From NCBI GenBank assembly GCA_023251155.1, contig JAHEZH010000001.1, forward strand, positions 120,694-178,347: a stretch of DNA of 57,654 nucleotides, in the 5' to 3' direction. A model generated the notes under the pieces. That model was not told the DNA's origin and searched no databases. It was given only the letters and a program-made list of their open reading frames with translations. This stretch comes from Flammeovirgaceae bacterium. GTDB lineage: Bacteria > Bacteroidota > Bacteroidia > Cytophagales > Cyclobacteriaceae. Position 1 is the first letter of the stretch. Each line of letters starts with the position of its first letter. Positions 1 through 57,654 of the stretch are shown in pieces. The position numbers were made by a program, and so were the translations under genes.

Positions 1-2
1 TT

Positions 3-1298
3 ATCGGAACCATCATTATTCTTGTGCTCACTCCCAAGCTTACCTTCTTCATGTTGCTTACCTTCCCCGTGTTGGTGTTAGCGGCATTGTTCTTCGGCAA
101 ATTCATTCGTAAACTTTCGAAGAAAACACAAGATCAACTGGCCAGTGCCAATGTGATTGTGGAAGAAACCTTTCAATCCATTGCCGTAGTGAAATCATTC
201 ACCAATGAAGTCTTTGAAGTGCTCCGCTATCGCAAATCGTTAAATGATGTGGTGAGCACGGCATTGCACGCTGCACGTTACCGCGGCATATTCATTTCAT
301 TCATTATTCTTACCTTATTCAGCGGTATTGTTGCAGTAAGTTGGTTCGGAGCTACACTTGTGCATGATGGCAAACTCCTTATTGGTGAATTATTTTCTTT
401 CGTACTGTACACGGGGGTGATTGGCGCATCCATTGCCGGGTTAGGTGATTTGTATAGCCAGTTACAGCGCGCTATCGGTGCTTCTGACCGTATTCTCGAA
501 ATCCTGGATTTGAAAGATGAGAAAAGCGCTGATTCCGCTTCGGTAAAGCTACGTGGTGAAATTTCTCTCCAAGAAGTTTCTTTTTCTTATCCTACCCGCT
601 CAGATGTAGTAGTGCTCAAATCCATTTCATTTGATGTGGCGGCTGGTGAAAAGATTGCCTTGGTTGGCCCGAGCGGTTCTGGTAAATCAACCATTATCAA
701 TCTGCTGATGCGCTTCTATCCTATCCATAAGGGTACGATAAAAGCCGATGGCAAAAACATTCTCGATTATGATCTGTCCGCATATCGAAAAAACATTGGC
801 GTAGTACCCCAGGAAGTGATTCTGTTTGGCGGAACGATACGCGAAAACATTGCTTACGGTAAACCCGGGGCATCCGACGATGAGATTCTGATGGCTGCCC
901 GCAAAGCCAATGCATTGGAGTTTATCGAAACCTTCCCTGAAAAACTGGATACCATTGTGGGAGACCGGGGTGTAAAGCTTTCTGGCGGGCAGCGTCAGCG
1001 GGTAGCTATTGCCCGTGCCATTCTGAAGGATCCGGCCATTCTTATTCTGGATGAAGCTACCAGTGCGTTGGATGCAAAATCGGAAAGACTGGTTCAGGAT
1101 GCGTTGCAGAAATTAATGGAAAACAGAACCACTGTTATCATTGCACACCGCTTGAGTACTATACGAAAGGCCGATCGCATCATGGTCATCAAAGACGGCC
1201 AGATTGCCGAATCAGGAACCCACGACCGCCTGATTTCCATGGATGATGGGATTTATAGTAACTTGCTTAAACTTCAGTTGGAAACTGAACCGTCATGA
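3..1298 (+). CDS. ABC exporter, fused permease/ATPase (MsbA-like), 5' truncated
   Basis: This is the C-terminal part of a half-size ABC exporter that moves lipids, peptides or drugs across the inner membrane using ATP. The reading frame is open to the left edge, so the start lies outside the window. The visible part begins in a transmembrane helix of the ABC type-1 domain, with further helices near nt 290-360 and 390-450. It ends in a complete nucleotide-binding domain with Walker A (GPSGSGKST, about nt 666-692), a Q-loop (VVPQE), the signature LSGGQ (about nt 979), Walker B with DEATSALD (about nt 1045) and the H-loop (IIAHR). The TGA stop overlaps the ATG of the next gene (ATGA), so the two are probably co-transcribed. 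The substrate cannot be read from the sequence. MsbA is the closest well-known family, but other B-family exporters look the same. Confidence 0.93.
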   Translation: MGTIIILVLTPKLTFFMLLTFPVLVLAALFFGKFIRKLSKKTQDQLASANVIVEETFQSIAVVKSFTNEVFEVLRYRKSLNDVVSTALHAARYRGIFISFIILTLFSGIVAVSWFGATLVHDGKLLIGELFSFVLYTGVIGASIAGLGDLYSQLQRAIGASDRILEILDLKDEKSADSASVKLRGEISLQEVSFSYPTRSDVVVLKSISFDVAAGEKIALVGPSGSGKSTIINLLMRFYPIHKGTIKADGKNILDYDLSAYRKNIGVVPQEVILFGGTIRENIAYGKPGASDDEILMAARKANALEFIETFPEKLDTIVGDRGVKLSGGQRQRVAIARAILKDPAILILDEATSALDAKSERLVQDALQKLMENRTTVIIAHRLSTIRKADRIMVIKDGQIAESGTHDRLISMDDGIYSNLLKLQLETEPS

Positions 1299-1708
1299 GA
1301 AAAACACAAAACCAGATATTGAAGGATTTCAGGCTGCGCTCCACTACCAGTCGGTCCACCATACTTGATCTTTTTATACACAAAGACTACGCTTTATCGT
1401 ATTCTGATATAGAAAAGGAAGTAGCTGCGGCTTTTGACCGGGTTACGGTTTACCGCACCCTGAAAACTTTTCTGGACAAAGGTGTGGTGCATAAGGTACT
1501 CGATGATGGAGGAAGCCTGAAATACGCTTTATGCAATGATCATTGCTCCTCCAACAATCATCACCACGACCACGTACACTTTAAGTGCATTAAATGTGGA
1601 CAAACTAACTGTTTGGACAATGTTGAAGTGCCTAGCATAAAACTTCCCAATGGCTTTAATGCGAAAGAAATCAACCTTCTTATTCAAGGTATTTGCAACA
1701 AGTGCTAA
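1295..1708 (+). CDS. Fur-family transcriptional regulator
   Basis: This 137-aa DNA-binding regulator of the ferric-uptake-regulator superfamily responds to metal or peroxide. An N-terminal winged helix (residues 15-75, with the recognition-helix signature FDRVTVYRTL) is followed by a His-rich metal-sensing segment (residues 88-97, HHHDHVHF) and two cysteine pairs, CIKC near residue 99 and CNKC at the very C-terminus. These could form the structural Zn site. It overlaps the ABC exporter stop by 4 nt, which supports an operon. Fur, Zur and PerR cannot be told apart here. The long His cluster would fit Zur, and feoAB about 9 kb away would fit Fur, but both are only suggestions. No clear Fur box was found upstream of feoA. 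Confidence 0.92.
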   Translation: MRKTQNQILKDFRLRSTTSRSTILDLFIHKDYALSYSDIEKEVAAAFDRVTVYRTLKTFLDKGVVHKVLDDGGSLKYALCNDHCSSNNHHHDHVHFKCIKCGQTNCLDNVEVPSIKLPNGFNAKEINLLIQGICNKC

Positions 1709-1768
1709 TTATTTTTTTAACTGGGTTTCTTTTCGCACATTGTATAGCATTAAGCACACGTGTAAGTT

Positions 1769-1797
1769 TTTGAGTTTACGGAATATTCGTAGATTTG
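1769..1797 (+). promoter_or_regulatory. Bacteroidota-type promoter of terC
   Basis: A TTTG at 1769-1772 and TAGATTTG at 1790-1797 match the Bacteroidota primary sigma consensus (TTTG at -33, TAnnTTTG at -7), with a 17-nt spacer that is slightly short. Transcription would start near 1803, about 75 nt before the terC start codon and just before the hairpin at 1810-1843. Confidence 0.5.
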
Positions 1798-1809
1798 ATA
1801 CTTATGGGG

Positions 1810-1851
1810 GGTGATTACCAGTCGATTTTGGCCGATAATCACCTCTTTTTT
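1810..1851 (+). terminator. Hairpin plus U-run: terminator of the fur operon or attenuator in the terC leader
   Basis: GGTGATTA (1810-1817) pairs perfectly with TAATCACC (1836-1843), with inner CCA/TGG pairing, and is followed at once by TCTTTTTT (1844-1851). The shape is that of an intrinsic terminator. It lies 100 nt after the fur stop but only 28 nt before the terC ATG, and downstream of the likely terC promoter. It may therefore act as a leader attenuator. Confidence 0.6.
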
Positions 1852-1878
1852 AACCCTCAAATACAAGAATAAAAAGGC

Positions 1879-2880
1879 ATGCTTCTCTTTTCGTTGTTTG
1901 GTGATAGTCAACACATAGAGACTATTCTTTTCGGTGTTTTTGCATTAGTTATTCTTGTTTTCCTTTTGGTCGATTTAGGAGTCTTCAATAAGACAGCACA
2001 TAAGACAACCACTAAATCAGCGCTCTATCAATCCATTTTCTGGGTTATTGTGAGCATGATCTTCTGCTTTCTCATCTACAAATTTGACGATCGTGGAGCA
2101 GATGCCGCTGTGGAGTATTTGTCCGCCTACCTCACGGAATATGCGCTGTCCGTAGATAATATTTTTGTTATCCTTCTTATCCTAAAATACTTCACGGTAA
2201 AAGAAGAATACTATCACAAGATTCTCTTCTGGGGAATTCTTGGAGCGGTTGTCTTCCGGGGTGTATTTATTTTTGTGGGAGCGATATTCATCCACAAATT
2301 CCACGCTATTCTTTACGTATTCGGTGTGTTTCTGATCTACTCTGGGATTAAAATCTACTTTGAAGACAGCGATGAAAAGATTGATCCTGAGAAAAACCCG
2401 ATTCTTAAGCTGTGCCGCAAGTACCTTCCCCTTACCGATGACGAGGCGGGTGGAAAGTTCGTAATAACAAAGCCTAAACTGATGTTTACTCCTTTGTTCC
2501 TGGTGATTGTATTGATTGAAACGACCGATTTAATTTTTGCTGTTGATTCTATCCCTGCTGCATTTGCGATCACCCAAAACGAATTCCTGATTTATACTTC
2601 CAATATTTTTGCCGTAATGGGCCTCCGCGCCATGTTCTTTTTACTGTCAGGAATTATTGATAAGTTCTATCTTCTTCAGAAAGGACTTTCGATTATTCTG
2701 TTCTTTATTGGAGCAAAGATGTTGCTGGAAATAGGAAGAGGTTCCGATTTCATTCCGGATATCCTTACAGATATGCCTCCGATCCTTTCATTCGTGATTA
2801 TAATTCTCACGCTTACCTTATCAATCGTGTTTTCCATCTTCATCCCGAAGAAAGAAAATACCGATGGAGAACATTACTAG
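1879..2880 (+). CDS. TerC family integral membrane protein (Alx-like)
   Basis: This 333-aa inner-membrane protein has about nine hydrophobic segments. TerC/Alx proteins are linked to manganese export, metallation of exported enzymes and tellurite or pH responses. The family's two acidic membrane motifs are visible: ALSVDNIFVIL near residue 90 and ETTDLIFAVDSIPAAFAI near residue 214. Their aspartates are the presumed metal-binding residues. The length and the DSDEKIDPEKNP loop between the halves are typical of the Alx type. A promoter and a terminator-like leader hairpin sit directly upstream, so expression is probably controlled separately from fur. A hairpin spans its stop codon. I did not find the yybP-ykoY manganese riboswitch that controls many relatives. 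Confidence 0.92.
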   Translation: MLLFSLFGDSQHIETILFGVFALVILVFLLVDLGVFNKTAHKTTTKSALYQSIFWVIVSMIFCFLIYKFDDRGADAAVEYLSAYLTEYALSVDNIFVILLILKYFTVKEEYYHKILFWGILGAVVFRGVFIFVGAIFIHKFHAILYVFGVFLIYSGIKIYFEDSDEKIDPEKNPILKLCRKYLPLTDDEAGGKFVITKPKLMFTPLFLVIVLIETTDLIFAVDSIPAAFAITQNEFLIYTSNIFAVMGLRAMFFLLSGIIDKFYLLQKGLSIILFFIGAKMLLEIGRGSDFIPDILTDMPPILSFVIIILTLTLSIVFSIFIPKKENTDGEHY

Positions 2881-2895
2881 GTAACATTCTCCATC
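2863..2895. terminator. Hairpin across the terC stop codon
   Basis: GATGGAGAA (2863-2871) is complementary to TTCTCCATC (2887-2895), and TTAC (2874-2877) pairs with GTAA (2881-2884). The TAG stop of terC begins the loop. There is no T-run, so this is a weak terminator candidate between the convergent terC and LETM1-like genes. A second small stem, ACTCAAA/TTTGAGT, lies at 2904-2922. Confidence 0.35.
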
Positions 2896-2921
2896 AGGAT
2901 CGTACTCAAATTTCTTTTGAG

Positions 2922-4196
2922 TTAAGCAGCCAGTACTTCTGCGAAAAAATCTTTCGGTAAGATCTTCATCAGTACAGGCAACGTGAGGAAGCGTTTTGGT
3001 AATGAAATAATCACAAATGTAGGGATGGTTTTGAGCGCGGCAATAAGCTCATGCTGCATCTTGTCTTTTTCCTCTACCGATAACTCCGCAGATCTGGCTT
3101 TTAACAAGAGCGCCATCATCTCTTCATTCTCTTTTACTTCTTTGATCAGTTTAATTTTATGGTTAGCGGTAACGCGCGATAGTCGCTGTATAAACTGCTC
3201 ACTTACCTGGTCGTAGTCCTTTCTGTTTTGAAGCTTATTCAGCTCTTCCCAATGTTCGAGTACAAAACCTTCAATAGCCATCATACTATTTTCCAGGTCA
3301 TCTTCCGAGAAGTGTAAATAGTCGCAGAGCTTCTTCAGGAACTGAAGCTCATTGTCCTCCACTTTACGATCGGCCCAGATCGTAAGAATGGCCATTTCAA
3401 GGAAATACTTTTTCAGTATCCACGAATTGTTGGTGGGCAGGTTGATGGATTCAATCTCAATTCCTTTCTCGAAAATTTCCAAGGCCTGCTTTTTCTTCTC
3501 GGGCGATAATGCCGCGCTTTGCAGGAAATACTCTAACAGCCTGCGCTCTTCGTACTCAATATTAAAATTGGCATGAGCAGCCATGGCAATAATCTTTACT
3601 ACAGAAAAGCGAAGTTCTTCCCGCTCATATTTAAAGAAATCGGAAACAATACGATCGGCATTGGTATGGATCCATTGCCCAAAAATGAAGATGTCCAAAA
3701 ACAGCAGACTGTTATGGAAAAACATCGTCCAGAAATTATCATTGTCACCTACCGTGTGATCGATTCGTTTATCCAGAATTATTTCCGCCAGCTCAAGTGG
3801 CGACTTCTTACGACCGAATAAAGTCTTGGCAGGAGTGGAAAGCTCAGGAAAAATATTGTTGTAGAAATTACCAATGCTCTCCAGTGTTTTCATGGTCACA
3901 TCAGAAAGCTCAGCCACATTTTTGATCGGCCGGTCATAAAACAGCAATGAACTGCTGATAAGACTTTCGGCAAGAAGAATTTTCATCTTCTCTTTTTGAT
4001 CCCAGTTTTTGGAATCCGGGTGATTTAATAAGTCAACGGATTGTCCGTACATCAGGCCTGTAGGCTGCAGTACGCGATAGAGCGAGTGTTCGGGATGGGA
4101 AGCATTTCGTCCGCTGATCGAAAGATCTTTTAGCAAATCCTGGCGAAAATCCAGATACTCTTTTAACCAACCCTTGTCACCAGGCCTCATTATCAT
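2922..4196 (-). CDS. LETM1-related protein with TerB-like helical repeats
   Basis: This is a 424-aa, mostly helical protein. The middle holds two TerB-like helical units, one around residues 195-240 (AMAAHANFNIEYEERRLLEYF) and one around residues 265-310 (TIWADRKVEDNELQFLKKLC). The C-terminal 80 residues resemble the LETM1 ribosome-binding domain, ending with SLPKRFLTLPVLMKILPKDF. Similar Bacteroidota proteins are annotated as LETM1-related biofilm-associated proteins, but their biochemical role is unknown. I chose the ATG at 4196 because the longer frame would begin with TTG. ATG 4190 is equally possible. It lies 51 nt downstream of purE on the same strand and is probably the last gene of that operon. 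No signal peptide is seen. Confidence 0.75.
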   Translation of the reverse strand: MIMRPGDKGWLKEYLDFRQDLLKDLSISGRNASHPEHSLYRVLQPTGLMYGQSVDLLNHPDSKNWDQKEKMKILLAESLISSSLLFYDRPIKNVAELSDVTMKTLESIGNFYNNIFPELSTPAKTLFGRKKSPLELAEIILDKRIDHTVGDNDNFWTMFFHNSLLFLDIFIFGQWIHTNADRIVSDFFKYEREELRFSVVKIIAMAAHANFNIEYEERRLLEYFLQSAALSPEKKKQALEIFEKGIEIESINLPTNNSWILKKYFLEMAILTIWADRKVEDNELQFLKKLCDYLHFSEDDLENSMMAIEGFVLEHWEELNKLQNRKDYDQVSEQFIQRLSRVTANHKIKLIKEVKENEEMMALLLKARSAELSVEEKDKMQHELIAALKTIPTFVIISLPKRFLTLPVLMKILPKDFFAEVLAA

Positions 4197-4247
4197 GGGA
4201 ATATTTTGGCGAGAAGTTACGCATTTTAACAAACCATGCAAGACTTC

Positions 4248-4760
4248 CTATTCAGAAATACGCCAACCTTTCTTTTCAATGTCACGAGCAGACTCCTCCA
4301 CTTTTTCTTTGAGACTCTTTTTAAACTCATCCAGCCGCTGAGCTACCGCCTGATTGTCGGCCCCGATAATCTGTGCAGCAAGTATTCCAGCATTGCGTGC
4401 ACCATTAAGAGCAACCGTTGCTACCGGAACTCCGGAGGGCATTTGCAAAATGGATAGAATAGAATCCCAGCCATCGATGGAATTGGACGAGTGAATAGGA
4501 ACACCAATCACCGGCAACGAGGTAAGTGAAGCCACCATACCCGGTAGGTGCGCTGCACCCCCGGCACCTGCTATTATTACTTTCAATCCGCGTGAACGAG
4601 CTGTGGTTCCGTATTCCATCATGCGCTCCGGTGTGCGATGAGCAGACACCACTGTCAGTTCAAAAGGTATTTTCAGATCTTCCAGAAACGCTGCCGCTTC
4701 TTTCATCACTTTCAGGTCGGACTGGCTGCCCATAATAATACCAATAACAGGTGTGCTCAT
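4248..4760 (-). CDS. purE: 5-(carboxyamino)imidazole ribonucleotide mutase
   Basis: PurE converts N5-CAIR to CAIR in de novo purine synthesis. The 170-aa length fits class I PurE. The diagnostic segments are GSQSDLKVMKEA near the N-terminus (phosphate-binding loop), VVSAHRTPERM (catalytic His, residues 38-48) and AGGAAHLPGMVAS (residues 67-79). The start overlaps the stop of purK by 4 nt, the standard translational coupling of purK-purE. Because PurK supplies its substrate, the enzyme must be the class I mutase rather than the AIR carboxylase of class II. Confidence 0.97.
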   Translation of the reverse strand: MSTPVIGIIMGSQSDLKVMKEAAAFLEDLKIPFELTVVSAHRTPERMMEYGTTARSRGLKVIIAGAGGAAHLPGMVASLTSLPVIGVPIHSSNSIDGWDSILSILQMPSGVPVATVALNGARNAGILAAQIIGADNQAVAQRLDEFKKSLKEKVEESARDIEKKGWRISE

Positions 4761-5896
4761 GCGATTACTTTAAGAGTGTCTTTAACGTATTTTGCTTTTT
4801 TCTTCAGGCTGTCGAAATCTTTATCTACAATGGTCACATGGCCCATCTTACGGAACGGCTTGGTCATTTTTTTTCCGTACAAATGAACATGTACCCCTGG
4901 TACATTTACCACATCTTCAAAGCCCACATACGTAGCCAAACCGGAATAACCATCTTCACCCAGCAAATTGACCATAGCACTGGGAAGAAGTTCGGTAGTA
5001 TCACCAAAAGGAAGATTGAGAATAGCGCGCAGGTGCTGCTCGTACTGTGAGGTGATGTTCGCTTCGATGGTCTGATGCCCGCTGTTATGCGGACGAGGTG
5101 CCACTTCATTAACCAATACCTTACCCTCTTTGGTAACAAACATCTCCACGGCCAGCAATCCCACCAAATTCAGTTCTTCAATTACCTTTCTGGCTATCTT
5201 CTGTGCTTCATCGCCAATGGACTTTGTAATTTGTGCCGGTGCAAAGAGATACTCTACCAGGTTCGCTTCCGGATGAAATACCATTTCCACACATGGAAAT
5301 GAGGTCACCTCTCCTCTTTCATTACGAGCCACAATCACCGCAATCTCTTTGTCGAAATCAATTAGTTTTTCAAGAAGGCCGGGAGCGTCAAATGCTTTTT
5401 CCAGATCTTTTTCTTCGCGTAATACCTGCACGCCTCTTCCATCATACCCTTCTTTTCCCAACTTATTGACAGCAGGAAGAAATGATTTGTTTTGAATGAC
5501 CTCTTCCTTATTGCGGGTAAGGAGAAACTCTGCAGTGGGTATTCCTTTTTCGAGATAAAACTGTTTTTGTGTGCGCTTGTCTTTAATCAGCTCGATTAAC
5601 TCTGGCTGTGGGAAAACTTTTTTTCCCTGTTTCACCAGTTCCCTGAGCGCATCAGTATTTACGTTTTCTATTTCGATGGTGATCAGATCGCACGATTGGC
5701 CAAACCTCATGACCGTATCAAAGTCCGTGAGTTTTCCATGCGTAAACTCGGCCAGCTGGTGGCAGGGTGCCTGTGGATCGGGATCAAGGATGGAGAAATT
5801 GATATTGAAGTCGATACCGGACTGGATCAGCATACGGCCCAGTTGGCCTCCGCCAAGAATACCCAGTTTGAAATTTTGATAAAATGCCTGCGCCAT
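4757..5896 (-). CDS. purK: 5-(carboxyamino)imidazole ribonucleotide synthase
   Basis: PurK uses ATP and bicarbonate to carboxylate AIR to N5-CAIR, the step before PurE. It is a 379-aa ATP-grasp protein. The N-terminal Rossmann-like motif GILGGGQLGRML (residues 12-23), the grasp loop KLGKEGYDGRGVQVL (near residue 145) and the metal-binding stretch VNEVAPRPHNSGH (near residue 264) are all clear. It is coupled to purE by a 4-nt overlap and starts 51 nt after the HEAT/cyclophilin gene, so these genes may share a transcript. Confidence 0.97.
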   Translation of the reverse strand: MAQAFYQNFKLGILGGGQLGRMLIQSGIDFNINFSILDPDPQAPCHQLAEFTHGKLTDFDTVMRFGQSCDLITIEIENVNTDALRELVKQGKKVFPQPELIELIKDKRTQKQFYLEKGIPTAEFLLTRNKEEVIQNKSFLPAVNKLGKEGYDGRGVQVLREEKDLEKAFDAPGLLEKLIDFDKEIAVIVARNERGEVTSFPCVEMVFHPEANLVEYLFAPAQITKSIGDEAQKIARKVIEELNLVGLLAVEMFVTKEGKVLVNEVAPRPHNSGHQTIEANITSQYEQHLRAILNLPFGDTTELLPSAMVNLLGEDGYSGLATYVGFEDVVNVPGVHVHLYGKKMTKPFRKMGHVTIVDKDFDSLKKKAKYVKDTLKVIA

Positions 5897-5947
5897 AAAA
5901 AGCGCAAATTAAGAAATTCTTGTTGCTCTGGTTTGAAGCTGTTGGGC

Positions 5948-7855
5948 TTAATCGATGAGCGTGACGGTAAGTATCTGATCACCCACCTCCAGCGCATCGA
6001 CCACTTCCATTCCGTTGAGCACATCCGCAAAAAGGGTATATCGTCCATCCAGGTGCGGAGTCGGTGAATGAGTGATGAACCATTGTGTTCCTTCAGTGTC
6101 TTTACCTGCCGAAGCCATGCCTACGGATCCGGTCTTATAATTTTTCATGGGGAATTCAGAGCGGATCGAATAGTCTTCGCTACCATAACCATCGCCACGG
6201 TAACAGCCTGCCTGAATCACAAAATTAGGAACCACCCGATGAACAAATTTCTGATCGAAATATTTCTTTCTCACCAGATCAACATAGTTAGCGACCGACC
6301 CGGGTGCATCCTCTACATGGAGTTGCAAAATGATCTCCCCTTTTGTGGTTGTTATCAAAACTTCCTGGTCTTTCTTTATCGACTTCACCAGCTCCCAATT
6401 AATGGGATGATTGTATTGATTTTTCGGGGGTTCCGGTTTCTTCCTTCCTTCGAAATAAGCAATGGCCTCTTCCAGTGGGTGCAATGCCTCGTAGTCCTTG
6501 GGCAATGACAATTTCTTTTTTGCTGTCTGCAGAAAACGATAGTCTTTGATAATTGATCTGTAATCAAATGTAGAATCGGAAAGTGCTGAAGCGATTGTAC
6601 CCATGACTGCCACATCGCCATCCAGTATGGCTTGTTCATAAAGTTGCGCAAAAGCTGGCTTCTGCTTAACATCAAAATCTTTATTCCCATTGATTTTCGT
6701 CAATGCCTGTGCTGCTGCTGATTTTATAACCAGCACTTTGGTCTTGATTAATTCATCACCAATAAACGGGTAAGTACTTGTCACCCGGGCAAGCACCAAT
6801 AACAATGCTGCCTTTTGATAATGGTTCTGCGATTTGTTATAAACCGCCTTTACGTCCTCTACTATTTTGTCGGATGGATCAACTGAAAGAATTGCTTCGT
6901 ACAGATTTGCCTGTACTCGCCAGTTAGCCGAGGAGATGGCCTTTAAAATTTCCGGTTTCTGATCCGGTGTAATCACATTCTTGATCACCTCAGAACTGGC
7001 AATAGCAACATGGATATTTTTATCAACCAGTGCTTTCATCAGTAATGGAAGTGTTTCCGCCACCGGAAAAGCGGAAAGAGATCGTACTGCACCCACACGT
7101 ACACGTTCATCTTTCTCTTTATCTAAAATATCGGCTAATACCGAAAGCGCTTTTTCTTTGCGTACTTTTTTGAGTGCAGATGCGGAAGCCATTCGCACCT
7201 CGGGTGATTGATCGTTCTGCGCTGCCTCGATAATCACTTCTTCAAAAGAATGTCCATAGCGTTTTGAGCGGGAGAAGAAATGAGCCGCCCCCAGCCGGGT
7301 TTGATAAGAGTACTTCGCTTCTAAAAATGTTTTGGCTTTATTTTCAATCAGGGAGTCCGACAGATTTCTCAAACCCAGCTGATAAAAACTCCAGGACAAT
7401 CCTTCGGTGGTCAATGAATCCGTAGCCGGGTAATTAAGCAAGATGCCGACATCATTTTTGCTGAAGCATTTTCCTGCTGCCTTTAATGCTTCACTTACCA
7501 ACAAGTGATCTTTATCTTGTAAAGAGGGAATCAGCGAATTGGCGGAAGCAAATGTTCCGGTTTGTCCAAGCGCAAAGGCCGCTGCTCTTCGCACATCAGC
7601 ATCCTGATCTTCCAGTAAAACACTTCCCAGAGAAGGAGCCGCCAGTGAATCCTGAACGGAGGCAAGCGCCAGCACGGCTGCTTTTCTATAGACTGCATTT
7701 TCTGAATGCAGAAAAGATAGAAGACTATCAGTTGTTCTTTTATCCTGCAGGTCTGCAATTTTTATTAGTACAGGATCAGCAAAATGATTGGGCTCTTTTT
7801 TAGTACAGCTTAATAAAACCATTACCAGAAAAGTCGAAGAGAAAATGAGGCGCAT
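5948..7855 (-). CDS. Lipoprotein with HEAT repeats and a C-terminal cyclophilin-type peptidyl-prolyl isomerase domain
   Basis: This 635-aa envelope lipoprotein starts at the ATG at 7855, giving a signal peptide with lipobox VLLSC (Cys at about residue 17). The start leaves 7 nt to the upstream stop. Residues 35-430 contain repeated HEAT-like helical pairs (for example AVYRKAAVLALASV and ADVRRAAAFALGQTG). Residues 490-635 form a cyclophilin domain with EVLITTTKGEIILQL, KFVHRVVPNFVIQAG (catalytic Arg in HRVVPNF), GSVGMASAG and GTQWFITHSPTPHLDGRYTLF. Cyclophilins speed up proline isomerisation. The HEAT part could position the enzyme on outer-membrane or periplasmic clients, which is inference. 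The pairing of the two domains is unusual outside Bacteroidota. Confidence 0.92.
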   Translation of the reverse strand: MRLIFSSTFLVMVLLSCTKKEPNHFADPVLIKIADLQDKRTTDSLLSFLHSENAVYRKAAVLALASVQDSLAAPSLGSVLLEDQDADVRRAAAFALGQTGTFASANSLIPSLQDKDHLLVSEALKAAGKCFSKNDVGILLNYPATDSLTTEGLSWSFYQLGLRNLSDSLIENKAKTFLEAKYSYQTRLGAAHFFSRSKRYGHSFEEVIIEAAQNDQSPEVRMASASALKKVRKEKALSVLADILDKEKDERVRVGAVRSLSAFPVAETLPLLMKALVDKNIHVAIASSEVIKNVITPDQKPEILKAISSANWRVQANLYEAILSVDPSDKIVEDVKAVYNKSQNHYQKAALLLVLARVTSTYPFIGDELIKTKVLVIKSAAAQALTKINGNKDFDVKQKPAFAQLYEQAILDGDVAVMGTIASALSDSTFDYRSIIKDYRFLQTAKKKLSLPKDYEALHPLEEAIAYFEGRKKPEPPKNQYNHPINWELVKSIKKDQEVLITTTKGEIILQLHVEDAPGSVANYVDLVRKKYFDQKFVHRVVPNFVIQAGCYRGDGYGSEDYSIRSEFPMKNYKTGSVGMASAGKDTEGTQWFITHSPTPHLDGRYTLFADVLNGMEVVDALEVGDQILTVTLID

Positions 7856-7862
7856 ACTGTTT

Positions 7863-8240
7863 TTATATCGCCTTGGCGGCATGCGCTACCACATCATTGA
7901 ATTCAATGCCGGCCATCTTGATCGAATAAAGAAGAAGACGTACTTCTTTTACGTGTACCGATCCATCTACCTCAGATAATTTGTAGAGATGAACAAAGGC
8001 ATTCAGTTTTTCCTCCTGACTGCATTCATTGATCAGCGCAATACCCTGCTGATAAATTTCGCGCTCTTTCTTCTGTACGATCTCCTGCTCAAACTCGTTT
8101 AATATCGAATCCGGAATCTCTTCTTTATTTTTTATTGCAATTAGTGCATTGCGTTCATTTTCATCAATTACACCATCTGCACTGATGAGCAGGTGAACGA
8201 GGTGGAGAAGTCCGAGGTGATAGTTTTTGTTGGTCGCCAT
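7863..8240 (-). CDS. TerB-like helical protein
   Basis: This is a 125-aa soluble, mostly helical protein with the TerB pattern: LLHLVHLLISADGVIDENERNALIAI at residues 11-36, of which ADGVIDENE is the key part, and a second acidic site HLYKLSEVDGSVHVKEVRLL near residues 85-104. TerB-like domains are metal-binding helical modules. The exact role here is unknown. It sits 7 nt upstream of the HEAT/cyclophilin lipoprotein and about 100 nt downstream of feoB. The cluster thus has TerB-like domains at both ends, this protein and the LETM1-like one. Confidence 0.7.
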   Translation of the reverse strand: MATNKNYHLGLLHLVHLLISADGVIDENERNALIAIKNKEEIPDSILNEFEQEIVQKKEREIYQQGIALINECSQEEKLNAFVHLYKLSEVDGSVHVKEVRLLLYSIKMAGIEFNDVVAHAAKAI

Positions 8241-8292
8241 ATCTTGTTAGACAATCCCTAAATATAACGGAATAGATTTTTTGTAAAAGATA

Positions 8293-8315
8293 AATGTAAG
8301 TTCTTGCCTTACATT
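8293..8315 (-). terminator. Stem-loop downstream of feoB
   Basis: AATGTAAG (8293-8300) pairs perfectly with CTTACATT (8308-8315) around a 7-nt loop, 30 nt after the feoB stop. On the minus strand it is followed by TATCTTTTAC, a poor U-tract, so this is only a weak terminator candidate. Confidence 0.35.
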
Positions 8316-8344
8316 CTTTCCACAAATGAGAATCTGTAACTTAT

Positions 8345-10459
8345 TTATGAAAGCGACTGAAACACAATAAAAGCGGAGAGATAAGCCAGACCGGTCATGT
8401 AGGCCAGTTGGATCATCGGCCATTTCCATCCTTTGGTTTCTCTTTTTACTACTGCCAGGGTGCTCATACATTGCATGGCAAACGTGTAGAAGACGAGCAG
8501 CGAAAAACCGACCGCGGGAGTGTAGCGAGGTTCACCTGTTTCCGGATTTATTTCAGTGCGCAGCCGCTCTTTTACAGTGGTTTCGTCTTCCGTACCTCCC
8601 AGACTGTAAATGGTCGCCAAGGTTCCTACAAAAACTTCGCGTGCAGCGAATGAGGTAATCAGCGCAATCCCTATTTTCCAATCGTACCCTAAAGGTCGAA
8701 TGGCCGGCTCTATCGATTTGCCGATAATACCCGCATAAGAATGCTCCAGTTTATATGCGGCTATCCGGTTTTCCAATCCCTCTTCCGTGAGGCGCTGGTT
8801 GGCCACCGATTCCAATACATTCTTTTCTGCATTTTGCAGCTTATCGCCCGGACCATAGCTGGCCAGTACCCACAAAACAATAGAGATTGCCAAAATTACC
8901 TTGCCTGCTTCAAATACAAACGACTTTGTTTTTTCGATGATGGTCAGTCCTACATTTGACCACTTCGGACTGCGGTAAGTGGGCATTTCCATAATCAGTA
9001 AGCTTCGTTCTTTGGCTTTGATAATGAATTTCATGACCAGGGCAGAGCACATGGCCGCAGTGAAGCCGAGAAGATATAATCCCATCAGCACAATTCCCTG
9101 CATATTGAAGATTCCGAAGTGACGCTCTTCGGGAACAATCAGCGCCACAAGAATGGCGTAGACCGGGAGTCGGGCGGAGCAGCTCATGAAAGGTGTTACA
9201 AAAATGGTAATCAGCCTGTCCTTCCAGCTTTCGATAGTACGCGTGGCCATGATGGCTGGAATAGCGCAGGCAAGACCGGAGATAAGCGGAACTACGCTTT
9301 TGCCATTCAGGCCCACTTTACGCATGATTTTATCCATCAAAAACACCACCCGCGCCATGTACCCCGATTCTTCCAGTATGGAAATGAATGCAAACAATAT
9401 TGCGATTTGCGGAATAAAGATGACAATACCACCTATACCCGGAATGATTCCCTGAGTAATCAAATCAAATACCGGCCCTTGCGGCAAATGAGTCGCCATC
9501 CATTCGGCCAGGTGAGCGAAGCCCAGATCGATTAAATCCATTGGCAACTCTGCCCATGCAAAAATGGATTGAAACACCAGGAAGAGTAATGCAAAAAAAA
9601 TGAGGTATCCCCAGATCTTATGTGTTACAATCGCATCAATCCGTTTCGAGGTCCTTTTCCATTCATTGTTAGCCGACTTAACAATGACTTTATTCAGAAT
9701 CTCCTGAATGGCTCCAAAGCGTAAAATGGTTTCGGCTCCCTGGTATTTGCCGGGAAATAATTGGTAGTGGTTTGATACCTCTGTTATGAACGCCCTCTCC
9801 TCCTCGCTCAGGGATACCAGACTTTTGGTCTGTTGAAGAAACTGGTAAGCGACATAATCATTTGCCAGGTGGAAGCGCTCTTTGATTTTTTCGGTAGCTG
9901 GTTTCGCTTCCTTTTCTATAGGGTAGAATTTCTTGGAAGAAGCAGGAAGCGGGGCGGCCATTAGTTTCTTTAGTTCTTCAATACCATGACCATTTCGGGC
10001 GTTGATCATCACCACCGGAACATCGAGTTGTATGGCAAGCTTGATCAGATCAATGCTCAGTCCGGCCTTAGCCGCCTGGTCCATCATATTAAGAGCAAGA
10101 ATGACAGGTAATCCAAGATCAATAATCTGTGTCAGTAGCAGCAGGCAGTTTTTGAGATTGGTTGCATCTGCAATCAGTACGACACGATCCGGGTAGAGTT
10201 CATTTTTTTTGTCAGCCAGAATTTCCGTGACTACTTTTTCATCCAGGGTGCGCGGATAAAAACTGTAAATACCGGGTAAGTCGATGATCTGAGCCTGGGT
10301 GGCAGGATTTAACTGGCATAAGCCTGTCCGTTTATCCACCGTAACTCCGGGAAAGTTTCCGATTTTCTGATTTAAACCCGTAAGCTGATTGAAGAGGGAA
10401 GATTTGCCGGCATTCGGTTTTCCTACCAGCGCTATTTTAAACTTATTGATTGTAGCCAT
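8345..10459 (-). CDS. feoB: Ferrous iron transporter B
   Basis: FeoB is the inner-membrane Fe(II) importer. This 704-aa copy has the N-terminal G-protein domain with G1 (GKPNAGKSS, residues 14-22), the T-containing switch I (GNFPGVTVDKRTG), G3 (DLPGIYS) and G4 (NMMD). About eight transmembrane helices follow from residue 280 and carry the Gate motifs, including SGLACAIPAIMATRTI and SCSARLPVYAILV with the conserved Cys, and a second gate-like stretch near TSFAAREVFVGTLATIYS. The ATG overlaps the last base of feoA, so the two are translationally coupled. The length and absence of a FeoC-like tail are normal for Bacteroidota. Confidence 0.97.
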   Translation of the reverse strand: MATINKFKIALVGKPNAGKSSLFNQLTGLNQKIGNFPGVTVDKRTGLCQLNPATQAQIIDLPGIYSFYPRTLDEKVVTEILADKKNELYPDRVVLIADATNLKNCLLLLTQIIDLGLPVILALNMMDQAAKAGLSIDLIKLAIQLDVPVVMINARNGHGIEELKKLMAAPLPASSKKFYPIEKEAKPATEKIKERFHLANDYVAYQFLQQTKSLVSLSEEERAFITEVSNHYQLFPGKYQGAETILRFGAIQEILNKVIVKSANNEWKRTSKRIDAIVTHKIWGYLIFFALLFLVFQSIFAWAELPMDLIDLGFAHLAEWMATHLPQGPVFDLITQGIIPGIGGIVIFIPQIAILFAFISILEESGYMARVVFLMDKIMRKVGLNGKSVVPLISGLACAIPAIMATRTIESWKDRLITIFVTPFMSCSARLPVYAILVALIVPEERHFGIFNMQGIVLMGLYLLGFTAAMCSALVMKFIIKAKERSLLIMEMPTYRSPKWSNVGLTIIEKTKSFVFEAGKVILAISIVLWVLASYGPGDKLQNAEKNVLESVANQRLTEEGLENRIAAYKLEHSYAGIIGKSIEPAIRPLGYDWKIGIALITSFAAREVFVGTLATIYSLGGTEDETTVKERLRTEINPETGEPRYTPAVGFSLLVFYTFAMQCMSTLAVVKRETKGWKWPMIQLAYMTGLAYLSAFIVFQSLS

Positions 10460-10680
10460 CAGTTAAAAACAGAAATAGTGGCAGCTTCTTCCAAACGCAA
10501 AGACAAGTCGTAGCCAGAAACTGAAATACAGATTGGATCTCCAAAAGGGGCTGTGAAATTAAACTGAACTGCTGTGCCGGGAAGCAAGCCCATCTCCATC
10601 AGTTTTAAAGAAAGAAATTCATCAGTAAACCCGGATATCACTCCGATTTCCCCCGGAACCATCTCAGCCACATTTTTCAA
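10459..10680 (-). CDS. feoA: Ferrous iron transport protein A (TTG start)
   Basis: FeoA is a small SH3-like cytoplasmic partner of FeoB. The 73 residues show the family pattern PGEIGVISGF, LSLKLMEMGLLPGTAVQF and DPICISVSGYDLSLRLEEA. The frame has no upstream ATG before an in-frame TGA. The TTG at 10680 gives an N-terminus that aligns with relatives of the MKxLADLxxGE type, while the first ATG (10662) would remove that helix. I therefore prefer TTG. It overlaps feoB by 1 nt. I see no convincing Fur box in the 78 nt upstream. Confidence 0.93.
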   Translation of the reverse strand: MKNVAEMVPGEIGVISGFTDEFLSLKLMEMGLLPGTAVQFNFTAPFGDPICISVSGYDLSLRLEEAATISVFN

Positions 10681-10758
10681 ATTACCGCTATTTAGATCAA
10701 TTCAAAACAGCGGCAAGATAAGAGTGACTTCAGTGAGAAACAATTCAGAATGAATAAA

Positions 10759-11661
10759 TCAATTAAGGCCTTTATCCAATTCGCGGGATGCCAGTGCAAT
10801 TAATCGAACACAACTTTTATACGTTTCAGGGTTTACGTTTTCAAAGTCATCGGTGGGCTGGTGATAGTCTTTGTGGTCAGCCACTCCGAAATAGATGAAA
10901 GGAATTTTAGCGGAATGAAAAGGACCATGATCGGATGAAAAAACCCAGTAATCAGATCCCTTGTCTTTTTCTGCGTCATCGTGCCCGAAAACGATTTTCA
11001 CTTTTTCCGGAGCAGTTACTTTTTCAATAAACGGTTTCAGCTGTGGATAGAGAAAGGTTCCACATGCTACCAGTTCATTGGCATCTGCACGCGCCACCAT
11101 ATCCATATTGATATTGGCTACTATTTTATCAATTGCTACGGGTGGATTTTTCACAAAAGCTTTGGCTCCCTGAAGACCCATTTCCTCCGCGTCAAAAGCG
11201 GCAATGATCAGATCATGCTCCGGTTTGTTTTTTTGATAGTACTCGGCCAGCGCTATCAGCGCACACGTGCCGGAAGCGTTATCGTCTGTGCCATTATAAA
11301 TTTTTTCTTCGTGAACTCCCACATGATCGTAATGTGCCGAGATGACGATATACTTTCCGCTTTTTGATGTGCCTTTGATCCAGCCGGCGAGATTGATTCC
11401 GTTTACCTTAGTACCCGACCGCGAAGTAAATTCAAAAGGCAGATCATAGCTTTCACCTAATGGAAGTACTTTCAGTCTGGTAAACTGCTCTTTGATGTAT
11501 TTTCTTGCTTGCTCACTTCCTTTCGATTCCGGCTTCCGTCCTTGCAGTGCATCCGATGAAAGGTATTTCAGGTTATCAATCAACGCTTTTTCATCAAATA
11601 ATTGTTGGGCGGATACCGCGTGGCCTACCAGTAACGTTAGTATAAAAATCAGTTTTCTCAT
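10759..11661 (-). CDS. Secreted M28 family zinc aminopeptidase
   Basis: This 300-aa exported metallopeptidase has a signal peptide (residues 1-18, cleaved after VSA). M28 enzymes use two zinc ions to cut N-terminal residues from peptides. The expected ligands are present in order: His in VISAHYDHVG (near residue 110), the bridging Asp in NGTDDNASG, the catalytic Glu pair in DAEEMGLQGA, Asp in NINMDMV and the last His in KDYHQPTDDFENV. It is divergently placed from a 54-codon gene starting 28 nt away. Peptide scavenging in the periplasm is the likely use. Confidence 0.93.
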   Translation of the reverse strand: MRKLIFILTLLVGHAVSAQQLFDEKALIDNLKYLSSDALQGRKPESKGSEQARKYIKEQFTRLKVLPLGESYDLPFEFTSRSGTKVNGINLAGWIKGTSKSGKYIVISAHYDHVGVHEEKIYNGTDDNASGTCALIALAEYYQKNKPEHDLIIAAFDAEEMGLQGAKAFVKNPPVAIDKIVANINMDMVARADANELVACGTFLYPQLKPFIEKVTAPEKVKIVFGHDDAEKDKGSDYWVFSSDHGPFHSAKIPFIYFGVADHKDYHQPTDDFENVNPETYKSCVRLIALASRELDKGLN

Positions 11662-11689
11662 TTCGTATTTAATTCAGAACTTATCGGAT

Positions 11690-11854
11690 ATGCAATCAGA
11701 GAAAAAGAAAAAGAATAAAAAAGAACCCAAGGTAAAAATTCCTCTTCCTCCAGCCGATACTAAAACGGATACCAGGGAAGAAGAACTTCTATCCGGATTT
11801 GATTTTGGTGGACTAACTTCCCGTGATTTGAAAAAGAATCTCGGCTGCGGATAA
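11690..11854 (+). CDS. Small charged protein ending in an NLGCG motif
   Basis: This 54-aa protein has a very basic N-terminus (KKKKNKKEPKVK), a proline-containing linker, an acidic middle and a C-terminal motif FDFGGLTSRDLKKNLGCG. It has no signal peptide. The ATG at 11690 follows the divergent peptidase start by 28 nt, and the stop is 74 nt from the convergent isomerase gene. I recall similar tails of the DLKKNLGCG type in small unnamed Bacteroidota proteins, but I cannot confirm that here. A terminal Gly-Cys-Gly is unusual and could be a modification or metal site. Function unknown. Confidence 0.6.
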   Translation: MQSEKKKKNKKEPKVKIPLPPADTKTDTREEELLSGFDFGGLTSRDLKKNLGCG

Positions 11855-11871
11855 GTTTCTTGGTAATGAAA

Positions 11872-11900
11872 GAAGTGTTGATGAGTTCCACCAACACTTC
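11872..11900. terminator. Stem-loop between convergent genes
   Basis: GAAGTGTTG (11872-11880) is a perfect complement of CAACACTTC (11892-11900) around an 11-nt loop. It lies between the convergent small NLGCG gene and the isomerase-like gene and may terminate both. There is no T-run. Confidence 0.45.
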
Positions 11901-11927
11901 AGTTATCAAATCATTCCGTCGGATAAA

Positions 11928-12842
11928 TTATTGATATCCCCATTTCTTCATTATTGCCAGGTCTTCTTTCACCGAAGCAAGAGGTGTTTTGCCCTGATAC
12001 GATTCCTGCTCAATGATAAAATGAATTGTTCCGCCTGACTTGCGGCCGATGTCAATTACCTCTTTGACATTCACTATACCTGTACCCAATACGGTACTTT
12101 CATATTTTTCATTACCTTCTTTGGCAGGTATCTCATCTTTCACATGCATGGATACAAAACGTCCCGGATATTTTTTTGCAATGTCAATTGCCTTAGCTCC
12201 GCCATTGTAAAGATTACCGGTATCTAATTGCTGAATGACCAGTTCAGGATCCGTACTTTGTAAAATGATGTCATATAACGTGGTGTTGTTCAACTGCTCA
12301 CTAAACTCAAAATCATGATTGTGATAACCGAACTTCATTCCTGATTTTTTACACAGCTCCCCCGATTTGTTAAACAGATCCATGAGTGACTTGAGCTGGT
12401 CATAGTTTTTTCTGACAGCACCGTCCATCGAAGGGCTGATCACAAACTGCTGACCGACCGTGGCAGCATCTTCTACCAGGTTTTTCCATACGTCTGTAAA
12501 ATCTTTTTTCGTCTCATCCCAATGGTTTTTGCTTAACACGGTGTGCCCACTTGGCATTTTCAAACCGAGGTCATCCAGTATTTTTTTAAATTCTTTGGCA
12601 GAGTAGCCATAGAATTTTCTATCCACATAGTTAGCGTGTTCTACATTTTTATATCCCATCGCTGCTAATTGTTTAAGCGTGCCGAGGGGATCTTTTTTCA
12701 TATCATCACGCACTGAATAAAGCTGAACACCCACCAGTTCCTTGGAGGCAGGTTTGGCAGCAAACAATGAATTGGATAGGAAGGATGCACTGGCCAGACC
12801 GACAGCGCCTCTTTTCAAAAAGTCTCTTCGTGATGTTGTCAT
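11928..12842 (-). CDS. Tat-exported sugar phosphate isomerase/epimerase-like protein
   Basis: This 304-aa TIM-barrel protein belongs to the xylose-isomerase-like superfamily. The N-terminus carries a twin-arginine signal (TSRRDFLKRGAVGLASA), so it is exported folded, probably with its metal already bound. The barrel begins at VGVQLYSVRDDM (near residue 38). Likely metal and acid/base residues lie in MPSGHTVL, FGYHNHDFEF, QQLDTGNL, VSMHVKDE and FIIEQESY. Such proteins act on sugars or inositols, and the substrate is not evident. It is a single gene with no sugar-utilisation neighbours. Confidence 0.9.
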   Translation of the reverse strand: MTTSRRDFLKRGAVGLASASFLSNSLFAAKPASKELVGVQLYSVRDDMKKDPLGTLKQLAAMGYKNVEHANYVDRKFYGYSAKEFKKILDDLGLKMPSGHTVLSKNHWDETKKDFTDVWKNLVEDAATVGQQFVISPSMDGAVRKNYDQLKSLMDLFNKSGELCKKSGMKFGYHNHDFEFSEQLNNTTLYDIILQSTDPELVIQQLDTGNLYNGGAKAIDIAKKYPGRFVSMHVKDEIPAKEGNEKYESTVLGTGIVNVKEVIDIGRKSGGTIHFIIEQESYQGKTPLASVKEDLAIMKKWGYQ

Positions 12843-13054
12843 GCGTGTTTTTAAGTTAAGAAGGTAAGTTTAGCGAATTATAAACAGCATAAAAACTCTT
12901 TTTACACCGATTGCATGACTGTTTTTGGCAGCAATTTTTTATTCAATATCAGCACAAACATTACGCACAGGTTGTTTTTAGGTTAATAGACACATTAGTG
13001 CTTGAACCTGAGGGTATTGATTTACGTTATTTGCAATGTCAACCACTACGACAA

Positions 13055-13258
13055 ATGAAACATTCACCGAAACTGGCCATTCTTCAAAGCCTTGATGCAA
13101 TGGATCAATTACAGATGGAGGAAGTTATGCTTTACATCAAGGGTTTGCTGAACAAGCCTTCCCAGGCGAACGATTATCAATCGTTCAAGCGTGAAGCCAT
13201 GAAAGAAATTCGTCAGGCCTTGCGCCAGGAGAAAAAAGGCTATCAGATTTCGATCTGA
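13055..13258 (+). CDS. Conserved-looking small helical protein, unknown
   Basis: This 67-aa protein starts MKHSPKLAILQSLDAMDQLQ and continues with EEVMLYIKGLLNK and a basic helix EAMKEIRQALRQEKKGYQISI. The pattern (QSLDxMDQ...VMxYIxGLL) resembles small amphipathic two-helix proteins that bind DNA or pair as antitoxins, but I recognise no family. The frame could be extended to 12911, but the extra residues look non-coding (Cys/His/Gln-rich), so the ATG at 13055 is preferred. It stands alone between two minus-strand genes. Confidence 0.5.
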   Translation: MKHSPKLAILQSLDAMDQLQMEEVMLYIKGLLNKPSQANDYQSFKREAMKEIRQALRQEKKGYQISI

Positions 13259-13348
13259 GTCTGGCCTCAAGTTACGGATTGCTGTGGGTGCTTATTCAGG
13301 TGCTCAGCAGGATTCTCTTCCCCTTTTTTATTCAGAATTCACCCCATT

Positions 13349-14788
13349 TTATTTTTGAGCAGGTAGCGGTGGTGGCCCATCCGGAATGTATGCTTTATAG
13401 ACGTGGCCATTTTTTCGTTTATCAAATTCGAGTCTGATCTCTTTTCGTAGCTGCTCGTCTTCAAATAGATCCACCATAGTCATTGCCAGTGATTTTGCAG
13501 CAAGCACCAGTCCCTTATGACCAATCGACATTCCACCGCAGGCCACTACTGACCAGCCGTGCCACGCTGTATTGGCAGGAGCGGTCGTTGCTACCAGAGT
13601 AATTTCGGGTACAATCCAGCTGATGTCGCCTACGTCTGTCGAGCCGCCTACCGGATCGGGTGCCGTTTCCTTTAACGGATGGATTGCTCCATTCAGTCCG
13701 GTCTGCTCCCCTCCACTCACTTCCTGAATTTTTTTCGCGAAAGCAATTTCTTCCGGTGAATAAATGATCGGTCCAAGTAGTTCCAAATTTTTCTGTAATG
13801 CGGTGGCCCCTCTCCTGTTCACCAGCAATTCGTAGTCTCCTGTCTGCACGGTCACTTTTACTTCCACACCGGCAATCATGGCCGCACCGTTAGCAATCTC
13901 TTTGACTCTGGTAAAAACTTCTTCTACCACGTTACGCTTACTATCTCTTACCCACATCCAGATTTTAGCATATTCCGGTACCACATTAGGAACATCACCT
14001 CCGGCCACAATTGCATAATGCATGCGCACCGTTGGGCGTACATGTTCGCGCAGCATATTCACTCCATCCGTAAATGCTTCAAGTCCATCCACCGCACTTC
14101 GTCCATTCCATGGATCGGCAGCAGCATGAGCGGCCTTGCCTTTGAATTCCACAATAAAATCAACCATCGCCTGTGAGCTTTGGGTACTCGCAGCGATTTC
14201 GGTATCGGGATGCCAGTCGAGGCAAACGTCCAAATCATCAAACAACCCTTCACGTGCCATATAAATTTTTCCACCCACTGCCTCTTCAGCAGGTGTGCCA
14301 TAAAAACGAATCATACCTTTTAGTTTTCCTTGTTGTATGAGTTCCTTCACGGCCAGAGCCGCACCCAGACTTCCTGCCCCAAAAAGATTATGACCGCAAC
14401 CATGTCCGGCTGCACCCACTTCATAGGCTTCTTTGGTAGGTTGTGCTTTTTGGGAAATTCCCGGCAGGGCATCGTACTCGCCCATAATACCGATGACCGG
14501 CTTACCAGATCCATATTCTGCAATAAAGGCGGTAGGCAAACCGGCCACTCCTCTTTTTACTGTAAAGCCCTGCTCTTCGGCATAATCTGCCAGCACTTTT
14601 GATGACCTGTATTCTTTCAAAGCGGTTTCGGCATAAGTCCAGATCTGATCGCTCATCTGAATCAGTTCTTTCTGATGCTTTTCTACTGATTGAATCGCTG
14701 TCGTCTTGTTGGAATTACGTTTTTGCTTTTGAGCCAGCGAGATGCTAATGGAAAAATACAGGAGCAGCAGTAAAACAGAAATGCGCAT
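13349..14788 (-). CDS. Secreted M20 family amidohydrolase (AbgB/HipO-like)
   Basis: This 479-aa zinc amidohydrolase has a signal peptide (residues 1-19, cleaved after SLA). Motifs for the two-metal site are GEYDALPG (near residue 103), GHGCGHNLFGAGS (near residue 128) and TPAEEAVGGKIYM (catalytic Glu, near residue 164). The dimerisation domain follows near EFKGKAAHAAADPWNGRSAVDG. The overall layout, including GGSTDVGDISWIVP and TAWHGWSVVACGG near the end, matches p-aminobenzoyl-glutamate hydrolase subunit B rather than peptidases. It likely removes acyl or aminoacyl groups in the periplasm. A coiled-coil/HhH gene ends 23 nt upstream of its start. Confidence 0.9.
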   Translation of the reverse strand: MRISVLLLLLYFSISISLAQKQKRNSNKTTAIQSVEKHQKELIQMSDQIWTYAETALKEYRSSKVLADYAEEQGFTVKRGVAGLPTAFIAEYGSGKPVIGIMGEYDALPGISQKAQPTKEAYEVGAAGHGCGHNLFGAGSLGAALAVKELIQQGKLKGMIRFYGTPAEEAVGGKIYMAREGLFDDLDVCLDWHPDTEIAASTQSSQAMVDFIVEFKGKAAHAAADPWNGRSAVDGLEAFTDGVNMLREHVRPTVRMHYAIVAGGDVPNVVPEYAKIWMWVRDSKRNVVEEVFTRVKEIANGAAMIAGVEVKVTVQTGDYELLVNRRGATALQKNLELLGPIIYSPEEIAFAKKIQEVSGGEQTGLNGAIHPLKETAPDPVGGSTDVGDISWIVPEITLVATTAPANTAWHGWSVVACGGMSIGHKGLVLAAKSLAMTMVDLFEDEQLRKEIRLEFDKRKNGHVYKAYIPDGPPPLPAQK

Positions 14789-14811
14789 GGTTAGTAATAG
14801 GGTGGGAAAGT

Positions 14812-15606
14812 CTATAACTGTCGTTTCTTTTCCTCTTCAAAATTTCTGGCCTGACTTACCCAGTTATCGCGCTCGATACGGCCAGGGAAAAATTTGATGG
14901 CGTTGGTTACTTCTTCTATGGTGGTGGGTGTGAATTCACTGATCTGGCGAAAGGAATAAATACCCAATGCATTTAGTTTTTTCTCCAGTGCAGGGCCGAT
15001 CCCTGCTATCAGTTTCAAATCATCTTTAGGCGGTAATGTAAATGTTCTCGTTACCCTGGATTGTAGCGTCTCTATTTCCGCCTGCGCTTTTTCCATTTCA
15101 CTCTTCAGACGCAAGTTGTTTTCCGCTATCTGTTCATACTGGCTTTGCAGGATATCGGTTTTTTTCTGTAGCTGATGTGATTCTTGCTGTGCCAATTGCA
15201 GCTGACTTTGAAGAGCAACGATGTTTTCTTTCAATCGTTCTTTATCCTGCGCCTGCATTTTAAAATCGTCACGAAAACTTTCCTGTGCCCGCAATAACTT
15301 GTTTTGAATCTGAGTCACCTCTTCTTCTACCCGTTGTTTTTTTTCGATCAGTATTTTTTTCTCTTTTTCAACACGAATGATTTCTTCGGACTGATGGGCG
15401 ATGGTTCCTTCGCGCAATTGCCACCCGATGGCCAAACCAATGAAGCAGGTCACTAAAAGCATCAGCAACAGTTCAATGATCCACAGTGCACTTGATATCG
15501 CCGGGGCCTGAAAAAATCCGACCCCTTTCATCTGATAGATGTATACTTCAGCACATACAATACAAGCCACTAAAAACAGAATAATAAGAAAGTAGATAGT
15601 TCTCAT
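14812..15606 (-). CDS. Membrane-anchored coiled-coil protein with C-terminal helix-hairpin-helix domain
   Basis: This 264-aa protein has two transmembrane helices (about residues 4-22 and 38-62), a long charged coiled coil rich in Glu, Gln and Lys (about residues 70-195) and a C-terminal HhH domain (DDLKLIAGIGPALEKKLNALGI at about residues 198-219, with key motif GIGPALEKKL, then FPGRIERDNWVSQARNF). The C-terminal module is the predicted 5'-DNA-nuclease/HhH type also found in ribosomal L21-linked and membrane proteins. It may bind DNA or another protein, but nuclease activity should not be assumed because no nuclease domain is seen. The topology would place the HhH domain in the cytoplasm. 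Confidence 0.8.
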   Translation of the reverse strand: MRTIYFLIILFLVACIVCAEVYIYQMKGVGFFQAPAISSALWIIELLLMLLVTCFIGLAIGWQLREGTIAHQSEEIIRVEKEKKILIEKKQRVEEEVTQIQNKLLRAQESFRDDFKMQAQDKERLKENIVALQSQLQLAQQESHQLQKKTDILQSQYEQIAENNLRLKSEMEKAQAEIETLQSRVTRTFTLPPKDDLKLIAGIGPALEKKLNALGIYSFRQISEFTPTTIEEVTNAIKFFPGRIERDNWVSQARNFEEEKKRQL

Positions 15607-15679
15607 TGTTGTTTAGTTGCGCACAATTTAATGGATTTTGAAAAAGAATCTCAATTCAGTAGGTATTAATGCCGTTGTT

Positions 15680-17125
15680 CTAATGCGTATCTCTCATGAG
15701 CTGCTCAAAAAACCATAGTGAAGTCTGATAGCTTTGCAGGCTCACCCGCTCATCAATGCCGTGGAATCCGATGGGATCAATCATCGGACTGAACTTGATG
15801 ATACCTTTTGATACCTGGTCGAAATACCTGGAGTCAGAACCACCTATCATCAGGAAAGGTGAACCCGCTATGTCTTTATAAACTCTTTTCGCTATCACGT
15901 CTATTTTTTTGTAAGCATAACTTTCATTGTCGGTGACTGACGATGGTTCGGATAAAAATGATCTGGCCATATCGATGTGAACACGATCATCATTTATGGT
16001 TTGTTCTATTTTTTCGATGATGACGGACGAGCTGTCGCCCGGAAGTAATCGAAGATTAATCGTGGCAACCGCGATCGTTGGAACAACATTATCTTTCACA
16101 CCGGCATTAATAATCGTAGGTACCAGCGTGGTTCGAATCATGGCATTACCCGGTGCTGATTTTTCATAAATACCAATTACCATCGGCTTGAATAACCAGG
16201 TATTTGCAAACGCCATCTTTTGTAGGAAGTTCATTTCCGGCCCAAGGTATTCTATAAATCCCTGTGTGGAGGGAGAGAAGTTAGGTTCAAATGGTTTCTC
16301 TCTGAGTTTTACAATTGCCCTGGTGAGAATATCAATTGCGGTTTCTTTCTCGGGCATAGAAGAATGGCCGCCTTGTTTTTCTACTGATAACTCTAATGAA
16401 AGGTATCCTTTTTCACTGGTACCCATCAGCGCCACGGGCCTGGTCATACCGGGTACTTTTTCCAAAGAGATAATTCCTCCTTCGTCTAGCACGAGATCGG
16501 CCTGCACTCCTCTTGATTTTAAAAGTGCCGCTGCTGCCTGTGCACCTTTCCCTCCCATCTCTTCATCATGTCCAAAAGAAAAATAGATTGTTCGCTCGGG
16601 TTGAAAATTTTCTTTCAGCAATTTCTCAGCCGCTTCCATGATGGAGATTAAATTGATTTTATCATCAACCGTACCCCGACCCCAGATAAACTGATCTTTT
16701 ACAACGCCCGCAAAAGGATCAACCGTCCAGATTTTTTCGGTGCCTTCTTCTATGGGTACCACATCCTGATGCGCCATCAATACGATCGGGTTAAGCTCCG
16801 GATTTTTTCCCTCCCATCGATAAAGCAATGCGTACTTGAGAAGAACTTCTTTTTTCAGTTTCTGATGAACAAGCGGATATGTTTTTTCAAGAAACCGATG
16901 AAAGCCTAAAAACTGGGAAGAGTCAAGACGCGATGTATCTCCATACGAAATGGTTTTGAAATGCAAGGCATCTGTAAAATGTGTAAGCGCTTCGTCAGAA
17001 GTTTCGGGAGCAACAAGCGAAGTGACAACTGCCTGCCTTGATGAAAAACGAAACGTATTGAAAAGCACCGTGCCGATCAGTATAACGACTAATGCCAGTA
17101 CAACAAACAGTATGCGCTTTATCAT
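15680..17125 (-). CDS. M20 family carboxypeptidase (CPS1/yscS-like), membrane-anchored or secreted
   Basis: This 481-aa zinc carboxypeptidase has one N-terminal hydrophobic segment (residues 4-24). The conserved M20 motifs are VLMAHQDVVPIEEGTEKI (metal His, near residue 118), WGRGTVDDKINLI (bridging Asp), FSFGHDEEMGGKGA (catalytic Glu), LVLDEGG and the C-terminal MIGGSDSRYF region with PIGFHGIDERVS (final His). The internal lid domain begins at LSVEKQGGHSSMP. Carboxypeptidase S-type enzymes release C-terminal residues from peptides or act on N-acyl amino acids. It lies 73 nt upstream of the HhH gene on the same strand. With the M20 amidohydrolase and M28 peptidase nearby it forms a loose peptide-degradation group. 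Confidence 0.92.
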   Translation of the reverse strand: MIKRILFVVLALVVILIGTVLFNTFRFSSRQAVVTSLVAPETSDEALTHFTDALHFKTISYGDTSRLDSSQFLGFHRFLEKTYPLVHQKLKKEVLLKYALLYRWEGKNPELNPIVLMAHQDVVPIEEGTEKIWTVDPFAGVVKDQFIWGRGTVDDKINLISIMEAAEKLLKENFQPERTIYFSFGHDEEMGGKGAQAAAALLKSRGVQADLVLDEGGIISLEKVPGMTRPVALMGTSEKGYLSLELSVEKQGGHSSMPEKETAIDILTRAIVKLREKPFEPNFSPSTQGFIEYLGPEMNFLQKMAFANTWLFKPMVIGIYEKSAPGNAMIRTTLVPTIINAGVKDNVVPTIAVATINLRLLPGDSSSVIIEKIEQTINDDRVHIDMARSFLSEPSSVTDNESYAYKKIDVIAKRVYKDIAGSPFLMIGGSDSRYFDQVSKGIIKFSPMIDPIGFHGIDERVSLQSYQTSLWFFEQLMRDTH

Positions 17126-17310
17126 GGTGATGGAGTCACTTTTGGATTGTGCTCAAAGTAAAAATTAATAACGACATTCAGACAACCACCGGAGCCAACT
17201 ACCCGAAAAATGATGATTTCGTGGATAGGTTGTGTGTAACTCGCGGTATTTGTGTTTAAAAAGGTGCGATTTGAAAATGTTGAAAGCAGACCGGAATCGC
17301 TTGAAGAAAA

Positions 17311-19122
17311 TTACTGATTGGGTTGTCCGGCAAAATCACCGCGAAGTTGCCGGTATCTTTTTCTGGCTTCAGCAGCATAGACACTTCCCGGAAAACGATC
17401 CAGAAAAGTACGGTACATTTCCATGGCCTTATCCTTATTCTTCAACTGTTGTTCGTTGATCTCGGCCAGTTTGAAATAGGCATCATCCGCCAGTATATCT
17501 TGTCCGAATTCTTTGTCTATTTTTTCAAGAAGGGCTACTGCTTCAGTGAAATTACCTTCGCGTAGTTTTATTTCTGCTTTGATCCAATAGATATCATCGG
17601 TGAGGCTATGGCCCGGAAATCGTGTTTCGATCTGATTCAATTTTTGCAGCGCAGCCGCGGTTTTATTTTGAGCGAGGTCGAGTTCGGAGGCTGCGAATAT
17701 TTTCAAGGCTTCTCCCACGGTATCCATTGCCATGTTTTCTTTTATGCGAATGCTCAGATCCATGGCATCGTTGGCAATCTCACGCGTAGTGGCTTGTTTC
17801 AAAATATCCAGATGTTCCTGCGCCAATTTGAAATCGCCACGGTAATAGGAGAGTTTGGCATTTCGCAATTTTGCTTCATAGCCTAGAGGTGCATCTTTTT
17901 GCGATTTTTCAACTTGAGAATAGAGCAGTGCTGATTCCCATGGCTCTTCTTTCAAAATATAAATATCACCTAACTCCAGTTTGGCTCGTGCTTTCAGATT
18001 GGTGGAAATTCTTGGATTGGAAATTAATCGTTGCAGCTCAACTATGGCTGTATCTTTCTGATCTACGTAATGAGCATGTAGCAATGCCTGACTTAAACTG
18101 GCCTCGTACGAATTCGGATTGTCGGGATACTTTTTAATGAATGACTTATACTCTTCCACCAGGTAAAGAACCGAATCTTTATTCACCGGAAATTTCCTTT
18201 TTACTTTTGCTTCGCGCGCATGAATTTGTCCGAGCCGGGCGGGTAAATAATTTTCGGTATTCGGATATTCTTTGACCACATAAGAAAAACTCCGGTCGGC
18301 ATTTTCATAGTCTTTGTTGTTCAAAGCGATCTGTGCGATCTCCAGGGTTTTTATATTTTCCTTTTTGAATCGTTTATCATATGCACGCGACTGGATGTAT
18401 GCACCGTAAAAATTTTTTTGCTGAAGATTGACCCAGATAAGCAAATCGGCAAAAACTTCAGAATCAGGAGCCTGCTGTACTTTATCATAAAGCAGCCGTT
18501 CCAGCGTTTCCAGTTCTTCCGGTTTAGACAAAAGTACCTGCAGTAAATTTTTTACATAACTGATATTGCCCGGTGTCTGTGTTACGTAATTCAGATATTC
18601 CTGCACCATTTCATCCCGTTTACTCTGAATGCGATAAAGGTTGGCGAGCTCTAATGTGAACAGGTTTGAATTACCTACCGTTTTCCGTGCTTCCTGAAGT
18701 GCGAGCACCGCATAGTCGATCTGGTGCTTGCTGGCCAGATAATCCGATATCGCTTTCAATTTATAGATATCGCTGGCATTGCTCCGAATAAAATTTTTGA
18801 AGTATTTATCCGCCTTGGGCAGCTCCCCTGCTTTAACGTAGACGTAGCCGAGATCAAGTTTATAGGAAAGGCGGTCATCCATTTTATGAACTATTTTTTC
18901 CACATAGCTCTCCGCCTCCCTGAACATGCTCAAATCGATGAGCAGCGAAAGATAATTATTGTGGATAGCAGGGATGTTCAAAATATTTTTCGAGAGGTCC
19001 TGGTAAGCCGCGAGCGCCTTTTTTTTATCGCCCTTTAAAAAATATTCGTTGGCAATCTGAATTTCCTCGCGGTCCTGCGCCCGGGCCGGAATACTATAAC
19101 ATATTGTTATGCACGTTAACAT
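17311..19122 (-). CDS. Secreted tetratricopeptide-repeat protein
   Basis: This is a large exported TPR protein, 603 aa from the ATG at 19122 or 620 aa from the ATG at 19173. Successive helical pairs such as NEYFLKGDKKKALAAYQDL, ELPKADKYFKNFI and RLGQIHAREAKVK cover most of the chain. The C-terminus contains YbgF/BamD-like repeats (LDRFPGSVYAAEARKRYRQL). The cleavage site is IPARAQ. The longer start would translate a TA-rich stretch into NNSNINTYIYI, which looks non-coding and coincides with the proposed origin unwinding element. I therefore favour 19122. TPR proteins of this kind often scaffold envelope or gliding/secretion complexes, but no specific partner is visible. Confidence 0.88.
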   Translation of the reverse strand: MLTCITICYSIPARAQDREEIQIANEYFLKGDKKKALAAYQDLSKNILNIPAIHNNYLSLLIDLSMFREAESYVEKIVHKMDDRLSYKLDLGYVYVKAGELPKADKYFKNFIRSNASDIYKLKAISDYLASKHQIDYAVLALQEARKTVGNSNLFTLELANLYRIQSKRDEMVQEYLNYVTQTPGNISYVKNLLQVLLSKPEELETLERLLYDKVQQAPDSEVFADLLIWVNLQQKNFYGAYIQSRAYDKRFKKENIKTLEIAQIALNNKDYENADRSFSYVVKEYPNTENYLPARLGQIHAREAKVKRKFPVNKDSVLYLVEEYKSFIKKYPDNPNSYEASLSQALLHAHYVDQKDTAIVELQRLISNPRISTNLKARAKLELGDIYILKEEPWESALLYSQVEKSQKDAPLGYEAKLRNAKLSYYRGDFKLAQEHLDILKQATTREIANDAMDLSIRIKENMAMDTVGEALKIFAASELDLAQNKTAAALQKLNQIETRFPGHSLTDDIYWIKAEIKLREGNFTEAVALLEKIDKEFGQDILADDAYFKLAEINEQQLKNKDKAMEMYRTFLDRFPGSVYAAEARKRYRQLRGDFAGQPNQ

Positions 19123-19442
19123 GCATTGTATTAGTATATATATATATGTATTTATATTACTATTATTAGTCATGTTGATATGTGTATAACTGGTTCCGGA
19201 ATGTTCTTGTTTACAAAATGCGTATGGCTTGTGTTCTCTGTCGGTGAATTTGATGTTGAATTTAAGGATTATGATTGGTTGTCCACAATATTGTCATTTC
19301 GTTGATAGCTGGTTTTTCTTTTTTGTGAATGTCACCCCTGGTGGATAAGTGAAGAGTTATAAACTATTTGAATGTCAAATGATGGATTGTCTAGTTGCTT
19401 CGTGCTTTTTGTCCAAGTTATCCTCATTTATGCACAAGTTGT
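19107..19442. other. Candidate chromosomal replication origin (DnaA-box cluster with AT-rich element)
   Basis: Six DnaA-box-like 9-mers occur in 330 nt. Two match TTATNCACA exactly: TTATACACA on the minus strand at 19181-19189 and TTATGCACA at 19428-19436. Four have one mismatch: 19107-19115, 19279-19287, 19340-19348 (minus) and 19418-19426. Next to the box at 19181 lies a TA-rich tract (about 19127-19170). Reading away from that box on the minus strand gives TAATAATAGTAATA (19168 to 19155), which resembles a DnaA-trio element. mnmG, often next to oriC, and two parS sites lie within 4.8 kb. dnaA itself is not in the window. Confidence 0.5.
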
Positions 19443-21068
19443 TCAGAAGGAAATGGTGATTGAACTCTCCCAGTTTGCTCGCATTGGAGTCTCAAATTTT
19501 TTCTCGCGGTCCTTGTAATAAATTGTTTTTTCGGGCTCTTCGTTCTGCAAAATGTTTCCGTAGTCCCATTTTCCATTTTTATTCGTGTCTATGATTATTC
19601 TTATTTTATAGTTTCCGGGTTCCAGGTATTTGAAGGTATGCGACTTTTTGTTGGCTGCGGATTGTATGACTTTGTCTCCGGAGAGAAGCTGCACAATGAA
19701 ATTTTCCTGCGTGTTTGGTTTTACTTCTACAGTGAGCGTTCCTGTTTCTTCGATGCTGAGTATGTTTACTGATTTACTGGATGCCTTGATGGAATCGTCT
19801 TCAAATGTTTCTAGGAAATTTTTTCCGGTTTTAATTAATATGTTTTTTTCAATGTCAATCAGTTTTTTATCGATGGTTGTTTTTAGTTCGATCTTTTTAT
19901 GAATAGTGTCCCACTTGAACTCTTCCTGTTTAAAGTTGATTTTTACCAGGGAGTCAAGTTCAAGCGTGATGCTGTCTGTGTTGATTGATTTAATCAATTT
20001 GCTAGATGTAATGCTGAAGGTGAATTTGCCGGTTTCTTTTTCCAGCACCGGGTCGTTTACCTCAGCTGTGAACTTCTCATCTATCTTTTGATTTTTTCCT
20101 TTTTTGATATAGACAGTGGTGTCTATTTTTTGAAGGAGGCTATCAGATGCAGTTACTCTCATGAGAACACTGTCGAGGTCCATTGTTTTCAGCATGAGTT
20201 TGATTTCATTCTGGTCGTCACCAAAAGAGTTGGGAATTTGTAGACCTGCTTCCTTTGCCTGGAGTTGGTATGCGATTACGCTTTTATTGAATGTGAGAAA
20301 AGCTATGTCTCCGGTTGACCTGGGTTTATTCATCTTCAGTTTGCGGGTGTCTATTCTGTTTAATGGAATAATGAGCCGGTTCACATTCTTTTTTAAATCA
20401 ATTACGCTGGCGATAAAGCCGAATTGTTCATTCTGACTTTCTACCTTAAGATTTTTATTTTTATCATCGAAGGCGTAAATGTGGTAGGTATCGCTTTTGA
20501 GATTGTCTAATCTGAAGTTCCCTTCTTTGTTGGTTTTGCTAAAGTATAGTGGAGCGTGTTTAAATATGTCGAAAGTGTCCGAAGTGTAGATCGCTACGGT
20601 TATGTTCTCGGGTATTTTTTCCGTTAGTGCGTCTTTTACGTTTCCACTAATTGATAAAGAATCGATTGTTGGACCGGTGCTGAAAGCCAACCGGAGGTTT
20701 TCAACTGGATTACCTTCCGTGATATCCTGAACGCCCTCCCTGAAGGCGATACTGTAGGTAGTATTTTCTTTCCATCCTTCTTTCGGTTCAATGATAAGTA
20801 GCTTTCCTTTGGTGGTGAATGTAACGTCTTTACCCGGCGATGGAGTAATGATGATTTCTTCTTTGGCATCTTTCAGCTTGATGTCTTCACTGAAATTGAG
20901 CTGAACCACGCTTCTTTTGAAATTCTTTTCATTTTGCTTTGGCGAAGTATTGACCACTACTGGAGGAGTTTCGTCTTTTGGTCCGCCTATGGGAGTGGTA
21001 ACAGTAGCGCATTCGCATAGCATTAAAGCAAAGGGAATCGTGAGTGTTTTAATGAAATTGGCTTTCAT
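19443..21068 (-). CDS. Ig-like (SbsA/Big_5) domain lipoprotein
   Basis: This 541-aa surface or periplasmic lipoprotein has a signal peptide ending in a lipobox (MLCEC, Cys at about residue 20) and the Bacteroidota hallmark TTPIGGPKDETPPVVV. Residues 30-132 form an SbsA-type Ig-like domain (SPKQNEKNF, LNFSEDIKLKDA, YSIAFREGVQDI, FSTGP). Further beta-rich repeats follow, including a carboxypeptidase-regulatory-like stretch (ISGNVKDALTEKIPENITVAIY and YHIYAFDDKNKNLK) and a C-terminal DTNKNGKWDYG motif that resembles a calcium-binding loop. The role is unknown; a structural or adhesion function is plausible. It overlaps the upstream methyltransferase gene by 4 nt. Confidence 0.88.
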   Translation of the reverse strand: MKANFIKTLTIPFALMLCECATVTTPIGGPKDETPPVVVNTSPKQNEKNFKRSVVQLNFSEDIKLKDAKEEIIITPSPGKDVTFTTKGKLLIIEPKEGWKENTTYSIAFREGVQDITEGNPVENLRLAFSTGPTIDSLSISGNVKDALTEKIPENITVAIYTSDTFDIFKHAPLYFSKTNKEGNFRLDNLKSDTYHIYAFDDKNKNLKVESQNEQFGFIASVIDLKKNVNRLIIPLNRIDTRKLKMNKPRSTGDIAFLTFNKSVIAYQLQAKEAGLQIPNSFGDDQNEIKLMLKTMDLDSVLMRVTASDSLLQKIDTTVYIKKGKNQKIDEKFTAEVNDPVLEKETGKFTFSITSSKLIKSINTDSITLELDSLVKINFKQEEFKWDTIHKKIELKTTIDKKLIDIEKNILIKTGKNFLETFEDDSIKASSKSVNILSIEETGTLTVEVKPNTQENFIVQLLSGDKVIQSAANKKSHTFKYLEPGNYKIRIIIDTNKNGKWDYGNILQNEEPEKTIYYKDREKKFETPMRANWESSITISF

Positions 21069-21958
21069 TTCTGAGCTACGTAGATAAGGCTGGAATGATT
21101 GATATTTCTTTTTGCTTTCCAGTTGGAAACCAATCCGTTAATAAAGCCTAAGAAATACCTTTTAAAGAAACTCTGTCCGGGACTTTTGTATTGTTCACTC
21201 AGCAGACTTACATAGTATGAATCCAGCATCATTGGTAGGATTGCTTTTATCTGAAGGTTGTGTTTTTCCAATAGGGCCTTCATGTTGTCTTTTGAGAAGT
21301 GCCATAGATGTCTTGGAACATCATAGGCTGCCCAATGAGATGAATACTTTTCGGCATCCCAGGACATTGGATTAGGTACTGCAATAAAAATAGTGCCATT
21401 ATCCGTCAGTGCTGCGCTTAACTTCTGAATAGTTGTATTCAATTGATGGACATGTTCTAAAACATGCCACATAGTAATTGTATTATATTGATTATCAAGT
21501 ATTTGTGATAAATCAGCGTAGATTTCTTGTTTGACTAATTGTGTCGCTTTCGTTCGTGCTTCCGTAGAAGGTTCAAACCCTGCGCCTTTCCATCCGGCGT
21601 TAATGGATTCATTCAAAAAATCTCCGGTTCCACATCCGTAGTCCAGAAGCTTGCCTTGATGCGGAGCGAATTGTTCCACGAGTAAACGTTTCTTTTTGAG
21701 TGCGCGCTTTCTGGCCTGGAGATAGATTCGATCAATCAGTTTTTTTGATCCGCCCGTATGCGATATGTATGAATCAGATTTATAGTACTCTCCTATTTCG
21801 GATTGATCGGGTCGTGGACTGGTTACTTTGAAATTACAATGGGTGCATTGTACAATTTGAAAATCCCTTTTGCTTGTGGTGTGGTCTGTGCATATCAGGA
21901 AAGGAATAAACTTTTTTCCGTCACAGATGGGGCAAAGTTCTATGTTCTCAAAGGCCAT
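21065..21958 (-). CDS. Class I SAM-dependent methyltransferase with N-terminal zinc-ribbon-like motif
   Basis: This 297-aa methyltransferase of the Methyltransf_23 type has an N-terminal CPICDGK...C..H motif and a second CTHC pair (residues 8-40) that could bind zinc. The SAM site GKLLDYGCGTGDFL lies near residue 100, with the acidic loop GAGFEPSTEAR and the motif TITMWHVLEHVHQL near residue 160. Such enzymes modify small molecules, lipids or saccharides, and the substrate is not evident. The gene starts 3 nt after the mnmG stop and overlaps the Ig-like lipoprotein gene, so mnmG-methyltransferase-lipoprotein form a tight operon. Confidence 0.9.
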   Translation of the reverse strand: MAFENIELCPICDGKKFIPFLICTDHTTSKRDFQIVQCTHCNFKVTSPRPDQSEIGEYYKSDSYISHTGGSKKLIDRIYLQARKRALKKKRLLVEQFAPHQGKLLDYGCGTGDFLNESINAGWKGAGFEPSTEARTKATQLVKQEIYADLSQILDNQYNTITMWHVLEHVHQLNTTIQKLSAALTDNGTIFIAVPNPMSWDAEKYSSHWAAYDVPRHLWHFSKDNMKALLEKHNLQIKAILPMMLDSYYVSLLSEQYKSPGQSFFKRYFLGFINGLVSNWKAKRNINHSSLIYVAQK

Positions 21959-21961
21959 TAA

Positions 21962-23824
21962 CTATTTTCCTAGGTAAATGGTTACAACAGATACATCGGC
22001 AGGAGATACTCCACTGATGCGTGACATTTGCCCGATGGTTTCCGGGCGTATTCGTTTTAGTTTTTCTCTTGCTTCGAGCGATAAGGCTTTTACTCTATCG
22101 TAGTCAAAGTCAGATCTTATTTTGAAGTCATCCAGTCCCTCAATTTTTGAGGCAAGCTTTTCCTCTCGGTCAATGTAGGCTTCGTATTTAATAAAGATCT
22201 CAGCCTGGTCTTGAACTTCAGTCGATGTGTTTCTCATCTCCGTTTCGAATCCGGTATCCATTTTCAAAAGATCTTTGAATCCCAGTTGAGGCCGTTTCAA
22301 TAGGCTTATTGCCGTGGCTTTCTCTTTGATTGGGGCTGTTTCCAGTGCTATCAATTGAGGGTTGATTACTTCCGGTTCAAATTTGAATTTCTTCAAGTCT
22401 TCTACCAGTTTATTGGTATCGGCGATCTTCTTACGAACATTATTCAGTCGTTTTTCATCGGCCAGGCCAATATTGTATCCTATTTCTGTCAGGCGAATGT
22501 CTGCATTGTCTTGACGGAGAAGGATGCGGTACTCAGCTCGGGAGGTAAACATGCGATAAGGCTCTTGCGTACCCTTTGTTACGAGATCATCAATGAGCAC
22601 ACCGATGTACGCTTCTGATCTTTTGAGAATCAGCGGATCTTTTTCATGAACCTTGTTATGTGCATTAATACCAGCCATTAGCCCTTGGCATGCGGCTTCC
22701 TCGTATCCGGTAGTGCCATTAATTTGCCCGGCGAAATACAAGTTCTCAATCAGCTGTGTTTCCAGCGTGAGCTTTAGTTGTGTTGGAGGAAAGAAATCAT
22801 ATTCAATGGCATATCCGGGCCGGAACATTTTTACCTTCTCAAAGCCGGGTATTCGGGTGAGTGCCTTATACTGTACATCTTCGGGTAGAGAAGTAGAAAA
22901 GCCATTCACATAGATTTCTACGGTATTCCATCCTTCTGGCTCTACGAATATCTGGTGTCTTTCTCTTTCTGCGAAGCGATTGATCTTGTCTTCTATTGAG
23001 GGACAGTATCTGGGTCCAAGACCTTTGATACGGCCCTGAAACATGGGAGACTTTTCGAATCCGGTTTTTAACTCGGAATGGACATCTTCATTCGTATAAG
23101 TGATCCAGCAACTGAGTTGACGTTCCAATGGTTTGGTGTCCGTATAGGAGAACTTGCCGGGATTCTCATCGCCCTTCTGTTCCTCCATTTTGGAATAGTC
23201 AAGGCTACGTGCATCTACTCTAGGGGGAGTCCCTGTTTTCATGCGCCCGGCTTCAAAGCCTAGCTGGACAAGTTGCTCGGTAATTCCTGTAGCGGCTTTT
23301 TCGGCTGTACGACCACCACCAAAGTTTTTTTCACCGATGTGAATCTTTCCGTTAAGGAATGTACCATTGGTAAGAATTACGGACTTGCTTTTAATCTTCA
23401 GGCCCAAGGCCGTCTTCACCCCTGTCACTCTATTATTCTCCACTAAAAGGCCAGAGACCATTTCCTGCCAGAAGTCGACATTCGGAGTTCGTTCAAGCGC
23501 CAGTCTCCATTCTTCTGCGAACTTCATTCTGTCATTCTGAGTTCGGGGACTCCACATGGCTGGCCCCTTCGATAGGTTGAGCATTCTGAATTGAAGCATC
23601 GACTTATCAGAGACTATTCCTGAGTATCCACCCAAGGCATCAATCTCTCTTACTATTTGCCCTTTAGCGACCCCTCCCATTGCCGGATTACATGACATCT
23701 GCGCAATGGTATTCATGTTCATAGTTACCAAGAGCACTTTCGAGCCCATGTTTGCCGCTGCTGCCGCTGCTTCACATCCGGCATGGCCACCACCCACCAC
23801 AATCACATCGTATTCAGGAAACAT
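21962..23824 (-). CDS. mnmG: tRNA uridine-5-carboxymethylaminomethyl modification enzyme, FAD subunit
   Basis: MnmG (GidA) works with MnmE to put the cmnm5 group on U34 of certain tRNAs, using FAD, methylene-THF and glycine. The 620-aa length is typical. The N-terminal dinucleotide-binding motif is VVGGGHAGCEAA (residues 9-20). The family motifs CNPAMGGVAKG (near residue 45) and GTPPRVDARSLDYSKM (near residue 199), together with the C-terminal RISGVSPADVSV, are present. In many bacteria gidA lies beside oriC, which matters here because two parS sites lie immediately upstream and a DnaA-box cluster lies about 2.5 kb downstream of its stop. Confidence 0.98.
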   Translation of the reverse strand: MFPEYDVIVVGGGHAGCEAAAAAANMGSKVLLVTMNMNTIAQMSCNPAMGGVAKGQIVREIDALGGYSGIVSDKSMLQFRMLNLSKGPAMWSPRTQNDRMKFAEEWRLALERTPNVDFWQEMVSGLLVENNRVTGVKTALGLKIKSKSVILTNGTFLNGKIHIGEKNFGGGRTAEKAATGITEQLVQLGFEAGRMKTGTPPRVDARSLDYSKMEEQKGDENPGKFSYTDTKPLERQLSCWITYTNEDVHSELKTGFEKSPMFQGRIKGLGPRYCPSIEDKINRFAERERHQIFVEPEGWNTVEIYVNGFSTSLPEDVQYKALTRIPGFEKVKMFRPGYAIEYDFFPPTQLKLTLETQLIENLYFAGQINGTTGYEEAACQGLMAGINAHNKVHEKDPLILKRSEAYIGVLIDDLVTKGTQEPYRMFTSRAEYRILLRQDNADIRLTEIGYNIGLADEKRLNNVRKKIADTNKLVEDLKKFKFEPEVINPQLIALETAPIKEKATAISLLKRPQLGFKDLLKMDTGFETEMRNTSTEVQDQAEIFIKYEAYIDREEKLASKIEGLDDFKIRSDFDYDRVKALSLEAREKLKRIRPETIGQMSRISGVSPADVSVVTIYLGK

Positions 23825-23837
23825 CTTCTATTTATTT

Positions 23838-23853
23838 TGTTCCACGTGGAACC
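23838..23853. other. parS site 1 (ParB centromere site)
   Basis: TGTTCCACGTGGAACC differs by one terminal base from the perfect 16-bp palindrome TGTTCCACGTGGAACA, the near-universal ParB recognition sequence (TGTTnCACGTGnAACA). It lies in the 45-nt gap between the ybeY stop and the mnmG start. The centre of the second site is 38 bp away. Confidence 0.85.
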
Positions 23854-23869
23854 TTAATCTCTTTTGAGT

Positions 23870-24313
23870 TCATTTTGTTCCACGTGGAACGTTTTGTTGT
23901 CGCAAAGATAGATAAGCATCTTCTTTTTCGCGCATGAGCGTTTTTGCCTCCCTGGTCTTGTCCTTATACCCAATCAAATGAAGAATTCCGTGAATGATTA
24001 CCCTGTGTAACTCATCGTCCTCTGTTCTTTTGAATTTAAGGGCATTCTCCCTTACTCTGTCAATACTAATATAGATCTCACCTTCCAGGCTTTTCTTTGA
24101 TTCAGAATAATCAAAGGTGATTATGTCTGTAAGCGTATTGTGCTTGAGAAAGGATTGGTTTAAAGTGAGCAGGTAATCATCGGTGCAAAAAATGTAATTC
24201 ACACTCTTGATTTTGGCCTTTTCCTTTTGAGCGGACTTAATAATCCAGTCCGCTGTTTTTCTGGGATGTTTGGGTTTAAAGTCAACCCCTTCAGAAAAAT
24301 ACCTTATAGGCAT
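23870..24313 (-). CDS. ybeY: Endoribonuclease / rRNA maturation factor YbeY
   Basis: YbeY is a small metal-dependent RNase for 16S rRNA 3' maturation and ribosome quality control. The 147-aa protein carries TDIITFDYSES (residues 72-82) and the metal motif HGILHLIGYKDK (residues 109-120). The canonical motif is HGxLHLxGYDH; here the third His is replaced, giving KDK. I believe this variant is usual in Bacteroidota. The C-terminal VPRGTK is encoded by parS site 2. The ATG shares one base with the TGA of the upstream RsbW-like gene (TGATG), so the two are translationally coupled. Confidence 0.93.
   Translation of the reverse strand: MPIRYFSEGVDFKPKHPRKTADWIIKSAQKEKAKIKSVNYIFCTDDYLLTLNQSFLKHNTLTDIITFDYSESKKSLEGEIYISIDRVRENALKFKRTEDDELHRVIIHGILHLIGYKDKTREAKTLMREKEDAYLSLRQQNVPRGTK
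23876..23891. other. parS site 2, inside the 3' end of ybeY
   Basis: TGTTCCACGTGGAACG has the same 14-bp core as site 1. It is read in the ybeY frame as Asn-Val-Pro-Arg-Gly-Thr just before the Lys and stop codons, so a centromere site forms the last codons of a protein-coding gene. Confidence 0.85.
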
Positions 24314-24717
24314 CAGGAATTGATATAAAAACTCAGTTCTACAATACGGCCATTCTCTTTGAAATCGACTTCGTCAGAAAGATGTTTCATCAGGAAAATG
24401 CCACGGCCTCCGGGTTTCTCCAGATTTTCAGGTGAAGTAGGGTCAGGAAGATTATGGAAATCAAAACCCTTTCCCTCATCCTGAATCTTAAATTTGATCA
24501 GGCTACTCTCCAGACTTAACGAGAGGGATACATTCTTGGTAGAATCCGCTGAGTTTCCGTGTTTAATGGCATTGTTAACCGCCTCTGTTACGGCAATCAT
24601 AATATTGCCATAGATGTCATCATCCAGATGAAACTTCTCTTTTGCATTATCAATGAAGCTTTCAATCATCCTTATGTTTTCGGATAAGGAAGGGATTTGA
24701 ATGTGGATGTTGTTCAT
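24313..24717 (-). CDS. RsbW-like histidine-kinase-fold ATP-binding protein
   Basis: This 134-aa GHKL-fold protein resembles the anti-sigma factors and switch kinases RsbW/SpoIIAB. The N-box EAVNNAIKHGNS (near residue 45), the G1 box DEGKGFD (near residue 87) and the G2 box PGGRGIFLMKHLSDEVDF (near residue 106) are intact, so ATP binding is expected. No sigma factor, anti-anti-sigma STAS protein or phosphatase is adjacent, so the partner is unknown. I use the ATG at 24717; the longer frame begins with TTG at 24726. The stop overlaps the ybeY start by one base. Confidence 0.88.
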   Translation of the reverse strand: MNNIHIQIPSLSENIRMIESFIDNAKEKFHLDDDIYGNIMIAVTEAVNNAIKHGNSADSTKNVSLSLSLESSLIKFKIQDEGKGFDFHNLPDPTSPENLEKPGGRGIFLMKHLSDEVDFKENGRIVELSFYINS

Positions 24718-24734
24718 GCCGGCCAACGTTGAGT

Positions 24735-27700
24735 TTAGTCTTGAGTTCCTATTCGTTTAAAATAATCGTTCACTTCTTTCTTGTAATAAGGGTAAAGCTT
24801 AGGAGGAACTGTTTTGAGCAATTCTAGCTCTTTTTCCTTTAATCTTAAATATTCTTCAAATGCACGCGGAAATTCCTTCTGGTAATCCTTAGCTGTTTCT
24901 CCTTTGCGCTCCTCATCCATATTTTGCTCACGCATCGATTTCTCTGCCTCCAGTAATCGGGTAAGTATTTCCTTTTGTCTTCTTATGGTTTGTTCTGTGA
25001 TCTGTTTATTCACCAGCTCCATTTCGGTCTGCTCCATCTTGCCGGGAAGATCATTTCCAAGAGGCTTGCCTCCTTCTTGTTTCAATTTCTCCTGCATCTC
25101 CTGCAAGGCTCTGCGAATACGTTCCTGTTCTGCTGCCATCTTCGCCAGCTCTTCTGACATTTCCCTTCCTGACTGGCCACTACCCTTCTTCATCTGCTCA
25201 ATCTGATTATTGAGTCGTTGCTGAATCTCTCCCAAGCTTTGCTGCCCTTTCTTCTTTTTCTTACCCGACCCTGGCTTGGCGTTAGCCATCATATCCATCA
25301 TCATATCAAAATGATCATTCAGCATTAACGCCAGATTATTGATACTGGTCATGGACAATTGCATTTCACTGCTGGCATTTCCCTTTCTCCTTTCTTTGAT
25401 GTTCTCCATGCTTTTTTCAATATGGTCATTGAGTGCACCAACTTCACGGGTAACGACCGATCCCAGCATAGCATCTCTCTTGCCAAGAGCAAGAAGGCTG
25501 TCTTCCAGCACTTTTGCGTCATCCTTTAACTTCAGCTGGTTTTGAGAAAGCTGTATGTACCTGGGGTCAGTCTGCTGAATAGGAACGAAATCTTTCATCA
25601 GGCTTTCCTGATCAAAAGAGAGTTTGATCAGGCCATGCAGAATTTGCCTAAGCGACTCAAGATTCTCCATGTTCATTTCCATCTCCATAGCGCTTTGCAT
25701 TCCCTCCAGCTTTTGTTGCATCTGCTTCATTTGCTGAACAGACTTCTTTTGCGACTCAGAAGATTTCTTTGGCTTGCCCTGCTGAAGTGATTCTTTGCTT
25801 TCCTGCTGCGAATCCTTTACATCTTTCATTTCCTCATCGGAAGGCGTCTCGCCTTTCTCATTCAGCTCTTCTCCCATTTTTTCAAGATCGTCCACTGCTT
25901 TTTCAAACTGCTCAAAGTCTTTACTTAATTCCTCCTGCTCTTTGGCTAAATCATCCGGGTTTAACTTCTCTTTATCCTTTTTGTCTGACTCGTTGCCATT
26001 TTTTTCTTTAGAGTTCGCTCCATCTTTTTCTTTACCGTCGCTGTCCTTGCTATCGGCTGATTTCTCGGTACCGTCTTCTTTATTTTCTTTTTCTTCTTTT
26101 CCCTTGCTGTCCTTCTCCTGACTTTTATTCTCCTGACTCTTGTTCTCTTTATTCTTTTTATCGCCACTTAGCTCTTCCGTTTTCTGGAGTAACTCCTCCT
26201 GCTTTTTGGTTTGTTCTTTTATTTCAGAAATGGTCTGCTCCAGCTTGTAGTCGAATTTTAGTTGCTTAAAGAGCTCGAGCGTTCGCTCCAATTCTTTCTC
26301 CAGATTAATTTCTTTGCGATCCATTTTCTCCAGCAGCTTTTGCATCTGCGACATGTCCGAATTTTCTTTTAGCAACTTCTCCAGTTCATCGAAGAGCTTC
26401 TTGGTTTCCGGATCAAGTAATTCATCCATCAGTTTCTGTATCTGTTCTGACTTTTCTTTGATGTGTTCGCTCTCTTCAGAGAAAGTCTCCTTTTTCTGAT
26501 CCAGTATCTGGTTTTCCTTTTTAAGCTCGTTGATCGTCTGATCCAATTTTTTCTTTTGCTCCATCAGCTCTTCCAGCATCTTTTTATCCTGCCATTCCAG
26601 TGACTGTTTTCCTTTTAATTTCTGCTGAGCCTCATCAATGGACTCCTTCAGGTCTTTTGCCTTGTTAATACTCTGATCAATCTTGCTTTCAGCGGCTGAC
26701 TGTGATCGGGATATTTCAACTTTAAGTTCCTCATTACTAGGTAGTTTAAATTGGTACATGGCTGACTTGGCAGACTTCCTTCCGTTTACGCCATCGTTAT
26801 CCCATACTTCCAGGTAGTAGTTTAGCTGATCGCCCGGCTTAAGTTTTAGTGAATCAAGATTCCACTGGTGAAAGAAACTTTGATTTGGCTGGGTGCTATT
26901 CAGAGGAATTCGTATTCCCTTGAGCGCAGTATTTTTCTGATCAGATTGAATCTCATAATGGATCATCAATTGAGTGATTCCATGGTCATCGGATGCTGAT
27001 CCGCCAATGACAATATTTTTATAGAGCATCGAATCCTGCAAATGGTCTACTACCAGCTCAGGGTATTCATCTCTGATCACGTTGATCGTGTAGCTGATCT
27101 GGTCGCGATTATGACTGAACTCGTTCTCGAGCTGGATGGAATACTGGTCAGGCTGATGGATGCTTTTTTTGTAATTAAATAATTGATTATCAATTGATTG
27201 CATATCAGTAAAAGCCTTATTCGCAGAGGCAAAACTGATTTTGGCCATCGAAGAGTTAGAAGTACGCACCTGCCAGTTGGCAACAGTTCCTTCCGGCATT
27301 TCCAGATTGGCAGCATTGGAAAGCACTTCACTTTTACGATTGAGGTATTTCGGGTATTGCAGTTCAACACTTAACCCGACCAGCTCCGGTCGGTTGATCA
27401 ACCGGATGCTTTGTGATCCTGAATAAAATCCTGACGCTTCAAACTGAAAGTCAATCGCATGCTGCATCTTATCAAAGGTGTAGGAGAAAACGCCAGGTGA
27501 GGTACTCTCCATTTTTAGTCGCTGCTTACCCGCTACGATGTACACCGCATCGGCTATGGCCTGACCTTTTAATTGCAGCTTCAGCGTAAAGTCTTCATTG
27601 AAAAAGGCATCGAGATTTTTGTTTTCGATGACGAATTGAAAAGGCGCTTCGGGAGAGAACTCCCTGCTAAACTGAACGATGCGTGACGTACTCTGTGTGA

Positions 27701-28220
27701 AAATGCGCGAATTGAAAATGAATAGCAAAAGAATGACTGCAAAAGGAATGATGAAGTACGTGAGGTATTTCTTATTATCCCTCAAATCAATAGCGCTCTC
27801 AAAAGAAATATTTTCGAACTGAGCCGATTTTTGAAGGATGCCGGCCTTCAGCAAAGCGGAGTGTTTTTCCTCTTGTGACAGCTGGATGACATTGAGCAGA
27901 CGATCATGAATGGAAGGAAAAAAATGACCGATCATCTTTGCACTTTCTTCCTTTCCGATTCCCTTTTTGTAAATCCACCAGCTCAGCGGTTCTCGTAAAA
28001 ACCGGAATACACAAAAAATGACGACCAGGAAAAAAGTACTGAATATCAGGAAGCGGGCGGCGCCGCTCAGCCATAGATTATATTCAATCAACGAGGCGAT
28101 TAAAAAGTAAACTAAAACAAATGACAGCGTGAGCAGTCCTCCTTTGACAAAAAGATTCAGATAATACTTTCTTCTGAAAGCTTTTAGTTTTTGCTCGATG
28201 TGATTTATCCCTTCCGTCAT
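24735..28220 (-). CDS. DUF4175 family large membrane/coiled-coil protein
   Basis: This 1161-aa protein has two transmembrane helices near residues 20-42 and 52-75 and a third near residues 150-168. A beta-rich extracytoplasmic part (about residues 170-490) is followed by a very long coiled-coil region. Within that region residues about 685-790 are almost pure Lys/Glu/Asp/Ser/Asn. A further helical part is rich in Met and Gln (MKQMQQKLEGMQSAMEMEM). This matches the DUF4175 family of Bacteroidota, whose function is unknown. The layout suggests an inner-membrane protein with a long periplasmic helical arm. It lies 17 nt upstream of the RsbW-like gene, so DUF4175, rsbW-like and ybeY are probably one transcript. 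Confidence 0.88.
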   Translation of the reverse strand: MTEGINHIEQKLKAFRRKYYLNLFVKGGLLTLSFVLVYFLIASLIEYNLWLSGAARFLIFSTFFLVVIFCVFRFLREPLSWWIYKKGIGKEESAKMIGHFFPSIHDRLLNVIQLSQEEKHSALLKAGILQKSAQFENISFESAIDLRDNKKYLTYFIIPFAVILLLFIFNSRIFTQSTSRIVQFSREFSPEAPFQFVIENKNLDAFFNEDFTLKLQLKGQAIADAVYIVAGKQRLKMESTSPGVFSYTFDKMQHAIDFQFEASGFYSGSQSIRLINRPELVGLSVELQYPKYLNRKSEVLSNAANLEMPEGTVANWQVRTSNSSMAKISFASANKAFTDMQSIDNQLFNYKKSIHQPDQYSIQLENEFSHNRDQISYTINVIRDEYPELVVDHLQDSMLYKNIVIGGSASDDHGITQLMIHYEIQSDQKNTALKGIRIPLNSTQPNQSFFHQWNLDSLKLKPGDQLNYYLEVWDNDGVNGRKSAKSAMYQFKLPSNEELKVEISRSQSAAESKIDQSINKAKDLKESIDEAQQKLKGKQSLEWQDKKMLEELMEQKKKLDQTINELKKENQILDQKKETFSEESEHIKEKSEQIQKLMDELLDPETKKLFDELEKLLKENSDMSQMQKLLEKMDRKEINLEKELERTLELFKQLKFDYKLEQTISEIKEQTKKQEELLQKTEELSGDKKNKENKSQENKSQEKDSKGKEEKENKEDGTEKSADSKDSDGKEKDGANSKEKNGNESDKKDKEKLNPDDLAKEQEELSKDFEQFEKAVDDLEKMGEELNEKGETPSDEEMKDVKDSQQESKESLQQGKPKKSSESQKKSVQQMKQMQQKLEGMQSAMEMEMNMENLESLRQILHGLIKLSFDQESLMKDFVPIQQTDPRYIQLSQNQLKLKDDAKVLEDSLLALGKRDAMLGSVVTREVGALNDHIEKSMENIKERRKGNASSEMQLSMTSINNLALMLNDHFDMMMDMMANAKPGSGKKKKKGQQSLGEIQQRLNNQIEQMKKGSGQSGREMSEELAKMAAEQERIRRALQEMQEKLKQEGGKPLGNDLPGKMEQTEMELVNKQITEQTIRRQKEILTRLLEAEKSMREQNMDEERKGETAKDYQKEFPRAFEEYLRLKEKELELLKTVPPKLYPYYKKEVNDYFKRIGTQD

Positions 28221-28332
28221 ATCCCTCTACTGAAAACGAAGAGCCCCATCACTTAGTTTTCAGAACCAACAAGATAACAATCATGTTTTCGAATTCAAAT
28301 CTAAAATGACACTATACACTGCTTACAGGGGA

Positions 28333-28707
28333 TCATTCCGGGTTTAAATGTATCTCCCAATCCATTTCCTTCTCAAAATATTCTATGACATGCATTTTCA
28401 ATAGCTTTTCTTGTTCTAATAAATCGAAGCGGGGAAGCTTTTTGATCAGTGTCCAGTGCGGCCAACCATCTTTATCAATGCCATCTAATGTATAATAGCC
28501 AGAAAGGCTCAGCACTTTGCAGATGGCAATGTGCATTAAGTCCTGTTTTTCTTCTTTGGAAAAATGCTTGAACCCTCTGCCAAGCTCCTGTACTCCTACC
28601 AGGAAAAGAACCCCGTTCAGGTCTTTTGGCTTCTGTCCAATTTTCTCATTCATGATGGTAAGCAGCTTATGCCACTTACGATCGAACTCCAAATCGCGAT
28701 TAAACAC
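28333..28707 (-). CDS. Unknown conserved-looking protein (GTG start)
   Basis: This soluble protein of about 124 aa contains the stretches KDLNGVLFLVGVQELGRG, KEEKQDLMHIAICKVLSL and a tryptophan-containing segment KDGWPHWTLIKKLPRFD. I recognise no named family. The frame can be read from ATG 28767, but that overlaps the upstream decarboxylase gene by 59 nt. The GTG at 28707 begins just after that gene's TAA (TAAGGTG) and gives a sensible N-terminus. The tight spacing implies co-expression with the carboxymuconolactone decarboxylase-like protein. Confidence 0.7.
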   Translation of the reverse strand: MFNRDLEFDRKWHKLLTIMNEKIGQKPKDLNGVLFLVGVQELGRGFKHFSKEEKQDLMHIAICKVLSLSGYYTLDGIDKDGWPHWTLIKKLPRFDLLEQEKLLKMHVIEYFEKEMDWEIHLNPE

Positions 28708-28708
28708 C

Positions 28709-29056
28709 TTATTCTTTCGATAAATCTTCCCAATACTCAAATGCTCTGCGCAGGTGAGGAACCACAATTGTTCCTCCTACCAAAGTGGCAACACCCATGG
28801 CTTCGTGCACTTCGGCAGTAGTAAACCCTACTTCTTTACATTTACCCAAGTGGTATTTTACGCAATCATCACACCGTAAAACCAGTGAGCAGGTAAGACC
28901 GATCAGCTCTTTCGACTTAACGTCTAAAGCTCCGGCCTGGTAAGCATTGGTGTCCAGATTGAAAATGCGTTTGATAATCAGGTTGTCCGCAGCCATGATT
29001 TTTTCATTCATTTTGCTGCGGTATTCATTAAATTGGTTAACCAGTTCCATGTTCAT
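28709..29056 (-). CDS. Carboxymuconolactone decarboxylase / AhpD-family protein
   Basis: This is an all-helical protein of about 115 aa of the CMD/AhpD fold. The active-site pair is in LRCDDCVKYHLGKC (a C-x-x-C with the downstream His), typical of AhpD-like peroxidase partners rather than true decarboxylases. The start is taken at ATG 29056 (MNMELVNQF). ATG 29050 is an alternative, and the TTG at 29083 would overlap the divergent comF start. It probably handles peroxide or thiol redox stress, but no ahpC or lpd gene is nearby. Confidence 0.9.
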   Translation of the reverse strand: MNMELVNQFNEYRSKMNEKIMAADNLIIKRIFNLDTNAYQAGALDVKSKELIGLTCSLVLRCDDCVKYHLGKCKEVGFTTAEVHEAMGVATLVGGTIVVPHLRRAFEYWEDLSKE

Positions 29057-29073
29057 TAAATTATCCTGCAAAG

Positions 29074-29760
29074 ATGGAAGCAAGAAGTCTATTTTCAGAT
29101 TTTATAGCTCTTTTTTATCCGAAGTATTGCTTTGGATGCAGGGATGGTATGGTGAAAGGAGAAGATACGCTTTGCACCAAGTGTATTCTGGAATTGCCCA
29201 AGACCAACTACCATCACGCCATTACCAATCCTATCAAAGAAAAACTTTTCGGAAGAATACCACTGGACCATGCCCTGGCATTTCTGAAATTCAGGAAGAC
29301 GGGCATCGTTCAGCATTTACTTCATGAATTGAAATACAACAATCACCCCGAGATTGGGGTGAAACTCGGAAAACTGTATGGCCGGGAATTGAAAGAACAT
29401 CAGATTGACCAGTTTGACTTGATCGTTCCTGTACCATTACATCATTCGCGAAAGCGAAAACGAGGATATAACCAAAGTGCCAAATTTGCCGAGGGATTAA
29501 GTCAATCACTCGATGTTCCCTGGGATGAAAGCATCTCCGTGCGGACAACCAGTACGCCAACGCAAACCAAAAAGAACAGGGTGGAGCGGTGGCAAAATGT
29601 GAAAGATGTTTTTGCCGTACATGATGATCGTGTACGGGATAAGCGAATTCTGCTGGTGGATGATGTGATCACTACAGGGGCAACGATCGAAGCCTGTGGT
29701 CGCCACCTCATCCATCATGGCTGCCGGTTAAGTATTGCCTGTATGGCAGAGGCGCAATAA
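29074..29760 (+). CDS. comF: ComF family phosphoribosyltransferase-like protein
   Basis: This 228-aa protein has an N-terminal zinc-binding region (CFGC near residue 19 and CTKC near residue 34) and a C-terminal PRTase domain with the PRPP-binding loop ILLVDDVITTGATI (near residue 190). ComF proteins support natural transformation, probably in handling incoming single-stranded DNA. In Bacteroidota comF is widespread and its role is less clear. KRKRGYNQSAKFAEGLS near residue 130 is the conserved central motif. The gene is followed by a strong hairpin terminator. Confidence 0.92.
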   Translation: MEARSLFSDFIALFYPKYCFGCRDGMVKGEDTLCTKCILELPKTNYHHAITNPIKEKLFGRIPLDHALAFLKFRKTGIVQHLLHELKYNNHPEIGVKLGKLYGRELKEHQIDQFDLIVPVPLHHSRKRKRGYNQSAKFAEGLSQSLDVPWDESISVRTTSTPTQTKKNRVERWQNVKDVFAVHDDRVRDKRILLVDDVITTGATIEACGRHLIHHGCRLSIACMAEAQ

Positions 29761-29761
29761 A

Positions 29762-29787
29762 AAAGCCCTCCGTTTCGGGAGGGCTTT
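29762..29787. terminator. Bidirectional intrinsic terminator between comF and gldJ
   Basis: AAAGCCCTCC (29762-29771) is a perfect complement of GGAGGGCTTT (29778-29787) with a 6-nt loop. A-runs lie before it and T-runs after it, so it can stop transcription from both comF (+) and gldJ (-). Confidence 0.88.
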
Positions 29788-29806
29788 ACTCTAGATTTTA
29801 TGAATC

Positions 29807-31030
29807 TTAATTATTAGATCCTGCTCTGATCATTGCGCAACGGAAACCAACAGTAGCTGTTGCCGAATCCTGATCCAGGTATCTTCTTGTACCAGGAGAC
29901 ATCCAGTAAGCTACATCTTTCCATGAACCGCCTTTATAGATACGGGCGTGATCAGTGATCAATGAAGTAAATGATTCCGGGTTTTTATCTACGTTGTTGT
30001 ATCCTTTAGTATCATCCAGAAATCCATCTCTACGGATAGGGTTCAAATCGTCCACATCCTGGAATGACATCGGACGGTAAACGTCCATCACCCATTCACT
30101 TACGTTACCGGCCATGTTGTAGAGACCGTAATCGTTAGGAGGGAATTCGTAGATATATGAAGTGATCAATGCTCCGTCATTCAAACGACCTGCGATACCG
30201 GCATAATCACCACGACCGCGTTTAAAGTTAGCCAGGAAGAAACCCATTTGTTTTCCGTATGGATTACGCAGAGCGTGACCATCCCATGGATAAATTCTTT
30301 GGTGAGTTTGCATTTCTTCCAGCCATTGAGTTCCGATCAAAGCCTGAGCAGCATATTCCCATTCTGCTTCGGTTGGAAGACGGTAAGCCGGGATAACGAT
30401 ACCCGATTCCAAAGGAATACGGCCGTCTGTTTCGGCATATTCTCCGCCAGCATTTTCAGCAAGCTTTACGTTTACCGCTTTGGTTCTCCATTTCGCATAG
30501 TTGTTAGCCTGAGACCAGCTCACACCGACAACAGGGAAATAGCGGAAACCCGGATATCTGAGGTAATGATCTACATACGGATCGTTGAAGGCAAGCTTGC
30601 CTACCCAAACCATCGTGTCAGGCAGGGCAGCAGCATACACTTCCTGCGAAGAATCTTTCGCCAGATAGTGCATGTACTCCAGCCAGTGGATGTTTGCAAT
30701 TTCTGTTTCATCCATGTAGAAGGAAGCAACAGATACCGTTCTTTCGATGTTGTCGCGATATGACATAACATCTTCTTCGAACGAACCCATTACCGCACGA
30801 CCACCTTCAATGAAGACTGTGTTTGGTGCATCAGGCTGTCCTTCGAAAGGATTTACCTGGAAACCTCCAGCATCTTCGTCATTATAAGCAAGGCCTGTAG
30901 CCGTACTCATCTGACCGGGGTTGGTAGCTGTAGGTTTGCCTCCTTTGTTGAAAAGGAAGCACGAAGTGAGAAGAAATGATCCGCCAACTAAGAAGAGCAG
31001 ACTCTTTAAAAAATGCCTCATTGATTTCAT
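29807..31030 (-). CDS. gldJ: Gliding motility lipoprotein GldJ (formylglycine-enzyme-like fold)
   Basis: This 407-aa lipoprotein has lipobox FLLTSC. The rest is an FGE/SUMF1-type domain: NTVFIEGGRAVMGSFEEDV, SFYMDETEIANIHWLEYM, FPVVGVSWSQANNYAKWR, YRLPTEAEWEYAAQ, YNMAGNVSEWVMDVY and a C-terminal GGSWKDVAYWMSPGTRRY. The insert DTMVWVGKLAFNDPYVDHYLRYPGF is characteristic of GldJ rather than GldK. GldJ is needed for gliding and type IX secretion and stabilises GldK. The gldKLMN genes are not in the window. The start at ATG 31030 is preferred over the TTG at 31045. A 9-bp stem-loop lies 55-78 nt upstream. Confidence 0.87.
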   Translation of the reverse strand: MKSMRHFLKSLLFLVGGSFLLTSCFLFNKGGKPTATNPGQMSTATGLAYNDEDAGGFQVNPFEGQPDAPNTVFIEGGRAVMGSFEEDVMSYRDNIERTVSVASFYMDETEIANIHWLEYMHYLAKDSSQEVYAAALPDTMVWVGKLAFNDPYVDHYLRYPGFRYFPVVGVSWSQANNYAKWRTKAVNVKLAENAGGEYAETDGRIPLESGIVIPAYRLPTEAEWEYAAQALIGTQWLEEMQTHQRIYPWDGHALRNPYGKQMGFFLANFKRGRGDYAGIAGRLNDGALITSYIYEFPPNDYGLYNMAGNVSEWVMDVYRPMSFQDVDDLNPIRRDGFLDDTKGYNNVDKNPESFTSLITDHARIYKGGSWKDVAYWMSPGTRRYLDQDSATATVGFRCAMIRAGSNN

Positions 31031-31084
31031 TGTTGAGTTAAGCAAACGCTAAGATAAACAGATAATCACGTGTTTTCCAAAGCA

Positions 31085-31108
31085 TAAGGATTTTTTGATA
31101 AATCCTTA
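31085..31108 (-). promoter_or_regulatory. Perfect 9-bp stem-loop upstream of gldJ
   Basis: TAAGGATTT (31085-31093) pairs with AAATCCTTA (31100-31108) around a 6-nt loop, 55-78 nt before the gldJ ATG. It may be part of the gldJ leader or a binding site. I see no clear TAnnTTTG promoter in the 270-nt gap up to the next gene. Confidence 0.35.
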
Positions 31109-31302
31109 GTCGAAATACCTGGAACCACCGGTTTAACGGTACGATGGATTGTTTTATTGCTGGGAAAGATCTATTCCAAAATGGGAAGAGAAAACCAAAA
31201 AGAGGAACTAAAACCTGATAAAAAGAGCGAAATCACCTGAAAAAAGCAAATGGCACACAATTTCCTTTAGACCCTGCACAAACAAATTAAACATTAGTGC
31301 TG

Positions 31303-31554
31303 ATGATTTCGCTGGAGGATTTTAAGTTCGCTTCTTTTGAACGTAAATGTGATGTGGTAACTGCAGAAGCAGACTATATTATAATGCGCAAACTGGGTAA
31401 CTGCAAAATTTACCTGTACCACACAGGAGAGTTTTTTATTGAGGTGTACTATTCACCGGTTTATAAGAAAGTATTGATGATTAACGCATTCAACGATGCG
31501 GCTGGTCTGGCTCCTTATACCGACAACATTTCCCTTGCCGATCTGAATTTGTGA
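31303..31554 (+). CDS. Small unknown protein, overlapping the mfd 3' end
   Basis: This 83-aa protein (MISLEDFKFASFERKCDVV...) has the stretches CKIYLYHTGEFFIEVYYSP and KKVLMINAFNDAAGLAPY, which suggest a small alpha/beta fold. I believe similar unnamed proteins occur in Cytophagales. The ATG at 31303 is preferred to the GTG at 31297. Its last 40 nt overlap the end of mfd on the opposite strand (31515-31554), so both genes share coding DNA tail to tail. Confidence 0.72.
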   Translation: MISLEDFKFASFERKCDVVTAEADYIIMRKLGNCKIYLYHTGEFFIEVYYSPVYKKVLMINAFNDAAGLAPYTDNISLADLNL

Positions 31555-34500
31555 TCGAGCATCTGATCGAGCGCTTCCATGGCAGCTTCCACTGTCTGGA
31601 TTTGCTCGATGGTAAGCAATAGCTTGCCTGCAGTATCTTTCATGCGGCATTGCTTTGGGTGCTTCTGCACATAAGTGAGAATCTTGCCAAAAATTTCTCC
31701 TTTGAAGTAGTCGTCTTTTCCGGATACAAAGTAAGCCCTCAGTTTGCCGTTTTTAAGGGAAATCTTTTCAAAACCGAGCTCTTCGCCCATCCACCGCAGG
31801 CGCACAGAGTTAACCAACTGTCCTACTGACTCCGGAAGTTCACCAAAACGATCGCGCAGCGAAGCGCTGAATTTTCGCAGCTCTTCTTCGTTTTTGATAT
31901 TATCCAGCGTGGCATACAGCTGCAGACGCTCACTGGTATTGTTGATGTACGTATCCGGAATCAGAATTTCGAGGTCTGTTTCGATAATACAATCCATCAC
32001 AATGATCTTTGCCTTTTCGGCCAGTTCGGTAGCAAACAAGTCTTTGAACTGGGTTTCTTTCAGTTCCTGAATGGCATCGTCCAGAATTTTGTGGTACGCA
32101 TCGAAACCAAGATCCGTGATAAAACCGGTTTGTTCGGCGCCAAGCAAATTTCCTGCTCCGCGAATATCGAGGTCACGCATGGCTACCTTGAAACCATCTC
32201 CCAGATCTGAAAACTCTTCCAAAGCGGAAAGGCGCTTGCGCGAATCGGAAGACAGTACTGAACTTGGAGGTGTCAATAAATAACAGAATGCTTTTTTATT
32301 CGATCGGCCCACACGCCCGCGCATCTGGTGCAAATCGCTCAACCCAAACATGTGCGCCTGGTTGATTATGATGGTATTGGCGTTTGGAATATCCAGACCC
32401 GATTCAATGATGTTGGTAGAAACCAGAACATCATATTCCCCTTCAATGAATTTTACCATCACTTTTTCCAGCTTATCGCCATCCATTTGCCCGTGGGCGA
32501 TGCCGATGCGCGAATCAGGAACAAGACGATAAATTACATTGGCCACCTGTTCAATATCACTGACGCGATTGTGAACAAAGAAAACCTGACCTCCTCTGCG
32601 CAATTCATGACTCACCGCATCACGAATTATTTCTTCGTGGTACGAATGCAACTCCGTAGTTACCGGCTGGCGGTTGGGTGGTGGCGTAGCAATGATACTC
32701 AGATCGCGTGCGCCCATCAGCGAAAAATGAAGTGTGCGTGGAATAGGTGTGGCTGTGAGTGTGAGCACATCCACATTTACCTTCAACTCTTTCAGGCGGT
32801 CTTTCACCTTCACACCAAACTTTTGCTCTTCATCGATGATGAGCAGACCCAAATCTTTGAACACCACATCTTTGGCGACCACACGATGCGTGCCTACAAT
32901 GATGTTCACTTTTCCATCGGCTACATCTTTTACGATCTGCTTGATTTCTTTATCAGTCTTGAAGCGCGATACATATTCAATACGGACCGGAAAATTGGAA
33001 AGTCGCTCCGAGAAAGTACGGTGGTGTTGCATCGCCAGAATAGTGGTGGGTACTAATACGGCCACTTGTTTTCCTTCTGTTGCGGCTTTGAATGCGGCAC
33101 GGATCGCCACTTCTGTTTTTCCAAAACCCACATCGCCACACACCAGTCGATCCATTGGATGTGGCTGTTGCATGTCTTTCTTGACATCTTCCGTTGCCTT
33201 GGCCTGATCGGGAGTGTCTTCATAAATGAAGGAAGTTTCCAGCTCGGCCTGCATAAACCCATCGGGAGCGAAAGCAAAACCAGAAGCTGTTTTGCGCTTG
33301 GCGTACAGGTCGATCAGCTCCTTGGCAATGTCTTTTACCTTCTTTTTTACTTTTGATTTCTTCGATTCCCATTCGCCCGAACCCAATTTGCTGATGGAAG
33401 GAGGAGCTCCATCTTTGCCGGAGTATTTGGAAATCTTATGTAGTGAGTGGATGTTGATGTAGAGCAAATCGTCATCGCGGAAAACAAGACGAATCGCTTC
33501 CTGCTCTTTACCATCTACTTCTTTCTTTTCAAGGCCGGCAAACTTGCCGATACCATAATCAATGTGCGTAACAAAGTCTCCCGGCTGCAGCGTTTGCAAA
33601 TCGCGAAAGGTCATTGCTTTCGACTTTGAGAACTTCTCTTTGCTGCGATAGCGATGGTAGCGTTCAAAAATCTGGTGATCGGTATAACAAACCAGTTTGA
33701 TATTATGATCAACAAATCCCTGACGAAGGGAACACTCCAGCGGCTGGAATTTGAGCCCGGGTTCTACTTCATCAAAAACCCCCTGAAGTCGTTCTAATTG
33801 TTTTTGCTGTTCGGCAGCAATGAAATTGCCATAACTCTGATTTTGATATTCCATCAGGTTGGTGGCCAGCAATTCAAAATTTTTATTGAATGAGGGCTGC
33901 GATGCCGATTTGAAATCAAACGTTTTATCGGCTGGATAATAGTGGCGACTTCCGAACTCAATGCGTAAAAAGCTTTTCAGCTTTTCACTCAGAAAATCGG
34001 AAGTATCGAAAAGATCTTCCGGCTTCAGTACTACTTTGGCTTGCCCGCTTTCGCGAACGATTTTATCAAAACTCTGTACTACCTTATCAAAACTTTTACC
34101 AACAAGGTCAATCGTAAGCTCGGTATCCTTGATCCAGATGCGGGTCGTATTGGGAATAAAATCAAAGAACGATTGACGGTCTTCCTGTACCAATCGTGTT
34201 TGCACGTTGGGCATCAGGCTCACCTTATCGAGCTGCTCTACCGATAGCTGAGAGCCCGGATCGAAACTTCGGATGCTATCCACCTCGTCCCCGAATAGTT
34301 CAATACGATAAGGTAACTCGTGGGCAAATGAAAATACATCGATGATGCCACCGCGCACGGCAAACTGGCCTGCTTCGTAAACAAAATCGGTTTTCTCAAA
34401 ATCATACGTGTGAAGAAACTCTTCGAGAAAACTGCGATCAAGCTTCTCTCCTACCTTTACCACAAACGTATTTGACGTCAGTGATTTCTTGGTGATTACT

Positions 34501-34895
34501 TTTTCGGATAGCGCCTCCGGATAGGTAATGATTACCTGTGAATCGGGGTGGCTGCTGATTTGATTGAGCGTTTCCGCCCGCATCAATATATTGGCATTTT
34601 CTGTCTCATCGTATTCATACACTCTTTTGTATGACATCGGGAAGAGCAGGAGGTTTTTGTCGCCAATCAGATTTTGCAGATCATTCAAAAAGAAAGCCGC
34701 TTCTTCTTTATCCTGAAGAATAACAACGTGACTGGAATGACTGGATTTAAAAGTCGCCGCGAAGATGATAGTATCCAGGCTTCCGTGAAGTCCTTTAACG
34801 CGATGAGCGAGTGGCTTGAACGTACGAATCCCTTCCGCCAGCGTTTGTACTAAACTGTCGGCTTTGTAAATGCTTAAAAAATCGGTCGCCTTCAA
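31515..34895 (-). CDS. mfd: Transcription-repair coupling factor Mfd (TTG start)
   Basis: Mfd removes RNA polymerase stalled at lesions and recruits UvrA. The 1126 aa show all expected parts: a UvrB-homology region (about residues 1-400), the RNAP-interacting domain (LQTLQPGDFVTHIDYGIGKFAGL, near residue 455), and RecG-like helicase motifs with Walker A DVGFGKTEVA (near residue 590), the DEEQKFG box, LTATPIPRTL and DIRGAGNLLG, plus the C-terminal UvrA-contact domain. No ATG lies near the N-terminus in frame. The TTG at 34895 (TTG AAG GCG) fits relatives and lies about 17 nt from the predicted transcription start. Confidence 0.97.
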   Translation of the reverse strand: MKATDFLSIYKADSLVQTLAEGIRTFKPLAHRVKGLHGSLDTIIFAATFKSSHSSHVVILQDKEEAAFFLNDLQNLIGDKNLLLFPMSYKRVYEYDETENANILMRAETLNQISSHPDSQVIITYPEALSEKVITKKSLTSNTFVVKVGEKLDRSFLEEFLHTYDFEKTDFVYEAGQFAVRGGIIDVFSFAHELPYRIELFGDEVDSIRSFDPGSQLSVEQLDKVSLMPNVQTRLVQEDRQSFFDFIPNTTRIWIKDTELTIDLVGKSFDKVVQSFDKIVRESGQAKVVLKPEDLFDTSDFLSEKLKSFLRIEFGSRHYYPADKTFDFKSASQPSFNKNFELLATNLMEYQNQSYGNFIAAEQQKQLERLQGVFDEVEPGLKFQPLECSLRQGFVDHNIKLVCYTDHQIFERYHRYRSKEKFSKSKAMTFRDLQTLQPGDFVTHIDYGIGKFAGLEKKEVDGKEQEAIRLVFRDDDLLYINIHSLHKISKYSGKDGAPPSISKLGSGEWESKKSKVKKKVKDIAKELIDLYAKRKTASGFAFAPDGFMQAELETSFIYEDTPDQAKATEDVKKDMQQPHPMDRLVCGDVGFGKTEVAIRAAFKAATEGKQVAVLVPTTILAMQHHRTFSERLSNFPVRIEYVSRFKTDKEIKQIVKDVADGKVNIIVGTHRVVAKDVVFKDLGLLIIDEEQKFGVKVKDRLKELKVNVDVLTLTATPIPRTLHFSLMGARDLSIIATPPPNRQPVTTELHSYHEEIIRDAVSHELRRGGQVFFVHNRVSDIEQVANVIYRLVPDSRIGIAHGQMDGDKLEKVMVKFIEGEYDVLVSTNIIESGLDIPNANTIIINQAHMFGLSDLHQMRGRVGRSNKKAFCYLLTPPSSVLSSDSRKRLSALEEFSDLGDGFKVAMRDLDIRGAGNLLGAEQTGFITDLGFDAYHKILDDAIQELKETQFKDLFATELAEKAKIIVMDCIIETDLEILIPDTYINNTSERLQLYATLDNIKNEEELRKFSASLRDRFGELPESVGQLVNSVRLRWMGEELGFEKISLKNGKLRAYFVSGKDDYFKGEIFGKILTYVQKHPKQCRMKDTAGKLLLTIEQIQTVEAAMEALDQMLDHKFRSAREMLSV

Positions 34896-34917
34896 GCCTT
34901 CGTCAAAAAGAAAGATG

Positions 34918-34948
34918 CAAAAGTAACCTTACTGCTGCCATCAGCAAA
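34918..34948 (-). promoter_or_regulatory. Bacteroidota-type promoter of mfd
   Basis: On the minus strand TTTG (34948-34945) is separated by 19 nt from TACTTTTG (34925-34918). This is the exact TTTG-N19-TAnnTTTG layout of Bacteroidota vegetative promoters. Transcription would start near 34912, about 17 nt before the TTG start codon of mfd. Confidence 0.7.
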
Positions 34949-34966
34949 TCACGGCCATGATTTTTC

Positions 34967-34974
34967 TACCTTTG
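34967..34974 (+). promoter_or_regulatory. Promoter -7 element next to the ATG, possible leaderless gene
   Basis: TACCTTTG fits TAnnTTTG, and only 4 nt separate it from the ATG at 34979. Transcription starting 5-7 nt downstream would begin at or next to the start codon, giving a leaderless mRNA. No clear TTTG is found at the -33 distance. Confidence 0.4.
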
Positions 34975-34978
34975 AACC

Positions 34979-35167
34979 ATGTACTACGTTCGCTTACTTT
35001 TTCTTATGCTTGGTATCGCTGCTTTGCTTTTTCTGGTAGCAGGACTTTTCAAGCCATGGATGATGTTATGGTGGGAGGATACACAAAACCGGAAGAAAGT
35101 AATTCAACTTTATGGGTCGCTGTCGGTTTTCTTTTTACTGATTTATTGGATACTCAAATTTTTCTAA
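34979..35167 (+). CDS. Small two-helix membrane protein
   Basis: This 62-aa protein has two transmembrane helices (MYYVRLLFLMLGIAALLFLV at residues 1-20 and LYGSLSVFFLLIYWILKFF at residues 44-62), joined by a short tryptophan-rich, charged loop (KPWMMLWWEDTQNRKK). I recognise no named family. It is divergent from mfd and ends 7 nt before the thioredoxin-like lipoprotein gene, with which it is probably co-transcribed. An overlapping frame from 34957 is less membrane-like and is rejected. Confidence 0.7.
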   Translation: MYYVRLLFLMLGIAALLFLVAGLFKPWMMLWWEDTQNRKKVIQLYGSLSVFFLLIYWILKFF

Positions 35168-35174
35168 AACAGGA

Positions 35175-35678
35175 ATGAAAAAAAGTACTTTACTACTGGT
35201 GGCATTACTTGCGCTATTGATTTCATGCACCACAAAACCGAGAGAAGAGGAAGCGGTTGCTGAACCCAGCCAACCGCAGGTTTATAATGACTTACCAGAT
35301 ATGTCCATCACACTTTTGAATGGTACCAGGCAGGAAGCGATTCACCTACCCGGCAAAACCATCATTATTCTTTTCTTCCCGGATTGTGATCATTGCCAGC
35401 GCGAAGCAAAAGCCATTCAGGAAAAGATTGAGGCTTTTAAAGAATACACATTGTATTTTGTTTCTACCAATCCGGCAGCTGAGATTCAGGAGTTTGCCAA
35501 TGAATACAAACTCAGTTCTATAGCCAATGTAAAGTTTGGACAAATTGCGGCGGACAAGGTTTTTGTCAACTTTGGTTCTATACCTACTCCCTCACTCTAT
35601 ATCTATTCGGCCGATCGGAAATTGAAAAAGCAGTTTAACGGAGAAACTCCGGTGGAGCAGATTATAAGCGCCCTTTGA
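35175..35678 (+). CDS. Thioredoxin-fold (TlpA/redoxin-like) lipoprotein
   Basis: This 167-aa envelope lipoprotein has lipobox ALLISC (Cys at about residue 18). A thioredoxin-like domain follows with FFPDCDHCQREAKAIQ (active-site C-D-H-C, near residues 71-74) and the cis-proline region FGSIPTPSLYIYSADRK. It likely reduces or exchanges disulphides in the periplasm. A DHC active site is less common than PxC. It lies 7 nt after the small two-helix membrane gene. The gene-free inverted heptad repeat begins about 20 nt after its stop. Confidence 0.9.
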   Translation: MKKSTLLLVALLALLISCTTKPREEEAVAEPSQPQVYNDLPDMSITLLNGTRQEAIHLPGKTIIILFFPDCDHCQREAKAIQEKIEAFKEYTLYFVSTNPAAEIQEFANEYKLSSIANVKFGQIAADKVFVNFGSIPTPSLYIYSADRKLKKQFNGETPVEQIISAL

Positions 35679-35683
35679 TTTTT

Positions 35684-35749
35684 AGCTCCAGGAGAAAGGT
35701 TAAAAGTTAATCGTAGATCGGTACCACGATTAACTTTTAACCATTAACT
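35684..35749. repeat. Gene-free inverted heptad repeat between convergent genes
   Basis: A perfect 17-nt inverted repeat (35698-35714 and 35726-35742) surrounds an 11-nt loop that contains the palindrome GGTACC. Each arm is built of 7-nt units. Reading toward the loop the right arm gives AGTTAAT, GGTTAAA, AGTTAAT, CGT and the left arm gives GGAGAAA, GGTTAAA, AGTTAAT, CGT. It sits between the thioredoxin-like gene and the S10 peptidase and might act as a bidirectional terminator. Its heptad build is the same as that flanking the two four-helix-bundle genes. Confidence 0.75.
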
Positions 35750-35753
35750 ATTC

Positions 35754-37262
35754 TCAGTACTTCGCTGGCTGTCCTTGTGCCGGTGTGCTCTTTTTAATGA
35801 AGTCACGGATGTGCTCGTTGGAGGTAACAAGGTCTTCGGCACGCAGGTACATCATGTGGCCGCTTCTGTATCCTTCAAAGCGAAGGCGGCTTTTCAGTTT
35901 ACCACTTGGATCAAGGTGCCACATGGAATATTTCGCATCGAAGTAAGTAGTGGCTCCATCGTAATAGCCGGATTGAATCATCACATTGAGATATGGATTC
36001 TGTGCCATGGCCTGGCGAAGGTTGTCTCCGGTGTTATCATTGCCACGATCCCACGGATGCACCGGGCCAAACATATTATACACCAGATCGGTTTTGTATT
36101 TCAACACATCGCGCAGATAATAATTAATAGCGGGAGTGAAAGAATGCAACCATGAAGTCAGTTCAGCATTGTAATCCGGACTATCGCCCGCCTGTTGTTT
36201 ATCAATACCTAAGTAACGCGAATCAAGACGGCCGACAGTCAGACCTTTTTCGCGAAGAAGGTCTTTCCAGAAAAAATTGGTAGGGATGACCAGGTTGTGT
36301 TCCAGAATCGTTTTTTCGGATAAGCCCGAATAACGGGCCATTTTAGCGGCAATCTGTTTTTTCTTTTGCTCATCGAGGAAGCCACCTTTTGAAAGTGCCG
36401 GGATCAATTCATCGATAGTGAATGCTTCGGCTTCAGGTAAAACGGCATCCAGGTCTTTTTGCTGAAGATCGGCAGGCAGTACTTTTTGAAACCAGGCTGC
36501 AGCGGTATAATAGGGAAGCGCTAATGCATCACCCACAGGGCCTTCTCTTTTTAACCCCAGCTCCGTTGGAGAAACCAGGATCACCCCATTCAGGTACATC
36601 CAATGTGAATTCTGAAGTTCGAGGGCCAGACCCGAAACACGGGTTGTGCCGTAACTCTCACCAATTAAATACTTAGCGGAAGTCCAGCGGCCAATGCGCG
36701 ACACAAAAACATCCAGCCACTCTGCCAGGTATTTAATATCGGCATTCACACCAAAAAAAGTTGAGCGTTCTGCTTTGCTATCCAGTATTCGGGAGAAACC
36801 GGTGTTGACCGGATCGATGTAAACAATATCGGCTACATCCAATATCGAGTTAGGATTATCTTTTACCCCATAAGGCTGTACCGGATAACCTTCGTTGTCG
36901 ATATTCAAAATCTTTGGACCGGTATACGCCACGTGCATCCATACCGATGCCGAGCCAGGGCCACCGTTAAATGAAATCACCAAGGGGCGTTTGCTTTTAT
37001 CGCCCGCATCGGTGCGTTCATAGTAGGTATAGAAAAGCGAAGCGATCACTTTGCCGTCTTTGTCCCATACGGGTTGTGTACCGGCTGTTACTTTATAGGC
37101 AACGGGTTTGCCTTTTATGGTCACTTGTCCATTACTTGAAACAGCCGACTCCGCAGGAAGCACACGGTCTTGTGCAGAAGAAGGTTGAAAGAAAGACAGG
37201 AGAACCATTAGCGAGAGTACAGCACGAATTGAAAATCCCGGTCTTGTTGATAAAATGTTCAT
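35754..37262 (-). CDS. Secreted S10 family serine carboxypeptidase-like peptidase
   Basis: This 502-aa alpha/beta-hydrolase of peptidase family S10 has a signal peptide (about residues 1-30, ending PSSAQ). The oxyanion motif FNGGPGSASVWMH lies near residue 98, the nucleophile Ser in LIGESYGTTRVSG near residue 202, the Asp in SGYYDGATTYFDAKY and the His in YRSGHMMYLRAED. All three catalytic residues are therefore present. It releases C-terminal residues from peptides, probably in the periplasm. It stands as a single gene divergent from the metal-efflux operon, with a 286-nt gap in which I see no confident promoter. Confidence 0.93.
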   Translation of the reverse strand: MNILSTRPGFSIRAVLSLMVLLSFFQPSSAQDRVLPAESAVSSNGQVTIKGKPVAYKVTAGTQPVWDKDGKVIASLFYTYYERTDAGDKSKRPLVISFNGGPGSASVWMHVAYTGPKILNIDNEGYPVQPYGVKDNPNSILDVADIVYIDPVNTGFSRILDSKAERSTFFGVNADIKYLAEWLDVFVSRIGRWTSAKYLIGESYGTTRVSGLALELQNSHWMYLNGVILVSPTELGLKREGPVGDALALPYYTAAAWFQKVLPADLQQKDLDAVLPEAEAFTIDELIPALSKGGFLDEQKKKQIAAKMARYSGLSEKTILEHNLVIPTNFFWKDLLREKGLTVGRLDSRYLGIDKQQAGDSPDYNAELTSWLHSFTPAINYYLRDVLKYKTDLVYNMFGPVHPWDRGNDNTGDNLRQAMAQNPYLNVMIQSGYYDGATTYFDAKYSMWHLDPSGKLKSRLRFEGYRSGHMMYLRAEDLVTSNEHIRDFIKKSTPAQGQPAKY

Positions 37263-37548
37263 GTTGGTTACGAGTTAGATTTTGCAACAAAGTATTAAAA
37301 ATTGATTATCTTTTATGAGCCTATCGTCATGGATGCGGGAGAATAGCATACAAGCGGTTTAAATCTTCCGGATTGTAATTTATCGGTTTACGCAATTCTA
37401 ATTTTCCTGTAATCAATTAAGCAGCGATTCAGCTGTTTATTTACTCCCTTATTTTATATCCATAAAAAAATCTTTACCCTATGAATGACCTAAGGTATGT
37501 TATCTACTCTCAACCACGCGGAAGTTTCCATTCCCAAAAAGGTAAGAC

Positions 37549-38796
37549 ATGCGTTTGATTATACTGCCTCTTCTGTTGGTAACTGTTGGGGCTCTGGCAC
37601 AAGATACTATCCGTATAGAGTTGAAAGAGGCAGAGCAGCGGTTTTTGAAGGAAAACCTTCTGTTGCTGGCTCAGCGTTATCAGGTAGACGCAAACAAAGC
37701 ACTTATTCAGCAGGCTAAACTTTGGCCCAATCCGCAGGGCTATGCTGAATTGTCGGCATACACTCCTTCCACGGGGTATTTTGATATCGGCAAGAACGGC
37801 CAGAAAGCGTTCTCTATCCAGCAACTAATCGTAACGGCGGGTAAGCGACACAAGAATGTGCAGATGGCAACCGAGCAAGCGAAGCTTACCGAGCTGGAGT
37901 TTTTTGACTTGCTGCGCACGCTTCGTTTTGAGCTTCGTCAGAACTTTTACACGCTTCATTATACATTACTTACTTACCAGCGCTATTCGCAGCAACTGCT
38001 CTTAATTGAAGGATTGCTTCGCTCGTTCGAGATACAATATCAAAAAGGCAACCTGCCGATGAAAGAAGTAGTGCGGTTGAAAACACTTTATTTTCAGTTG
38101 AACAATGATCGGACAGAACTCTTCAATGAAATAGCCGAAAGAGAAAAAGAACTGAAGACATTGCTTCATAGTCCATCCATTGTTCTTCCGGTAGTGGATG
38201 AAGCAAAGCTGTCAGCGTATCAATCAGGTCAATGGCAACTTCTGAACCTGGCCGACAGTGCGTTGAATAACCGGACGGACTTCAAGATAGCTCAATCACA
38301 AACCAAACTGGCACTCCTGAATTATTCCCTGCAGCGAAGAGAAGCTGTGCCCGATATTCAGATTGGAGCCATGCATGATCAGGCCAGTGCCTATGTCCCC
38401 AACTACAATGCCATTACTTTTTCTATTCCGTTACCCCTGTGGAACCGTAACCAGGGAAACATTCGCTCGGCAAAACACTCGCTGGAAGTAGCACGCACAC
38501 AGGAAGAACAGCGCATGATGGAGATTACCAACGAAGTGCTGGCCACAAGAGTAAAGCTGGAGCAGGTAGAAAAAGAATATCAGCGTGCAACAGAAACACT
38601 TGGCCCGGATATCGAAGTGCTCAATAAAAGTGTAAATGAAAACTTCCAGAAACGTAACCTTTCGCTACTGGAGTTTGTGGACTTCTTTGAAAGCTACAAT
38701 GAAAACATTCTGCAATTCAACCGCCTGAAGATGTCGCGATTGAGCACGTATGAAGAACTCAATTTCGTTACCGGATCAGAACTGTTTAAACCATAA
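37549..38796 (+). CDS. TolC-family outer-membrane efflux protein (CzcC-like)
   Basis: This 415-aa outer-membrane factor has a signal peptide ending GALAQ. Long helices dominate, as in the OEP fold: residues 30-75 (EAEQRFLKENLLLLAQRYQ) and two repeats around residues 110-220 and 290-400, with the outer-barrel motif ITFSIPLPLWNRNQGNIRSA near residue 285. It forms the outer exit of the RND system encoded by the next two genes. CzcC-type members are shorter than E. coli TolC, as here. Confidence 0.92.
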   Translation: MRLIILPLLLVTVGALAQDTIRIELKEAEQRFLKENLLLLAQRYQVDANKALIQQAKLWPNPQGYAELSAYTPSTGYFDIGKNGQKAFSIQQLIVTAGKRHKNVQMATEQAKLTELEFFDLLRTLRFELRQNFYTLHYTLLTYQRYSQQLLLIEGLLRSFEIQYQKGNLPMKEVVRLKTLYFQLNNDRTELFNEIAEREKELKTLLHSPSIVLPVVDEAKLSAYQSGQWQLLNLADSALNNRTDFKIAQSQTKLALLNYSLQRREAVPDIQIGAMHDQASAYVPNYNAITFSIPLPLWNRNQGNIRSAKHSLEVARTQEEQRMMEITNEVLATRVKLEQVEKEYQRATETLGPDIEVLNKSVNENFQKRNLSLLEFVDFFESYNENILQFNRLKMSRLSTYEELNFVTGSELFKP

Positions 38797-38843
38797 AGAA
38801 GGGTTCTCGTCAACAGATGAACCCTACATAAAAATCAGCCCCC

Positions 38844-39929
38844 ATGAATTTAAAATCGATACCACTTATCGCAATTACTTTTCTGGCACTGCTTGGCGCC
38901 TGCAAGCACCCCGTGGTGGAGGACAAACCAGCAGGATTTGTATTGACGGATACCATGCTTTCGCATACCGGCTTTGCTCTTGTGACGAAGCAAAAAGTGA
39001 CCAGCGAAATGAAATTTTTCGGTAAGGTAACTGCCGATGAAGATAAGCTGGTGGAGGTGTTTCCCCTGGTGGGTGGCAATGTAATTGATGTAAATGTCGA
39101 GCTGGGCGATTTTGTTGACAAGGGAAAGGCACTTGCCGTAATACGAAGCAGTGAAGTAGCCGAGTGGGAACGCGAAAATATTGATGCGCAAAGCGATCTG
39201 CAGGTAGCTGAAAAAAACCTGAAGGTGGCGCAGGATCTCTTCGAAGGAAAACTGAATTCGGAACGCGATGTAATTGCCGCCCGCAAAGACCTGGAAAAAG
39301 CACAAGCCGAACTGAACCGCATACATAGTGTGCTTTCCATTTATGGTATTACTTCTACTTCCGAATACATCATCAAGTCGCCCATTAGTGGCTTTGTGAT
39401 CGAGAAGCACATCACGCGCGATATGCAACTTCGCTCTGATCGTTCAGAAAACATTTTCACCATTGCCCGCATCGATGAAGTATGGGTAATGGTAAACGTG
39501 AGCGAGAGTCTGATATCGCGCATGCAGGAAGGATTGAGTGCAGACATCACAACGCTGAGTTATCCGGACAAAGTATTTCACGGAAAGATAGACCGCATCT
39601 TCAATATACTCGATCCGCAAACAAAATCAATGAAGGTACGCGTTCGCCTGGCAAACCCGGGCTTCGTATTGAAACCGGAGATGAACACCGTGGTGGTGGT
39701 TAATTATGAAGAACAACAGGAGATGCTTTCTGTTCCTTCCGAAGCGATCGTGTTTGATAATAGTCGTTACTATGCAATGGTGTATAAAGATCCCAGCCAC
39801 ATTGAAACACGTGAAGTGCAGGTGCATCAGCAAACAGGAAAAATCACTTACATCCAGAGCGGACTTAACGAAGGAGAAAAAGTGATTACCAAAAAGCTAC
39901 TGTTGATTTATGACGCGCTGAACGACTAA
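38844..39929 (+). CDS. RND efflux periplasmic adaptor lipoprotein (CzcB-like)
   Basis: This 361-aa membrane-fusion protein has lipobox LLGAC (Cys at about residue 20). A lipoyl-like half (GNVIDVNVELGDFVDKGKALAVI, near residues 74-96, key GDFVDKGKALA) is followed by a coiled-coil hairpin (residues 105-155, AEKNLKVAQDLFEGK). Beta-barrel and membrane-proximal domains then follow (RIDEVWVMVNVSE, MNTVVVVNYEEQQEMLSVP). It joins the inner-membrane pump to the TolC-family channel. No N-terminal metal-binding extension is present. It starts 47 nt after the outer-membrane gene and ends 5 nt before the pump gene. Confidence 0.93.
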   Translation: MNLKSIPLIAITFLALLGACKHPVVEDKPAGFVLTDTMLSHTGFALVTKQKVTSEMKFFGKVTADEDKLVEVFPLVGGNVIDVNVELGDFVDKGKALAVIRSSEVAEWERENIDAQSDLQVAEKNLKVAQDLFEGKLNSERDVIAARKDLEKAQAELNRIHSVLSIYGITSTSEYIIKSPISGFVIEKHITRDMQLRSDRSENIFTIARIDEVWVMVNVSESLISRMQEGLSADITTLSYPDKVFHGKIDRIFNILDPQTKSMKVRVRLANPGFVLKPEMNTVVVVNYEEQQEMLSVPSEAIVFDNSRYYAMVYKDPSHIETREVQVHQQTGKITYIQSGLNEGEKVITKKLLLIYDALND

Positions 39930-39934
39930 CGAAA

Positions 39935-42900
39935 ATGGAAAGAGTAATAAGAAACATCACTGGCTTTTGCCTGAAGAATAAGTTCTTCACTTTTTTCATG
40001 ACACTACTTCTGGTAGCTGCGGGGGTTATCAGTTTTTTGAATACACCCCTGGAAGCTTTTCCGGATGTCACTAATACACAGATCATCATTGTTACGCAAT
40101 GGAAAGGAAGAAGTGCGGAAGAAGTAGAACGCTTTGTAACGGTGCCTGTAGAGGTAGCGATGAATTCCGTACAGCGCAAAACCAATGTGCGCTCCATCAC
40201 CATGTTCGGGCTTTCGGTCATCAAAATTATTTTTGAAGATGATGTGGAAGACTTCTTCGCACGGCAACAAGTAAATAACCAATTACGCAACGTTTCACTT
40301 CCGGCCGAAGTAGAGCCCGATGTGCAACCACCTTATGGCCCAACCGGTGAAATATTCAGATATACATTACAGAGTAAGAATGATGATACCCGTCAGTTAC
40401 TCACTATACAAAACTGGGTGATCGACCGGCAGCTGCGCGCTGTGCCCGGTGTAGCGGATGTAGTGGCGTTTGGCGGACAGGAAAAAACCTATGAGATCAG
40501 TGTTCATCCTGCCAAGCTGAATAAATATGACATCACTCCGCTGGAAGTGTATCAGGCAGTAACACGAAGTAACCTCAACGTAGGTGGCGATGTGATTGAA
40601 AAGAATGGCCAGGCTTTCGTTGTTCGTGGTGTGGGTTTGTTGGATGATGTGGAAGATATCGAAAACATCATCATCGATAACTTGGGCGGCAATCCTATTC
40701 TCGTTCGCAATGTGGCTGATGTTCATGAAGCCAGTCTTCCGCGTGTAGGCCAGGCCGGTCTCAATCATGATGATGATGTGGTAGAAGGAATTGTGGTCAT
40801 GCGCAAGGGAGAAAATCCTGCCGATGTGCTGGCGCGCGTGAAAGCAAAAGTGGCCGATCTGAATGAAAACATTTTGCCGCATGGTGTATCCATGGTTACT
40901 TTCTATGACCGCGATAACCTGATTGCGTACTGTACAAAAACCATTTCGCACAATGTGATGGAAGGAATTATCCTGGTCACCGTGATTGTGTTTCTCTTCA
41001 TGGCGGACTGGCGCACTACATTAATTGTTTCTATTGTGATTCCGCTGGCGTTGCTCTTCGCCTTTTTCTGTTTAAGATTAAAAGGAATGAGTGCCAACTT
41101 GCTTTCATTAGGTGCGGTTGATTTTGGAATCATTATTGACGGGGCGGTGGTCATGGTAGAGGGAATCTTTGTGGCCCTTGATCATACCGCGCATAAAATG
41201 CCGATGGAGAAATTCAACAAACTCTCCAAGCTGGGATTGATTAAGAAACAGGCGGGAGGTTTGGGCAAGGCGGTCTTCTTTTCAAAGTTGATCATCATTA
41301 CCGCATTACTTCCCATCTTTTCTTTTCAGAAGGTAGAAGGTAAAATGTTTTCGCCGCTGGCCTTTACATTAGGTTTTGCACTGCTCGGTGCTTTGATTTT
41401 TACATTGACTTTGGTTCCGGTGCTTTGTTCCGTATTGCTACGGAAAAACGTGAAGGAGAAAGAAACCTTTTTTCTGCGCGGTATCAATAAAGGAACACTC
41501 TGGGTTTTCGATAAAAGTTTTCGCCATAAGCAAATCACTATCATTATCACCTTCCTCTTACTGGGCGCCACACTGTTTTCAGCCAAATGGATGGGTACCG
41601 AGTTTCTTCCTCAACTCAACGAAGGTGCGCTATGGGTAGAAGCGAAACTCCCCATGAGTAGTTCGCTCAACGAAACAAACAAAACAGTACGTATCCTTCG
41701 CGCCAAGCTGCTTGAATTTAAAGAAGTAAACGGAGTGCTTTCGCAGATAGGCCGATCCAATGACGGTACGGATCCGAGCGGCTTCTACTATGTGCAGATG
41801 CAGGTGAATCTGAAACCAAAAGAAGAATGGCCCAGAAAAATTAAAGTAGATCAGCTCATTGAAGAAATGGATCATGAGCTGAAGCAATATCAGGGAATAA
41901 TCTATAACTATTCACAACCCATCATTGATAATGTGGCCGAAGCGGTTGCCGGGATCAACGCTAGTAATGCGGTGAAAATATATGGCGATAACCTGGAAAC
42001 GTTAAATGATTTATCGAACCAGGTCATCAAACAGATTGATGATGTACGTGGAATAAAAGACGTGGGTATTCTCCGGAATATCGGCCAGCCAGAAGTGAGT
42101 ATCATTCTTGATGAAAGCAAAATGGCGTTGTACGGAGTAACCATGATCGATGCACAGTCCGTGATTGAAATGGCGATTGGAGGAAAGACAGCTACACAGA
42201 AATACGAAGGCGAGCGCAAGTTTGATGTGCGCATTCGCTTCATGGAAGAGTTCAGAAAAACAGAAGAAGATATATTGATGCTGATGGTGCCGAGTATGCG
42301 TGGCTTCAAAGTTCCGCTGAAAGAGATTGCCACGATAAAGAAAGTAACCGGCCCGGCATTTATCTATCGCGATAATAACAAGCGATTCATAGGAGTAAAG
42401 TTCTCGGTGCGCGAGCGCGACTTAGGAAGTACGATTGCGGAAGCACAGAAAAAAGTAAAGCAGCATGTGAAGTTGCCGAAAGGATATACAATTTCGTGGA
42501 CAGGTGAATTTGAAAACCAGGTGCGCGCTACCAGTCGCCTGGCGCAGGTTGTACCCATTAGTATTGTAGCGATCTTCATTTTATTGTTCATCACTTTTGG
42601 CAATGCCCGTGATGCCGGTTTAGTGTTGGTGAATGTTCCGTTCGCGATCATGGGTGGTATTCTGGCGATTCACATTACCGGAATCAACTTTGGAATATCG
42701 GGTGGTGTAGGTTTTATTGCCTTGTTCGGAATATGTGTGCAAAATGGGGTGATCCTTATTTCAGTATTCAATCAAAATCTGCATGAGCGTATGCCGCTTG
42801 CACTGGCGATCAGCGAAGGGGTGAAAAGCCGTATTCGTCCGGTAGTGATGACGGCAATGATGGCCGCACTGGGACTTCTGCCGGCAGCATTATCTACAGG

Positions 42901-43048
42901 TATTGGTTCCGAATCTCAAAAGCCATTGGCCATTGTAATTATTGGCGGACTGATCACTGCTACCGTCTTAATATTGCTTGTGTTCCCGATTATTTTCTGG
43001 TGGGTGTATAAAAGGAAGGAAAGTGGCAGTGAGATGAGCTTGAATTAG
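39935..43048 (+). CDS. czcA: Heavy-metal RND efflux pump (CzcA-like)
   Basis: This 1037-aa inner-membrane proton/metal antiporter has about 12 transmembrane helices, with two large periplasmic loops after helices 1 and 7. The helix-4 signature reads VDFGIIIDGAVVMVEG. DFG...DGAVVMVE is the pattern of divalent-metal (Co/Zn/Cd) HME-RND pumps, whereas Cu/Ag pumps have a GAMVDAxIVMxEN pattern. EAFPDVTNTQIIIVTQW near residue 36 and GTEFLPQLNEGALWV near residue 553 are also typical. Cobalt, zinc and/or cadmium are therefore the likely substrates. No metal-sensing regulator is adjacent. The final operon gene is followed by a convergent secreted protein. Confidence 0.93.
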   Translation: MERVIRNITGFCLKNKFFTFFMTLLLVAAGVISFLNTPLEAFPDVTNTQIIIVTQWKGRSAEEVERFVTVPVEVAMNSVQRKTNVRSITMFGLSVIKIIFEDDVEDFFARQQVNNQLRNVSLPAEVEPDVQPPYGPTGEIFRYTLQSKNDDTRQLLTIQNWVIDRQLRAVPGVADVVAFGGQEKTYEISVHPAKLNKYDITPLEVYQAVTRSNLNVGGDVIEKNGQAFVVRGVGLLDDVEDIENIIIDNLGGNPILVRNVADVHEASLPRVGQAGLNHDDDVVEGIVVMRKGENPADVLARVKAKVADLNENILPHGVSMVTFYDRDNLIAYCTKTISHNVMEGIILVTVIVFLFMADWRTTLIVSIVIPLALLFAFFCLRLKGMSANLLSLGAVDFGIIIDGAVVMVEGIFVALDHTAHKMPMEKFNKLSKLGLIKKQAGGLGKAVFFSKLIIITALLPIFSFQKVEGKMFSPLAFTLGFALLGALIFTLTLVPVLCSVLLRKNVKEKETFFLRGINKGTLWVFDKSFRHKQITIIITFLLLGATLFSAKWMGTEFLPQLNEGALWVEAKLPMSSSLNETNKTVRILRAKLLEFKEVNGVLSQIGRSNDGTDPSGFYYVQMQVNLKPKEEWPRKIKVDQLIEEMDHELKQYQGIIYNYSQPIIDNVAEAVAGINASNAVKIYGDNLETLNDLSNQVIKQIDDVRGIKDVGILRNIGQPEVSIILDESKMALYGVTMIDAQSVIEMAIGGKTATQKYEGERKFDVRIRFMEEFRKTEEDILMLMVPSMRGFKVPLKEIATIKKVTGPAFIYRDNNKRFIGVKFSVRERDLGSTIAEAQKKVKQHVKLPKGYTISWTGEFENQVRATSRLAQVVPISIVAIFILLFITFGNARDAGLVLVNVPFAIMGGILAIHITGINFGISGGVGFIALFGICVQNGVILISVFNQNLHERMPLALAISEGVKSRIRPVVMTAMMAALGLLPAALSTGIGSESQKPLAIVIIGGLITATVLILLVFPIIFWWVYKRKESGSEMSLN

Positions 43049-43143
43049 AAAAAGCCGGAAGGTTCAGCGGCGAATACATGAATACCAGATTGCTTTTCAT
43101 TCGTGATCCGTGGCAACGAAATTTCCTGCAAACTCGGGTTTAC

Positions 43144-43578
43144 TCAAAGAGTAGATTCAATGTGATCGTGAATCCACTCCAGGTCATTTGAAAGGATGTC
43201 ACCATCAATGCGGATAAAACGGCCCACAATGTCTTTGTTTGTCAAAACACCAATCACATTGTTCTCCACCACCAGTATCAATGTCGCATTGGGAAGATTT
43301 TTAATAAGACTTTTTAGCGATTCCATTCCTTTGACAGAAAGATAGAGATCGATGTATTTTCTTTTTTCGCGGATCTTCACCTCAGTGACAGAAACAAAAA
43401 TACTTTGATCGAAGATCGGCTTTTGTGGAACGCAATAGATTTGCTTCTTATCCAGGGTGGCAAAATACTGCGGGCAGTTTCCTTTTTCTGAAATCAGAAT
43501 ATAGAAACCGGTAGTCGCTTTTTCTTGCGAAGGCGAGAGACTCCATGCGACAATTGCAAAAAGAATAATCCGGATCAT
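43144..43578 (-). CDS. Small secreted protein with SecD P1-head-like segment, unknown
   Basis: This 144-aa exported protein has a short signal peptide (about residues 1-16). The mature part has two Cys (GNCPQYF and QIYCVPQ) that may form a disulphide. The stretch KYIDLYLSVKGMESLKSLIKN...LILVVENNVIGVLTN recalls the head subdomain of the SecD/SecDF P1 region (a xFxLTxxGxxxFxxLT...hAIVLDxxVhSAP type pattern). That is only a motif resemblance, and the protein has no other SecD part. Function unknown. It is convergent with the metal pump gene. Confidence 0.65.
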   Translation of the reverse strand: MIRIILFAIVAWSLSPSQEKATTGFYILISEKGNCPQYFATLDKKQIYCVPQKPIFDQSIFVSVTEVKIREKRKYIDLYLSVKGMESLKSLIKNLPNATLILVVENNVIGVLTNKDIVGRFIRIDGDILSNDLEWIHDHIESTL

Positions 43579-43661
43579 TTGGAAGCGCTATATCGAAAGG
43601 TAAGCAATTAAAAATACCTCGAAATTGCCTGTTAGGGGGATTTTTGGTGAAAAATAAAATG

Positions 43662-43685
43662 AATTGTTATGCATGCAGAACAATT
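43662..43685. promoter_or_regulatory. 24-bp near-perfect palindrome, likely MarR operator
   Basis: AATTGTT (43662-43668) and AACAATT (43679-43685) flank a central TGCATGCA-like core (43670-43677). The whole 24-mer equals its reverse complement at 22 of 24 positions. It ends 26 nt before the MarR ATG, overlapping where a -33 element would sit relative to TACCGTTTG (43701-43709). Autorepression by the MarR protein is the simplest reading. Confidence 0.7.
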
Positions 43686-43711
43686 TTATTATATATTCGC
43701 TACCGTTTGCA

Positions 43712-44161
43712 ATGAAAAGAGAAGATACCATTGATTATAATATTAAGGCGGCCTGGCACAGTATCGCCCGCATGTACAATCAGCAAGCCATGAAGTATGG
43801 TGGTACGATGTCGATCGGTTTTGCTTTGCTCAATATTAATACCGAAGAAGGAACAGCCGCTACCAAAATTGCTCCGCTGATGGGGTTAGAGGCAAGAAGC
43901 CTGACGCGCTTGCTCAAATCGATGGAAGAGAAAGGTCTCATTTACAGAGAGACGGATAAAAATGACAAGCGCTCGGTACGCATCATGCTCACCGCCGAGG
44001 GGAAGAAGAACAAAGAGAAAGCGCGTGAAACCGTATTGCTTTTCAATGAAGCATCACGTGAGCAGATCCCACAGGAAAAACTCGAAGTGTTTTTTGATGT
44101 GCTTCAGAAGATCTGCCGCATCATCGAAAAAAATACCATATATGAAAAAACAACCAGTTAA
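43712..44161 (+). CDS. MarR-family transcriptional regulator
   Basis: This 149-aa winged-helix regulator has the DNA-binding unit APLMGLEARSLTRLLKSMEE (near residues 68-87) and the wing DKNDKRSVRIMLTAEG (near residues 97-112). MarR proteins usually repress neighbouring genes and release DNA on ligand binding. The position directly upstream of fadN-fadA-fadE-like genes suggests that acyl-CoA or a related compound is the ligand. The ATG at 43712 is chosen because longer frames run through the palindromic operator. A 65-nt gap separates it from the first fad gene. Confidence 0.9.
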   Translation: MKREDTIDYNIKAAWHSIARMYNQQAMKYGGTMSIGFALLNINTEEGTAATKIAPLMGLEARSLTRLLKSMEEKGLIYRETDKNDKRSVRIMLTAEGKKNKEKARETVLLFNEASREQIPQEKLEVFFDVLQKICRIIEKNTIYEKTTS

Positions 44162-44226
44162 CAGAATAGTCACACCCGTGAAATAAGGTTAACCGATATT
44201 AGAAACTTAAAACGAATCATAGTTAA

Positions 44227-46626
44227 ATGAAACGATCTATTCGCAAAGTTGCCGTTCTGGGCTCAGGTGTCATGGGCTCTGCCATTGCCTGTCATTTCGC
44301 CAACATTGGCTGTGAAGTCATGCTGCTGGACATTACTCCCCAGGAACTCACGGAGGAGGAAAAAGCAAAAGGCTTGACATTGGAAAGTAAGGCCGTACGT
44401 AACCGTATCGTACAGAGTTCTTTTGACAGAACTGTAAAATCGAATCCAGCTCCACTCATGAGCAAGAAGTTTGCTTCGCGCATTACGCTTGGCAACTTTG
44501 ATGATGACATGGCGAAGATCAAAAACTTCGACTGGATCATTGAGGTGGTCGTTGAAAATCTGGACATCAAAAAGAAGGTGTATGAGCAGGTGGAAAAATT
44601 CAGAACACCCGGAACGCTGATAACCTCCAACACGTCAGGTATCCCTATCCACCTGATGGCCGAAGGGCGAAGCGAAGATTTCAAAAAGCATTTTGCCGGA
44701 ACGCACTTCTTTAACCCTCCCCGTTATCTTAAGTTGTTCGAAGTCATTCCAACTGCGGCTACCGATCCGGAAATCACACAGTTCTTGTTGCACTATGGTG
44801 ATCTTTATTTAGGAAAGACTTCAGTATTGTGTAAAGACACACCTGCCTTCATTGGTAATCGTGTTGGTGTCTGGGGGTTACTCAAGGTCATTGACTCGAT
44901 GCAGAAATTCGATCTCAACGTAGATGAGATTGACAAGCTTACTGGTCCGGTGATCGGAAGACCAAAATCGGCTACATTCAGAACTTCTGATCTGGTAGGA
45001 CTGGATACATTGGTGAAAGTAGCCAATAACCTGTACGCCGGTTTGCCCAACGATGAAGGCCGCGAGATGTTCAAGTTACCTGAAGTCGTTGCCAAGCTTG
45101 ATGCCAATAAATGGCTGGGCGATAAAACCGGACAAGGATTTTATAAGAAAAGCAAGGATGCCAAAGGTCAGACGGAAATACTAACACTTGATCTGAAGAC
45201 ATTAGAATATAAGCCTAAGGCAAAAGCCAGGTTTGCTACGCTGGAAACGACAAAGACAATTGACAACCTGAAAGATCGCTTTAAGGTTTTGCTGGCGGGT
45301 AAGGACAAGGCAGGTGATTTCTATCGCGATGCCTTTTATGGCTTGTTCAAGTATTCTTCGAATCGTATTCCGGAAATCAGCGATGAGCTTTTCCGTATTG
45401 ACGATGCCGTAACTGCTGGCTTCGGCTGGGAGCTCGGTCCATTTGAAACATGGGATGCAATTGGGGTTGAAAAATCATTAACGGCGATGGAAGCTGCCGG
45501 TTATAAACCTGCACAGTGGGTATATGATATGGTGGCTGCCGGAAACAAAACATTCTATAAAGTAGAAGCAGGTCAGCGCAAGTATTACGATATTCCATCG
45601 AAGTCCTACAAAACGATTCCTGGTAAAGAAGCCTTCATCATTCTTGAAAACCTGAGCGACAAGATTGTGTGGAAGAATGCGGAAAGCAAAGTTACCGACA
45701 TTGGTGATGGTGTGATCAACTTCTCCTGGCACAGCAAAAGCTATACGCTTGGAAGTTCAGTAATTGAAGGATTGAATAAAGCCATTGATCTGGCAGAAAA
45801 AAATCATCGTGGTCTGGTCGTTGGTCATCAAGGACCTGATTTTTCGCTTGGCGCGAATTTAGGGTTGGTGTTTATGTATGCCATCGAACAGGATTACGAT
45901 GAGCTGGATTTCATGGTCAGGGCTTTTCAAAATTCCACGATGCGAATTCGTTACTCGTCCATACCGGTAGTTGTTGCTCCGCAGGGAAGAACATTAGGTG
46001 GTGGTTGTGAAATGACGTTGCACTCTGATCTTGCCCAGGCTGCAGCAGAAACGTATATCGGTTTGGTTGAGGTGGGCGTAGGGCTAATCCCTGGCGGAGG
46101 TGGAACGAAAGAATTTACCAAGCGCGTAAGTGACCGCATGCAGGAAGGGGATATCGAACTGAACGCACTGCAAAACGCCTTCATGAACATTGCGACAGCA
46201 AAGGTTGGCTTATCCGCAGAAGAAGCGCGTGAAATGGGAATACTTCGTGAACACGATCGCATCTCGATCAACAAAGACCGCCAGATACTGGATGCGAAAG
46301 CAGCGGTAATCGAGCTGGCGGATGCAGGCTATACCATGCCGACTCATGCCAAAAACATCAAAGTACAAGGACGTTCAGGTCTTGCTTTATTTGCAGCAGG
46401 TGTAAACGGAATGAAAGTAGGCCGCTTCATCAGCGAGCACGATGAGAAAATTGCCATGAAGATTGCCAACGTGATGTGCGGAGGAGACTTGTCTTCACCC
46501 ACAGAAGTAACCGAACAGTATCTATTGGATCTGGAACGTGAAGCGTTTGTTTCCTTATGTGGTGAAAAGAAGACACTGGAAAGAATTCAATCAATATTAA
46601 CTGGTGGAAAGCCGTTGAGAAATTAA
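44227..46626 (+). CDS. fadN: 3-hydroxyacyl-CoA dehydrogenase / enoyl-CoA hydratase (FadN-like)
   Basis: This 799-aa bifunctional beta-oxidation enzyme hydrates trans-2-enoyl-CoA and oxidises the 3-hydroxyacyl-CoA with NAD. The NAD-binding motif is at the N-terminus (VAVLGSGVMGSAIACHFANI, residues 8-27), followed by the dehydrogenase C-domains with HFFNPPRYLKL and NRVGVWG. The hydratase/crotonase domain is C-terminal (about residues 500-780; FSLGANLG, APQGRTLGGGCEMTLHSD, GLIPGGGGTKEF). This domain order is that of Bacillus FadN (YusL, 789 aa), opposite to E. coli FadB. Together with the thiolase and acyl-CoA dehydrogenase downstream it matches the fadN-fadA-fadE gene set. Confidence 0.95.
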   Translation: MKRSIRKVAVLGSGVMGSAIACHFANIGCEVMLLDITPQELTEEEKAKGLTLESKAVRNRIVQSSFDRTVKSNPAPLMSKKFASRITLGNFDDDMAKIKNFDWIIEVVVENLDIKKKVYEQVEKFRTPGTLITSNTSGIPIHLMAEGRSEDFKKHFAGTHFFNPPRYLKLFEVIPTAATDPEITQFLLHYGDLYLGKTSVLCKDTPAFIGNRVGVWGLLKVIDSMQKFDLNVDEIDKLTGPVIGRPKSATFRTSDLVGLDTLVKVANNLYAGLPNDEGREMFKLPEVVAKLDANKWLGDKTGQGFYKKSKDAKGQTEILTLDLKTLEYKPKAKARFATLETTKTIDNLKDRFKVLLAGKDKAGDFYRDAFYGLFKYSSNRIPEISDELFRIDDAVTAGFGWELGPFETWDAIGVEKSLTAMEAAGYKPAQWVYDMVAAGNKTFYKVEAGQRKYYDIPSKSYKTIPGKEAFIILENLSDKIVWKNAESKVTDIGDGVINFSWHSKSYTLGSSVIEGLNKAIDLAEKNHRGLVVGHQGPDFSLGANLGLVFMYAIEQDYDELDFMVRAFQNSTMRIRYSSIPVVVAPQGRTLGGGCEMTLHSDLAQAAAETYIGLVEVGVGLIPGGGGTKEFTKRVSDRMQEGDIELNALQNAFMNIATAKVGLSAEEAREMGILREHDRISINKDRQILDAKAAVIELADAGYTMPTHAKNIKVQGRSGLALFAAGVNGMKVGRFISEHDEKIAMKIANVMCGGDLSSPTEVTEQYLLDLEREAFVSLCGEKKTLERIQSILTGGKPLRN

Positions 46627-46631
46627 ATGTA

Positions 46632-47106
46632 GGCAGCTGGCAAAAAGCAGTCGGCAGTCAAAAAACAGTATATGTCAAAGTCGAAAGGATATCGTGATCT
46701 TATTGTTTATCAAAAAGCTTTTGCTTTAGCGATGAATATATTCCGTATAACTAAGACATTTCCTTCAGAGGAGAAGTATGCTTTGATTGACCAGATCAGG
46801 CGCTCATCACGCGCAATTTGCTCTTGCCTAGCAGAGGCCTACAGGAAAAGTTATCAGGGATATTTTGTGAATAAAATTTCTGATGCTGACGGAGAAAATA
46901 GTGAGACAATCGTTTGGCCTGAATTTGCTTTAGCCAGTGATTACATCTCTCAGGAGAAGTTTAATGAACAGGAAGACGCTGAAGAAGTCGGACGTATGCT
47001 GAACTCAATGATTGAACACCCGGAAAAATTTTTACCAAAAGAAAAACTAAAAGAACTATAAAAAATTAATTGTTAGCAGACTACCTACTGTCGTCTGCCT
47101 ACTGCC
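46632..47106. repeat. IVS-like element 1: four-helix-bundle gene between inverted heptad repeats (GGCAGTN family)
   Basis: The left arm (46632-46659) reads as four heptads: GGCAGCT, GGCAAAA, AGCAGTC, GGCAGTC. The right arm (47079-47106), read on the minus strand, gives GGCAGTA, GGCAGAC, GACAGTA, GGTAGTC. The arms are complementary at 20 of 28 positions and enclose the fhb gene, so the transcript could fold with the gene in a loop. The element fills the gap between the fadN and fadA genes. Confidence 0.75.
46672..47061 (+). CDS. Four-helix-bundle protein (23S rRNA intervening-sequence-protein family), copy 1
   Basis: This 129-aa member of the S23/IVP-like family is recognised by YRDLIVYQKAFALAMNIFRI, EEKYALIDQIRRSSRAICSC and LAEAYRKS. 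Close relatives are encoded inside intervening sequences of 23S rRNA, and Avd of diversity-generating retroelements has the same fold. The biochemical role is not established, though nucleic-acid binding is suspected from the basic surface. Unusually, it sits between two fatty-acid oxidation genes and is bracketed by inverted heptad repeats. It starts 45 nt after fadN and ends 65 nt before fadA. Copy 2 differs strongly in sequence, so this is not a recent duplication. Confidence 0.9.
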   Translation: MSKSKGYRDLIVYQKAFALAMNIFRITKTFPSEEKYALIDQIRRSSRAICSCLAEAYRKSYQGYFVNKISDADGENSETIVWPEFALASDYISQEKFNEQEDAEEVGRMLNSMIEHPEKFLPKEKLKEL

Positions 47107-47126
47107 AACTTTAAAAACAAAATATT

Positions 47127-48299
47127 ATGGACGCATACATCGTAGCCGGTTTAAGAACAGGAGTAGGAAAAGCAAAGAAAGGCGGCTTCCGTTTTACGAG
47201 ACCAGATGATCTCGCAGCCGAAGTGATCAAAAATCTGGTGAAGTCGGTACCAGGTTTGGAAAACAAAATGGTAGACGATTTAATCGTGGGTAATGCCGTG
47301 CCCGAAGCAGAACAAGGCATGCAGATGGGCCGCATCATTGCATTAATGGCATTGGGCATCGATGTGCCGGGTATGATTGTGAATCGCTATTGCGGATCGG
47401 GAGTTGAAACGATCGCGATCGCAACACAACGTATCCAGGCAGGTATGGCCGATGTGATTATTGCGGGTGGAACCGAATCCATGTCACTGGTACCCACTAT
47501 GGGTTGGAAGACCGCATTGAATTATGAAATCGCCAAAAACCATCCGACCTATTATACCAGCATGGGCCTGACTGCGGAAGAAGTTTCGAAGCAGTTCAAG
47601 ATCACACGCGAAGAACAGGATCAGTTTTCGTACGAAAGTCACATGAAAGCAGCAGCAGCATGGAAGGCGGGTAAGTTCAAAGACGAGATTGTTCCTATTA
47701 CGGTGAAGGAAACCTACCTCGATGAGAACATGAAAAAGAAGACGCGCGAGTTTGTGGTGGCTACCGATGAAGGGATTCGTACCGATACCACAGTGGAAGG
47801 TCTTGCTAAACTGAAACCGGTATTTGCAGCGGGTGGATCAGTAACAGCAGGAAATTCATCACAAACATCGGATGGAGCCGCTTTCGTGGTGGTGATGTCG
47901 GAGCGGATGGTGAAACAATTGAATGTGAAACCCATTGCACGGATGGTGAGCTATGCGGTGGCAGGCGTTGATCCGCGGATCATGGGCATTGGCCCTGTAG
48001 CGGCTATCCCCAAAGCACTGAAGCTGGCCGATCTGAAATTGAACGATATCGATTTATTTGAACTGAACGAAGCATTTGCTGCCCAATCACTGGCCGTTGT
48101 GAAAGAATTGGGAATAGACAAGACCAAACTAAATGTAAACGGAGGAGCGATTGCCGTAGGTCATCCGCTCGGTTCTTCCGGAGCCCGTTTGTCGGTACAA
48201 CTCTTCAACGAACTGAAACGCCAGAATAAGAAGTACGGAATGGTCACCGCTTGTGTTGGTGGTGGACAGGGAGTGGCGGGGATTTACGAACTGCTTTAA
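47127..48299 (+). CDS. fadA: Acetyl-CoA C-acyltransferase (3-ketoacyl-CoA thiolase)
   Basis: This 390-aa thiolase releases acetyl-CoA in the last beta-oxidation step. The nucleophilic Cys is in [10 protein letters not shown] (near residue 89), the catalytic His in [14 protein letters not shown] (near residue 347) and the second Cys in TACVGGGQG (near residue 378). The length matches Bacillus FadA (391 aa). It follows fadN in the same order as the Bacillus fadNAE operon but is separated from it by the four-helix-bundle element. Confidence 0.96.
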
Positions 48300-48306
48300 A
48301 AAGATT

Positions 48307-48718
48307 TGAGTAATGAGAATTGAGAAAACAATAAATTAATAGTATGCACAATTTAAAGGAGCTTAAAATATGGCTTAAAGCCATTGATCTTGCAACGGAT
48401 GTGTATCGATTGACAGCCAGTTTTCCGAAAGAGGAAAGATATGGTTTAACTTCTCAAATCAGAAGATCAGCCGTTTCCATACCTTCTAACATTGCAGAGG
48501 GAGCGGGAAGAAATTCAAATAAGGAATTCAATCACTTCTTAAGTATTTCAAATGGTTCATCATATGAACTTCAAACTCAACTCATTATTTCAAAAAATCT
48601 TGAATTAGTAGATGCTAACGTTGATTCTGTTCTTGAACAACTGGACCAGATTCAAAAGATGAATTACTCACTTCAGAATAAATTAAGACAACACTAAAAT
48701 CTCAGATCACAATACTCA
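48307..48718. repeat. IVS-like element 2: four-helix-bundle gene between inverted heptad repeats (TGAGNAN family)
   Basis: The left arm (48307-48327) is three heptads: TGAGTAA, TGAGAAT, TGAGAAA. The right arm (48698-48718), read on the minus strand, is TGAGTAT, TGTGATC, TGAGATT. They match at 15 of 21 positions and enclose the second fhb gene, filling the gap between fadA and fadE. The heptad sequence differs from element 1 but the architecture is the same. Confidence 0.75.
48344..48697 (+). CDS. Four-helix-bundle protein (23S rRNA intervening-sequence-protein family), copy 2
   Basis: This 117-aa protein carries the classical IVP family signature: LKIWLKAIDLATDVYRLTAS, then YGLTSQIRRSAVSIPSNIAEG (residues 32-52; core QIRRSAVSIPSNIAEG) and NHFLSISNGSSYELQTQL. 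It has the same fold as copy 1 but low identity. It starts 45 nt after fadA and ends 27 nt before the acyl-CoA dehydrogenase gene. Function is unknown. The protein may act on the structured RNA formed by its own flanking repeats, which is inference. Confidence 0.92.
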   Translation: MHNLKELKIWLKAIDLATDVYRLTASFPKEERYGLTSQIRRSAVSIPSNIAEGAGRNSNKEFNHFLSISNGSSYELQTQLIISKNLELVDANVDSVLEQLDQIQKMNYSLQNKLRQH

Positions 48719-48724
48719 TATCTT

Positions 48725-50521
48725 ATGACTACGATAACGAAGCAAACAATCAAGGGCGGTGAATTTTTAATTAAAGAAACACGGGCTCAGGACATCTTCA
48801 TTCCTGAAGAATTCAACGAAGAGCAAAAGATGATCGAGCAGCAGTGCAAAGACTTTCTTGCCAAAGAGGTAAGCCCGCGGCTGGATGAAATCGACTCGAT
48901 GAAAGATCCTAAGCTCATGCCTTCCATTATGGACAAGGCGGGTGAGCTTGGGTTGTTGGGCACATCTGTTCCTCAGGAACTGGGTGGTTTCGGAATGGAC
49001 TTTAATACGACCATGCTGGTGGCTGAAGTAATTGGTGGAGGTCACTCCGTTGCCGTGGCAATCTCTGCACATACCGGTATTGGCACGTTGCCAATTCTTT
49101 ATTATGGTAATGAGGAGCAAAAGAAGAAATACATTCCCAAGCTGGCCACGGGTGAGTGGAAGGCAGCTTATTGCTTAACAGAACCGGATTCCGGCTCGGA
49201 TGCAAACAGCGGAAAAACAAAAGCAGCACTGACTCCTGATGGAAAGCACTACCTGATCAATGGTCAGAAGATGTGGATTACCAATGGTGGCTTTGCCGAT
49301 ATCTATGTGGTGTTTGCCAAAATTGACAATGATAAAAACCTGACGGGATTCATCGTGGAGAAATCGTTTGGTGGTATCACCATGAATGAAGAAGAAAAGA
49401 AGATGGGGATCAAAGGATCATCTACCCGCCAGATTTTCTTTAACGACTGCAAGGTGCCGGTTGAAAATATGCTGAGCGAACGGGAGAATGGTTTCAAAAT
49501 CGCGGTGAATATTCTGAACATTGGTCGTATTAAATTGGGTATTGCTGCAGTGGGCGGATCAAAAGCTACGCTGAGCAAAGCAGTAAAGTATTCGAATGAA
49601 CGTAAGCAGTTTGGCGTTTCTATCTCTTCCTTCGGAGCGATCAAACACAAGATTGCTGAATCAGTGACGAAAATATTTGCATCCGAGTCGGCTCATTATC
49701 GTGCATCACAAAATATTGATGATGCTTACCATGCATTGGTATCCAGTGGCCTTGATTCCGCGAAAGCAAGGCTGAAAGCGCTGGAAGATTTTGCGATTGA
49801 GTGCGCTATTCTGAAAGTACATGGCTCAGAAGTGTTGGACTATGTAACCGATGAAGGTGTACAGATCTATGGTGGTATGGGCTTCTCTGCCGAAGGTCCG
49901 ATGGATCGTGCCTATCGTGATGCCCGTATCAACCGAATCTTTGAAGGAACCAACGAGATCAACCGTCTCCTCACTATTGATATGCTGATGAAGCGTGCCA
50001 TGAAAGGAAGCATCGACCTGATGACTCCTGCTATGGCTGTGCAGAAAGAGCTGGTTTCTATTCCTGATTTTGGTGCGGAAGAAGACACTGCTATTTTCGC
50101 GAAAGAGAAGAAGGCTATTCTTAACCTGAAAAAAGTGGGATTGATGGCGGCAGGTGCTGCGGTACAAAAGTTCATGATGAAACTCTCGGAAGAACAGGAA
50201 GTATTGATGAACCTGGCGGATATATTGATTGAAGCGTATGTGGCCGAATCCGTTATTTTGAGAGTAGAAAAGCTGATTGCATTGAAAGGTGAAAAAGCAG
50301 CTGAAATTCAGAAAGAGATGGCATTAATCTATTTGCATGAAGCGATAGAGAAAGGGGCATCGGCAGCGAAGCAGGCCGTATATGCTTTTGCAGAAGGAGA
50401 TGAATTGAGATTAATGTTGTTGGGTATTAAACGCTTTACTAAGATTGATCCATACAACCTGAAAGAAGCAAGACGTAAAGTAGCTAACTATGTGATTGAA
50501 AAAGGAGAGTATCCTTTTTAG
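48725..50521 (+). CDS. fadE: Acyl-CoA dehydrogenase (FadE-like, with C-terminal extension)
   Basis: This 598-aa FAD enzyme oxidises acyl-CoA to trans-2-enoyl-CoA. Signature motifs are AAYCLTEPDSGSDA and KMWITNGGFADIYVVFAKI (FAD/substrate contacts), the loop YSNERKQFGVSI, and QIYGGMGFSAEGPMDRAYRD with the catalytic Glu region IFEGTNEINRLL. The extra C-terminal 170 residues are helical as in very-long-chain dehydrogenases and match Bacillus FadE (594 aa). It ends the operon and is followed by a strong terminator. Confidence 0.95.
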   Translation: MTTITKQTIKGGEFLIKETRAQDIFIPEEFNEEQKMIEQQCKDFLAKEVSPRLDEIDSMKDPKLMPSIMDKAGELGLLGTSVPQELGGFGMDFNTTMLVAEVIGGGHSVAVAISAHTGIGTLPILYYGNEEQKKKYIPKLATGEWKAAYCLTEPDSGSDANSGKTKAALTPDGKHYLINGQKMWITNGGFADIYVVFAKIDNDKNLTGFIVEKSFGGITMNEEEKKMGIKGSSTRQIFFNDCKVPVENMLSERENGFKIAVNILNIGRIKLGIAAVGGSKATLSKAVKYSNERKQFGVSISSFGAIKHKIAESVTKIFASESAHYRASQNIDDAYHALVSSGLDSAKARLKALEDFAIECAILKVHGSEVLDYVTDEGVQIYGGMGFSAEGPMDRAYRDARINRIFEGTNEINRLLTIDMLMKRAMKGSIDLMTPAMAVQKELVSIPDFGAEEDTAIFAKEKKAILNLKKVGLMAAGAAVQKFMMKLSEEQEVLMNLADILIEAYVAESVILRVEKLIALKGEKAAEIQKEMALIYLHEAIEKGASAAKQAVYAFAEGDELRLMLLGIKRFTKIDPYNLKEARRKVANYVIEKGEYPF

Positions 50522-50544
50522 GAAGTGAGGTAAAATTAATCGAA

Positions 50545-50579
50545 GGCCGAATCCTGTTAAACGGGGTTCGGTCTTTTTT
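50545..50579 (+). terminator. Intrinsic terminator of the fad operon
   Basis: The 10-nt arm GGCCGAATCC (50545-50554) pairs with GGGTTCGGTC (50564-50573), with two G-U pairs and a 9-nt loop. TTTTTT (50574-50579) follows. Confidence 0.85.
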
Positions 50580-50609
50580 ATATTTAAATGTGAACTACTT
50601 TTTTGCTGA

Positions 50610-50992
50610 TCATCTCTGCTTTTCTTGTTGCCTGTTCAATTGCAATGATCCGTATCTGGGCTTCCTGATGTGGCTTTTTTCGTGAAGAGTTCTCTATAGC
50701 AAAAGCGGGAAGAGAAATTGAATGATCAAGTGGTGTTCGCTTACGTTTGCATTGACTCCGAACATTATCCTTACTTGAACGCGCTGAAGAAATACCAGCT
50801 TGGAGGCATTCATTATTTCTTGAAGAAGCACAAAGCGATCAGGTAAGAAGGCACTATAGCCTGAATGGAATTCCTCATTATCTGTTTCTGGATAGGAATG
50901 GAAACGTTGCCGGAGAAGGATATCAGATCAAGCCCAGCGAAGATGCGACCTATGATAAAATTAAATCCGTTTCAGGGTCAAATATTGAATAA
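50610..50992 (+). pseudogene. Decayed thioredoxin-like (TlpA-type) gene
   Basis: No intact ORF exists here, but three frames can be joined into a TlpA-like protein. Nt 50654-50722 read IWAS, then a TGA stop where Trp is expected, then CGFFREEFSIAKAGREIE. The active site is CGFF instead of CxxC. After a one-base shift, nt 50721-50820 read NDQVVFAYVCIDSEHYPYLN and KYQLGGIHYFL. After another shift, nt 50821-50992 read EEAQSDQVRRHYSLNGIPHY, then LFLDRNGNVAGEGYQIKPSE and a TAA stop. A weak signal-like stretch (FLVAC) precedes the domain. The nonsense codon, two frameshifts and lost cysteines show that it is dead. Nt 50581-50640 show nothing else. Confidence 0.75.
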
Positions 50993-51034
50993 CCGTCACC
51001 TAACTTCGCGGCCTGTAAAAACAGAATAACCTAC

Positions 51035-52534
51035 ATGACAAAGGCGGCAAAGCCTCTCGTTCAGAAAACCGATGTGGTGCTGATGGGAGCTGGCATAATG
51101 AGCGCAACGCTCGGTATAATGCTCAAGGAACTCAATCCGGATATTACCATACAAATATTTGAACGACTGGATAAAGCCGGCATGGAAAGTTCCGATGCCT
51201 GGAATAATGCGGGCACCGGTCATTCTGCTTTTTGCGAGCTGAACTATACCCCTCAAAAACCGGATGGTTCGGTCGACATTTCCAAAGCATTGAAGATTGC
51301 TGAATCTTTTGAGGTGTCGAAGGAATTCTGGGCTTACCTCGTAGAGAAAAGATTTTTGCCAAAACCGTCAGAGTTCATCACCAAAATTCCGCACATGAGT
51401 TTTGTGTGGGGCGATGAGAATGTAAACTATCTGAAGAAGCGCTACGATGCCATGCATCAGTCCCCCCTTTTCAGCGATATGCTTTATTCCGAGTCTACCG
51501 ATCAGATTACAGAATGGGCCCCATTGGTGATGCAGGGCCGTAAGGCGAAGCAACACGTAGCCGCTACACGGATGGATATTGGTACAGATGTGAACTTTGG
51601 AACACTGACCCGTACGATGATCGAATGCCTGGAGAAAATGCCTGGAGTAACCGTGCATTACAATACCGAAGCACGAGATCTTGATCCGGATGGCAAAAAA
51701 GGATGGGATGTGTTTATCAAAAACCTGGAGACAAAAGAGAAGAGTAAAGTAAATGCCCGTTTTGTATTCATCGGAGCAGGAGGAGCTACACTTCACTTGT
51801 TGAAAAAGGCAGAGATAAAAGAACGCAAAGGTTACGGAGGTTTTCCGGTGAGTGGCTTGTGGCTGAAAAGCAAAAACGAAGAGCTGATACAAATGCATCA
51901 TGCAAAAGTGTATGGTAAGGCTTCGGTAGGTTCACCTCCCATGTCAGTACCCCACATTGATACGCGCATCATAGACGGAAAGAAAGAATTACTCTTTGGT
52001 CCTTTTGCAGGATTTTCTACCAAGTTTTTGAAGAATGGCTCGCTGATGGATTTACCAAAGTCGATCAAATACGACAACCTGATGCCCATGATCTTTGCCG
52101 GAATAAAAAACGTTCCGCTTACAAAGTACTTAATCTCGCAACTTCGTCTGAAGCCGGAAGATCGGATAGAAGCATTGAAAGAATATGTGCCGGTAGCCAA
52201 ACTGAAAGACTGGGAACTGAAAGAGGCCGGTCAGCGGGTACAGGTAATTAAGAAAGATAAGAAGGAAGGCGGTGTGCTGGAGTTTGGTACCGAAGTCGTT
52301 GTTTCGGAAGATGGAACCGTTGCTGCTTTACTTGGAGCTTCACCAGGTGCATCAACCGCTGTAGCCGTTATGCTGGGCATACTTCCCAAGTGTTTCAAGA
52401 AAGAAAGCAAAACGGAAGCATGGCAAAAGAAATTGAAAGAGATGGCTCCCTCTTTTGGTGTTGCCCTTGCAAAAGAAGAAGCTGCCCTCAAAGAAACCCG
52501 CCAGCGTACGGCTAAAGTGCTTAGCATGAAGTAA
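51035..52534 (+). CDS. mqo: Malate:quinone oxidoreductase
   Basis: Mqo is a membrane-associated FAD enzyme that oxidises malate to oxaloacetate and passes electrons to quinone, replacing or assisting NAD malate dehydrogenase. The 499-aa length is typical. The FAD-binding motif VVLMGAGIMSATLG lies at residues 14-27. SSDAWNNAGTGHSAFCELNY (near residue 52), TRMDIGTDVNFGTLTR and GASPGASTAVAVMLGILPKC near the C-terminus are hallmark segments. It starts 43 nt after the decayed thioredoxin gene and is convergent with the permease gene 15 nt away. Confidence 0.97.
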   Translation: MTKAAKPLVQKTDVVLMGAGIMSATLGIMLKELNPDITIQIFERLDKAGMESSDAWNNAGTGHSAFCELNYTPQKPDGSVDISKALKIAESFEVSKEFWAYLVEKRFLPKPSEFITKIPHMSFVWGDENVNYLKKRYDAMHQSPLFSDMLYSESTDQITEWAPLVMQGRKAKQHVAATRMDIGTDVNFGTLTRTMIECLEKMPGVTVHYNTEARDLDPDGKKGWDVFIKNLETKEKSKVNARFVFIGAGGATLHLLKKAEIKERKGYGGFPVSGLWLKSKNEELIQMHHAKVYGKASVGSPPMSVPHIDTRIIDGKKELLFGPFAGFSTKFLKNGSLMDLPKSIKYDNLMPMIFAGIKNVPLTKYLISQLRLKPEDRIEALKEYVPVAKLKDWELKEAGQRVQVIKKDKKEGGVLEFGTEVVVSEDGTVAALLGASPGASTAVAVMLGILPKCFKKESKTEAWQKKLKEMAPSFGVALAKEEAALKETRQRTAKVLSMK

Positions 52535-52549
52535 GCATTTTTTTGACTT

Positions 52550-55159
52550 CTATTCTTGCTTCAAGGTATCTGCCGGATTGGTGGAGGCGGTTTTTAAAGT
52601 CTGGGAGGAAAGTGTGGCAAGCCCCATCGCAAGTAAGATAAAAAGGCTGAGGAGCACATCCCACGCATTCACCGAAGTGTAGTAATGCTGTATATTGGGT
52701 AAGGTAAATTCCAAACCTGCTATGGTAATGGGTATCGCTATGGCAGAGGCGATTAACATCATTTTTATATATTCCCTGGATAATAATACGGTGATGCTGA
52801 AGTTGCTTGCACCCATCACTTTGCGAATGCCCACTTCTTTGGTTCGGTTTTCAGAGGTGTAAACCACCATTCCTAACAGACCCAATAATGAAATGGATAG
52901 CGCGAGTAACCCAAGAAAGCCGACTATCTTCAAAAGGGTTTCATAAAAATCATACGCTTCATCGATTTCATCATCAAAGAAACGGGCTTCCATCTTTTCA
53001 TCCTGCCCCATTCCTTTCCATGCATTTTCAATGGCTGTTACAGATCCATAAGCATCATCAGAAACTATTTTCAAATTCGCGATCTGGTATTCTGCCGGAT
53101 TGGTGCGAAAGAAGAACGGCTTAATAGGAACCATCAAGGAAGAAAAGTGAAAATCGTTAAGCACACCAATAACTTTTAACTCTTTTCCATCCACCGTATA
53201 CGTCTGCCCGATCACGTCCTGTGCATGTTTCACCTTAAAGGCTTTAAGGAACTGTTCATTAACAATAATGCTTTGTTCTTCAGCGAAATTTTCATTTTGA
53301 AAGTTGCTGCCAGCGATAAGTTTTAAACCAAAGTTGGGTATGAATTGGTCATCAATGAAGAGCTGTGCCACTTCGCTGCTATCAGTGCTATCCGTATGAC
53401 GTACCCTGGTAGTTGGCGCACCTAATCCTAACCGGCCCGATGAAAGCGACACGGTTTGAACAGAGGCAATTTTAGAAAATTCGGTTTTTGCAATCTGTGC
53501 ATTGCTATGTTTAAGTGCTACGTTCAGAATGTTCTCTTTATGAAATCCGAAATCATAGTGGAGGCTATACCGGTATTGCCTGCCGAATACAACGAGGCAA
53601 AGTATAAACCCGAAGGTAAGCGCAAATTGAAATGCAGTAAGTATTTTTCTCAATCGCATTCCGGAGAAAAAATTGCCTTGTACCTGACTCTTGAGTGCCT
53701 GTATAGGATTGAGTCTTGCAAAATAGAAGGCGGGTAATATGCCAGCGATGGTTCCGGTTAGTAAAGCAAACGCGACAAACAAAGCAACATTTTTTACATT
53801 CAGACTGAGATCAGTAGAGGCAGCATCTACCAGCATGGATTGAAATTCTGATCGGCCCACTAAGAATAAAAGTAGTGCCCCCACTAATGAAATCAGGGTA
53901 ATGATTATTGTTTCCATTAAGAATTGAATGAAGATCTGATCTTTCTGTCCACCCATCGTCTTTCGCAAGCCGATTTCTTTTGATCGCTTCAGTGCCCGTG
54001 CAATAGAAATATTTGTATAATTGAAACAAGCGGGCAAAAGAATCAATAATGCGATTAGCCCAAACACCCAGAACCCGGAAGCTTCCCATTTAGGACCAAT
54101 CGCATTACGAAGGTCTTTGGTGACCAGTCCGCTCAGTGGCCGAACGACAAATGTTACCTTGGTTGGAAAAGTCGTGTAGGTTTTCTCTGCTACCCGATTC
54201 AGGTAATCCTGCATTTTGTTTTCAGCCTGCGCATCAGGCAAGTAAACATAGATGTACTGATTTCGGTAATTGGTCCATTGATCTTCCGCAGACGAAGTAG
54301 AAACGGGTAAGCTGCTGTAGGAGACCAGCGCTTCAAATTTGAGGTGTGAATTTTTAGAATAGTCTTTCAATAATCCGGTCACCTGAAAGCTGCCGGCATC
54401 TTCCATCTCCACAATCTTTCCCACCACGTCTGTTCTTCCAAATAATTTAATGGCAGCGGTTTCTGTTAACACAATGCTGTTGGCCTGACTCAGTACCAGC
54501 GAAGGATTTCCTTCAAGCAAATGGAAAGTGAACAGCGATAAGAAACCGGGATCTGCATAATACCCACGTAACGGTATATTTTCATTCTTTAAAACAACCT
54601 TACCATTGAAGGAAGAATTGATGCGCACTAGTTGTTCCGCTCCGGCAAACTCATTTTTAATTTTATCGGCCAGCACAATAGGCGATGAAGAGAGATCATA
54701 TTCCTCTACTCCTTCTTTGTAATGCGAACTGATGGTATAGATGTGATTTTTGTTCAAATGAAAGTCATCGTAGGATTTGACATACGCAAGAAGGGAAATC
54801 AATAGGAGTGAAACAGACATACCAATAGATAAGCCGATCACATTAATCAATGAAAAATACTTGTGTCGGTAGATATTCCGTACAGCAATTTTGATGTAGT
54901 TTCTTAGCATAGCAAAATGAAATGAATGTGATGAATAAACTCCATACCGGGCATCTTTTTTTCTTTTACGGATGGCATAAGAGAAGATAAGTGACGTTAC
55001 TTGTTTGCAATAAATCAGTTTGGCACGAAGAGGAGATTTTGTTTTTAGATTATGATAGAAAATCTCTTCCGTATCACCTTGCAAGTCTTCAATCTTGGCT
55101 AGTCCGCAATACCAGCTGAATATTTTCTCAGCCAAACGTGGAGGATGATGTTGCTTCAT
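52550..55159 (-). CDS. FtsX/MacB-type ABC permease with N-terminal permease-prefix domain
   Basis: This 869-aa inner-membrane protein begins with the permease-prefix domain found in Bacteroidota (PPRLAEKIFSWYCGLAKIED, LQGDTEEIF; residues 5-35). Two FtsX-like halves follow, each with a periplasmic MacB-like core domain and four helices (first helix YFSLINVIGLSIGMSVSLLL; later RSKEIGLRKTMGGQKDQIF and NRTKEVGIRKVMGASNFSI). Such permeases work in mechanotransmission or export with a separate ATPase, and no ATPase gene is adjacent. The ATG at 55159 is used because it overlaps the PadR stop (ATGA) and fits the prefix domain; a start at 55195 would add 12 residues. Confidence 0.9.
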   Translation of the reverse strand: MKQHHPPRLAEKIFSWYCGLAKIEDLQGDTEEIFYHNLKTKSPLRAKLIYCKQVTSLIFSYAIRKRKKDARYGVYSSHSFHFAMLRNYIKIAVRNIYRHKYFSLINVIGLSIGMSVSLLLISLLAYVKSYDDFHLNKNHIYTISSHYKEGVEEYDLSSSPIVLADKIKNEFAGAEQLVRINSSFNGKVVLKNENIPLRGYYADPGFLSLFTFHLLEGNPSLVLSQANSIVLTETAAIKLFGRTDVVGKIVEMEDAGSFQVTGLLKDYSKNSHLKFEALVSYSSLPVSTSSAEDQWTNYRNQYIYVYLPDAQAENKMQDYLNRVAEKTYTTFPTKVTFVVRPLSGLVTKDLRNAIGPKWEASGFWVFGLIALLILLPACFNYTNISIARALKRSKEIGLRKTMGGQKDQIFIQFLMETIIITLISLVGALLLFLVGRSEFQSMLVDAASTDLSLNVKNVALFVAFALLTGTIAGILPAFYFARLNPIQALKSQVQGNFFSGMRLRKILTAFQFALTFGFILCLVVFGRQYRYSLHYDFGFHKENILNVALKHSNAQIAKTEFSKIASVQTVSLSSGRLGLGAPTTRVRHTDSTDSSEVAQLFIDDQFIPNFGLKLIAGSNFQNENFAEEQSIIVNEQFLKAFKVKHAQDVIGQTYTVDGKELKVIGVLNDFHFSSLMVPIKPFFFRTNPAEYQIANLKIVSDDAYGSVTAIENAWKGMGQDEKMEARFFDDEIDEAYDFYETLLKIVGFLGLLALSISLLGLLGMVVYTSENRTKEVGIRKVMGASNFSITVLLSREYIKMMLIASAIAIPITIAGLEFTLPNIQHYYTSVNAWDVLLSLFILLAMGLATLSSQTLKTASTNPADTLKQE

Positions 55160-55485
55160 TTGGATGGAGATAATTGTATTTTTGAAAGACTCCATAATTC
55201 ATCGCGCTGGTTTTTGGTAGTGGTTAGCGCATTTTTTCCGGCAGGAGTTATCTCGTAAAAGCGTTTTCTTCTTCCTCCCCGCTCCTGTGTGGCACCGCCC
55301 ATCCATGATTTTAATAACCCTTTTTCTTCCAGCCGTGTAATAGTGGAATGCAATGCACCAATACTGATTTCACGATCGCAGCGCTGTTCGATGGATTCTT
55401 TTATAGCAACGCCATAAGCTTCATCACCCAGCGTGGCAATGGTCAGCAAAACCAATTCTTCAAATTCTCCGAGATATACTTTCAT
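55156..55485 (-). CDS. PadR-family transcriptional regulator
   Basis: This 109-aa winged-helix regulator has LGEFEELVLLTIATLGDEAYG at residues 5-25 (key FEELVLLTIATL), the recognition region GALHSTITRLEEKGLL and the wing RRKRFYEITPAGKNAL. PadR regulators in Bacteroidota are often paired with FtsX-type permeases, and here the stop overlaps the permease start by 4 nt. The ATG at 55485 is used; the longer frame begins with TTG. A palindromic candidate operator lies 57 nt upstream. Confidence 0.92.
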   Translation of the reverse strand: MKVYLGEFEELVLLTIATLGDEAYGVAIKESIEQRCDREISIGALHSTITRLEEKGLLKSWMGGATQERGGRRKRFYEITPAGKNALTTTKNQRDELWSLSKIQLSPSK

Positions 55486-55541
55486 GTTTGCCAATAGTAA
55501 GAGTGTAATGGGGATGGGGTTCTATGGGTACAATAAAATCA

Positions 55542-55557
55542 ATACAATGCATTATAC
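55542..55557. promoter_or_regulatory. Palindromic element upstream of padR
   Basis: ATACAATGCATTATAC matches its own reverse complement at 12 of 16 positions, with a perfect AATGCATT core. A second inverted repeat, TATTTGTT (55571-55578) with AACAAATA (55591-55598), lies 13 nt further upstream. Either could be the PadR operator. Confidence 0.35.
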
Positions 55558-55737
55558 TGACTTTACAGATTATTTGTTTCTGTTTTTAAGAACAAATATT
55601 AAGAAAATGGGAGTGTGTTCATTTATGTTCACTTGTACTGTTCGTTTTTTATACAATTTACAGGGAAGAAGCGATCACAATCATTGAATTTGATTCAAAA
55701 TCCTGTTTTCTAAAAAGGTGAATGGTTTTTGTACTTC

Positions 55738-56073
55738 ATGGATCAAACCTCAGGTATTATGGCAACGCGCAATTCATCTTCGTCCAACACTTTGCTGATC
55801 GTACTTATTTTAGTTTTCACTTTCCCTTTTTGGATAGTCGCCGCTGGCATTTGTATCGGAATACTGGGCGGAGTTTTTGGAGCGGTGATTGGTGTGATCG
55901 GAGCGATGTTTGGGGTACTCATCTCAATCATTGCATTACCATTCAAACTTATTTTTGGATGGGGCCATTGGGGATGGCATGATCATTGGCCACATTTCCA
56001 TGGCAACGGATTTATTACGCTTGCCATTATTATTGTGGTATTGCTTGCGCTGAAGTCACGTGGCAGAAGATAA
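55738..56073 (+). CDS. Small membrane protein with glycine-rich helices and a His-rich loop, unknown
   Basis: This protein of about 111 aa has two or three transmembrane segments: LLIVLILVFTFPFWIVAAGI (about residues 19-38), a glycine-rich one (GGVFGAVIGVIGAMFGVLI) and a C-terminal one (FITLAIIIVVLLALK). Between the last two lies a Trp/His-rich loop, GWGHWGWHDHWPHFHGNGF. I recognise no named family. The loop could bind metal. It starts about 250 nt from the divergent padR, so the PadR protein may also control it. The ATG at 55738 is chosen; ATG 55759 is possible. Confidence 0.65.
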   Translation: MDQTSGIMATRNSSSSNTLLIVLILVFTFPFWIVAAGICIGILGGVFGAVIGVIGAMFGVLISIIALPFKLIFGWGHWGWHDHWPHFHGNGFITLAIIIVVLLALKSRGRR

Positions 56074-56085
56074 CGGACAATAAAT

Positions 56086-56946
56086 TTATTCAGCAACGAC
56101 AACGGCAAGCTTCTTTCCATCTTTGCTTACAGCCAGTCGGGATACTTTCGAAGTAAAAGGAGTTTGAAGCGTTACTATCTTCCACTCTTTATCATGATTG
56201 GGATCGATGAAATAGATTTTAGTGTCGGAGCTCATGATGATTTTTCCATCCGGTGTCCAGCAAAGATCTTCGCTCCCCGGAAGAGTATTGAATATATCCG
56301 CAGTTGCTTTTGCCTGTGGTTCAAATTTTTTGATCACCCATGCTGCTTCAGTCTTCTTTGATACATAACTGATGGCATCATCACCCGGAATTTTGTGCAG
56401 CGATCGCCCGATTTTTTCTTCAATCACTTCGTGTTCTTTGGTTCTGATATTATAAAGCTGCAAGGTATTGGTCTCACCAAGCACGAAAATCATCAGCTGC
56501 TCCGGATCTATCCATGTATGGTAGCCCACAATTAAATCATTGATCAACACTACGGCCTCACCACCCTTTATCGGGTACTTGCCGAGATCCTGTGCGTTGT
56601 TGTCGCGCTGAATGATGCACGATAGAAATTGTTTATCTGGAGTGATGGTGGGGGAATATTCTCTTTCGGAAGTAGTGGTGATGCTGGTTGTAACTCCCGT
56701 CTTGTAATTATAACTTTTGATGTCAGCTCTTCCGTCATCATTAAACGAGGAATAAAAAACAGAGGGCTCATCCGGATGAAAGGCCGGTTGATTGTCATAT
56801 CCTTTATGATTAGTAATGTTCTTGCCGTTCGAAATGGATAGCTCCCCTTTCTTATTCTTCAGATCGAAAAGATAAATCTCGGAGCCAGCCTGAGCGAAAG
56901 TAAGAACAGGTAACAAAAGCAGGAATGCAATACTGATTCTATTCAT
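56086..56946 (-). CDS. Secreted beta-propeller-like (TolB/PD40) protein
   Basis: This 286-aa exported protein has a signal peptide ending TFAQA. Repeats of the PD40/WD40-like type are visible: NQPAFHPDEPSVFYSSFNDDG, YSPTITPDKQFLSCI, DLCWTPDGKIIMSSDTKIYF and SRLAVSKDGKKLAVV. They suggest a five- or six-bladed propeller as in TolB. The role is unknown. The start lies 3 nt after the stop of the 2H phosphoesterase gene, so the two are co-transcribed. Confidence 0.85.
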   Translation of the reverse strand: MNRISIAFLLLLPVLTFAQAGSEIYLFDLKNKKGELSISNGKNITNHKGYDNQPAFHPDEPSVFYSSFNDDGRADIKSYNYKTGVTTSITTTSEREYSPTITPDKQFLSCIIQRDNNAQDLGKYPIKGGEAVVLINDLIVGYHTWIDPEQLMIFVLGETNTLQLYNIRTKEHEVIEEKIGRSLHKIPGDDAISYVSKKTEAAWVIKKFEPQAKATADIFNTLPGSEDLCWTPDGKIIMSSDTKIYFIDPNHDKEWKIVTLQTPFTSKVSRLAVSKDGKKLAVVVAE

Positions 56947-56949
56947 GGC

Positions 56950-57528
56950 TCAATTTAAAAAATCTTGGCTAACTGAATTATTAGAAAATGGAAACGCCCT
57001 GAAAACATCCCAGCTTACGCCATTGTGTTTCAATAGAACAAACTGATCGGCAATGAATGAACCGCTCATCGGTTTATCTTTTACTTCTCCCCAGGCCTGG
57101 GCAAAAACCTGTTTTTTCAAATCACGAAAGGCAAGCGTCATGTGTGGATGAAAGGCAAGATCGCGATAGTCGGCATTGAAGAGTTGAAATGTTCTTTTGC
57201 AGAAGCGTTCCATTTCTTTTTGCAGAAAAGCCAGTTCTTCCGTCTTCACCACGTCAATAAAAATGACGCGCGGCTCAAAGCAACTGAAGTTATTGAGTTG
57301 AATAGTGAGTGAGGAACGACCATTGGAAAACGCACCCAGTTTTTCAATCAACACTTTTTCCTTTTCCTCTTTCCACAGAAAGGGCATGTGCAGTGTAATG
57401 TGTGGGGGCGAGTTGAGTGATGCCTTGCTTTGATAGTTGTCGTTGAAAAAATGCTTCCACGCAAGGGCCTCCTCATAGATGGGTGATGGAGGAATGATGG
57501 CGATGAAGTATTTACTTTCTTTTTTCAA
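56950..57528 (-). CDS. 2'-5' RNA ligase family (2H phosphoesterase) protein, TTG start
   Basis: This 192-aa protein has the two HxTx motifs of 2H phosphoesterases: PHITLHMPF (near residue 43) and HPHMTLAFRD (near residue 128). The family hydrolyses or ligates 2',5' or cyclic phosphodiester links in RNA or nucleotides, and the substrate is not evident. The frame has no ATG near its start. TTG at 57528 (TTG AAA AAA GAA) gives a normal N-terminus (KKESKYFIAIIPP). Confidence 0.88.
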   Translation of the reverse strand: MKKESKYFIAIIPPSPIYEEALAWKHFFNDNYQSKASLNSPPHITLHMPFLWKEEKEKVLIEKLGAFSNGRSSLTIQLNNFSCFEPRVIFIDVVKTEELAFLQKEMERFCKRTFQLFNADYRDLAFHPHMTLAFRDLKKQVFAQAWGEVKDKPMSGSFIADQFVLLKHNGVSWDVFRAFPFSNNSVSQDFLN

Positions 57529-57596
57529 AATGATATTCGCACAAAAGCCGACACGAATCCGGTGAACATCCCGCGCCGCCAGTGGGGCTACTTAAA

Positions 57597-57654
57597 CTAA
57601 TAATCAGAGAATAACTTGAATGCTCTGGCGAGGTCAACATTACCACCAGAAAGG
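57597..57654 (-). CDS. C-terminal fragment of a threonine/serine dehydratase-like gene (runs off the window)
   Basis: The last 18 codons before a TAG stop read LSGGNVDLARAFKLFSDY. SGGNVD/SGGNID followed by a short helix is typical of the end of PLP-dependent threonine dehydratase or serine racemase family proteins, where the Gly-rich loop contacts the cofactor phosphate. Only this tail is visible, so the assignment rests on one motif. Confidence 0.45.
   Translation of the reverse strand, partial: LSGGNVDLARAFKLFSDY

Follow-up and report, generated by a model that had tools for sequence, protein, structure and literature searches.

Two four-helix-bundle genes framed by inverted heptad arrays in a fad operon: candidate selfish elements related to rRNA intervening sequences

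Introduction

Intervening sequences (IVSs) of 23S rRNA that carry an S23p ORF have been described in Coxiella, and in Leptospira and other bacteria cited in the Coxiella paper (PMC4990558). As already published in that paper, the Coxiella IVS has a 28-bp terminal stem, and tandem GACAGAT heptamers lie just 5' of its S23p ORF. The heptamers are a feature of the Coxiella IVS as described there and need not define the class. In the accessible text of the open-licence PMC literature, this was the only paper found to connect heptamers with an fhb/S23 gene.

Intergenic repeats of period 7 have also been described as STRR in cyanobacteria, GGGAATC in Xanthomonas and TAACTGA in Beggiatoaceae. Seventy inverted heptanucleotide pairs were reported in Xanthomonas campestris (PMC4692102), and S1, Csp or CsrA proteins were suggested for TAACTGA (PMC4679880). 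The published descriptions, in their accessible parts, do not tie these repeats to a four-helix-bundle (fhb) protein.

Here we analyzed a stretch of 57,654 nt from a Flammeovirgaceae bacterium (the window; contig JAHEZH010000001.1), in which an earlier note, made from the letters alone, had described an fhb gene in both gaps of a beta-oxidation operon.

Results

Two fhb genes in a fad operon

The ORFs and family matches confirmed one fhb gene in each gap of the fadN-fadA-fadE operon (Table 1). In these gaps (500 and 425 nt), fhb was the sole ORF of at least 80 aa, and no transposase was present among ORFs of that size. Both proteins exceeded the cut-offs of PF05635 (33.8; scores in Table 1) and TIGR02436 (24; 90.8 bits for fhb1 and 132.1 bits for fhb2), and fhb1 matched PDB entry 2rld with an E-value of 8.8e-10. 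The label fadN is the earlier reader's name; the best NCBIfam match of the protein was FadB-type NF052272 (E 4.6e-178), but under the curated cut-off. The two fhb proteins were only 37% identical over 71 residues, so a recent local duplication does not account for them, as the earlier note had argued. Both elements lie between fad genes and not in helix 9, 25 or 45 of 23S rRNA, and an Rfam search of positions 44000-51000 yielded no rRNA family and no known structured RNA; one sub-threshold snoRNA match (E 0.48) was put down to chance.

Table 1. Genes and heptad arrays of the two elements and their host operon (positions in the window)
Feature	Position	Strand	Basis or remark
fadN-like 3-hydroxyacyl-CoA dehydrogenase/enoyl-CoA hydratase	44227..46626	+	host operon gene 1
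5' array, element 1, AGTNGGC type, degenerate: TGTAGGC AGCTGGC AAAAAGC AGTCGGC AG	46628..46659	+	heptad fit
fhb1, 129 aa, PF05635 four-helix-bundle protein, clade 1	46672..47061	+	PF05635 102.9 bits
3' array, element 1, inverted, five minus-strand AG anchors: AGTTGGC AGTAGGC AGACGAC AGTAGGT AG	47076..47110	-	repeat finding and heptad fit
fadA acetyl-CoA C-acyltransferase	47127..48299	+	host operon gene 2; TIGR01930 460.9 bits, cut-off 240.55
5' array, element 2, TGAGNNN type: AGATTTG AGTAATG AGAATTG AGAAAAC	48302..48329	+	heptad fit
fhb2, 117 aa, PF05635 four-helix-bundle protein	48344..48697	+	PF05635 135.7 bits
3' array, element 2, inverted; overlaps fhb2 stop codon, ends beside fadE start	48694..48723	-	repeat finding and heptad fit
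fadE acyl-CoA dehydrogenase	48725..50521	+	host operon gene 3; NF058590 equivalog 786.4 bits, cut-off 600

An AlphaFold2 model of fhb2 (pLDDT 94.8) matched 2gsc with a TM-score of 0.92 (E 1.5e-8) and 2rld with an E-value of 3.5e-4. The fhb structure 2gsc is from Xanthomonas campestris. Each of these two solved relatives contains five chains, a count taken from the content of the structure entries and the title of one paper, and the monomer model of fhb2 matches both; by analogy, the window proteins probably form a five-membered ring. By model, the fold is also that of Avd of diversity-generating retroelements (TM about 0.8), with matches that are weak by E-value: 4dwl at TM 0.78 and Foldseek E 0.055, and the 8ub entries, which are chains of DGR ribonucleoproteins, with weak E-values. 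Unlike Avd, the window proteins scored 30.4 and 22.2 bits against an NF033474 cut-off of 80, and their immediate neighbors are fad genes. Where dS was unsaturated, dN/dS of fhb was mostly 0.03-0.14, and by this sequence measure the protein is under purifying selection.

Inverted heptad arrays frame both genes

The arms were recovered by independent repeat finding as 27 nt of 70% complementarity in the first gap and 25 nt of 80% complementarity in the second. A joint two-arm heptad fit scored 39 (weaker arm 18) and 32 (weaker arm 16), respectively, and none of 3000 dinucleotide shuffles matched either score. Periods of 5, 6, 8, 9 and 10 reached at most 21 and 22, so that period 7 alone fits, and exchange of the 3' arms between fhb1 and fhb2 brought the weaker-arm score down to 4. 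A strict lag-7 scan of the window found nothing; it is too strict for degenerate arms. The earlier description of inverted heptad arrays that differ between the elements (GGCAGTN versus TGAGNNN) therefore stands, except that the arms hold four to five units when read by eye in the AG register, rather than three to four, and some anchors are degenerate.

Heptads at other fhb genes

A strict inverted-heptad test, which can be satisfied by one strong and one weak arm, was passed by 59/86 fhb genes of named genomes, 21/26 on viral contigs and 42/68 in the hold-out set. The earlier note would have been contradicted by a lack of inverted heptads at fhb genes elsewhere; 23 of 42 non-fad copies passed, compared with 0 of 257 control genes, all from one genome (G096). 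The comparison drew on 64 fhb from 71 loci, after removal of loci that ran into a contig end and of proteins identical to another. Of 213 pooled elements, 63 failed, as did 26 of 68 in the hold-out set, which counts against a recognition model, and 31 of the 86 genome fhb also passed in direct orientation. In these 86, the mean weaker-arm score was 15.9 for inverted, 10.4 for direct and 7.7 for shuffled arms; in the 42 non-fad copies, inverted was only slightly above direct (13.3 vs. 11.0), which again weakens the case.

At fad sites, lag-7 identity at 73 fad-gap fhb gave z 33 on the 5' side and z 23 on the 3' side and the inverted fit was better than the direct fit in 64 of 66 elements, with one tie (the flanks of the other 7 of 73 were too short). 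The fad set leaves aside 11 of 141 FadA matches and 38 of 260 gaps with an unresolved edge; among its gaps, seven of at least 300 nt had no called fhb, one of which (L062) resembles a degraded copy by eye. The match of an arm to its own partner scored 12.25, compared with 7.02 when the second arm came from a different element. Similar fhb-plus-heptad units were present in several other bacterial groups, and some fhb of cyanobacterial plasmids looked alike (18 plasmid regions, hand-picked from search matches). Among the loci scanned by motif for placement in 23S (through L333), the one locus with rRNA motifs was L174, which is a sampled stretch of G096.

An AG anchor and a count of five

An AG dinucleotide every 7 nt was common to 131 of 150 passing elements and to 41/42 in the hold-out; the phase was absent in the other 19 of the 150, which counts against the recognition model. 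The in-phase AG run length peaked at five, with an arm length of about 31 nt. Exact runs extended from four to five anchors in 66/90, 61/83, 19/27 and 21/27 arms, whereas only 28/66, 10/61, 7/19 and 7/21 of the same arm sets went on from five to six. In 65/124 of the 5' arms and 60/124 of the 3' arms, the best five-anchor window had all its anchors (7 of the 131 elements were excluded for want of 30-nt windows). The 3' array read on the opposite strand was about as good an AG array as the 5' array on its own strand.

Heptads go with the protein

Heptad similarity rose with protein identity (rho 0.51; 0/500 permutations), distant species included, and the nearest relatives of fhb1 have GGCAGT heptads. 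The fit is incomplete: a clade-1 fhb was lacking from 4 of the 12 genomes that have GGCAGT arrays, and just 12 of 29 examined clade-1 members passed, three of them with heptads outside the CAGT pattern, at a clade-1 cut (E at most 2.2e-19) chosen after the result table had been inspected. At the residue level, residue 2 topped the mutual information (Z 13.7), yet gave p 0.002 in 86 independent pairs, and the pairs F62-position 3 and N3-position 4 (p ~4e-5) fell just under the Bonferroni limit of 8.6e-5; such residue-base associations amount to no more than a lead.

Of 149 fhb-less fad gaps, the 67 with a length of 55-300 nt were searched for solo heptad hairpins, and 21 had one, compared with 4 of 109 ordinary G096 gaps. 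These hairpins matched the fhb heptads in the other gap of the same operon (0.826 vs. 0.677 for permuted partners; 12 pairs, p 0.0001). In 400 kb of G096, ten solo-hairpin clusters were detected versus one in shuffled sequence, several of the ten being merely AT-rich. The heptads of two fhb in one operon differed (mean 0.476, 12 genomes), but permuted partners gave 0.511 (p 0.20), and no claim of orthogonality is made.

These results bear on whether simple repeats born by slippage pile up near fhb by chance, with no recognition. Heptameric repeats are over-represented in many bacterial genomes (PMC4692102) and some arrays are long and near perfect (L437, L131), as slippage would give, but the absence of passing controls, the inverted polarity, the AG anchor with its cut-off at five and the heptad-clade association across distant species make chance accumulation very improbable.

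A conserved stem is not supported

The earlier note had also suggested that the arms act as a processing structure. Across the 78 elements that have four or more of the five anchors in each arm, the linkers were identical in register at 0.629, compared with 0.636 when units were permuted, and 0.690 versus 0.691 with G-U counted as a pair. Wobble-compatible mismatches (94) showed no excess over incompatible transitions (131), paired anchor loss was not in excess (1 vs. 1.4 expected), and the solo hairpins (19 of 21 pooled) had no register (0.644 vs. 0.649). With three tests against it (unit-by-unit covariation, wobble bias and paired anchor loss), the idea of a conserved paired RNA structure was dropped as not supported by the sequences; the arms are as complementary as a degenerate array and its own inverted copy would be, and pairing may occur in any heptad register.

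An IVS of messenger type, in which the arms would pair, RNase III would cut the stem and the fadN, fadA and fadE messages would be separated, with the protein as passenger or helper, is thus unlikely. It agrees with the predicted folds of the window RNA, in which the arms of both genes pair (z -1.4 and -2.9), with fhb running in the direction of the operon in all 73 fad gaps that hold it and with the Coxiella IVS, which has heptamers and a 28-bp stem and is cleaved by RNase III at its first repeat (PMC4990558), but it leaves the AG anchors, the limit of five and the protein-heptad association unexplained.

Presence and absence at fad sites

Gaps filled by fhb measured about 410-730 nt, compared with less than 60 nt for many other fad gaps. 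Relatives with empty gaps, which the earlier note had proposed for comparison, exist: G074, whose FadA is 89% identical, has gaps of 12 and 33 nt, and presence and absence between relatives define the element ends. Among congeners the presence of fhb was patchy, with unlike element types at the same site. No movement was observed. The fhb identity at fad sites tracked FadA identity (rho 0.61-0.69), so that many of these copies seem to be old and vertically inherited, which counts against the selfish-element reading.

Vertical descent and purifying selection would suit a domesticated regulator, with fhb binding the arrays in the 5' leader of its own gene and the solo sites and tuning fad translation or decay, and with the 3' array as the antisense arm of a switch. 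The solo sites that match the resident fhb, the frequent position of arrays beside stop and start codons and the fold match, weak by E-value, to DGR ribonucleoprotein chains point the same way. Against it stand the patchiness and the differing element types, the occurrence of fhb beside other host genes as well and the about equal quality of the AG arrays on both strands, and we regard this reading as rather unlikely.

Discussion

On balance, we consider it fairly probable that both gaps are occupied by minimal selfish elements, kin to the 23S rRNA IVS but residing in a messenger operon, whose putative pentameric proteins read five heptads at the elements' own ends. Each element would consist of a single fhb gene, framed by two arrays in inverted orientation with about five AG-anchored heptads apiece. 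The operon gap would supply transcription, so that the element would need no promoter of its own, and the bound ends, we infer, would serve maintenance or movement of the element. The arrays, their inversion, the AG anchor and the peak at five come from sequence analysis, together with the protein-heptad association, the solo sites in the same operon, the purifying selection and the lack of base-pair covariation.

Each subunit of a five-membered fhb ring would read one AG and part of the 5-nt linker, so that one array wraps one ring; binding would be direct, with one subunit per heptad. TRAP is an RNA-binding ring of 11 subunits that reads triplets, (G/U)AG, spaced 2-3 nt apart. The likeness to TRAP lies in a ring whose subunits would each read one of a series of short motifs at even spacing; the fold is unrelated, and TRAP differs in its 11 subunits, its triplets and its RNA target. 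The linker letters would set specificity, and therefore the fhb clades would differ in heptad. Because AG is found on the opposite strand of the 3' array about as regularly as on the 5' array's own strand, the ends would be read either as DNA or as an RNA hairpin, whatever its heptad register; a DNA form would probably be single-stranded, since 7 nt misfits the turn of B-DNA, and recognition may be of RNA alone. The earlier idea of the arms as a target is supported.

The kinship to rRNA intervening sequences that the earlier note had drawn is borne out by the shared protein family, including the S23p family name, by the ORF inside terminal inverted repeats and by the heptamers with a 28-bp stem of the Coxiella IVS (PMC4990558), where GACAGAT, as given in that paper, also fits an AG-first reading, AGATGAC. 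The window elements differ in that they lie in a protein-coding operon, their arms are degenerate and lack stem covariation, and the heptad varies by clade. They share period 7 and a largely intergenic position with STRR, GGGAATC and TAACTGA repeats. Short inverted ends and gene-less copies (the solo hairpins) are shared with MITE and REP elements, whereas the gaps lack a transposase and the ends are tandem heptads that vary between elements. New here are the AG anchor every 7 nt, the peak at five, the protein-heptad association and the matching solo hairpins.

More tentatively, and with some doubt, these elements may belong to a broad family, a pentameric protein with two five-heptad arrays and a ring-and-heptad code of AG plus a clade-specific linker per subunit. 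Its proteins would then supply the partners so far missing for the unexplained cyanobacterial, Xanthomonas and Bacteroidota heptanucleotide repeats, the S23 ORFs of rRNA IVSs and the '23S rRNA IVP' gene beside CRISPR adaptation genes. PF05635 proteins are widespread, above the family cut-off in 220 of 296 sampled genomes of the phylum, yet without an assigned function as far as we found. Until now, the rRNA IVSs, the cyanobacterial and Xanthomonas heptanucleotide repeats and the IVP gene found beside CRISPR modules were separate puzzles; a scheme of five AG heptads for each ring of five subunits, matched in specificity, would unite them and predict protein-repeat pairs for each genome. If true, this would be a compact, programmable-looking recognition code, naturally diversified and learnable from sequence, that accounts for many intergenic heptad arrays.

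Inverted heptad arrays around the fhb genes of the fad operon

The window carries fadN-like, fadA and fadE genes, and a single PF05635/TIGR02436 four-helix-bundle gene occupies each of the two gaps between them (fhb1 and fhb2). The earlier note had claimed that both genes lie between inverted heptads whose sequence differs between the two copies, and this was upheld, with neither joint heptad fit reached by any of 3000 shuffles. None of the other periods between 5 and 10 came near the heptad score at either gene, and the fit failed when the arms were swapped between fhb1 and fhb2. The two proteins were 37% identical over 71 aligned residues. The flanking units of a third fhb gene in this genome (locus L003) resemble the GGGGA(C/T)T repeats described for Nostoc in an excerpt of PMC4692102. 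A solo inverted heptad hairpin, with no fhb gene, was also observed in the window, and its heptad was unlike those of all three fhb elements seen in the genome.

Heptad features of the window, its genome and one locus of control genome G096
Feature	Location	Coordinates	Heptad units	Fit	Setting
fhb1 element	window, fadN-fadA gap		GGCAGTN, inverted copies on the two sides	39 (joint)	
fhb2 element	window, fadA-fadE gap		TGAGNNN, inverted copies on the two sides	32 (joint)	
Third fhb	L003, contig C251		TTGGGGA/TTGGGAC-like (by eye)	25 and 6 (automatic; one arm only scoring well)	one adjoining ORF on the opposite strand
Solo hairpin	window	35698-35752	GTTAAAA GTTAATC / GATTAAC TTTTAAC CATTAAC		between two convergent ORFs
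Composite locus	L166 (G096)	2401-7800	AATGTCG-type and GGAATTTG-type arrays		arrays ~5 kb apart

Heptads at fhb genes elsewhere

Across the flanks of 73 fad-gap fhb genes, lag-7 identity was 0.48 and 0.46 (z 33 and 23) and recurred at lags 14 and 21; the inverted fit exceeded the direct fit in 64 of the 66 genes with usable flanks, with one tie. A strict test was applied, requiring a total of at least 30 and a weaker arm of at least 10. The claim also withstood the comparison on which it had been staked, namely whether heptads are any commoner at other fhb genes: 23/42 non-fad fhb genes of the family passed (as did 15/22 fad copies in the same set) versus 0/257 control genes, all from G096, and 0/192 shuffles. 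The test was passed by 21/26 fhb genes from viral contigs and by 59/86 from named genomes (1/336 shuffles for the two sets together), although a single strong arm is able to secure a pass and 31 of the 86 also passed in direct orientation. The weaker-arm score in the 86 was 15.9 inverted versus 10.4 direct (shuffles, 7.7), while the 42 non-fad copies demonstrated a small difference, 13.3 versus 11.0. A phylum-wide hold-out set of 68 genes, drawn after the criteria were fixed, yielded 42 passes (0/340 shuffles). Passes also came from one MAG contig each labelled Ignavibacteriae, Deltaproteobacteria, Chloroflexi and Fibrobacter (L238, L293, L294, L299), where misbinning is possible, whereas the contigs labelled Opitutae, Alphaproteobacteria and Nomurabacteria (L281, L287, L298) failed. 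Many viral-contig copies (L304-L331) had GC-rich heptads (AGTCTGT, AGGCTGT, CGGCTTT) and regular arms of ~31 nt.

Plasmid matches were for the most part cyanobacterial, and 8 of 18 hand-picked plasmid regions passed (7/17 cyanobacterial, plus Bernardetia) versus 2/90 shuffles. On a Pseudanabaena plasmid (L465) and an Anabaena plasmid (L467), an fhb gene with heptad arrays lay between cas6 and cas4; L467 passed the inverted test, whereas L465 failed and had long direct arrays instead. A figure legend in PMC10910872 names '23S rRNA IVP' beside CRISPR adaptation modules, an association of which such cas6-cas4 copies may be the source.

Recurrent fhb sites in the family

Among 148 same-family genomes, fhb was found in 128 and FadA in 139. 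The gap survey took in 130 of 141 FadA matches and recovered 222 gaps with both edges; fhb genes occupied 73, all in operon direction, and gap lengths fell into two classes, short versus fhb-filled (~410-730 nt). The fad operon gaps are recurrent fhb sites. Relatives with fhb-free gaps, which the earlier note had proposed for comparison, were indeed found: the gaps were 12 and 33 nt in genome G074, whose FadA is 89% identical to that of the window, and the first gap was 94-98 nt in three sampled congeners (L035, L040, L043; fhb in 0/3), two of which passed the solo-hairpin test there. All three congeners had fhb in the second gap, with a TGAG-type heptad in L035, as in the window, and an AAGAC type in L040 and L043. 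A second recurrent site comprised at least eight loci (L004, L006, L009, L012, L013, L022, L027, L028), and its downstream gene was read as dihydrolipoyl dehydrogenase from L009; GTAC-type heptads appeared in the fit at all eight, and L009, L012 and L013 passed the strict test.

Correspondence between heptad and protein

Heptad similarity tracked protein identity (rho 0.51; 0/500 permutations), and the association held between species with FadA less than 78% identical (rho 0.46). GGCAGT recurred in the closest fhb1 relatives (L365, L366, L369, L371, L373), while remoter members of the fhb1 protein clade had AATCAGT (L380, L390) or AATCGGT (L382), and L381, L387 and L393 deviated; 12 of 29 clade members examined passed the strict test. 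Clade members were enriched in genomes with GGCAGT arrays (8/12 versus 24/136, p 0.0006), with four exceptions. Several genomes of the family also had GGCAGT arrays that lacked an fhb gene in the 1.5 kb to each side (L335, L344, L351, L357 and others), and many of these arrays were one-sided. Where one operon held two fhb genes, their heptads differed, yet not beyond chance (p 0.20).

Heptad hairpins were present in 21/67 fhb-less fad gaps of 55-300 nt, 0/67 shuffled gaps and 4/109 ordinary G096 gaps. Their likeness to the fhb element in the other fad gap of the same genome was 0.826, versus 0.677 with partners permuted (p 0.0001, 12 pairs). Purifying selection acts on the fhb proteins (dN/dS mostly 0.03-0.14 and 0.25 in one pair, with dS saturated in many pairs), although some copies contained in-frame stops. 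A domesticated regulator is a rival reading.

The AG anchor and the count of five

Of the pooled elements, 150/213 passed; 131 of the 150 had the unit A G W N N N N and 19 had no AG phase. The most constant position in the 131 was the second (G, 0.90). The longest exact in-phase AG run peaked at five (38/131 in the 5' arm, 51/131 in the 3' arm; runs of six in 15 and 6), and arms were most often 31 nt long (40/300 arms). The hold-out agreed, with an AG phase in 41/42, five again the most frequent run (12 and 14 of 41) and lengths of 30-32 nt most frequent (29/84); other dinucleotides were less universal (of 42: GA 21, GT 29, AA 16, TA 33, TT 27). Arrays at L437, L131, L033, L423 and L436 had grown to ~10 or more heptads, which suggests copy-number change by slippage atop a five-unit core; slippage alone as the source of the arrays is disfavoured.

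The fhb2 model (pLDDT 94.8) matched 2gsc (TM 0.92) and 2rld, each an entry of five chains; next came Avd (4dwl) and chains from entries of DGR ribonucleoproteins, all at weak E-values. A paper title in the reference list of PMC10053308 describes the 2gsc protein as an assembly of five four-helix bundles. The core of our model is that five anchors would correspond to five subunits.

Stem formation and possible mode of recognition

In excerpts of earlier reports, Coxiella has GACAGAT heptamers upstream of S23p and a stem of 28 bp, and RNase III has a site at the first of the repeats (PMC4990558). Heptamers are also described in Xanthomonas and Nostoc, with 70 inverted pairs in Xcc (PMC4692102), as TAACTGA arrays, for which S1, Csp or CsrA proteins are suggested as possible readers (PMC4679880), and as cyanobacterial 7-bp STRR hairpins, of function not known (PMC2670836). 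The excerpts of these four papers do not name an fhb protein as heptamer reader.

An intervening sequence (IVS) in mRNA, cut by RNase III, is a rival reading with a published parallel. In 78 elements with at least 4/5 anchors in both arms, likeness of the linkers (the other 5 nt) in register was 0.629 versus 0.636 with units permuted; allowing G-U pairing changed nothing, mismatches had no G-U bias (94 versus 131), anchor losses in the two arms did not coincide, and solo hairpins likewise lacked a register signal. This makes each arm look like a separate, inverted copy of a site, and, judged by these comparisons, the arms do not behave as a maintained stem. In RNA fold predictions the arms in the window do pair (z -1.4 and -2.9), which leaves room for a hairpin.

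That the ends are symmetrical suggests recognition either on DNA or of a hairpin without a fixed register; single strands, whether RNA or DNA, are favoured by the 7-nt step, by the likeness to Avd and by the position within an operon. The best reading is that of an IVS-related selfish element, whose protein would be pentameric and would read the element's own ends.
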